A DNA stretch of 37,266 bases from NCBI GenBank assembly GCA_022749845.1, contig JAKIWX010000008.1, positions 1-37,266 on the forward strand. Reading direction: 5' to 3'. Below are positions 1-37,266 of the stretch, piece by piece (position 1 is the first letter of the stretch; every line of letters starts with the position of its first letter). Source of the stretch: Thermoplasmata archaeon. GTDB taxonomy: Archaea; Thermoplasmatota; Thermoplasmata; Lutacidiplasmatales; UBA184. The notes beneath the pieces were generated by a model that was not told the origin of the DNA, searched no databases, and worked only from the letters and a program-made list of their open reading frames with translations. The position numbers and the translations under genes were made by a program.

Positions 1-105
1 ACGGGACCTGGAGGGGAACCCCCGCCCGTCGCGGGGGCGCCGCCGGCACCCGGGCCAAGGCGGCCCCACGGAAGTAAGATACGCCCGCGTGGCGTGCGGA
101 GCAAC

Positions 106-294
106 ATGACGCCGACGAAGGGAGAGCCCCCGCGCACCGGTGCCCGGGACGAGGCCGAGCAGCTCGCCCGCGAGCTTACGCGGGACGCGGTCCACGCTGC
201 GTACGTGGGCTACAGGATCGCGAGCCGGGTCGGGCGCGCCGCGTTACGTGCGAGCGAGCGGGCCGCGAACGACCTCCTCGAACAGATCCGCTAG
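106..294 (+). CDS. small hypothetical protein
   Basis: ORF track 94..294. ATG at 106 lies about 30 nt after a TATA-like 'taagatac' (near 75), favouring the internal ATG over GTG 94. Confidence 0.5.
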   Translation: MTPTKGEPPRTGARDEAEQLARELTRDAVHAAYVGYRIASRVGRAALRASERAANDLLEQIR

Positions 295-466
295 TCCCTC
301 GGGGCCGCGGTCCGCCATTCGGCCCGGAAGGCGCTACCCGCGAAGCCATGCATTGGGTTTCGAAAGGCTTCCCGAATCGCCCCGAGTGGCCCCGGAGATC
401 TGAGGCGGGAGCGAATGGTCGAGTGAATTCTTGAATACCCGTTTCGGTGGTTGCTGAAGGTCGAAC

Positions 467-925
467 GTGCAGTTTGGGACGTATCGAATGCTCTCATGGC
501 TTGGGCTGCTCGTCGTCGTCCTGATCATCCTCGGAATCGGCTCCACCTTGCCGCCCACCGCAGCGTTCGGAGCCACCGCCCTCGCGCTCCTGATCGTAGT
601 CCCCCTCTCGGCTGTGGGCATCTGGCTTCGTTTGGCGCGGACGGAGCGGGCCGTGGAAGATTTCGATGGAATCCCCATGCCTGGGATCCTCGGCCTCGCT
701 GGGCTAGACATCGATGAGGACGATGACCCCGATGCGCTCTCCGCAAGGCAGTTCGTCCAGCAGGTCGATCGAGCAGAGAACCCGGGGGCCCGAGGCCGAG
801 CTTCGCCCGACGCCGCAGCTCCCCACCCCGATAGCTCGACGGGAAAGAAGTGTCCGGAGTGCGGCGCGATTACGCCGGGCACCAGTAGCAAGTACTGCAG
901 GGTGTGCGGAAGCGTCCTGAGTTGA
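467..925 (+). CDS. membrane protein with C-terminal zinc ribbon
   Basis: Two hydrophobic N-terminal segments, then C-terminal CPECGAITPGTSSKYCRVCGS (CxxC...CxxC). Confidence 0.75.
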   Translation: MQFGTYRMLSWLGLLVVVLIILGIGSTLPPTAAFGATALALLIVVPLSAVGIWLRLARTERAVEDFDGIPMPGILGLAGLDIDEDDDPDALSARQFVQQVDRAENPGARGRASPDAAAPHPDSSTGKKCPECGAITPGTSSKYCRVCGSVLS

Positions 926-967
926 ACTCGCTCCCGGCCCGAGGAAGGGTCCCAAGCCGGTTACCGC

Positions 968-977
968 TAAATACGGG
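968..977 (+). promoter_or_regulatory. archaeal TATA box for 5S rRNA
   Basis: 'taaatacggg' about 26 nt upstream of the 5S 5' end; the same motif is found before the antiporter gene at 11859. Confidence 0.6.
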
Positions 978-993
978 GGCCTCGTCGACCTAC

Positions 994-1117
994 TGCTGAC
1001 GGCCAAAGCGGTGGGGAAACACCCGGTCTCATTCCGAACCCGGCAGTTAAGCCCACTGGCGTTCCGCACGGTACTGAAGTGCGCGAGCCTACGGGAAACG
1101 CGGAAAGCTGTCAGCAC
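994..1117 (+). rRNA. 5S ribosomal RNA
   Basis: Conserved 5S core 'AAGCGGTGGGGAAACACCCGGTCTCATTCCGAACCCGGCAGTTAAGCCC'; terminal helix TGCTGACGGC / GCTGTCAGCA pairs over 10 bp. Confidence 0.95.
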
Positions 1118-1308
1118 CCCGGAATCTAGCGAGCGAACGCCCTAGCCGGCACTTCGAACTCCTCCGGTCGCGCAGAGGCGACGAGCGCAACCCATCTCCG
1201 CGGACTTCTGCACACTTCACCACTACAGTACAAGCGAACGGCGAACGCGACTCGCCTCCGCGCTCCACCCCTGCGGAGCGTTATGAACGCCGGAGCCTCG
1301 GAGCGGAC

Positions 1309-2157
1309 GTGCGACTCGGCGCTCACATCGGCACCTCAGACGGACTCGAGAAGGTACCCTCCATCGGGCGGTCGATCGGAGGGGAAGCGATCCAGATATT
1401 CTCGAAGAGCCCCCACAGCTGGCGCGGACCTCCGATACCTCCGGACCTGGCCGCCGCGTTCCGCGAAGCGGTCAAGACGGAGAAGCTCGCGGGAACCGCG
1501 GTCCACCATTGCTACCTGACGAACCTCGCCTCCCCCAAGGAATCGATGTACGCGATTTCAAAGCAGGCGTTCCTCGACGAGCTCTCCCGGGTCGAGCTTC
1601 TCGGCGTCGACGCCCTCATCTTTCACCCGGGCGCCCATATGGGCTCGGGCGTCGAGGCGGGGGTGGGCCGCATCTCCGACGCGCTCATATGGGCGATTGG
1701 GGAAACGCCGAAGGCGAAGGCTCGGATCCTCCTTGAGAACGCAGCGGGCCAGGGGACGACCGTGGGCTCCAAGTTCGAGGAGCTGGCGGCGGTTCTCGAC
1801 CGCGTGAAGGCGCCGGAGCGTCTCGGGATCGCGGTCGACCTTTGCCACCTCTTCGCCTCCGGCGTGGACTTCCGGACCGAGGAGGGGTACGGCGAGGCGA
1901 AGGATCGCCTGAGCGCGACGGTCGGACTGCGCGCCGTGGGGGCGTTCCACCTGAACGATTCGAAGGGGGTGGTCGGTTCCCACCTCGACCGGCACCAGAA
2001 CATCGGGAAGGGGGAGATCGGAGTTGCCGGCTTCCGGCCCTGGCTCAACGACCGGAGCTGGGCGAAGGTCCCGGGGTACCTCGAGACACCGCTCACCGAG
2101 GAGGACTACGCCGCCTACCGCACCGACCTCACGACGCTGCGCGGACTCGTTGCGTAG
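1309..2157 (+). CDS. nfo: endonuclease IV (AP endonuclease, Nfo family)
   Basis: [12 protein letters not shown]..., [43 protein letters not shown] motifs; GTG start. Confidence 0.93.
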
Positions 2158-2240
2158 TTTCGCCACCGCACGCCGAACGCGAGGGCCGCGAGCGCGCTCG
2201 GCAGGCGGAACCTAATAGTCCAGCCCGGTTTCGCGTCGCC

Positions 2241-2909
2241 ATGAAGCTGTTCCTCGACACCGCGAGTGTCCAGGAGATACGCCAGATGTGGGAAGTGGGC
2301 ATCCTAGATGGGGTGACCACCAACCCCTCCCTCGTCGCGAAGGAGGGCCGACCGTTCGAGACGGTGCTCCGCGAGATCTGCGCGGTCGGCATCCCCTCCG
2401 TCTCGGCGGAGGTGGTGGCGACGGACGTCCCGGGGATGCTCGCCGAGGGACGCCGGCTCTCGAAGCTCCACCCGTCGATCTACGTCAAGACCCCGATGAC
2501 GACCGCGGGGCTTGAGGCGACGAAGACGCTCCGGAAGGAGGGGATACGGGTCAACATGACGCTCGTCTTCTCGGCGAACCAGGCGCTCCTCGCGGCCAAG
2601 GTGGGCGCGTCGTACGTGAGCCCGTTCATCGGGCGCCTCGACGACCAGAGCCAGGACGGGATGGAGCTCGTCCGGGACATTCGCGAGATCTACCGGCAGT
2701 ACGGGTTCAAGACCGAGATCCTGGTCGCGAGCGTCCGCCACCCCGTGCACGTCCTCGAGGCCGCGAAGCTCGGGGCGGACATCGCCACGATGCCGATGGC
2801 GGTGATGGAGAAGCTCGTCCAGCACCCGCTCACCGACCTGGGCCTCGCCCGGTTCCTGAAGGACTGGCAGAAGGTCCCGCAGGAATCCTCCGCCCCGCCG
2901 GCGCGGTAG
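2241..2909 (+). CDS. transaldolase / fructose-6-phosphate aldolase family
   Basis: [36 protein letters not shown]... [34 protein letters not shown] 2241 about 30 nt after TATA-like 'cctaatag'. Confidence 0.93.
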
Positions 2910-2923
2910 GCGCTTTCCTGCCG

Positions 2924-3241
2924 ATGCCGAGCGAGCCGTCGCACGCCCACGGAGGCGCGCCAACGGGACCGCTCCTAGAACGGTACCTTCGGATCACGAC
3001 GGAGGCGCTCGAGAAGGTCCGGGCGGCGCCGCCGTCGAGCTCCTTCCTCGCCGGGGCGGCCGACGATTTCCTCGGCATGGCGCGGGCCTACCTTTCGGAC
3101 GCCCGCCATTTCGAGGAGAAGGGGGACCCCGAGCGGGCGCTAGCGGCCGTGAGCTACGCCCACGGCTGGCTCGACGCCGGCGTGCGTCTCGGGATCCTGG
3201 ATGGCGGGGGGGACGATGTCCGGTTCACCCCGTTCCGATAG
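2924..3241 (+). CDS. DUF357 family protein
   Basis: 'YLSDARHFEEKGDPERALAAVSYAHGWLDAGVRLGIL' matches the archaeal DUF357 pattern. Confidence 0.85.
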   Translation: MPSEPSHAHGGAPTGPLLERYLRITTEALEKVRAAPPSSSFLAGAADDFLGMARAYLSDARHFEEKGDPERALAAVSYAHGWLDAGVRLGILDGGGDDVRFTPFR

Positions 3242-3872
3242 ACACGGGCGCTCGGGCGCCACCGTCCTGCCCGAGAAGGTACTCGAGGAGATCGAGACGC
3301 ATCTCAAGGCGCGCGAGCGCCGGCGGGAGGAGCTCGCCGACCGCGCTCGGCGGCTGCGCCGCCTCTCCCAGGTCGCAATGACCGAGGTACACGCGGGGAC
3401 GAGCACCCCCAGCTGGTTCGAGGAGATCCGCGAGGAGACCGCGAAGCTCGCGGAGTTTCTTCGGACCGAGGGTCACGGGGACAGTGGACTCGCTCTCGAC
3501 GGGCTTCAGGAGGCCGTCGAGGCGCTGCTGCTCGCCGCGGTCGTGAACCGCGAGCCTCTGCCGGGACCGCGCGAACTCGGCGTGGAGCCCGAGCCGTACC
3601 TGCTGGGACTCGGCGACCTCGCGGGGGAAGTGCGCCGGCTCGCGCTGCGGGCGCTCACGGTGGGAGAGGTGGACGAGGCAGAACGCTACCTCGCGTGGCT
3701 CGACGGGCTTCTGCTCACACTGCTCCGGTTCGACGCGCCACGGAGCATCGTCGCCATGAAACCCAAGCAGGACGCGGCTAGGGGCATCGTCGAGAGGACG
3801 CGGGGCGATGTCGCCCTCGCCCGGGCTCTCGAACGCGCTCGGCTCCCACGGACTGTAGAGGGAGGAACGTGA
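3216..3872 (+). CDS. translin/TRAX-like family protein
   Basis: 'GDLAGEVRRLALRALTVGEVDEAERYL...' and 'KPKQDAARGIVERTRGDVALA' are translin-family C-terminal motifs. Confidence 0.85.
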   Translation: MSGSPRSDRHGRSGATVLPEKVLEEIETHLKARERRREELADRARRLRRLSQVAMTEVHAGTSTPSWFEEIREETAKLAEFLRTEGHGDSGLALDGLQEAVEALLLAAVVNREPLPGPRELGVEPEPYLLGLGDLAGEVRRLALRALTVGEVDEAERYLAWLDGLLLTLLRFDAPRSIVAMKPKQDAARGIVERTRGDVALARALERARLPRTVEGGT

Positions 3873-4654
3873 GCGGAGGACCCGCGATCGGCCTCATCGG
3901 GGGTTCGGGTCTCGCTAGCTGGGGCGGTCCGGCGCTCGCGACGCACCGTATCTCCACCGCGTGGGGCGCGCCGTCGGGACCGATTGAGGAACGGGTGGTC
4001 GCAGGTGTCCGGGTGTTCTTCCTCGCCCGCCACGGGGTCGGCCACGCGATCCCACCGCACCGGGTGAACTACCGTGCCAACATCGCGGCGCTCGCGGAGC
4101 TCGGCGCGGAAAGGATCCTCACGGTGAGCAGCGTCGGGTCGCTCCGGGAGGAGCTGCCGCCCGGAACGTTCGTCCTTCCGGACCAATTCGTCGACTTCAC
4201 GCACTCGAGGCCCACCACCTTCTTCGACGGAGGGAGGGTCTATCACGTCTCGACCGCGGACCCGTTCTGCCCGGAGCTGACGCGATTCGCGAGCGCCGCG
4301 GGCGAGGAAGCCAAGCAGCCGTTCCACCTTGGGGGAACGTACGTCTGCGTCGAGGGGCCGCGGTTTTCCACGCGCGCCGAGTCCCGGTTTTTCCGCGAGT
4401 TCGCCGATGTGATCGGCATGACGCTCGTGCCGGAGGTCACGCTCGCACGCGAGAAAGGGCTCTGCTACCTCTGCCTGGCTACCGTGACCGACTTCGACGT
4501 CTGGCAGGAGAAGCCGGTCGAGGCCGCGGACGTAACCCGGACGATGCGCGAGAACCAGCACCGCATCCTCGGCGTGCTCGAAAGGCTCCTCCCGACGCTC
4601 GCCTCGCCTCGAAGTTGCGCATGCTCGCACGCGCTCGATTCGGCCCAGATCTAA
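3869..4654 (+). CDS. MTAP/PNP-family purine nucleoside phosphorylase (S-methyl-5'-thioadenosine/thioinosine phosphorylase)
   Basis: GLIGGSGL, 'FFLARHGVGHAIPPHRVNYRANIAAL', 'VCVEGPRFSTRAESR', 'GMTLVPEVTLAREKGLCY'; start overlaps the previous stop. Confidence 0.92.
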   Translation: MSGGPAIGLIGGSGLASWGGPALATHRISTAWGAPSGPIEERVVAGVRVFFLARHGVGHAIPPHRVNYRANIAALAELGAERILTVSSVGSLREELPPGTFVLPDQFVDFTHSRPTTFFDGGRVYHVSTADPFCPELTRFASAAGEEAKQPFHLGGTYVCVEGPRFSTRAESRFFREFADVIGMTLVPEVTLAREKGLCYLCLATVTDFDVWQEKPVEAADVTRTMRENQHRILGVLERLLPTLASPRSCACSHALDSAQI

Positions 4655-4676
4655 GGCGCCCTGGCGGGCGGTGTGC

Positions 4677-4904
4677 CTAGTACGTGACGCCGCGGGGCGA
4701 ACCGCGTCGCACCGTGATGGGGATCACGTGCGCCGCAAACTCCGATTCCGCGATGGAGACCGGATCGTAGAGTCCGACCGGTGGGTCGATGAGCATCGGA
4801 GCGCCGAGGGAAATCTGGAGCGCGCGGGCCCCGAGGATGCGCGCCCGCTCAAACCGGGTGTACTCGGTTGGTTCACCGTGTATGCCCGGGGCCTCGCCAC
4901 TCAC
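4677..4904 (-). CDS. rpoK: DNA-directed RNA polymerase subunit K (Rpo6)
   Basis: C-terminal part of ORF 4677..5105: '[54 protein letters not shown]'. GTG at 4904 gives about 75 aa; TATA-like 'gtaaatag' upstream on the minus strand. Confidence 0.92.
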
Positions 4905-5177
4905 CGTTGGATGCCTCAGGGCGGGCACGGGAAGTGCCGCCGACAAGGCTGGCGCCAGCCCGGGAGCGCTATTTACGCTTTGCGAGCGAACGGCTCGTCG
5001 TTCGGCGCAAAAGAGTAGCCCGGGGACGTGCTGCTTATCCTCGGAACCATCGAGAACACTACAGGTTTCAGAGCTGGTTCGGCGCTCCCCAAAGACGCTA
5101 GGCACGGCGCGGCGTCACGTCGTGTAGCTACCTGCGGGTGGTCGGCGTTATCTCGGGGTCGGCGTTCGCGCTCGCCC

Positions 5178-7667
5178 ATGCCGCGGCGGTCGGGCCGAGA
5201 GGGCCTCCTGCTGGCGGGTCTCCTGCTTGCAGTTCTCTTACTCCTGCCGAGCGCCCCAACTGCAGCGGGCACGGCGACCCCGGCGGCGCCCCACGGCTCC
5301 CCCTGGGCGAGGCCCCTGCCGGCCTCCGCGCACGCGCCCGTACGCGGTTCGGCACTCCCGCTCCTTGGGTGGGGAGAGGCGTACATCATCTACGGACCGG
5401 GGGACGATACGACCCACGTCTTCGGGGAAGGGGCTGGAATGGTGGCCTACAACCCCGGCTGGAACATCACCCTCTTCGGCGGGGAGGGGAGCGGCGGCCT
5501 CACGAACGCGACGTCGAACTACAACTCCACGACCGGGGCGTTCACGTGGCAGTTCTACACTCCTAGCCCGTCCGCGCGGGCCAACTTCAGCTTCGCCAGC
5601 GTCCCCTCACGCGGATTTGCCGTGCTGTTTGGGGGACTCACGAACCTCTCGAGCCAACGTACCGACAACCAGACCTGGCTGTACTGGTTCGGCAACCAGA
5701 GCTGGCAGCAGGTGAGCGGGGCTCGCGCCCCGCCCGCGCGCGAGAGCGCCGCCTTCGCCGTCAACGACTCCGGCAGAACCGCCCTCCTCGAGGGGGGTTG
5801 GAGCCCTCGCACCGCGGTAGGAAACTCTTCGGCGACCGTGTTCTGGAACGACACCTGGCAACTCAATCTGACTACGCTTCGGTGGAGCGAGCTCTCCCCA
5901 CCCTCGGCCCCTCCGGCGATGGCGGGGAGCGGGATGATCTGGGACGCGTACGCCCAGCGCTTTGACCTGTTCGGTGGCTGCGCCGTCCTCTGCTCGAACA
6001 CCCTCTGGTCGTTCGCGGGACACCCCGGAGACTGGCACAGGGTCTCGACCACCGGCGCTTCCCCTTCTCCCAGGGCGAGCTCCGCCTACGCGTGGGACGG
6101 TATCGACTCGATCGCGCTCCTGTTCGGTGGCTTCGCTTGGTCGGGGTCGGCGGCCACGGCGTACGGCGACACGTTCGCCTTCGACCCCGTGGCCGCGCAC
6201 TGGACCGCCCTCAACCTCGCGAACAATCCCGGCGCCCGCTTCGACGCGCCGTCCACCTGGGCCGAGTACCCGGGCTGCACCGGGCTCAACATCGTGGGCG
6301 GTAGCCCTTCGCTCCTAGCCCCGCCGACGAACGCCTCGGTGCTCGAGTCGATCACGGCGCCGACGAACAACTGCTTCCCGGACCTCTACACGGGCCTCGG
6401 CGGACCCCCGCCCCCCTCCTGCTCGGTGAACGGCACCGCGGTGGACCTCGAGGTCCGCAACCGCCTCACGGGTGCCGGCGTCCCGAACGCGAGCGTCCAG
6501 GTGAGCGGGCACTGCCTCGACCGGCGCGTCCTCACCAACTCGGCCGGCTTCGCGAACTTCAGCGCCCCCTCCCCCGACACGGTGAACTTCACCTCCGCGC
6601 CGCCCGGCTACCACCCGGGGAATCTCACCGCGCTGATCGCGCCCAACATCACGAACCGGCCGACGCTCGAGCTCTCTCCGCTCCCCGCGCTAAGGGCGCG
6701 GACGTACGGGATCGACCTGAGCGGCGTCCCGGCGCCGCTCTACAATGTCTCGGTGTACGCGGGCACGAGCGTGCTGCTCGGTCGGAGCAACGCCGAAGGG
6801 TACCTCAACGTGAGCGACCTCGCCTCCCCGACCGGCTCGCTCCTCCTCCACGGTCTGCTCGTGAATCACTCCGCCTCGCAGGCGAACATCTCCGTGCCGT
6901 ACACGGGCTACGCCTACGCGAACCTGAGCCTCCAGGACCCCGGACCGTTCACGCTCGATGTGATCGATGCGGCGACCGGCCGTGGGATCGCGGCCGCCAC
7001 CGGCATCATCCTGCCCCTCGACCCCGGCAATCTCCACGCCCTACCCTACACGACGGCCGCGAACGGGAGCTTCTTCGACGCCACGCTCGCCGGTGGAAAC
7101 TACTCCGTCGGGGCCAGCGCGGCGGGCTACGTTTCGGGTGGTACGTCCGCTCCCGTGTTCCACCCCTGGAGGAACCGGACCGTGCTCGTGCTCTCCCTCA
7201 CCGCACGCTACGGAGCGAACCTGAGCGTGCGCCTGCTCGACGCGAGCACGGGCCAACCGATCGCCGGCGGGAGCGTGGTGGTAGGCGCGAACCCACCGGC
7301 TACGACGAACGCCGCGGGCTGGGCGAACTTCACGGACCTGCTGCCCCCGGGGGCGACCCCGGTCACCGGCACCGCCTCGGGGTACCTCGGGAACCGTACC
7401 TACGTCACGCTCGCGTACTACGCCGTCTTCTCCGAGTTCGACCTGCGCCTCACGCCGGCTTCGCACTGCGCCAGGGTCGGTTGCCCGCCCCCGGCCGCGA
7501 GCGGCACCGCGCCGGGACCGTTCGCGTTCCTGCCCGCCGGGAGCGTCGCGAGCACCGCCCTCCTCGTCGGGGCGCCCGCAGCGATCCTCGCGCTCGCGCT
7601 CGCGTACCTGCTGATCGGCCCCGCCCGCCGGCGGAGCGGTGGCTCGGTCGAGCGGGGTGCCCGGTGA
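5178..7667 (+). CDS. secreted/membrane-anchored surface protein with Kelch-type repeats and carboxypeptidase regulatory-like domains
   Basis: ATG 5178 begins a signal-like segment (RRSGREGLLLAGLLLAVLLLLPSA); repeated 'xxxLFGG' blades; 'DAATGRGIAAAT...', 'DASTGQPIAGGSVVV' CarboxypepD_reg-like modules; C-terminal TM plus basic tail. Confidence 0.8.
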   Translation: MPRRSGREGLLLAGLLLAVLLLLPSAPTAAGTATPAAPHGSPWARPLPASAHAPVRGSALPLLGWGEAYIIYGPGDDTTHVFGEGAGMVAYNPGWNITLFGGEGSGGLTNATSNYNSTTGAFTWQFYTPSPSARANFSFASVPSRGFAVLFGGLTNLSSQRTDNQTWLYWFGNQSWQQVSGARAPPARESAAFAVNDSGRTALLEGGWSPRTAVGNSSATVFWNDTWQLNLTTLRWSELSPPSAPPAMAGSGMIWDAYAQRFDLFGGCAVLCSNTLWSFAGHPGDWHRVSTTGASPSPRASSAYAWDGIDSIALLFGGFAWSGSAATAYGDTFAFDPVAAHWTALNLANNPGARFDAPSTWAEYPGCTGLNIVGGSPSLLAPPTNASVLESITAPTNNCFPDLYTGLGGPPPPSCSVNGTAVDLEVRNRLTGAGVPNASVQVSGHCLDRRVLTNSAGFANFSAPSPDTVNFTSAPPGYHPGNLTALIAPNITNRPTLELSPLPALRARTYGIDLSGVPAPLYNVSVYAGTSVLLGRSNAEGYLNVSDLASPTGSLLLHGLLVNHSASQANISVPYTGYAYANLSLQDPGPFTLDVIDAATGRGIAAATGIILPLDPGNLHALPYTTAANGSFFDATLAGGNYSVGASAAGYVSGGTSAPVFHPWRNRTVLVLSLTARYGANLSVRLLDASTGQPIAGGSVVVGANPPATTNAAGWANFTDLLPPGATPVTGTASGYLGNRTYVTLAYYAVFSEFDLRLTPASHCARVGCPPPAASGTAPGPFAFLPAGSVASTALLVGAPAAILALALAYLLIGPARRRSGGSVERGAR

Positions 7668-8131
7668 TGCGCCGCAAGCCTCGGGAGGAGGGAGCCACCA
7701 CGCTCATCGTGGAGAAGATCCGGCCCGTCGAAGTGCCCCCCCTCACCGAAGCCAAGCGCCGGCTCGGACGGGGCGAGGTCGCTCAGGCGCTCCGCGACGC
7801 CTACCCGAAGGTCGTCGAGGACCTGCAGCGCGCCTACGCGCGCCCGTTCGCCGTAGGATGGACCCACGAGGAGATCGTGAGGGACGGGTTCACCGAGGAG
7901 ATGCGACCTCAGCTCGACTTCTTCGAGGCGCTCTGGCGTCTGTACGAGCCGTTCCGGTACGGGTCGAGCGCACCGCCACCGGACGGTCGAGCGGTGCTCG
8001 AGCTGCTCCAGAGCCTCTACGCGGCCCCCCCGATGTGGCGGCTGTATATCGAGCCGGCTCGACCGGAGGCCGAGGTGCTGCGGAGCGAGCGCGCGCCCCC
8101 TTCCGAGACCGAGACCGAGACGGTGGGGTGA
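7667..8131 (+). CDS. DUF4129-like cytoplasmic protein
   Basis: 'ALRDAYPKVVEDLQRAY...' and 'LWRLYEPFRYG' resemble the DUF4129 C-terminal region; ATG overlaps the stop of the upstream gene. Confidence 0.6.
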   Translation: MRRKPREEGATTLIVEKIRPVEVPPLTEAKRRLGRGEVAQALRDAYPKVVEDLQRAYARPFAVGWTHEEIVRDGFTEEMRPQLDFFEALWRLYEPFRYGSSAPPPDGRAVLELLQSLYAAPPMWRLYIEPARPEAEVLRSERAPPSETETETVG

Positions 8132-8654
8132 GCGGGCGCTTGGACACGCTGCACGTCTTCCTCCTCCACCTCGCAAACCCCCGCATCGGCCTGCCGCTCC
8201 TCCTCCTCGCCGTGGCCCTCCTCCTCTGGCTCCTCGCGGCGCCGCGCGGACGACCTCGCCGGAAGGGGTTTGATCCGCCGGTCCCGGTCCCGGACCGTGA
8301 CCCTGTCAGCCGGACGGTCCTCGCCCTCCGTACGGAGACGTACTCCGCGGTGCTCCTCGAGGCGTTCGACCGGCTCGACGCGGCCCTCCGGCGGCGTCGG
8401 GGGCTCCCGATCGTCGAGTTGCCCCGCTCGACACCGGCCGCGCTCGCCATCCCGCGCGCCGAAAGCAAGCAGCTCCGCAAGCTCGCCGAGCGCCTGACGC
8501 GCCTCCATCTCTACGCGCGCGAGCTCGAGGCCGGCAGCCGGCTCCGCTGGGACTTCTGGCGCAGCCTTGCGAACTCGCGCCGCCGATTCTTCGTCCGCCT
8601 CGACCTCCTGCTCGGCGAGGTGGACTCGACCCTCAAGCTCCTCGAGAGAACTCC

Positions 8655-8658
<4 letters not shown>
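8128..8658 (+). CDS. single-pass membrane protein of MoxR/DUF58 cluster
   Basis: GTG 8128 overlaps the upstream TGA; hydrophobic segment IGLPLLLLAVALLLWLLAA, then a basic helical tail. Confidence 0.7.
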
Positions 8659-9689
<1,031 letters not shown>

Positions 9690-9705
9690 GCGCGGTCGTT
9701 CCGTC

Positions 9706-11016
9706 GTGATCGCTCGCCGGGGCTACCTCGCCGTCGCGGCCACGACGGGCGCACTCCTCCTCTCGGCGTTCACTCTCGAGCTCCTGCTCCTTCTAGCGAG
9801 CGCCGTAGCCTTTGCCCTCGTCGCAGGCGAGATCCTCTGGTTCCACCGGAACCTGCCCGGTCCTGGTGAGTTCGTGGCCGTACGGGAGGAGGGTCCCTCC
9901 GTGCTCTCCCCGGGGAACGACGCCAGCACCCAGGTGTCGGTCGTCTACCGGGGCGCGGCGCCGGTGCTCGCAAGCGTGAACGACCTCCTCCCCGAGGCGC
10001 TCTCCGCGGGCCCCCCCGCTCCGGCGCCGCCCCGATGGTGGCGCCCGCAGGTGCGTCGTCGCGTTCGCTCCCATCTCCGCTCGGGCGCGCGGGGGAGCCA
10101 CGTCGTCGGTCCCGTCGCGGTGACCTTCTGGAGCCCGCGGCAGCTCGCCTGGAGCCAACGGCTCTTCCCCGACACGCGCCAGGCGGTGAAGGTGATCCCT
10201 CCCGCCCCGATCGAGCGGACGCAGCGGATCGGCTCCGCCCTCTTCACCCGGGTGCAGGGCCAGCTTGCCCTGCGCCACCGCGGCTTCGGGAGCGAGTTCC
10301 GGTCGCTGCGCGCCTACCAACCCGACGACGACCTGCGCCACGTCGCCTGGCGGCGTTCTCGCCCGGGCCAGTGGTACGTGCGCGAGTTCGAGCAGGAGAG
10401 CCGGCAGGATTTCGTGCTCGCCCTCGACGTCACCCCGGCGATGCTCGCCGGACTTCCCGGGGAGAACGCGCTCGACCGGGCGGTCGAGGCCGCCTCGCTC
10501 GTCACGGCGGTCGTGGCCCACAGCGGCGAGGATCGCGTGGGCCTCGCGACCGGCACGGAGCGGCTCCGCCAGTACCTGCGACCGTCCCGGGGTTCGCGAC
10601 ACTTCCGCCTGCTCGCGGAGAACCTGGCCTACCTGCGGACGGAGGAGGGGAACTTCGAGCTCCCGCCGTTCCTCGAGGGCCTCTCGCGCCGGCTCACCAC
10701 GAGCTCCCACGTACTCCTGTTCTCCTCGCTTCGGGGCCCCCTCGGGGAGCTGCACCTCGCTCACGCCCGGTTCCGACACCGCGGCCATCACCTGTACGTC
10801 TTCCTCCCGCAGGAAGCCGCGTTCTACCCCGAGGCGGTGCCGTCGGCCGGAGCGCGGGCTCTCGAGTGGGCCCAGCGGGAGGAGCAGGACCGTAGCGCGC
10901 AGGTAGCCTCCGAGCTCCGGGCGGAGGGGATACCGGTCTTCCCGTACGACCGGCGGGGCGCGACCGGACGGGTCCTCGAGACCTACACGCAGCTACGCGC
11001 CTGGGGGCTTGCGTGA
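9706..11016 (+). CDS. DUF58 domain-containing protein
   Basis: Two N-terminal TMs; 'FRSLRAYQPDDDLRHVAWRRSRPGQWYVREFEQE' DUF58 signature; vWA-like 'LALDVTPAML'. Confidence 0.93.
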   Translation: MIARRGYLAVAATTGALLLSAFTLELLLLLASAVAFALVAGEILWFHRNLPGPGEFVAVREEGPSVLSPGNDASTQVSVVYRGAAPVLASVNDLLPEALSAGPPAPAPPRWWRPQVRRRVRSHLRSGARGSHVVGPVAVTFWSPRQLAWSQRLFPDTRQAVKVIPPAPIERTQRIGSALFTRVQGQLALRHRGFGSEFRSLRAYQPDDDLRHVAWRRSRPGQWYVREFEQESRQDFVLALDVTPAMLAGLPGENALDRAVEAASLVTAVVAHSGEDRVGLATGTERLRQYLRPSRGSRHFRLLAENLAYLRTEEGNFELPPFLEGLSRRLTTSSHVLLFSSLRGPLGELHLAHARFRHRGHHLYVFLPQEAAFYPEAVPSAGARALEWAQREEQDRSAQVASELRAEGIPVFPYDRRGATGRVLETYTQLRAWGLA

Positions 11017-11822
11017 AGTTCGCTCCCGTCCGCGAGGGCCTCCTCGCCGCGCCCGTACTGATCTACCTCTCCATCGGCGGGATGTTCGGGCTCACCTCCG
11101 CCACCCCGTTGCTCGCGGTAGGATTCCTGCTGGGCGCAGGGCCGATCGCGGGGCTCGCCTTTCGAGAGCGCGCCGCGGTGCTCTGGTGGCTCCCGCTCCT
11201 CGGCGGTTTTCTCGTGTTCCTGGGGGGCACGCTCGACGGCAACGGGCTACTCCCTCCTTGGGACGGGCTGTTCGCGGGGCTGCTCCTCGGGCTGCCGCTT
11301 GCGGCGCTCGCCGCGCTGCTGCGGCCCGTCGCAGAGAGCGCGCCCAACTTCCTCCTGCTCCTGTTCGCGCTCGTCGAGGGGCTCGGACTCCGGGCCGCGG
11401 GGGGCGGCTCCCCCTCGCAGCTCTCCGCAGGATTCCTCGACGTCTTCGCAAAGCAACTGGCGGGGCTCGGGGCCTGGGCCGGCGGAACGAGAGCGCCCGA
11501 GCTTCCTCTCTCGGCGGTCAACGACCCGCTCTTCCTCGGCCTCGCGTTGCTTGCGGTGGGAGGCGCCATCCTCGGATTCCTCCGCCTGCCGGTGGACGAG
11601 GGGGTGCCGAGGGCGGCGCGCGAGTTCGACCTTCTCCTCGTGGCGGGTGCGCTCGGTGCGGGGGCGGTCTTCGAGGCGGTCGCGCTCGGCGCTCCGACCT
11701 TCGCCCTCGTGGTGCTCGGGGCCGCGACGCTTGCGAGCGTGATCGGGCTCGTGCTCCTCCTCCGGGGAGTCCGCTTCCCGCGTCCCCGGGTCGCCGCATC
11801 GCCCGCAGCACGAGCGCCCTAG
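11013..11822 (+). CDS. polytopic membrane protein downstream of DUF58
   Basis: Multiple hydrophobic segments; ATG overlaps the DUF58 stop. Confidence 0.75.
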   Translation: MKFAPVREGLLAAPVLIYLSIGGMFGLTSATPLLAVGFLLGAGPIAGLAFRERAAVLWWLPLLGGFLVFLGGTLDGNGLLPPWDGLFAGLLLGLPLAALAALLRPVAESAPNFLLLLFALVEGLGLRAAGGGSPSQLSAGFLDVFAKQLAGLGAWAGGTRAPELPLSAVNDPLFLGLALLAVGGAILGFLRLPVDEGVPRAAREFDLLLVAGALGAGAVFEAVALGAPTFALVVLGAATLASVIGLVLLLRGVRFPRPRVAASPAARAP

Positions 11823-11858
11823 CGTCGGCGCGCGAGCGTCGGCTGGAGCTTCCCCGAC

Positions 11859-11868
11859 TAAATACGGG
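11859..11868 (+). promoter_or_regulatory. TATA box for antiporter gene
   Basis: 'taaatacggg', 36 nt upstream of ATG 11895. Confidence 0.55.
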
Positions 11869-11894
11869 AGCCGGCTCGCCTTCCGTCGTCGAGC

Positions 11895-13130
11895 ATGCCG
11901 GCGTTCGTCTCCACCGAGGCGTTCCAGTCGCTCCTGTTCATTTTCATCCTGCTCGCGTTCGCGGAGCTGTTCCGCACGATAGCCCAACGGTACGGCTTCC
12001 CGCCCGTCGTCGCCGAGGTGGTCGCCGGGATCGTGCTGAGCGCGTTCGCGCTCGGCGGGGTGCTCGACGGCCTGTTTCACACGGGCCTGTTCAACGTGAC
12101 CCCCTACGTGCTGCTGTTCGCCGACTTCTCGGTCATCCTCGTCATCTTCGCCGCCGGAGTGGAGGGGGGCTTCGCCTCGCTGCGCAACGCGGGATGGCAC
12201 GGCATCGCGGCCGCGCTGGGCGGTGGCCTCCTCTCCTTCCTGCTCACGGTGCTCACGATCTCCCGGTTCTACCCGTTCGAAACCGCGCTCCTCATCGGGG
12301 TGGCGGTCGGCCCGACCAGCACGGCGGTCGTTGCCTATCTGCTTCGCTCGGCGGAGGCCGCGGGCGGTGCGGGGGGACAGTTTCTCCTCGCCATCTCTGC
12401 CCTCGATGACGTGGCCGGGCTCATCCTCCTCTCGGTCGTTCTCACCGCCCTGGGGGGGAGCTTCAACCCGATCGCCGTCACGGGCGGGATCGCCTTCGCG
12501 ATCATCGCCTGGCTCGTCATCCTGTTCGCCTCGCTCATCGTGGTGCCGCGCCTGTTCCGTTTCCCGGCGTTCCGTCAGTCCCGCGAGATGCCGTTCCTCA
12601 TCCTGTTCATGCTCGTCGCGATCGTCGCTTCGCTCGGGTTCTCGGTCGTCGTGGGGGCGTTCATCGCGGGCCTCGCGCTCGCCGACTCCTTCAAGAGCTC
12701 CACCGCACGCCAGCTCGCCGACGCCCTGCTCGCGGTGTTCGGGCCGCTCTTCTTCGTGGTGATCGGCGTCCAGTTCAACATCGGTCTCCTCCTCAGCCCG
12801 AGGCTACTGCTCCTCGCGGGACTGCTCACCACAATCGCCATCCTCGGCAAGCTCCTCGGCGTCCTGCCGTTCGCGTACGCGAAGTTCGGGAGCGTGCGCG
12901 CGGCGCTCCCCATCGCGGTGGGGGCGATGCCGCGCGGGGAGATCGGGCTCATCGTGGGCACGATCGGGGTCTCGCTCGGGCTGTTCAACTCGACCATCTT
13001 CGGCGCGATCGTACTCATGTCCCTCGTGACTACGCTCGTCGGCGGCTACCTCTTCCCCTACCTGGTGAGCGAGAGCTCTCCGCTCGTCGCCGCCGAACCA
13101 CCCGCGGACGGGCTAGCCGCGTCGCGGTAG
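11895..13130 (+). CDS. cation:proton antiporter (CPA2/Kef-type)
   Basis: 'FPPVVAEVVAGIVLS', 'FAAGVEG', 'VGPTSTAVVAYLL', 'SALDDVAGLILLSVV', 'GAMPRGEIGLIVGTIG'. Confidence 0.92.
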   Translation: MPAFVSTEAFQSLLFIFILLAFAELFRTIAQRYGFPPVVAEVVAGIVLSAFALGGVLDGLFHTGLFNVTPYVLLFADFSVILVIFAAGVEGGFASLRNAGWHGIAAALGGGLLSFLLTVLTISRFYPFETALLIGVAVGPTSTAVVAYLLRSAEAAGGAGGQFLLAISALDDVAGLILLSVVLTALGGSFNPIAVTGGIAFAIIAWLVILFASLIVVPRLFRFPAFRQSREMPFLILFMLVAIVASLGFSVVVGAFIAGLALADSFKSSTARQLADALLAVFGPLFFVVIGVQFNIGLLLSPRLLLLAGLLTTIAILGKLLGVLPFAYAKFGSVRAALPIAVGAMPRGEIGLIVGTIGVSLGLFNSTIFGAIVLMSLVTTLVGGYLFPYLVSESSPLVAAEPPADGLAASR

Positions 13131-13132
13131 CG

Positions 13133-14401
13133 CTACGGCGGGCCGTCCGAGAGGCGCACCGCCCGCGCCGGCAGGCGGCGGGTCGAGAGGTCGGTCCGGG
13201 GGGCCGCGCTCGACCAGCGCAGCGCTCGCACGGCGGTCTCCGGTGCGATCCCGACCGCCACGGCGAACGAGCCGAGCAGCAGGAACTGGAGCCCCCAGCG
13301 GGCGAACAGCGCGATCGGGAGGAGCGCCGGTGGGGCGACGGCTCCCCAGCTCGCCGGCAGCCCCGCGAACCCCAGCAGCTCGTTCCCGAGTCCCCCTCCT
13401 CCTGCGCCGTCGAGCGGTGGGGGCAGCCACGTGAGGAGGGCGAGCCCGCCCGCCAGCAGGCTGCCGCGCAACACCGTGCCTAGCGCGGTGCGCTCCAGCC
13501 GTCTCCAGGCCGCAAGGGTCTCGACGGGGAAGAGGGCGAGGAGAACGGCGAGGAGGCCGGGTCCGAAATGGAGGAAGGCCAACGAAACCCCACGGGAGGC
13601 AGCGGTCGCTCCGTGCGGGTTGGTGAACCAGCTCGGAAGCGCGGCGAGCGACCAGGTAACCCCCGCCACGACGAGGCAGACCCGAAGGAGCCCGCTTGCG
13701 GCCCCGCGGGCGCCAAGCTGAGTGGGCCTCGGACTCGACGGCGCGGACCCGGCTTCGCCGTCCGGCCCGCGGAAGAGGACCCCGTAGATGGCGACGAGCT
13801 GCTCCTGCGCGAGGAGGGCGACGAAGATCACGCTCACCTGGAAGACGCCGAGGTACCAGGCGTTCGCGAGGGCGGCGCTCGCCGTCGTGCCCGTCGACTG
13901 GGCGGCAAGGCCGATGCCGGCGGTGGCCGCCGCGGTCGTCGAGCAGCACGCTCCGAGGGTGAGGAGCGCCAGCAGGGCCGGAGTAAGCCCGGCCGCCGAG
14001 CCGACGGCGGTGGGGAGGTGAACCGCGGTCCTCCGTTCGCGCCAGAGCCGGACGATGAGGAGCGCGGCGAGCGCCATCCCGAGCCCGACCCCCGCGGCGC
14101 TGAGGGTCATGAGGATGCCGGAGGTCATCGGGAGCGCGAGCTCGAAGTTGGGTCCCCCCGCGAGGATGGCGGGGTACATCCAGGAAGGACCCGGGCCGGA
14201 CGGGTAGACGTAGAGAAACCAGCCGCCACGAACGGCATGGGACGGGAAATAGAGCATGCGTCCGACCACCATCGCCCCCGCGGCGTAGAGGAGGCTGATC
14301 GCGCCGACGAGCAGCCGCCACGGCAGCGGCGCGAGGAGCGACCGCGTTCGCTGCAGGGTGAGGAGCGCCCAGAGTCTGGCCCGCCCAGAGGTCGTCCGCA
14401 T
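13133..14401 (-). CDS. polytopic membrane protein, unknown function
   Basis: ORF 13133..14452. ATG 14401 is preferred because minus-strand TATA-like 'cgtataagcc' lies between 14452 and 14401. Many TM segments, 'LTLGACCSTTAAATAG' motif. Confidence 0.75.
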   Translation of the reverse strand: MRTTSGRARLWALLTLQRTRSLLAPLPWRLLVGAISLLYAAGAMVVGRMLYFPSHAVRGGWFLYVYPSGPGPSWMYPAILAGGPNFELALPMTSGILMTLSAAGVGLGMALAALLIVRLWRERRTAVHLPTAVGSAAGLTPALLALLTLGACCSTTAAATAGIGLAAQSTGTTASAALANAWYLGVFQVSVIFVALLAQEQLVAIYGVLFRGPDGEAGSAPSSPRPTQLGARGAASGLLRVCLVVAGVTWSLAALPSWFTNPHGATAASRGVSLAFLHFGPGLLAVLLALFPVETLAAWRRLERTALGTVLRGSLLAGGLALLTWLPPPLDGAGGGGLGNELLGFAGLPASWGAVAPPALLPIALFARWGLQFLLLGSFAVAVGIAPETAVRALRWSSAAPRTDLSTRRLPARAVRLSDGPP

Positions 14402-14591
14402 TCCGGCCGGGAGCGACCGGTGCCTCGGCTTATACGGCCGGAGTATGGACACAGGTTCGCGGAATACCCAGGGGAGTCGAACGCGCTCCTCGACGTGCGC
14501 GTGGTCCGGAAGGCGCGAGCGTGCGCTCCGATTCCGAGGTCCCTATCGCAATAACACTGCCCATAAGAAGCCCGGTCCGATTCGACGGCCG

Positions 14592-15305
14592 ATGGCGGAA
14601 GGGACAGCGGAATCGGCAGCGGGCTCCTCCAGCGACCCCGCCGATCGCTCGGGGGAGGCACGGGTGCCGGCCGCCCGGTCGCCAGAGCCGGGGAGAGGTT
14701 TCCTCCCGTTCGCGGTCCTCGCCGTGGTCACCTTCTTCGTCACGTGGTTCGTGTTTGCGACCATCACGGGGGTCCCCGTGGGGATCGGCCGGCCCCCGAC
14801 CTCGAGCTCCCCCTCGGGCACCCCGACGACCGGCGTCGTGCTCAGCATCAACAATCCCTTCGACAAGGTGAACAACGGGAGCGCGGACAACTTCGCTCCG
14901 GCCAACTTCTCCGTCCCAGCGCACACGCTGTTGGAGTTCACGCTGCTCGACTTCGACACTGGACAGAATCCGGTGACCCCGGCGGAAGCGACCGTTAGCG
15001 GCACCGTGGGGAACTGCATCTATCTGAACTCCACCCCCAATGCGCTGGGCACGTGCGTCCACACGGTACCCACGGGATTCGTCGTCCACACGTTCTCCTT
15101 CGAGTCGGCCGCGTACGCAGGATTCAACGTACCGATCCCCTCCGCCGTCGATTCGCCGACCGGGGGCATCGGAACGAGCGTGACCTTCTTCGCCTACTTC
15201 AACCAGACCGGCTCCTACACCTGGAACTGCCTCGCGCCGTGCGACACGTTCTCCATGGCGACGAGTGGGTTCATGACCGGGACGATGACCGTCGTCGCCT
15301 CGTGA
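14592..15305 (+). CDS. cupredoxin-domain membrane protein, CoxII-like
   Basis: N-terminal TM anchor; 'VVHTFSFESAAYAGFNVPIP...TSVTFFAYFNQTGSYTWNCLAPCDTFSM...MTGTMTVV'; TATA-like 'cccataag' about 30 nt upstream. Confidence 0.78.
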   Translation: MAEGTAESAAGSSSDPADRSGEARVPAARSPEPGRGFLPFAVLAVVTFFVTWFVFATITGVPVGIGRPPTSSSPSGTPTTGVVLSINNPFDKVNNGSADNFAPANFSVPAHTLLEFTLLDFDTGQNPVTPAEATVSGTVGNCIYLNSTPNALGTCVHTVPTGFVVHTFSFESAAYAGFNVPIPSAVDSPTGGIGTSVTFFAYFNQTGSYTWNCLAPCDTFSMATSGFMTGTMTVVAS

Positions 15306-15308
15306 CCC

Positions 15309-15782
15309 ATGGCGAACCGGCCCGAGACCCGGGCTTGGGCTAACGGCAGCAACGCTCGAAGGTGGAGAGCGGCCCTCTTCGCGACGCTGCTCCTGGCGGG
15401 CTTCGCGGCGGCGGCCGGGAGCACCTTCGCGCCAGCCGCGTCGCACGCCGCGCACCTGGGGCCGGTGACGGCAGCGCAGAACGGCTCGGCCAGCGGGAGC
15501 TCCTCGGGCTCCGCCGCCTCCCTCTGTCCCTCGGGAGGCCCGGTGATCCTCGGGATCGAATGGAACTGCGTCGCGGTGCTGAACCTCTCCGAGGTGGCCA
15601 TCCTGCTCGCCGGGATCGGGATTATCGCCTACGTGTTCCGGGGGGACGATGAGGCGGAACTCCCGGGCGAAGCGACCGAGGTGCCGGTCACCGCCGAGGA
15701 GTGGGAGGTCTACCGCGAGTCCCGGCGACGCGGGCTCCCGTACCGTCCTCCGCCTACCACCGAAAGGCCGGAGGAACGGTGA
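15309..15782 (+). CDS. small membrane protein in Rieske/cytochrome b cluster
   Basis: Signal-like N-terminus and TM 'LSEVAILLAGIGIIAYVF'; tightly packed between cupredoxin and Rieske genes. Confidence 0.7.
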   Translation: MANRPETRAWANGSNARRWRAALFATLLLAGFAAAAGSTFAPAASHAAHLGPVTAAQNGSASGSSSGSAASLCPSGGPVILGIEWNCVAVLNLSEVAILLAGIGIIAYVFRGDDEAELPGEATEVPVTAEEWEVYRESRRRGLPYRPPPTTERPEER

Positions 15783-16603
15783 CGGAGCTCGCCGGAGGTC
15801 TTCCCCGCTCGGTCGACTGCGCGACCTGCCCGGCGATCGGGCCGGGCTTCTATCGCCTCGCGCAGGAGGGTTCGGGCCGGTTCGCCCCGGGCGTCCTTCG
15901 GCGCATCGACGCGACCCCCGTCCCCTCCCCTGAGGAGGTCGACGAAGCGAAGCGCAGCACGCTCAAGCTCGCGCTCATCGGAGGAGTGCTCGCTCTCGGC
16001 GGCGCCGGAGTCGCAAGCTTCCTTCGTTTTGCCGTGCCTCCGCCCGCGGGTGCGGCGTCGTACCCCAAGGTCCAGCTCCTGTACGACGACGGCACACCCG
16101 TGCTCGCCTCGAAGTACCGCCATCCGTCGACCTCCACGGACCTCATCGTGTTCAACTACCCGCTCGACAACGAGCCGAATCTCCTGCTGAACCTTCCCTC
16201 CGCCGCCCCGGGAGGGGTCGGGCCGAGCCAGTCGCTCATCGCGTTCTCGGCGGTCTGCCAGCACCTCGGTTGCGCCCCCCCGTTCATCTCCTACTACCCG
16301 CCCGGGGCCTGCGGCTCCTTCAACGGTGGGCAGGCGTTCATCCACTGCGTCTGCCACGGTTCCACCTTCAATCCGGCCGTGCAGGCTCCCGGCGGCGGGG
16401 CGGCGATCCTCACCGGACCGACGCAGGCTCCCCTCCCGCAGGTGCTGCTCTTTTGGGATCCGTCCACCGACGAGCTGTTCGCGGTGGGCGCCACGGGGCC
16501 CGCCGTGAAGGGTCACTCGAGCACCCTCGTCGGCGGGAACGTCGTCGCTTCGCCCGTCCAGACCCAGGCCCCCCAGAGCCCGACGCAGCAGTGCCCGGTG
16601 TGA
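15779..16603 (+). CDS. Rieske [2Fe-2S] protein
   Basis: GTG 15779 overlaps the upstream TGA; TM anchor; 'CQHLGC...HCVCHGSTFNP' Rieske ligands. Confidence 0.93.
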   Translation: MTELAGGLPRSVDCATCPAIGPGFYRLAQEGSGRFAPGVLRRIDATPVPSPEEVDEAKRSTLKLALIGGVLALGGAGVASFLRFAVPPPAGAASYPKVQLLYDDGTPVLASKYRHPSTSTDLIVFNYPLDNEPNLLLNLPSAAPGGVGPSQSLIAFSAVCQHLGCAPPFISYYPPGACGSFNGGQAFIHCVCHGSTFNPAVQAPGGGAAILTGPTQAPLPQVLLFWDPSTDELFAVGATGPAVKGHSSTLVGGNVVASPVQTQAPQSPTQQCPV

Positions 16604-16604
16604 C

Positions 16605-18227
16605 ATGGCAAGCGCGAGCGCCGACGAGGGGAACGGACCGGCGAGCCCGCCTACGCGGCGCGGGCGGGTGTGGCCGGGCCTCTACAACCGGAGCCTGAAC
16701 TACCTCTGGGATTACCTCGAGAGCCGCACCCACATCTCGAAGTGGCCGTACCGCCCCCAGCCGGAGTTCAGCTTCAATCCGTCGTACTGGACGGGGGCGT
16801 TCGTCGCGGTCGCCTTCATGCTCCAGGTCCTGACGGGCATGCTGCTCCTCTTCTACTACAACCCGTCGACCGCCGCCACCTCGACCGGCGGCCCGCCCCA
16901 AGCCTGGGCGTCCACGCAATACATCATCCAGACGACCCCGTTCGGCTGGCTCCTCCTGAGCAGCCACCTGTACGGGGCGTACGCCGTGATCCTGCTCGCC
17001 TTCGTCCACTTCTACCGGGGATTCTACACGGGCGTCTACAAGCGCCCGCGGGAGCTTTCCTGGATGCTCGGCACGGTGCTCCTCATCGGCATGCTCGGGA
17101 TGGGATTCACGGGCTACCTCCTTCCGTACACCGCGCTCTCCGTCGGGGCGACCGACGTCGGCCTCGCGCTGGTGGGCTCCGTCCCCGTGCTGGGCCCGAT
17201 ACTCACGCCGCTCCTCGAGGGGAACGGGACCTACCAGGGGCTCCTGTCCCGGGTGTTCGCGCTCCACGTCGTCCTGATCCCGCTCGTCCTTCTCACCCTG
17301 CTCTACGTACATGTTACCCTCTTCGAGTCGCACGGGATCGGGCCGCGGGCGAGCAGCGACCCCCGGGCGAAACGCGTGCTAACTCCGGCGGACGACCGGA
17401 AGCTCGGGAGTTGGTTCCCGCGGGTGTTCCTCTACATGATGAAGTGGGGGCTCGTCTACGTCGGGGCGCTCCTCGTCATCTCCTCCGCGTTCCTCGTCGC
17501 CCTGCCCGCAGCCTTCGGCTCGCAGAACCAGGGCGGGGCCTCCCCCGAGCCCGACTGGTACTTCCTGTGGCTGTACAAGGTGGCGGACTTCCAGTACGTC
17601 ACCCCCACGGTCGCCGTCCTCCTCGTAGGGCTCCTCGCGGCGTTCGTCCTGCTCCTTCCCTGGATCGAGGCGGTCGTGGGCCGGGCGGTCCCCCGGCTCC
17701 ACAATCTCCGTACCCACCCGCGCGACCGGCCCTTTGCCCTCTTCACCGCGACGTACCTGCTCTCCTTCTTCGCGCTCATGACCGTCTGGGGCGGCGTCAT
17801 GCCCGGAACGACCATTCCGGCGCGGATGTACGGGTCGTACCTCGGCACCCTCGCGCTCGTCGATGGCCTCGTCATCGCCTTCTTCTACCTGCGCTACCGC
17901 AGGAAATACCTCGCTCGGCTCCGGGCCGCAGCGGGGCTCGCGACCTCCGCTCCGCCGCGCCCCGCTCCGCTCGCGCGGCCCAGCACCGCGCCGGCCGCTC
18001 GCCCCGTCCCCCTCCGATTCTGGGACGGCTCAAACGCAATGGTCGTGATGACCCTCTCCGGACTCCTCCTCCCACTCGCCTTCATCCTCGACCAGAGGGT
18101 GTACGTAGGCGCCGGCAACGAGGAGGCGTTTGGGATTGCGACGGCGGTGATGGCCTTCGCGCTCGCCGGGATGGTGCACGTGACCGAGCGAGCCCTCTTC
18201 CGGCGGCGCATGCTCACGCTCGCCTGA
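16605..18227 (+). CDS. cytochrome b / b6-type subunit of bc complex
   Basis: Haem-ligand pairs HLYGAYAVILLAFVH (H-X13-H) and HVVLIPLVLLTLLYVH (H-X14-H); Qo motif 'PDWY'. Confidence 0.95.
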   Translation: MASASADEGNGPASPPTRRGRVWPGLYNRSLNYLWDYLESRTHISKWPYRPQPEFSFNPSYWTGAFVAVAFMLQVLTGMLLLFYYNPSTAATSTGGPPQAWASTQYIIQTTPFGWLLLSSHLYGAYAVILLAFVHFYRGFYTGVYKRPRELSWMLGTVLLIGMLGMGFTGYLLPYTALSVGATDVGLALVGSVPVLGPILTPLLEGNGTYQGLLSRVFALHVVLIPLVLLTLLYVHVTLFESHGIGPRASSDPRAKRVLTPADDRKLGSWFPRVFLYMMKWGLVYVGALLVISSAFLVALPAAFGSQNQGGASPEPDWYFLWLYKVADFQYVTPTVAVLLVGLLAAFVLLLPWIEAVVGRAVPRLHNLRTHPRDRPFALFTATYLLSFFALMTVWGGVMPGTTIPARMYGSYLGTLALVDGLVIAFFYLRYRRKYLARLRAAAGLATSAPPRPAPLARPSTAPAARPVPLRFWDGSNAMVVMTLSGLLLPLAFILDQRVYVGAGNEEAFGIATAVMAFALAGMVHVTERALFRRRMLTLA

Positions 18228-18333
18228 GCGCCCCGGGGATTCGACGACCTCCCGGGACGGAGGACCGCCGTGAGAAGGCGGGACCCGCACCGTGCGTCGT
18301 GCCCGGCGCGCCTAGGAGTCGGTGAGAAGGGAG

Positions 18334-18407
18334 TGCGGGCACCGGGATTTGAACCCGAGTTATAGACTTGGCAAGCCTATGTGATAACCAGACTACACTA
18401 TGCCCGC
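18334..18407 (-). tRNA. tRNA-Gly(GCC)
   Basis: Minus strand GCGGGCATAGTGTAGTCTGGTTATCACATAGGCTTGCCAAGTCTATAACTCGGGTTCAAATCCCGGTGCCCGCA folds as a cloverleaf; anticodon GCC; CCA not encoded; TATA-like 'ctttaaacc' upstream. Confidence 0.96.
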
Positions 18408-18778
18408 GCCAGTCGGCGAAGACCCATCCGCGTCCGCTGAATTGAGGGAGGGTTTAAAGACCACCGCCCGCGGCGCCCGTGTCTCGGTCCCGAGCGAGTT
18501 CGCGCCTCCGCTCCGGGGAGCCGCTCAACATTGCGCGTGCTTCCCCAGGTGAGTAAGGGGACGGGCGGTTCTCCCCTGCGAAGCCGGGCCGGCGCTCTCG
18601 AATTCTGCCCGGCGGTAGCCGCCCGTGCTGCGGAGCGGCGCACTCCGTCCGCAAACCCTCATACCACGGTCGGCCGTCCGTCCTCCGGGAGAGTCTCACG
18701 AGAGAAGAGCGCGCGATCGGACCCGCAGGGAACGCCTCCGGCGGCTCGTCGAGCTCCGACACCGGGGATGCCGTCCTC

Positions 18779-19111
18779 GTGGCGCTCGGAGATCCCCCGA
18801 GCCGACAGATCCTCCTCGAGCTCGTAGCGCGGGAGCAGGATGTGCACTCCCTCGTGATCCGGACGGGTCTCCCGCAGAGCTCGGTGTACCGCAAGCTCAA
18901 GGAGCTCGAGGCGAACGAACTCGTCCGGGTCAGCCGCTACGCCTTCACCGAGGAAGGGAGGAAGGTCGAGGTGTACCGTAGCCGGCTTCGCGAGGTCCGG
19001 ATCGAGCTGAGGAGCGGCGGCCTCAAGGTCGAGGTCATTCCCGCGGAGGACTCCGCCTATCGGCTCGGCCGGATGTGGGAACAGCTCCGGGGAGTGGAGG
19101 CCGTCGAATGA
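18779..19111 (+). CDS. winged helix-turn-helix transcriptional regulator
   Basis: 'ALGDPPSRQILLELVAREQDVHSLVIRTGLPQSSVYRKLKELEANELVRVSRYAFTEEGRKVEVYRS' ArsR-like wHTH. Confidence 0.85.
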   Translation: MALGDPPSRQILLELVAREQDVHSLVIRTGLPQSSVYRKLKELEANELVRVSRYAFTEEGRKVEVYRSRLREVRIELRSGGLKVEVIPAEDSAYRLGRMWEQLRGVEAVE

Positions 19112-19389
19112 TCGATTCTCTCACGGCCCTTCGGGGACTCGAGGGGTTGATCCTCGTCGTCGGATCGGTCATCGCCGTCCAGAGCTTCCGCGCCTACCTC
19201 CGGACGCGCGAGGCCTCGCTCGTCTACCTTGGCCTAGGGTTCCTTCTCATCTCCCTCGCGGCCGGCTCCGCGGGGGTCCTCTACGAGCTCGTCACCCACG
19301 ACCTCCTCACGGCCTGGATCGCCAGCTCGGCGTTCGACGCCGCGGGGTTCCTCGTCATCCTCTACTCGATTCATCGCAAGGCCGCGTAG
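19108..19389 (+). CDS. small membrane protein (DUF7521-like), HTH-coupled
   Basis: ATG 19108 overlaps the regulator stop; three hydrophobic segments. Confidence 0.7.
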   Translation: MIDSLTALRGLEGLILVVGSVIAVQSFRAYLRTREASLVYLGLGFLLISLAAGSAGVLYELVTHDLLTAWIASSAFDAAGFLVILYSIHRKAA

Positions 19390-19453
19390 CGCGGACCACC
19401 GGACGCTCCCACCTCCACTCGCGCGGAGCCGCAGCCGTTGGAATGCGGGCTTG

Positions 19454-20278
19454 TCACTGGCAGGTGTAGCCGCCGTCGATGACGAGCTCAGAGCCGGTCA
19501 TGAACGAGGAGGCATCCGAGAGGAGGAACACCACGCCGCTCGCGATCTCCTCCGCCGTGCCCACGCGTCCCATCGGGTGAAGGCGGCGCAGCTGGTCGTA
19601 CACCGCGGCGGGGTCGCCGAGCGACTTCGCGTAGTTCTGCACCATGGGCGTGTCGATGAATCCGGGATGGACCGAATTCACCCGGATCCCCTCCTTCGCG
19701 TACAGGAGGGCGTCGGTCTTGGTCATGAGCCGGACCGCGCCCTTGCTTGCGTGGTAGGGCGGGACGTCGGGCGCGCTCACGAGCCCGTAGATCGAGGAGA
19801 GGTTCACAATCGACCCCGAGCGGTTGGGGAGCATCTGCCGGAGGGCGTACTTGGTGCAGAAGAACACTCCCTTGAGGTTCACGCTCAGCACGCGGTCCCA
19901 GTCCGCCTCCTCGAGCTCGTGCGTCGGGCGGTTCGCGCCGGCGATTCCGGCGTTGTTGACGAGCCCGTAGAGCGGGCCGAGCTGCGTCTGGACGAGCGCG
20001 AAGGCATCCCGCACGTTCGTCTCTTGCGCGACATCGAGTCGGTAGAACTTCGCTTCGCCGCCCGCGCGCACGATCTCGCTCACGGTCCGTTCGCCCTCCG
20101 CTTCCGCGATATCGCAGACGGCGACCTTCGCGCCCCCCCGGGCGGCCAGGACCGCGCACGCCCGGCCGATCCCCATCGCGGCGCCCGTGACGGCAACGAC
20201 TCGCCCTTCGAGCTGCCGGGGTCCCTGGCCCAAGGGGGGCCGGCCGAGCCGTCCCTCGGACTCCTGCTTCGGGCTCAT
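19454..20278 (-). CDS. SDR-family oxidoreductase
   Basis: 'VVAVTGAAMGIGRACAV', 'LVNNAGIAG', 'YHASKGAVRLMTK' (YxxxK), C-terminal 'GSELVIDGGYTCQ'; ATG 20278 inside a longer open frame. Confidence 0.95.
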   Translation of the reverse strand: MSPKQESEGRLGRPPLGQGPRQLEGRVVAVTGAAMGIGRACAVLAARGGAKVAVCDIAEAEGERTVSEIVRAGGEAKFYRLDVAQETNVRDAFALVQTQLGPLYGLVNNAGIAGANRPTHELEEADWDRVLSVNLKGVFFCTKYALRQMLPNRSGSIVNLSSIYGLVSAPDVPPYHASKGAVRLMTKTDALLYAKEGIRVNSVHPGFIDTPMVQNYAKSLGDPAAVYDQLRRLHPMGRVGTAEEIASGVVFLLSDASSFMTGSELVIDGGYTCQ

Positions 20279-20295
20279 CGTTCCCGTCTCCCCGC

Positions 20296-20988
20296 TCAGC
20301 CGACACCCGCCGAGCTGTTCGACTCGCTCGCAGCGGAGAGGCGCGGCACGTCGTTCCGGGGCCGGGTTGACCACGGGCTGAATTCCGCGAGGCGCGCCCA
20401 GGAGGGAAAGCGTCCCTCGATGTAGTAGTCCAAGCTGTAGCGGCTCACTCCGTAGACCGAGTTGAAGACGATCAGCGCGAGGAAGAGGAGGGCGTAGATC
20501 ACGCCGGCCCCAACGTCGGTGCCGCCGGCTCCGGGAGAGTACGGGCCACCGAACCCCTCGGGGACCGCCCAGATGAGCAGGCTCAGCGCGACCCCGGCCA
20601 CGTACGCGACCTTCCGGAGCAGTCCTGCGACGACGGCGATCCCGAGAGCGAGCTCGAGGATCCCGACCGTGTACACGATCAGGGACGGGTTCCCATTCGC
20701 CTGGGTGACCCAGAAGGAGTACCATCCCGAGAGCCAGCTGGGAGCGTTTCCGGCCGCGGTCTGGACCGCGGCGGGGAAGCTGTTGACGAAACCGGAGGTA
20801 AACTTGAGCGCCCCGTCGACGAGCCACACCAACCCGAACGCAATGCGAAACAGGCTCTTGAGACTCCGAGCGTTGCGGGCCCACCAGTTCTCGGCGCCGT
20901 GTCCGACCGTGCTTGGTTCGACCATGTTGATCACTAGGAAGGGAGAACCCGGAACCGGCCCTAAAAGCCACGTGCGTTTCTCAGCCAT
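20296..20988 (-). CDS. DoxX/DoxD-like membrane protein
   Basis: 'LFRIAFGLVWLVDGALKFTSGF...', four TM segments. Possible downstream start at ATG 20925, which follows a TATA-like 'gcttttag'. Confidence 0.8.
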   Translation of the reverse strand: MAEKRTWLLGPVPGSPFLVINMVEPSTVGHGAENWWARNARSLKSLFRIAFGLVWLVDGALKFTSGFVNSFPAAVQTAAGNAPSWLSGWYSFWVTQANGNPSLIVYTVGILELALGIAVVAGLLRKVAYVAGVALSLLIWAVPEGFGGPYSPGAGGTDVGAGVIYALLFLALIVFNSVYGVSRYSLDYYIEGRFPSWARLAEFSPWSTRPRNDVPRLSAASESNSSAGVG

Positions 20989-21073
20989 GATTCCCATCTC
21001 TGAGAAAGGGCCGCCCCGCCCGGCCGCACCTTAAGTCGGGAGGGCGTACTCCTTGAACCTCGGGGTTGGCAGG

Positions 21074-21856
21074 GTGTCGGAGGAGCTGTTGCGGGAGGGG
21101 GAGACGGTCCTCCTCTGGCACTCCGAGACCGATTCGGTGCTGCTGCCGCTCCGGAGCGGTCCTCATTCGGTGCCGGGCCGGGGGGTGGTCGACCTGGCTG
21201 CGGTCATCGGAAAGCCTCCGGGGGAAGTATACCGCTGGGCGGGGGCGAACTTCCGGGTCCTCCGGCCCTCGCTTGGAGACCGACTCGCTGCCCTTCGTCG
21301 GAAGGCCCAGATTGTCACCCCCAAGGATGCGGCCCAGATGCTCTTTCTCGCGGGAGTACTTCCGGGAGCGCGCATCGCGGAGGCTGGAAGCGGAAGTGGT
21401 TGGCTCACCGTCGTGCTGGCGTGCAGTGTGGGGGCCGCAGGACGGGTCCGTTCGTACGACCGGCGGCCGGAGTTCCTCGACTTCGCACGAGCGAATGTCG
21501 TAGCTGCCGGATACGGGGAGCGAGTTGAATTCGAGGAGCGGGACGTCGCAGCCTCCGGATTCGACCAGTCCGACTTCGATGCCATCCTCCTCGACCTGCC
21601 CGAGCCCTGGGAGGTCGTCGGCAAGTGTCGGGACGCGCTTCGACTGGGGGGCGGGCTCGCGACGTACACTCCGACCTACAACCAGCTCGAACGCACGGTC
21701 CGAGCGCTCCGCGAATCCGGCTTCCACCACATCGTGAGCGAGGAGCTCCTCCTTCGAACTCTCGAGGTGGGGGAAGGCGGCACACGTCCGGCGTTCGAGA
21801 TGCTCGGCCACACGGGGTTCCTCACGGGGGCGCGCTGGATGGGACCGTCGTGGTGA
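21074..21856 (+). CDS. tRNA (adenine-N1)-methyltransferase, TrmI family
   Basis: 'RKAQIVTPKDAAQMLFLAGVLPGARIAEAGSGSGWLTVVLA', 'DAILLDLPEPW'. GTG 21074 chosen over TTG 21053 given TATA-like 'ccttaag' near 21030. Confidence 0.88.
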   Translation: MSEELLREGETVLLWHSETDSVLLPLRSGPHSVPGRGVVDLAAVIGKPPGEVYRWAGANFRVLRPSLGDRLAALRRKAQIVTPKDAAQMLFLAGVLPGARIAEAGSGSGWLTVVLACSVGAAGRVRSYDRRPEFLDFARANVVAAGYGERVEFEERDVAASGFDQSDFDAILLDLPEPWEVVGKCRDALRLGGGLATYTPTYNQLERTVRALRESGFHHIVSEELLLRTLEVGEGGTRPAFEMLGHTGFLTGARWMGPSW

Positions 21857-22608
21857 ACACCGCGCTCTCCATCGGCGGCCTCGCGGGCGTCCTCCTCTCG
21901 GGGGGATTCATCTACTGGCAGATCGGACGCTACGCGGCCCCCCAGGTTCCCGAGACGCTCTTCGACGAACGACGGCTCTTCATCGCCTACGCGGTCGGGC
22001 TCTTCGTCGGGGCGCCGCTCGTCTTCCCGTTCCTGTTCTACCTCTCCGCGCTCCGCAACGCCGCTCTCGACGTCGCGCTCCTTGATCTTCTGCTCCTCCT
22101 CGCCGGGACGGAGCTCGCGGCCTTCCTGCTGCGCCGAGCGCGCTACTTCGGCCAAGATGCGGCGGGACCGTTCTACGCTCTCGGCATGCGGGCCGGTGCG
22201 GCCGGTATCCTCGTGGTCGCGCTCGTGACCGGTGCCCTCAGCGCCGCCGCGCCGCCCGCTGCAGAGCTTCCGGTCGTGTTCGCCCAGGCTGTCGCGGTCG
22301 TGGCCGTCTCGACCGCGTCCGGGTACCTCGCGATCCGCCTCCCCGAGCGACAGGGGCTCCTCGCAGGTTCGCCCGTGGGTGCCGCGCTCTTCGCCGTCTT
22401 CGGTTACGTCCTCATCGGCGGGGCGGAGGTGCTGGATCCGGCGACGGGGTTCGCTTCGGCCGCGCTCGCCGTCGCGGGCAGCACGTGGGTGATCTTCCGG
22501 CTGCGCGACCTCGTACTCGGCCGCATCCCTCCGCCTTCGGGAGCCGCACCGAAGGCAGCGAGCCCTTCCGCCTACGGACGGCTCGAGCGCCGGACCGGCC
22601 CCGAGTAG
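21853..22608 (+). CDS. polytopic membrane protein
   Basis: GTG 21853 overlaps the upstream stop; about seven hydrophobic segments. Confidence 0.72.
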   Translation: MNTALSIGGLAGVLLSGGFIYWQIGRYAAPQVPETLFDERRLFIAYAVGLFVGAPLVFPFLFYLSALRNAALDVALLDLLLLLAGTELAAFLLRRARYFGQDAAGPFYALGMRAGAAGILVVALVTGALSAAAPPAAELPVVFAQAVAVVAVSTASGYLAIRLPERQGLLAGSPVGAALFAVFGYVLIGGAEVLDPATGFASAALAVAGSTWVIFRLRDLVLGRIPPPSGAAPKAASPSAYGRLERRTGPE

Positions 22609-22735
22609 GGCCTCCGGGCGCGACGGAAAGCGGTTTGACCCTCGCGCGGGTCCCCGAACGGCAGGCTCGACTGGGTGCCTACCGTTCCGGAGGGTCGCCT
22701 TCCGGCGCCAAAGCGCGCGGCCGACCGCACTCCTC

Positions 22736-24106
22736 ATGTCGGAACGGCTGCGCGCCCCCGGGACTGTGCGCCCTCGCCCGGCGCGGAGGGGCCGCCGCCC
22801 CGCCCGCGCAGCGAAGGCCGAGCGGGAGCGCCGGCGTCCCCGCAAGGAGCAGCTCGCCGAGCTCTCCACCGAACTCCAGTGGGTCCGTCCGGCGACCGAG
22901 GCGCCGCCGCCCCCGGCGAGAGTTCCCTTCCGGCGACTGCACGTCGTGATGGTGGGCTGGGAGTTCCCTCCGACCCACTCGGGAGGCCTCGGCGTCCATT
23001 CCTACGAGCTCGTCCGCGAGCTATCGCGGATGGGACACAGGGTGACCTTCCTCCTGCCGTTCCCCGGGGAGTACACGTCGGTCCCCGGCGTCGAGATCCT
23101 CTGGCCCGGCTCGGGCCGACGAGCGGGGCGGCCGCCCGTGGCGGCGCGGTGGAACGCGTACGACCGGCCCCTGTCGCGGGAGAGCGGGTTCCTCGAATCG
23201 GTCGAGTCGTTCACGGAGTGGGTCGCACGGTTCCGACCGTCGGCCCCGGTGGACGTGGTGCACGTCCACGACTGGTTTGGGACCGAAGGAGGATCGCGTC
23301 TCGCTCACCGGCTCGGCCGGCCGCTTGTGCTGACGATCCACTCCACGGAGTACGACCGGAGCCTCGGGCATCCGTGGGCGGACATCCTCGCCCGGGAGAC
23401 GCTCGGACTTCGCGAGGCGGAGCGTGTAATCGCGGTGAGCAAGCACCTGAAGCAGCAGCTCGTCGAGCGGTACCAGGTTCCCCCCGACCGGATCCGGGTG
23501 ATCTACAACGCGGTCCGGCCCCCGGAGCGCGTCGCGCGCATCTCACCGGAGCGACCGACCGTGCTCTACCTCGGACGCCTTGCGGCCATGAAAGGCGTCG
23601 ACACCTTTCTCCGGGCCGCCGCCCGGGCGACGCCCCAGCTCCCGAACGCCCTCTTCGTCGTGGCCGGGGAGGGGCCCGAGTACCCCCGCCTCCTCGCGCT
23701 CGCCGCCCACCTCGGCATCGCGGACCGCACCCTCTTCCTCGGCAAGGTGACGGACGAGGAGCGGACCGCCCTTCTCGCGCGCGCCGACGTCTTCGTGCTC
23801 CCGAGCGTCGTCGAGCCGTTCGGGATAGCCGCGCTCGAGGCGATGGCGGCCGGGGTGCCGACCATCCTGTCGAAGACGAGCGGGGTCGCGGAGGTGGCGG
23901 GGCACGCCTTCGCCGTCGACTTCTGGGACATCGATGAGTACGCAAGCCGCATCGCGGAGCTGCTCACCTACCCGGCGCTCCGCCGCACGATGGGCGACCT
24001 CGGCCGGGAGGAGGCGATGCGCACCGGGTGGGCGGAGCGCGCGGTCGAGACGGTGAGCGTCTACCTCGAGGTACTGGGCGTGGGCCGGCCGGGGGCGGGC
24101 CGGTGA
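22736..24106 (+). CDS. glycosyltransferase family 4 / glycogen-synthase-like
   Basis: 'MVGWEFPPTHSGGLGVHSYELVREL', 'VHVHDWFGTEGG', 'VLYLGRLAAMKGVDTFLRAA', 'PSVVEPFGIAALEAMAAGVP'. Start uncertain; the first ~70 aa are low complexity. Confidence 0.9.
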   Translation: MSERLRAPGTVRPRPARRGRRPARAAKAERERRRPRKEQLAELSTELQWVRPATEAPPPPARVPFRRLHVVMVGWEFPPTHSGGLGVHSYELVRELSRMGHRVTFLLPFPGEYTSVPGVEILWPGSGRRAGRPPVAARWNAYDRPLSRESGFLESVESFTEWVARFRPSAPVDVVHVHDWFGTEGGSRLAHRLGRPLVLTIHSTEYDRSLGHPWADILARETLGLREAERVIAVSKHLKQQLVERYQVPPDRIRVIYNAVRPPERVARISPERPTVLYLGRLAAMKGVDTFLRAAARATPQLPNALFVVAGEGPEYPRLLALAAHLGIADRTLFLGKVTDEERTALLARADVFVLPSVVEPFGIAALEAMAAGVPTILSKTSGVAEVAGHAFAVDFWDIDEYASRIAELLTYPALRRTMGDLGREEAMRTGWAERAVETVSVYLEVLGVGRPGAGR

Positions 24107-25281
24107 AGATCGTCTTCTACGCCCACCTCCACCAGCCTTGGCGCCTCGCCCGGTTCCGCTACCTCGACCTCGGGAGCGGACGCTCCTACTTCGATCACGA
24201 ACGGAACATCTCCATCTTTCGGCGCATCGCCGAGCAGTGCTACCGGCCCGCGATGGGTCGGCTCAAGGAGGCGCTCGAACACCACCCGGAGTTCCGTTTC
24301 TCCCTCTCCGTGACCGGCACCTGGATCGAACAGGCACGGGAGGCCGCACCGGACCTCCTGCCGCTCCTGCGGGGCTTCGTCGAGACGCGCCGCGTCTCCA
24401 TCCTCGCGGAGACGTACTACCACTCGCTCGCCTTCCTGCTGCCTCCCCCCGAGCTCGAGGAGGAGGTGGCGCTCCACGGCCGGCTCGTCGCCGAGACGCT
24501 CGGCGCGAAGCCGACGGTCCTTCGGATGACGGAGCTCGCGTACTCCGACGAGCTCGCGAAGTTCGCGACCCACCGAGGCTACCGCGCCATGCTCGCCGAG
24601 GGTTGGGAGGGCGTCCTCGGCGGGCAAGCCCCCACCCACCGGTACACGTCGAGCGTGGCGCCGGAGCTCTCGGTGCTGCTCCGGCACTACCGCCTGAGCG
24701 ACGACGTCGGCTTCCGCTTCTCCTCGAAGGGCTGGAACGAGTATCCGCTCACGAGCGAGAAGTACGCGCACTGGATCGCCTCGACGCCAGGGGACCTCGT
24801 GGGGGTCTTCCTCGATTTCGAGACGTTCGGCGAGCACCACCCCGCCTCCACCGGGATCCTCGAGTTCCTCTCCGCCCTCCCCGCGGCGGCCGCCCGGGAG
24901 CACGCTCTCGGCTGGGCCACGGTCGAGGAGGCGCTCGAGGCACCCTCGGCCGGTCCGTTCTCGGCGCCGGTCACGCTCACTTGGGCGGACCAGAACCGGG
25001 ACCTCGGCGCCTGGCTCGGGAACGACCTGCAGCGTTCGGCGTTCGAAGCGGCGAAGAAGGCCGGGATCCTGGTGCGGCGCACGGGGGATCCGGAGCTCCT
25101 GACGCAGTGGCGGAAGCTCCTCACCTCCGACCATTTCTACTACATGTATCTCGGAGGCCACGGGGCGGACCTCGGGGTCCACCAGTACTTCAGTTCCTAC
25201 GGTAGCCCCTACGACGCCTACGCGAACTACATGAACGCGCTCACGGACCTGCGGGACCGGGCGCTCGAAAAGCTGCGGTAG
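24103..25281 (+). CDS. GH57-family glycoside hydrolase (alpha-amylase-like)
   Basis: 'FYAHLHQPWRL', 'FSLSVTGTWIEQ', 'AETYYHS', 'TELAYSDELAKFATHRGYRAMLAEG', 'FLDFETFGEHHP'; GTG start overlaps the GT4 stop. Confidence 0.92.
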   Translation: MKIVFYAHLHQPWRLARFRYLDLGSGRSYFDHERNISIFRRIAEQCYRPAMGRLKEALEHHPEFRFSLSVTGTWIEQAREAAPDLLPLLRGFVETRRVSILAETYYHSLAFLLPPPELEEEVALHGRLVAETLGAKPTVLRMTELAYSDELAKFATHRGYRAMLAEGWEGVLGGQAPTHRYTSSVAPELSVLLRHYRLSDDVGFRFSSKGWNEYPLTSEKYAHWIASTPGDLVGVFLDFETFGEHHPASTGILEFLSALPAAAAREHALGWATVEEALEAPSAGPFSAPVTLTWADQNRDLGAWLGNDLQRSAFEAAKKAGILVRRTGDPELLTQWRKLLTSDHFYYMYLGGHGADLGVHQYFSSYGSPYDAYANYMNALTDLRDRALEKLR

Positions 25282-25289
25282 CCCCGCGG

Positions 25290-25328
25290 AAAAAAAGGGT
25301 AGGAGGGCGGCCGGTTGCCCGGCCGCCC
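25290..25328 (-). terminator. hairpin plus T7 tract, putative terminator for the minus-strand gene
   Basis: Perfect 10-bp stem GGGCGGCCGG-ttgc-CCGGCCGCCC (25305-25328) followed on the minus strand by an 8-nt spacer and T7 (25296-25290), between convergent genes. Confidence 0.5.
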
Positions 25329-25348
25329 GAAAGGATTGCGCTCGCTGG

Positions 25349-25885
25349 CTACGGAGGAGCCGGGTACACCGGGACCTGGAGCATCAGCAGCAAGATCACA
25401 AGGACCAAGATGATGATGAGCCAGCCGTTGAACCGCCGGTCCGCGATGATGTAGGCGAACTCATCGCTCTTCGTCTCCGCCGTCGGCTTGAGGCCCCAGT
25501 GCATCCGGAAGCCGGCGCCCATGATGAGGAGAGACGCGCCCAGGACGGCGAGGGTCTTTCCGATCAGCGTGGCCGTGTAGGCACCGTTCAGGAAGTTGAC
25601 GGGACACGTTGTGGAGGGCGTCGTGACGTAGCAGCTTGCGGGCTGCGTGGTCCCGACGACGATCACGAGGGCGCCCACGACGAACAGCACGAACCCCAGG
25701 AGGCGCAGGATGTTCGCTCCCATGCCCGAGGTCTCGAACCGGTGCATCATCTGCATCGGGGACTGTTGCGCAGCCTGCCCGGGCGGAGGGTTCCAGCCCG
25801 GCGCGGGGGGGGTGGGACCCCAGTTCGGCGGTGGTTGGTTCTGGCCCCAGGCGGGGGGCGGTGCGGGAGGTGGGGTGGCGCCCAT
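25349..25885 (-). CDS. membrane protein with Pro-rich N-terminus
   Basis: Pro/Gln/Gly-rich N-terminus, then three TMs; minus-strand TATA-like 'gtttaact' near 25911-25917 is consistent with ATG 25885. Confidence 0.75.
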   Translation of the reverse strand: MGATPPPAPPPAWGQNQPPPNWGPTPPAPGWNPPPGQAAQQSPMQMMHRFETSGMGANILRLLGFVLFVVGALVIVVGTTQPASCYVTTPSTTCPVNFLNGAYTATLIGKTLAVLGASLLIMGAGFRMHWGLKPTAETKSDEFAYIIADRRFNGWLIIILVLVILLLMLQVPVYPAPP

Positions 25886-25954
25886 GGGCACGGCACCCGG
25901 GGAACGGAGAGTTAAACCTGTCGGTGCCTGCGAATTTGGTCCCCGGAGGAGCCG

Positions 25955-26992
25955 CTAGGCCGCGGGCGCGGTCGGCGAGCGGACCGACCAGGACTCGACA
26001 CCCTCCGGGCAGAACGCGAAGTCGACCGTCCGGCCCCCACTTCGGGTCACCGCCTTCGCGACCTCCTGGCGCCGTTGGAAGTCGCAGAAGAGGAGCAAAT
26101 ACCCACCGCCCCCCGCGCCGGTGAGCTTCCCGCCGAGCGCCCCGGCCTCCCGCGCGTGGGCATACAGGGCATCGATCTCGGGGTTCGTGACGCCCTCGGT
26201 GAACTGCTTCTTCGCCTCCCAGCTCGCATGCAGGAGCTCCCCCATCCCGTCGAGGTTCCCGGTGAGCAGCGCCTTCTTCATGTCGAAGGCAAGGTGCTTG
26301 GTCGCGTCGAGCCCCTCCACGGTCTCGCTGCGACCGTCGCGGTAGGCCCGGGTCTGGCTCTCGATGATGGTCCCAGAAAGTCGCGTCGTCCCCGTGAAGC
26401 AGAGCATCAGGCGGTAGGCGAGCTCGTTGCGCACCTCCGCGTCGATGCGCAGTCGGTTCACGACCGTACCCTCCTTCGTGAACTCCATGAAGTTGAACCC
26501 CCCGAACGCGGCGGCGTACTGGTCCTGGCGGCCCCCGGGCTCTCCGAGCTCGACCCGTTCGATGCGGTAGGCGAGCTCGGCGAGCTCGTAGAGCGTCATC
26601 GGGAGCTTTAGGTACCGGCCGAAGAGGCTGACGAGCGCCACCGTGAGCGTCGAGGAGCTTCCGAGCCCGGTGCGGGGCGGGGCGTCCGAGTGGAGGAACA
26701 CCTCGACCTCCTGGTCGGTGCGGTGGAAGTGCTTCAGCACCGCCTTGACGAGGTCGAGCTCCCCGTTGAACACGAGCTCCTGCGGCGTGCGGAAGGTCGC
26801 GTCGAGGTCGAAGTCGAGCGACCGGACCCGCGCCTTCCCGCTACCGGATTCCGCGCGCAGCGTGGCGTAGGCGAACTTGTCGATCGCCGCGTTCAGGACG
26901 GCGCCCCCGCGCTCCTCCGGGTACGGGCTCACGTCCGTCCCGCCCCCGGCGAACGAGATCCGGAGCGGGGCTTTCGCCCGGAGGATCTCCAT
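25955..26992 (-). CDS. GHMP kinase (sugar kinase, HddA-like)
   Basis: 'RAKAPLRISFAGGGTDVSPYPEERGGAVLNAAID', 'PPRTGLGSSSTLTVAL', 'GKLTGAGGGGYLLLF'. Confidence 0.92.
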   Translation of the reverse strand: MEILRAKAPLRISFAGGGTDVSPYPEERGGAVLNAAIDKFAYATLRAESGSGKARVRSLDFDLDATFRTPQELVFNGELDLVKAVLKHFHRTDQEVEVFLHSDAPPRTGLGSSSTLTVALVSLFGRYLKLPMTLYELAELAYRIERVELGEPGGRQDQYAAAFGGFNFMEFTKEGTVVNRLRIDAEVRNELAYRLMLCFTGTTRLSGTIIESQTRAYRDGRSETVEGLDATKHLAFDMKKALLTGNLDGMGELLHASWEAKKQFTEGVTNPEIDALYAHAREAGALGGKLTGAGGGGYLLLFCDFQRRQEVAKAVTRSGGRTVDFAFCPEGVESWSVRSPTAPAA

Positions 26993-27048
26993 CGACGGGC
27001 GCGGAACGAATCAATATCTTGATAAGAGTGCCGCTTTCCGGTCGCGGG

Positions 27049-27474
27049 ATGGCGGAGGAGCGGGACAACTCGGGGAGCCGGAGGCTCCGCCTGTTCCTGC
27101 GCACGCACCGATTCCTCTTCGCCGCGCTCATCCTCGGGGCGGGCGCGTTGCTGAGCGCCCTCGCGATCGGCTTCTTCACGCCGATCAACGCCGCCCAGCC
27201 GTTCAGCTCGATCAACTCGGTGACGGACCAGCCGAACGGGGCGAACTACAACCTCCTGTTCGTCATCGTGGGTCCCATCGTCTCGATCATCGGGGCGTAC
27301 TTCGTGGGCGCCTACGTCATCGCGCGGCGCAAGTTCGAGCACCTGATGCAGACGCGGAGCAAGGCGGAGTTCCTGCGCAACATCCCCGAGCTCGAGCAGC
27401 TCCTCTGGGAGCTCACCCCCCACGACGAAGAGCGGTACTTCGACAAGCGGGTCGAGCTCCGCGTCCGCCGGTAA
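27049..27474 (+). CDS. two-TM membrane protein, unknown function
   Basis: ATG 27049 after TATA-like 'caatatcttgataag'; two TM segments then a charged cytoplasmic tail. Confidence 0.75.
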   Translation: MAEERDNSGSRRLRLFLRTHRFLFAALILGAGALLSALAIGFFTPINAAQPFSSINSVTDQPNGANYNLLFVIVGPIVSIIGAYFVGAYVIARRKFEHLMQTRSKAEFLRNIPELEQLLWELTPHDEERYFDKRVELRVRR

Positions 27475-27552
27475 CTCCCTCCTGCCCAGGTCGCCCGATC
27501 GCGACGCCCTGCGACCGGGGTGCCTCAAGTAGTCGGCCACGGTCGGCCGCGC

Positions 27553-28455
27553 ATGGCCGCGGCCGGCGGGCTCGACCGGATCCGGGAGTTCCGGTTCCGC
27601 CTCCTCCAGAAGCCCGAGGAGTTCCGTTCCGCCGAGGAGCTGGAGCGCCAGGCGATGGGAGGCGGGGAGGAGTCTCCCGTCTCGGTGAGCGTGCTTCGGA
27701 CCGCGCAGGACCACGGCGGACTCGTGTTCGGTGCGTTCGCGGACATCTACCTCGCCGGCGTGGGCGCGGACCTGCTCGGGTGGGACGGCAGCGAGCTCTA
27801 CCGGTTCGCCGTCCTCACCGCGGTCCGGCCCGAGTACCAGAACCATCGGCTCGGCTACCGGCTCATGGCCTTCCGCCGCGAGGAGGCCCTCAAACAGGGC
27901 CTCGCCGCGCTCCGCTGGACGCTCGACCCGCTCCGTAGCCGCGCGGCCCGGCTGTCGATCCACCTTCTGGGCGCCCGGGTCGAGCGGTACCTTCCGCACT
28001 ACTTCGGGCGGCTCGGTTGGGCGGAGGAGGAGGGGATCGACACCGACCGACTACGCCTGCGCTGGGGGCTCGCCGACGCCACCACCGAGGCACGGCTGGC
28101 GGGACGCCTCTCCTCCCCCGAGGAGGACCAGGCCCGTTGGACCGCGGCCCGGGCGATGATCACGACCGAGGGGGCGGAGACCGGCCTTCGGGTACCGACC
28201 GAGGTCCGAGAACCGAGCGGCCCCACCGCCCACCTCGAGATCCCGTTCGACCTCGTTGCCCTACGCGAACACGACCCCGCCTCCCTGCGGCGATGGCGCT
28301 CGGCGGTGCGCGATGCGTTCCGGGCCGCGGGGGACGTGGGCTACGAGGTCGAGGATTTCCTTGTCCTACCGCTCGAACACGAACGGCGAAGTTTCTACCT
28401 CCTCCGCCGCAAGACGCCCCTCGCCGGGGCCCCGCCGCCCGCGGGCCGGCCGTAA
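27553..28455 (+). CDS. GNAT-superfamily-like protein (COG3375-like)
   Basis: 'YRFAVLTAVRPEYQNHRLGYRLMAFRREEALKQGLAALRWTLDPLRSRAARLSIHLLGARVERYLPHYFG' acetyl-CoA-binding-like region and downstream WTFDPL-type motif. Confidence 0.75.
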   Translation: MAAAGGLDRIREFRFRLLQKPEEFRSAEELERQAMGGGEESPVSVSVLRTAQDHGGLVFGAFADIYLAGVGADLLGWDGSELYRFAVLTAVRPEYQNHRLGYRLMAFRREEALKQGLAALRWTLDPLRSRAARLSIHLLGARVERYLPHYFGRLGWAEEEGIDTDRLRLRWGLADATTEARLAGRLSSPEEDQARWTAARAMITTEGAETGLRVPTEVREPSGPTAHLEIPFDLVALREHDPASLRRWRSAVRDAFRAAGDVGYEVEDFLVLPLEHERRSFYLLRRKTPLAGAPPPAGRP

Positions 28456-28479
28456 GTAGGGGACGCGCGCTAGCTCGGC

Positions 28480-29430
28480 ATGGCGATGGCCGGCGCGGGC
28501 GCGCGTCGGGGCCGCACCCTCCTCTGGCTCCTGCTTCTGAGCGTAGGGTTCGGCGCCATCGCCGCGCTCATCGCTTCGCCCAGTGTGAGCACCCCTCACC
28601 CGGGCACCTACAGCTACGCGCCTGTCCCCGCGGTCCTCTTCATCGACCTCCTCGCGGTCGGGGTTCCCCTCCTCGTTGTTGTCTGGCTCGCTCGGATGCT
28701 CCTTGTGCGAACGCAGGGAACGAGCCTGCCGGCAAGCTACGCTCTGCTGACCTTCATGATCCTGGTTGGGGTAATCGTCGGGATCCTCACGTTGGGCGGC
28801 CTCCTCCACCAGTCGGCGTGGCCCGGTCAGGAATCCCCGGGCGCCCCCTCCAACGCCACGACTCCAGGCGGGGGCGGCGGAGGGAACGGGACTGCGTCGA
28901 ACGGTCCCCCGAACGGAAATCTCCACCTCCACACGGTCGCCTTCTCGCCTTGGGTGTGGGTCCTCCTGGCGGCGGTGGGCGTTGGGGCGAGCGCAATCGT
29001 GCTCGCAACGTACCTCTCCGCGACGCGGGCGAACCCACCCTCGGGATCGGAGGCTGCGAAGGACGCGGTTCGGCAGGAAGTCACGGACGCGTTGGCCCGT
29101 CTCGCCTCGAACACCTCGGAGGACCCGAGGGAGGTGATTCGCGCGCTCTACGCCCGGCTCTTACTCCGCCTCCAGCCGAGCCTTGCGGCAACGGAAGTAC
29201 TCACCGCACGGGAGATCGAGCGGGCGCTCGTCGAGCGCTGGCAGGTACGCCCGGCTCCGGCGGAGCATCTGACCCGGCTCTTCGAAGAGGCCCGGTACTC
29301 CCACCGGCTCCTTCCGGCGGACGCGGTGGTGACCACGCGCGCAGCGCTTGAGGAGGTCCTGGAGGACCTCCGAGGCGGCCGGACCCACGTGTCGCACGAG
29401 GTCCGGTTCCTTCGACCGCCCACGCGTTAG
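28480..29430 (+). CDS. DUF4129 domain-containing membrane protein
   Basis: Several N-terminal TMs; C-terminal 'VIRALYARLLLRLQPSLAATEVLTAREIERALVERW...LTRLFEEARYS'. Confidence 0.85.
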   Translation: MAMAGAGARRGRTLLWLLLLSVGFGAIAALIASPSVSTPHPGTYSYAPVPAVLFIDLLAVGVPLLVVVWLARMLLVRTQGTSLPASYALLTFMILVGVIVGILTLGGLLHQSAWPGQESPGAPSNATTPGGGGGGNGTASNGPPNGNLHLHTVAFSPWVWVLLAAVGVGASAIVLATYLSATRANPPSGSEAAKDAVRQEVTDALARLASNTSEDPREVIRALYARLLLRLQPSLAATEVLTAREIERALVERWQVRPAPAEHLTRLFEEARYSHRLLPADAVVTTRAALEEVLEDLRGGRTHVSHEVRFLRPPTR

Positions 29431-29484
29431 GGAAACCTCCATCCGTCGGCCCACCTTTCAGGTGCTCTCCCTGACGGAGGACCG

Positions 29485-30516
29485 ATGCCCGAGTTTCCTC
29501 TACGCTTCGACGACGAGGAGGGCTACGCGGCCCTCCCGTTCGCTGCGTCCGACTCCACAGCGATCGAGGCCCCCCGAAGGGTTCGCGGCTCCTTCTCCGC
29601 CGTGGTTCTCCTCCTCACGTTCACCCTCGGCGTCGGGGTCGCGGCGAGCTACCTAGCCCCCGGCCTCTCGGGCGAGCCCTCAAGCCCGTTCGGCACGGGA
29701 GCTGCGCCCGGGCAGAACCAGTCGAACATCCTCCCGATACCCAATATCACCAATCCCACGAACCAGACCCAGGGCCAGAACGGTACAACCCCCCCGCACT
29801 ACGCTAACAACGGGACGAATTCGTCCAACGGTACCGGGGGACACAATTCGACGGGGAACACGACCACCGGCGGGACGCATGGGAACACCACCAACACGAC
29901 CAACCAGACCACCGGGGGCCCCGGCCCGAACGGGACCTCGAACCGAACGAAGGCTCACGCACCGTTGGGTCCGCGCAAGGTGGCGGTGGACCGGCTGCCG
30001 TGGTTCCCGTGGCAGCCGGAGCTCTTGATCGGGATCGCCGCGTTCACCTCCATCGGTACGCTCCTCGCGCTCGTGCTGCTCGATTCGATCCGTCCCCCTC
30101 CCGCCTCCGCCCTCGACCCCTGGCGCTTCGAGTTCCAGCCGCGCCGCCGTTCGGGGCCGTCGGAGGACCCCCGGCGTGCGGTGGGCGAGGCCGCGCGGAA
30201 GCTCGAGGCCGCGTTGGGAGGCGAGGACACGCTCCTCGCCCGCGAGGAGGTCAGGGCACGGATCTTCGAACTCTACGGTGCGCTTCTGGCCGCGGTCGCG
30301 CCGGCGCTCGGGGAGCTCCGAGCCCGGACCCCGCGGGAGGTGGAGTGGCTCTCCGTCCGCTACCTGGGCCTGACACCGGGGACGGCCCGAAACCTCACGG
30401 CGCTTTTCGAGGAGGCACGGTATTCCTCGCACGCGATCCGACCGGAAGCGTTACCGTCGGCGAGGCTCGCCCTTCAGGAGCTGCTCCGCGACCTCCGGTG
30501 GTTCTCGGAGCGGTAG
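29485..30516 (+). CDS. DUF4129 domain-containing membrane protein with N-glycosylation-rich linker
   Basis: TM, N/T/G-rich linker, second TM, C-terminal 'IFELYGALLAAVAPALGELRARTPREVEWLSVRYLGL...LTALFEEARYS'. Confidence 0.85.
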   Translation: MPEFPLRFDDEEGYAALPFAASDSTAIEAPRRVRGSFSAVVLLLTFTLGVGVAASYLAPGLSGEPSSPFGTGAAPGQNQSNILPIPNITNPTNQTQGQNGTTPPHYANNGTNSSNGTGGHNSTGNTTTGGTHGNTTNTTNQTTGGPGPNGTSNRTKAHAPLGPRKVAVDRLPWFPWQPELLIGIAAFTSIGTLLALVLLDSIRPPPASALDPWRFEFQPRRRSGPSEDPRRAVGEAARKLEAALGGEDTLLAREEVRARIFELYGALLAAVAPALGELRARTPREVEWLSVRYLGLTPGTARNLTALFEEARYSSHAIRPEALPSARLALQELLRDLRWFSER

Positions 30517-30923
30517 TGAGCGCTCGGCCGATCGCCCTCCTCCTCGCCGCCGTCGCCGCGCTCGCCGGGACGGGGGCGTTCTTCTCGAGCGCCCAGCTCT
30601 CCCTGGCTATCCCCCTCGCCGCGCTCGGAGTGGCCGCTGCCTCCGGCCTGGCGATCGTCGTGCTCGCGAGCGAGACCCGGTTCTTCCCTCCTGCGAGCGC
30701 CCCTCGCGCGGAGCATGCGCCGGTGCCGCTACGCGACGCGTTTCGCACGGGCGCCCTCGGCCGATCCACCATCATCGCGACCCTTCGCAGCCTCGACCAC
30801 TCCTTCGGCGCCGCGCACGAGCCGATGAGCGCCGAGGAGGAGGAACGGCTGGTCGCCGCCCCCCGCGAGGAGTTCCTCCGCTGGGTCGAGCAGCAGCTCG
30901 GCCGCCTCGAGGGTGGGACATGA
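30516..30923 (+). CDS. small two-TM protein of DUF4129/DUF58 cluster
   Basis: GTG 30516 overlaps the upstream TAG; two TMs then a helical C-terminus. Confidence 0.72.
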   Translation: MSARPIALLLAAVAALAGTGAFFSSAQLSLAIPLAALGVAAASGLAIVVLASETRFFPPASAPRAEHAPVPLRDAFRTGALGRSTIIATLRSLDHSFGAAHEPMSAEEEERLVAAPREEFLRWVEQQLGRLEGGT

Positions 30924-32215
30924 GCGCTGGCGCCCGAGCGCCCCCGCGCGTCGCCTGGACCGGCCGAGCATTCCTCCTCGTCGCCGCGGGAGCCTCGCTG
31001 GGGCTTCTCGCCGTGGCCCTCCGTTCGCCCCTGCCGCTCTTCCTCGGTGTTCCCCTCCTGCTCGCTCCGATAAGCTCGGGACTTTTCCTACCCCGGGAGG
31101 GACTTCGCGCGAGGCTCGAGTGGAGCGAGACCGGCACCGGCCGCGCGGTCCGTGTGACGGGTCGGCTCCTCCTCGACCCGCCGGTCTCCGCCTCGCAGCT
31201 CTACCCGAGGTTCGACTGGCCGGAGCCGCTGCGCCCCGTGGCGCCTCCCACCCTCGCGCCGGTAGGCGCGGAGCTCCGGTTCGCCGCGCAGATGGATGTG
31301 CCGTTCCCCTGCGTCGTGGAGCTCGGCCTCCCCGACCTCCTCTGGCGGGACCCGCTCGGCCTCGTCGAGCTCCCGGTGGCCGTCGAGGGAAGCACGCTGC
31401 CGGTGGAACGGTACCCCCCCGAGCTCCACCGACTGGGCACGGTGAACCTCCGCCGAACGACCACGTTGCCGGGGGAGATCCGGTCGAACGCGATCGGGGG
31501 GACCGGGGAGTTCCACGCAATTCGGCGCGCGGCGCCGACCGACACGGTCCGACGGATCAACTGGCGCGCGACGGCCCGCGCGGGTGAGCTCATCGCGAAC
31601 GACTACCGGCTCGAGCGGACCGGGGACCTTGTCATCCTCGTCGACGCGCGGCCCACCTCGTCGGGGCCGGCGCGCGACGCGCTGCTCCTCGCGCTCTCGC
31701 GCGCGGCGGCCGTGGGGGTCGCCGCGGGATTCCTCGATGCGAAGAGCCGGGTCGGGGTCGGGGTCTTTGGGGAGTTCCTCGACGCGGTCCCGCTCGGAAG
31801 CGGACGGCGCCAACGGTTCCGCATCCGTAGCTTGCTCCGCGAGTCGAAGCTCACCGAGAGCCCTGGACCCGCCGAACGGCTCGCCATCTCGATGCGCCAG
31901 TACTTTCCCCCCGGTGTCCTCACCCTTCTCCTGAGCCCGATGGCCGAGGAGGAGCAGCTGCTCCTGTTGCCCCACCTGCGTCGAAGGGGGTACCCGGTGA
32001 TCGTCGTGAGCCCGTCCCCTGTGCCCCTGCTCATCCCGCCCGAGGCGACGCGGCGCGAGGACCGGCTCGCCCGACGGCTGATGAACCTCGACCGGCGGCG
32101 GAGGATCGCCGAGGTCTGGAAGGAGGCGCCCACCGTCGACTGGACCGACTACTGGGCGCTCGGCCAGCTGGTCGCCCTGCTGCGCCACCCGTCCCGCCGC
32201 GGGGGTGCGTCGTGA
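30920..32215 (+). CDS. DUF58 domain-containing protein
   Basis: Two N-terminal TMs; 'FHAIRRAAPTDTVRRINWRATARAGELIANDYRLERTGDLVILVDARP'. Confidence 0.92.
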   Translation: MSAGARAPPRVAWTGRAFLLVAAGASLGLLAVALRSPLPLFLGVPLLLAPISSGLFLPREGLRARLEWSETGTGRAVRVTGRLLLDPPVSASQLYPRFDWPEPLRPVAPPTLAPVGAELRFAAQMDVPFPCVVELGLPDLLWRDPLGLVELPVAVEGSTLPVERYPPELHRLGTVNLRRTTTLPGEIRSNAIGGTGEFHAIRRAAPTDTVRRINWRATARAGELIANDYRLERTGDLVILVDARPTSSGPARDALLLALSRAAAVGVAAGFLDAKSRVGVGVFGEFLDAVPLGSGRRQRFRIRSLLRESKLTESPGPAERLAISMRQYFPPGVLTLLLSPMAEEEQLLLLPHLRRRGYPVIVVSPSPVPLLIPPEATRREDRLARRLMNLDRRRRIAEVWKEAPTVDWTDYWALGQLVALLRHPSRRGGAS

Positions 32216-32769
32216 GCGCAGGGTCGGCCGACCTCGAGACGGGGCCCGCCCCCGTCCCGCGCTTTCGACCGGAGTCGGTTGCGTTGCTGCTGCTCGTCGC
32301 CTCGGGACTCGCGCTCGGGCTCAGCGCCTCGCCGGGCCCGCTCGTGGGGCTCGCCCTCCCCTCCGCCGGCATTGGCGGTGGGGTCCTCGTGCGCCGGTAC
32401 CTCCCCGCGCGGGGCCGGACCCTCTCCGCGATCCCGATCCTGGCGGGGATCGGCGCGGTCTGCGCGCTCGACCCGATCAGCGCCGTGGGAGAGCTGCTCG
32501 CCGGCGCCGCGGGACTCGCCCTTCTCCTCTGGCTCGCGAGCGAGCCGTTCCCGCGAGGACGGTGGCGGGACGCGGCCGGAGCGCTCGTCGTGCCGTCGCT
32601 CGCCGTGCTCGTGGGGGTGATCGCGAGCGTCGCGCTGCCCGGCGCGCCGAACGCCTTCGGAGCCGCGGCCGGCCTCCTTGTCGCGGAGATCCTCTTCGTG
32701 GCCTGGCTCTACGCGCACCCCGCGGAGCTCGCCGACGCGGGCCACGCCCTCCCCGCGTCATCCATTTGA
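32212..32769 (+). CDS. polytopic membrane protein downstream of DUF58
   Basis: Start overlaps the DUF58 stop; multiple hydrophobic segments. Confidence 0.75.
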   Translation: MSAGSADLETGPAPVPRFRPESVALLLLVASGLALGLSASPGPLVGLALPSAGIGGGVLVRRYLPARGRTLSAIPILAGIGAVCALDPISAVGELLAGAAGLALLLWLASEPFPRGRWRDAAGALVVPSLAVLVGVIASVALPGAPNAFGAAAGLLVAEILFVAWLYAHPAELADAGHALPASSI

Positions 32770-32994
32770 GCCCCGGGGGCTCTCCTTGCACGGGCCGCGC
32801 AAGCGGTACCCGGTCCCCGACGAAGGGTCCCTCTTGACCTCCGCGGGCGTGACGCCCGCACGGGATGAAGTGAGGACAACCCCGGGGCCCGATACCCCCG
32901 GCCGGGGTCAGGACGCCGAGAGGGCCGGATGGCCTCCTCTGACGCGATCCGTTACGGCCGGGGCACAGTTCCCGTCGCGCGCACCCATCAGGGC

Positions 32995-33005
32995 TCAAAT
33001 ACGGG
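32995..33005 (+). promoter_or_regulatory. TATA-like element inside the annotated MoxR-2 ORF extension
   Basis: 'tcaaatacggg' nearly matches the motif at 968 and 11859, with similar spacing to an in-frame TTG at 33034. Confidence 0.5.
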
Positions 33006-33033
33006 CGCGCGCCTCGCGCGGCCGGTCGGGCCG

Positions 33034-34032
33034 TTGAACGGAGCCGAGGTGCGCGATCGCATGGCCGCGGTGCGCGCGGCCGTGCACCGCGCCGTCGTCG
33101 GGCGCGAGCAGGCGATCGACCTCATCTCGACCGGGCTCCTCGCGGACGGCCACCTCCTCCTCGAGGACCTCCCGGGGCTCGGGAAGACGCTGCTCGCGAA
33201 GTCGTTCGCCCAGGCGCTCGGCCTGAGCTTCTCCCGAGTGCAGTTCACGGCCGACCTGCTCCCCCACGACATCACCGGCGGGGAGGTGTTCGACTCCCGG
33301 ACCCAGACGTTCAGCTTCCGGCCGGGCCCGCTCTTCGCGCACGTCGTGCTCGCCGACGAGATCAACCGCGCTCCCCCGAAGGTGCAGTCGGCGCTCCTCG
33401 AGGCGATGCAGGAGTTCCAGGTGACGAGTGAGGGCGGGACCCACCCGCTCGAGCGGCCGTTCCTCGTCCTCGCGACCCAGAACCCGATCGAGCTCGAGGG
33501 AACCTACCCGCTCCCCGAGGCGCAGATCGACCGGTTCCTGATGCGGATCTCGATCGGCTACCCGACCGCCGTGGAGGAGCAAGAGATCTTGAGACGCCGG
33601 CGGGAGCGGAAGGAGGATGTGGCGATCGTCCCGCAGGTGCTGAAGCTCGAGGAGGTCCGGGCGATGCAGCGCTCCGTCGAGGAGGTGGAGATCGACCCGT
33701 CGCTCGAGGAGTACTCGGTGAGCCTCGTTGGGGCGACCCGGATCGACCCCCGGGCGGAGGTCGGCTCCTCCCCCCGCGGTTCGCTCGCGCTCCTCAAGCT
33801 CTCGCGCGCCCGCGCGCTCCTCGAGGGCCGGGACTTCGTTATCCCGGACGACGTGAAGAGCGTCGCGATCCCGGCGCTCGCGCACCGCATCGTCGTCAAG
33901 CCCGAGCCCTGGATCCGGGGGGTCCGGGGCGAGCATATCCTCCGAAGCGCGCTCGAGCGGGTACCTGTTCCGAAGACGGGAAATCTGTCGACCGACCGCA
34001 CAACCTCGCGGCCCGCCAACGCAACCGGATGA
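33034..34032 (+). CDS. MoxR-family AAA+ ATPase (second copy)
   Basis: Walker A 'LLEDLPGLGKT', Walker B 'VVLADEINRAPPKVQSALLEAMQE', 'ATQNPIELEGTYPLPEAQIDRF'. ORF opens at 32929; TTG 33034 or ATG 33061 more likely. Confidence 0.93.
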   Translation: MNGAEVRDRMAAVRAAVHRAVVGREQAIDLISTGLLADGHLLLEDLPGLGKTLLAKSFAQALGLSFSRVQFTADLLPHDITGGEVFDSRTQTFSFRPGPLFAHVVLADEINRAPPKVQSALLEAMQEFQVTSEGGTHPLERPFLVLATQNPIELEGTYPLPEAQIDRFLMRISIGYPTAVEEQEILRRRRERKEDVAIVPQVLKLEEVRAMQRSVEEVEIDPSLEEYSVSLVGATRIDPRAEVGSSPRGSLALLKLSRARALLEGRDFVIPDDVKSVAIPALAHRIVVKPEPWIRGVRGEHILRSALERVPVPKTGNLSTDRTTSRPANATG

Positions 34033-34232
34033 GCGGCAAGCCCGAACGCGCGCGGACCTTCCTTGAACTGGCTGCCGTGGTTACACCGATGCTCGTGATA
34101 GCCATCTTTTTTGGTGGTGGAGTTCTGGGGTGCGTGGCCCTCGCCCGGCGGCGCAGGCCTAGTTTTCTACGGTGTAGCCAGAGTCGGTATCGCTTCCTGT
34201 GTCGCGGTTCTGGGCCTGATCCGAGCCGGTAG
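34029..34232 (+). CDS. small single-TM protein coupled to MoxR-2
   Basis: ATGA overlap with the MoxR stop; TM 'LAAVVTPMLVIAIFFGGGVLGCVALARRRR'; 3' end overlaps the convergent methyltransferase. Confidence 0.4.
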   Translation: MSGKPERARTFLELAAVVTPMLVIAIFFGGGVLGCVALARRRRPSFLRCSQSRYRFLCRGSGPDPSR

Positions 34233-35034
34233 GGCTCCGCCGGGCGGTTCCTAGCACCGCGGTGACCGGAACGCGCACCCCGCTCCCGGTCCGATACTCC
34301 GAGAGTCGCTCGAACACTTTCGCACGGACTCGTTCTCTATCCTCGGTCGCGAGGGCGAGTAGCCCCGCCCGCGTCCGCGCGGAGCCCTCGAGGAACATCC
34401 GCCAGTACTCCTCGGCAGTACCTATCTCGGCCGCGCCGGACACGATGCGCTCGCTCGGCGAATCGAACCCGTTCTCCTCGAACGTTCGGCTGAGCGCGCC
34501 GGGCTCCGCGAACGCGAAGAACCCAGGAGCAGGGGGGAGCGGCGGGGCTAGGTGGAGCGACTCGAGGACCTCGGGAATGAGCCGGAGCCCGATCGCGTCC
34601 GCGCCCCAGATCGTGAGAGCCACACGCCCTCCGGGCGCGAGCATGCGGAACGCCTCCGCGATGGCCCGCCGGGGGTCCGAGAAGTGGAGCAGACCGAAGT
34701 TCGACGCCACCGCCTCGAACTTTCCGTCCTGGAACGGGAGTTTCTCGGCGCGGACAGCAATCCAGTCCCGGACAGCTGGAGTTGCAGTTCGAGCCTTGAG
34801 GAGCATCGCGCGAGATAGATCGACGCCCGTCACCTCCGCTCCTCGTGCGTGCGCCTCGCGAGTCACAGTGCCCGGGCCGCAGGCGAGGTCGAGGAGACGG
34901 GTTCCGGGCCCGACCTGAACTCCGTCAAGAAGGGCCGGGACCGTGAACCGAACCATCGCGGGGAACAGCTCCGCGTACGCCGAGGCGACGGCAGGGTCGC
35001 TCCAGGCGTCCCTCTCGAGCTTCGCGAACGCCAC
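34159..35034 (-). CDS. class I SAM-dependent methyltransferase
   Basis: 'TRLLDLACGPGTVTREAHARGAEVTGVDLSRAML', 'VASNFGLLHFSDPRRAIAEAFRMLAPGGRVALTIWG'. Confidence 0.92.
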   Translation of the reverse strand: MAFAKLERDAWSDPAVASAYAELFPAMVRFTVPALLDGVQVGPGTRLLDLACGPGTVTREAHARGAEVTGVDLSRAMLLKARTATPAVRDWIAVRAEKLPFQDGKFEAVASNFGLLHFSDPRRAIAEAFRMLAPGGRVALTIWGADAIGLRLIPEVLESLHLAPPLPPAPGFFAFAEPGALSRTFEENGFDSPSERIVSGAAEIGTAEEYWRMFLEGSARTRAGLLALATEDRERVRAKVFERLSEYRTGSGVRVPVTAVLGTARRSPTGSDQAQNRDTGSDTDSGYTVEN

Positions 35035-35093
35035 GGCGGCCCCACTCGCGTGCCGCTCTTGAGCACCGCACCCTCGGGCGGACGGTCAAACCT

Positions 35094-35300
35094 GTAACTG
35101 TTCACGGGATCGGTACCGCGAGCCGGACCGCCCAGACCGGACGTCCGAAGGGTGCGCCTACCTCGATCCCGTGTTCGCGCTTCCTCGAGCCGGCGCGCCG
35201 ACGCTGGTAGACCCTTCGGCCCGCCAACCCCGGTGGAGGCCCGCTCTCCACGCGCGTGACTTCCGCCGTGCTCCGGCGTAGCTCCTCCGAAAGGAGATGC
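35094..35300 (-). ncRNA. putative omega-RNA overlapping the tnpB 3' end
   Basis: Interleaved perfect pairings 35103-35112/35164-35173 (10 bp) and 35145-35153/35211-35219 (9 bp) form a pseudoknot at the 3' end of tnpB; 5' boundary arbitrary. Confidence 0.5.
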
Positions 35301-36403
35301 ATCCCTCGGGCAAGGACATTCCTCGCCGCATTCACGTCTCGGTCGCCCTCGAATCCGCAAGGGCACCGGTACGCTCGATCGTGAAGTCGGATGGGAGGGT
35401 CGGCGCTCTTCCCGCACTGGGAGCACACCTGCGTCGTCCCTTGGGCCGGGACCCTGAAGACCCGCCCTGACCGTAGCACCTCCTTGTACGTCTTCATGTC
35501 CCGGAGCATTCCCCATCCGGCGTCCGCGAGACCCTTCGCGTGCCGGTTTCCCTCGATCATCGCGGCGGCACTCAAGTCCTCGAACGCCACCAGGTCGAAC
35601 CGCTCCGCGAGGTCGTGGGAGACCTGGTGGGCGAACCATTGTCGCTGACGACGGACCTTGGCGTGTGCCCGGGCTACCCGGACCCGCTGACGAAGATACC
35701 GGTTGGACCCGCGGTGTTTCCGCGAGAGCCGCCGTTGCTCCTTCCGAAGTCGGTCCTCTCCCCTCCAAAGGAACTCCCGGGGCTCGATTACCTCGCCCGT
35801 CGAGAGGGTCGCGAGATGGGTGAGGCCGAGGTCGACGCCGGCGGGGGCGATTGGTGGTTCGCGGGGAGGTGGGGCCGGGTCGGGGACCTCCAGCGAGAGA
35901 GTGGTGAACCACGCGCCGGCCTCGTAGCGCACCGTCACCGTACGGACCTCCGCGAACGGAGGAAGAGGTCGGTGCAGCCGGAGGGGAATCTCCCCGACCT
36001 TCGGGACCTTCAGTCGCCATGTCCCGTTTCGGCTCGGGACGAGCGGGTGCCGCGGAGGGGTGTACGTGAACGAGTCGACCTCGCGTCGGAATCGGGGATA
36101 GCCGGGGCGCTCGCCCCTTCGGACACGGCGGAAGAACGCTCGAAAGGCGAGGTCAAGACGCTGAAGGCAGTCTTGGGCGACCGCGACCGAGAGTCGGCCC
36201 AAGCCCTCCGAATCGTAGGCTCGCCACCGGGTGAGATCTCCCTGTTGGTCCAAGTAGCGAACGGCGCGGTGCTCGTTCCTCCACGCGTCGCAACGCTCGG
36301 CGAGAGCGTGGTTCCAGAGGTAGTGGAGCTCGGAGCGGTGGGCGTGCAGGATGGGAATCTGGTCGGCGAGCGGGTAAAGGCGATATCGAAAGGAGAGCCG
36401 CAT
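35102..36403 (-). CDS. tnpB: TnpB RNA-guided endonuclease / OrfB transposase
   Basis: RuvC 'GVDLGLTHLA', 'VAFEDLSAAAM', zinc finger 'CSQCG...CPCG', 'DRDVNAARN'; catalytic D/E/D all present. Confidence 0.95.
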   Translation of the reverse strand: MRLSFRYRLYPLADQIPILHAHRSELHYLWNHALAERCDAWRNEHRAVRYLDQQGDLTRWRAYDSEGLGRLSVAVAQDCLQRLDLAFRAFFRRVRRGERPGYPRFRREVDSFTYTPPRHPLVPSRNGTWRLKVPKVGEIPLRLHRPLPPFAEVRTVTVRYEAGAWFTTLSLEVPDPAPPPREPPIAPAGVDLGLTHLATLSTGEVIEPREFLWRGEDRLRKEQRRLSRKHRGSNRYLRQRVRVARAHAKVRRQRQWFAHQVSHDLAERFDLVAFEDLSAAAMIEGNRHAKGLADAGWGMLRDMKTYKEVLRSGRVFRVPAQGTTQVCSQCGKSADPPIRLHDRAYRCPCGFEGDRDVNAARNVLARGMHLLSEELRRSTAEVTRVESGPPPGLAGRRVYQRRRAGSRKREHGIEVGAPFGRPVWAVRLAVPIP

Positions 36404-36598
36404 GGGGACCGGCGAGGAGAGGTCGAATGAGGCCTACTTGGCCTCTCTGTGAGAGGTGAACGATGACCTCGAGAGGGAGCCAAGACACACCGATGGACGG
36501 GGGAGTCGCCTGCGAACCGGGTCGTTCGGGGCTTCTCGCACCGCTCAACTGGGTGAACAGTAACCAAACCTTTTCAGCCCGCCACCGGTCGCCCGAGC

Positions 36599-37266
36599 GT
36601 GCCCAGCGAACCCCCGCTCATCCTCATCGCCGACCCCGTCGACGCCGCGGCGGCGCAGCAGCTTTCGGGGGGCAACTGCCGGGTCGTGGATGCTAGCGCC
36701 GGAGGCGCCGCCCTCGACGCCCATCTCGCCGAGGCTTGGGGTCTCATCGTGCGGAGCCGGACGAAGGTCACGGCGGAGCTGCTCGCCCGCGCGCCCCGCC
36801 TGCGGCTGATCGCCCGGGCCGGCGTCGGGGTGGACAACATCGACATGGCGGAGGCGACCCGTCGTCGTATCCGGGTCGTGAACGCCCCCACCGCGGCGAC
36901 CCAGAGCGTCGCGGAGCTCACGGTCGCCCTGATGCTGCTCCTCGTCCGCGGCCTCTACGGACCGATCCACGCGACCAAGTCCGGCAGCTGGAACCGCAGC
37001 ACGCACGGCCACGAGCTCGCCGGCCGGACCGTCGGGTTCGTGGGCTACGGCCGTATCGCCCGGGAGACGCGCAACCGCTTGAGGAACTTCGGCGTCACCG
37101 TGCTCGCCCACGACCCGTTCCTGCCGAGCTCGCCGGACGGCACGGCGCTCCTGTCGTTGCACGAGCTCCTCTCCCGCTCGGAGATCGTGAGCATCCACGC
37201 CGCGCTCACGCGCGAGAACACCCATCTCCTGAACGCGGACCGCATAGGGCGGATGCCGCGCGGCTC
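36599..37266 (+). CDS. D-3-phosphoglycerate dehydrogenase-like 2-hydroxyacid dehydrogenase (3' truncated by window)
   Basis: Not in ORF track because no stop before the window end. My translation from GTG 36599: PSEPPLILIADPVDAAAAQQL...LIARAGVGVDNIDMAEATRRRIRVVNAP...ELAGRTVGFVGYGRIARETRNRLRNFGVTVLAHDPF. Confidence 0.9.
   Translation, partial: MPSEPPLILIADPVDAAAAQQLSGGNCRVVDASAGGAALDAHLAEAWGLIVRSRTKVTAELLARAPRLRLIARAGVGVDNIDMAEATRRRIRVVNAPTAATQSVAELTVALMLLLVRGLYGPIHATKSGSWNRSTHGHELAGRTVGFVGYGRIARETRNRLRNFGVTVLAHDPFLPSSPDGTALLSLHELLSRSEIVSIHAALTRENTHLLNADRIGRMPRG

Follow-up and report, generated by a model that had tools for sequence, protein, structure and literature searches.

What kind of mobile element carries the tnpB gene of this Thermoplasmata contig, and does the 3' end of that gene also specify the guide RNA of the nuclease that it encodes? 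The question concerns one end of a 37,266-nt stretch of DNA (the window, as the whole stretch analysed is called here), from a genome (G000) whose closest named relative is Thermoplasmata archaeon AcS5-107. The answer that we favor, with a probability of roughly 85%, is that the region encodes a TnpB omega-RNA within a non-autonomous element bounded by IS66-type ends, with homing as its likely role and an IS66 transposase acting in trans as its likely means of movement. This answer is built on features read from the DNA, namely the element ends, the inverted repeats, the target duplication, the covarying stems and pseudoknot of the RNA, and a motif beside the duplication.

TnpB and the putative omega-RNA

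The protein and RNA features are as follows.

35102-36403, minus strand: tnpB, 433 amino acids, intact frame (Pfam and structure matches)
35094-35285, minus strand: omega-RNA scaffold, 192 nt as modelled, 5' end approximate (covariance model R1 of the first 112 nt)
35264-35278, minus strand: hairpin P1, 35274-35278 with 35264-35268, loop 35269-35273 (covariation)
35176-35254, minus strand: closing stem, 35250-35254 with 35176-35180 (position equivalent to stem 2 of the ISDra2 RNA)
35103-35173, minus strand: terminal stem P4, the same as helix 1, 35164-35173 with 35103-35112, with an internal hairpin (arm-exchange test)
35145-35219, minus strand: helix 2, 35145-35153 with 35211-35219, perfect in the window, unsupported as structure
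35270-35272, minus strand: pseudoknot strand 1, AGC of the P1 loop (unbiased scan)
35096-35098, minus strand: pseudoknot strand 2, GUU, element positions -5 to -3 (3-bp core paired in related RNAs)

The translation matches TnpB domains (Pfam OrfB_IS605, 1.2e-22; Cas12f1-like_TNB, 1.1e-16) and the solved structures of ISDra2 TnpB (E 9e-43), and it contains the RuvC catalytic motifs GVDLG, FEDL, and GDRDVNAARN; the stop codon falls inside the first arm of helix 1 (35103-35112). Covariation of the RNA and the intact reading frame point to selection on the TnpB-RNA unit, and both the nuclease and its putative guide RNA look intact and under selection. Among relatives, two tnpB copies (L036 and L037, in G047:C291 and C212) carry one in-frame stop each, with RNA stems and ends intact.

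Relatives from the same family have right ends of two kinds, type A (..GTGAnCnnYTAC), which is that of the window, and type B (..GGATGTCA). The scaffold model, covering the first 112 nt, is found in 21 of the family's 103 genomes and, at the level of the class, in 70 of 400. In 12 type-A sequences, 100% of cells are paired both in P1, where four of the five pairs have two-sided changes, and in the closing stem, whose last pair is variously G-C, C-G, U-G, or G-U, and, taken as a whole, the structure has a higher covariation score than any of 500 shuffles or any slid control. The arms of P4 pair better with their cognate than with non-cognate partners (permutation p = 5e-5, 10 subfamilies), and nearly all type-A tails, with L125 as the exception, form a hairpin ending some 7-11 nt before the element end, though their sequences differ. 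For a further hairpin, P3 (columns 67-69/86-88), support is weak, with 86% of cells paired and no two-sided change. No Rfam omega-RNA or sotRNA family matches the region, the sole match being SOX2OT_exon3 at E 0.14, a chance hit. The arrangement is that of the OMEGA systems, a structured RNA overlapping the 3' end of tnpB and terminating at the element end, and homologues and stem covariation thus bear out the overlapping omega-RNA that the earlier note had postulated: judged from these comparisons, the region belongs to a genuine omega-RNA of TnpB, of which it forms the 3' part.

As to the fold of this RNA, the same note had proposed a pseudoknot formed by helices 1 and 2. Both inverted repeats are indeed perfect and lie where they were claimed to lie, 10 nt for helix 1 (CACGGGATCG at 35103-35112, CGATCCCGTG at 35164-35173) and 9 nt for helix 2 (CCGAAGGGT at 35145-35153, ACCCTTCGG at 35211-35219), and the two do interleave. 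A perfect 10-bp inverted repeat occurs in 4.7%, and a 9-bp one in 14.7%, of dinucleotide shuffles of the 192-nt region; as neither helix is remarkable alone, homologues were needed to decide. The covariation check, also suggested earlier, came out for helix 1 (the P4 result above) and against helix 2 (p = 0.48). That both helices together make up the functional fold we consider extremely improbable: perfect as they are in the window, and stable as helix 2 may be as an isolated duplex (-15.3 kcal/mol), helix 2 does not covary, is broken in the two nearest homologues (8/9 and 7/9 pairs), would gain its 15.3 kcal/mol by breaking 15.7 kcal/mol of nested pairing, and has its downstream strand in a variable region that is missing or unrelated in other subfamilies.

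What stands of that proposal is the existence of a pseudoknot; its strands are others, as covariation places it at 35270-35272 with 35096-35098. In an unbiased scan of every segment of the scaffold against the last 12 nt of the scaffold, the top rank went to the P1 loop with positions -6 to -3, and, with one sequence per subfamily, 0 of 1000 permutations reached the observed maximum (max-statistic, p = 0.001). A pairing of the P1-P0 linker to the 3' end had been proposed by eye, and the scan favored the P1 loop. Of 50 related RNAs of types A and B, 48 have the 3-bp core paired, the first pair being G-C or A-U, the second G-U, G-C, A-U, or U-A, and the third C-G, G-C, or G-U; the first loop base is an invariant G, position -2 is A in 48 of the 50, and a fourth pair would be A-A in the window RNA. 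In the omega-RNA of ISDra2, positions -5 to -3 pair with the loop of stem 1, and the A at -2 contacts a G (PMC10097598). As far as covariation can tell, the window RNA has the standard TnpB pseudoknot, not the one first proposed. At the split between types A and B the first core pair changes from G-C to A-U, suggesting that the RNA followed the change of the element end.

Element ends and the insertion site

The ends of the element were placed from homologous copies, the match of the terminal inverted repeats (TIRs), a scan with an IS66 TIR matrix, and empty sites in congeners.

35094-36564, minus strand: the complete element, non-autonomous and 1471 bp long, running from the left TIR through leader, tnpB, and omega-RNA to the right TIR
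36543-36564, minus strand: left TIR GTTACTGTTCACCCAGTTGAGC, with an IS66-type tip (18 of 22 positions shared with an IS66 TIR from this archaeal family, as against at most 16 in the null)
35094-35105, minus strand: right TIR core GTGAACAGTTAC, doubling as the 3' end of the RNA scaffold (conservation ends here)
36565-36571, minus strand: target-site duplication AGGTTTG, left copy (present once in the empty sites of G016 and G015)
35087-35093, minus strand: right copy of the duplication, AGGTTTG, predicted nt 1-7 of the guide (empty site)
36572-36576, minus strand: predicted TAM TGAAA, with [A/T]A immediately 5' of the duplication (flank comparison; present in the G016 empty site)
35074-35093, minus strand: predicted guide AGGTTTGACCGTCCGCCCGA, assumed length 20 (follows the element end; ISDra2 pseudoknot register)

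The window element is single-copy in its own genome. Its alignment with two copies in genome G054 (80 and 78% identical) runs to minus-strand ..GTGAACAGTTAC and ends exactly at 35094, and the empty site agrees, so that the start suggested earlier for the guide, minus-strand AGGTTTGACCGTCCGCCCGA from 35093, holds. At the other end, 11 of the first 12 nt of the left TIR equal the reverse complement of the right end. A first three-way alignment had pointed to a left end farther in, near 36466; this was dropped in favor of 36564 on the evidence of the G020 copies, the inverted repeats, and the empty site. The flanks of the element, with one AGGTTTG, align to G016 with an ungapped junction (87% over 800 nt), and G015 matches likewise (73%), both genomes being of the same genus. 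For the element of G010, the congeners G007 and G009 hold GATAGGGGTTTG once. The window and G010 elements are true insertions, with duplications of 7 and 8 bp, respectively. No empty site was found for the element of G051, for which matches spanned one flank only.

The left end is separated from tnpB by approximately 160 nt (36404-36564). In this interval, near 36460, lies a GTTCACC similar to the repeat tip, which the G054 copies have conserved; it is perhaps a second transposase-binding or regulatory site.

The only recognizable gene between the ends is tnpB. The element encodes neither a PF03050 transposase nor a serine recombinase, nor is there a Y1 transposase inside it, as is also the case in IS1341-type elements. 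IS200/IS605 elements are without inverted repeats and without target duplication, and this element has both; IS607 elements are marked by a dinucleotide crossover without duplication, and the duplication here is 7-8 bp. With its IS66-type inverted repeats and target-site duplication, the element is therefore of neither type.

IS66 ends start with GTAA and are flanked by an 8-bp duplication. When these features were tested on the family's own IS66 elements, repeats starting with GTA or GTT and an 8-bp duplication were found. PF03050 is present in 39 of the 103 genomes of the family, and 45 IS66-type elements of approximately 1.1-2.2 kb, with diverse repeat subgroups, were collected (L178-L207, L223-L242), a perfect 8-bp duplication being seen in 12 of these autonomous elements and no intact duplication in 33. 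Ends of TnpB elements, as exemplified by the type-A inverted repeats of G047:C291 (GTATCTACTCACCTTTCTGGCC and GTAGCTGCTCACCTTTCTGGCT), match IS66 ends of the same archaeal family at up to 20/22 positions (null maximum 16/22); the right end of the window element, at 16/22 (null p = 0.01), is a weaker match than those of its sisters. A matrix made from IS66 ends only, run over the whole window on both strands, puts 36564 in first place and 35094 in fourth; for five relatives, its two best matches are the exact ends of the TnpB element. An IS66-like tip pair 109 bp apart (23956/24064) was judged to be due to chance.

Perfect 8/8 duplications flank three sister elements (CTCTTTGT, GAAGAGTT, and GGGGTTTG), two more sisters have 7/8 each, and the window element and G054:C11 have 7/7, while a matching duplication is absent at the copies G054:C44, G049, and G020. 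Closely related type-A copies in genome G020 (L165-L173) contribute at least seven left and six right ends; the complete one, C8, has a mismatched duplication, which suggests recombination between copies or assembly joins. An IS66 transposase was not found in G000 or in several other type-A genomes, which are incomplete drafts, and the draft state of the genomes may explain both the absent transposases and the mismatched duplications. Across genomes, presence of the IS66 gene and presence of type-A elements are uncorrelated (4/10 versus 35/93).

One derivative, at L174 465-789 (G002:C70), has a deletion leaving 325 bp, with both inverted repeats and a perfect 8-bp duplication (GAAGAGTT), a structure to be expected if mobilization in trans requires nothing but the ends. 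It keeps the tnpB start and most of the 3' half of the omega-RNA, without an intact tnpB, and may be a MITE-like unit that supplies guide RNA without a TnpB of its own.

Predicted target motif and proposed mechanism

The dinucleotide [A/T]A is found just 5' of the 8-bp flank at 18 of 18 distinct type-A left ends, as compared to 10 of 90 flanks (5 left and 5 right) of the control, the 45 IS66 elements of the same archaea without TnpB (p = 9e-14). The motif bases lie in host DNA, in variable surroundings, and are present in empty sites, and thus they are not inherited with the element. In the simplest reading, [A/T]A would be the target motif of TnpB, and the guide after it would have the duplication as its first bases. 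The guide of ISDra2 starts at +1 (PMC10097598).

Two other explanations of these data have to be weighed. The motif could instead reflect a target preference of the mobilizing IS66-type transposase, with TnpB as a possibly inactive cargo, and it is true that the control elements may differ from the exact IS66 partner of each TnpB element. Yet the control drew on 45 diverse elements whose inverted repeats are closely related, and the motif was rare in their flanks; it is constant, moreover, in TnpB subfamilies that differ in the IS66 subgroup matched by their repeats, and the RNA covariation and intact reading frame speak for selection on the TnpB-RNA unit, so that we regard this explanation as unlikely. 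A considerably poorer prospect still is that of an ordinary IS200/IS605 (IS1341-type) tnpB element with a standard omega-RNA, at which inverted and direct repeats are found by coincidence. The gene does belong to the OrfB_IS605 family, and these archaea also contain sister elements of type B that resemble IS605, their left end bearing TGAC and their right end GGATGTCA. Against this stand the single copy of the direct repeat in empty sites, the match of the inverted repeats to IS66, the perfect 8-bp duplications of several elements, and the position of the motif 8 bp from the element end, across the duplication, whereas IS200/IS605 elements have subterminal palindromes and a scaffold that ends at the transposon boundary, adjoining the target motif (PMC9956272; PMC10711439).

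Under the favored reading, of a TnpB omega-RNA in an IS66-ended element, we infer a cycle that involves RNA expression, cleavage, homing, and mobilization by IS66 in trans. An IS66-type DDE transposase, acting in trans, would insert the element, duplicating 7-8 bp of the target, and a transcript running through tnpB and beyond the right inverted repeat would give rise to the omega-RNA. Its scaffold would consist of P1, the closing stem, P4, and the pseudoknot between the P1 loop and the end of the inverted repeat, and its guide would start with the duplication. Guided by this RNA, TnpB would cleave a site still without the element, [A/T]A followed by the duplication and flank, and repair from the occupied copy would restore the element. 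A more speculative idea, which we hold to be doubtful, is that TnpB cuts at [A/T]A-adjacent sites help to select or license the sites at which the IS66-type element inserts or is retained. If true, this would be a coupling of an RNA-guided nuclease and a DDE transposase in Archaea, independent of both the CRISPR-associated transposons and Fanzor.

Known systems and the origin of the clade

The closest parallel in the RNA is presented by ISDra2, with a nuclease of the same protein family, the same RNA plan (a first hairpin, a closing stem, a variable inner arm, and a terminal stem), and a pseudoknot between positions -5 to -3 and the loop of the first hairpin, with a non-canonical G and A at equivalent flanks (PMC10097598). 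ISDra2 is an IS200/IS605 element, whose TAM directly adjoins the left end (PMC10097598), whereas the window clade has inverted repeats, a 7-8 bp duplication, and the motif beyond the duplication. The type-B, IS605-like elements of Thermoplasmata possess a homologous TnpB and scaffold, with the pseudoknot in the same position, and differ in their ends, where hairpins and GGATGTCA are found, the left end carrying TGAC; neither inverted repeat nor duplication was seen in the type-B elements examined. At type-B loci such as L108, L109, and L111, the left-end hairpin (of the CCCCCCTACTTGTAGGGGGG type) resembles the right-end hairpin of the omega-RNA. The IS66 DDE elements of the family, on the other hand, share with the TnpB elements repeats that start with GTA or GTT and are up to 20/22 identical, as well as the 8-bp duplication, and differ in encoding the PF03050 transposase.

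A further parallel comes from eukaryotic DDE transposons carrying Fanzor1 and Fanzor2*, which likewise combine a TnpB relative with TIRs and target-site duplications, the TIR forming part of the guide RNA scaffold (PMC10711439). In Fanzor and IS607 elements, bases imposed by the transposase are absorbed into the scaffold (PMC10711439); for Fanzor this is the duplication, and Fanzor1 RNAs have lost the pseudoknot (PMC10711439), whereas the window clade retains the pseudoknot, and its guide appears to begin with the duplication.

In a tree, the type-A TnpBs group together (support 99/95) beside the type-B TnpBs of the same class; the B label of row L046, inside the type-A group, is a default, its right end being off the contig. 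This grouping fits one capture followed by divergence; the repeats of different type-A TnpB elements match different IS66 subgroups. A conventional prokaryotic transposon appears to have captured an RNA-guided nuclease.

A study of TnpB and Fanzor evolution from 2023 found TnpBs only with IS200/IS605 and IS607 transposons and closed on the question of why TnpBs should be so restricted while Fanzors ride many transposon families (PMC10711439). In the open-access literature searched, no earlier report was found of a TnpB with IS66, a TIR, or a target-site duplication. The archaeal type-A clade appears to be an exception to the IS200/IS605 and IS607 rule.

In conclusion, the type-A clade looks like both a prokaryotic counterexample and an evolutionary experiment. 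A monophyletic group of TnpBs appears to have switched to IS66 ends, keeping its pseudoknot through a compensatory change in the loop, and the target duplication appears to have become the beginning of the guide and not a part of the scaffold. Adaptation of an RNA-guided nuclease to a new transposase is now testable, through comparison of close type-A and type-B relatives from the same archaea.
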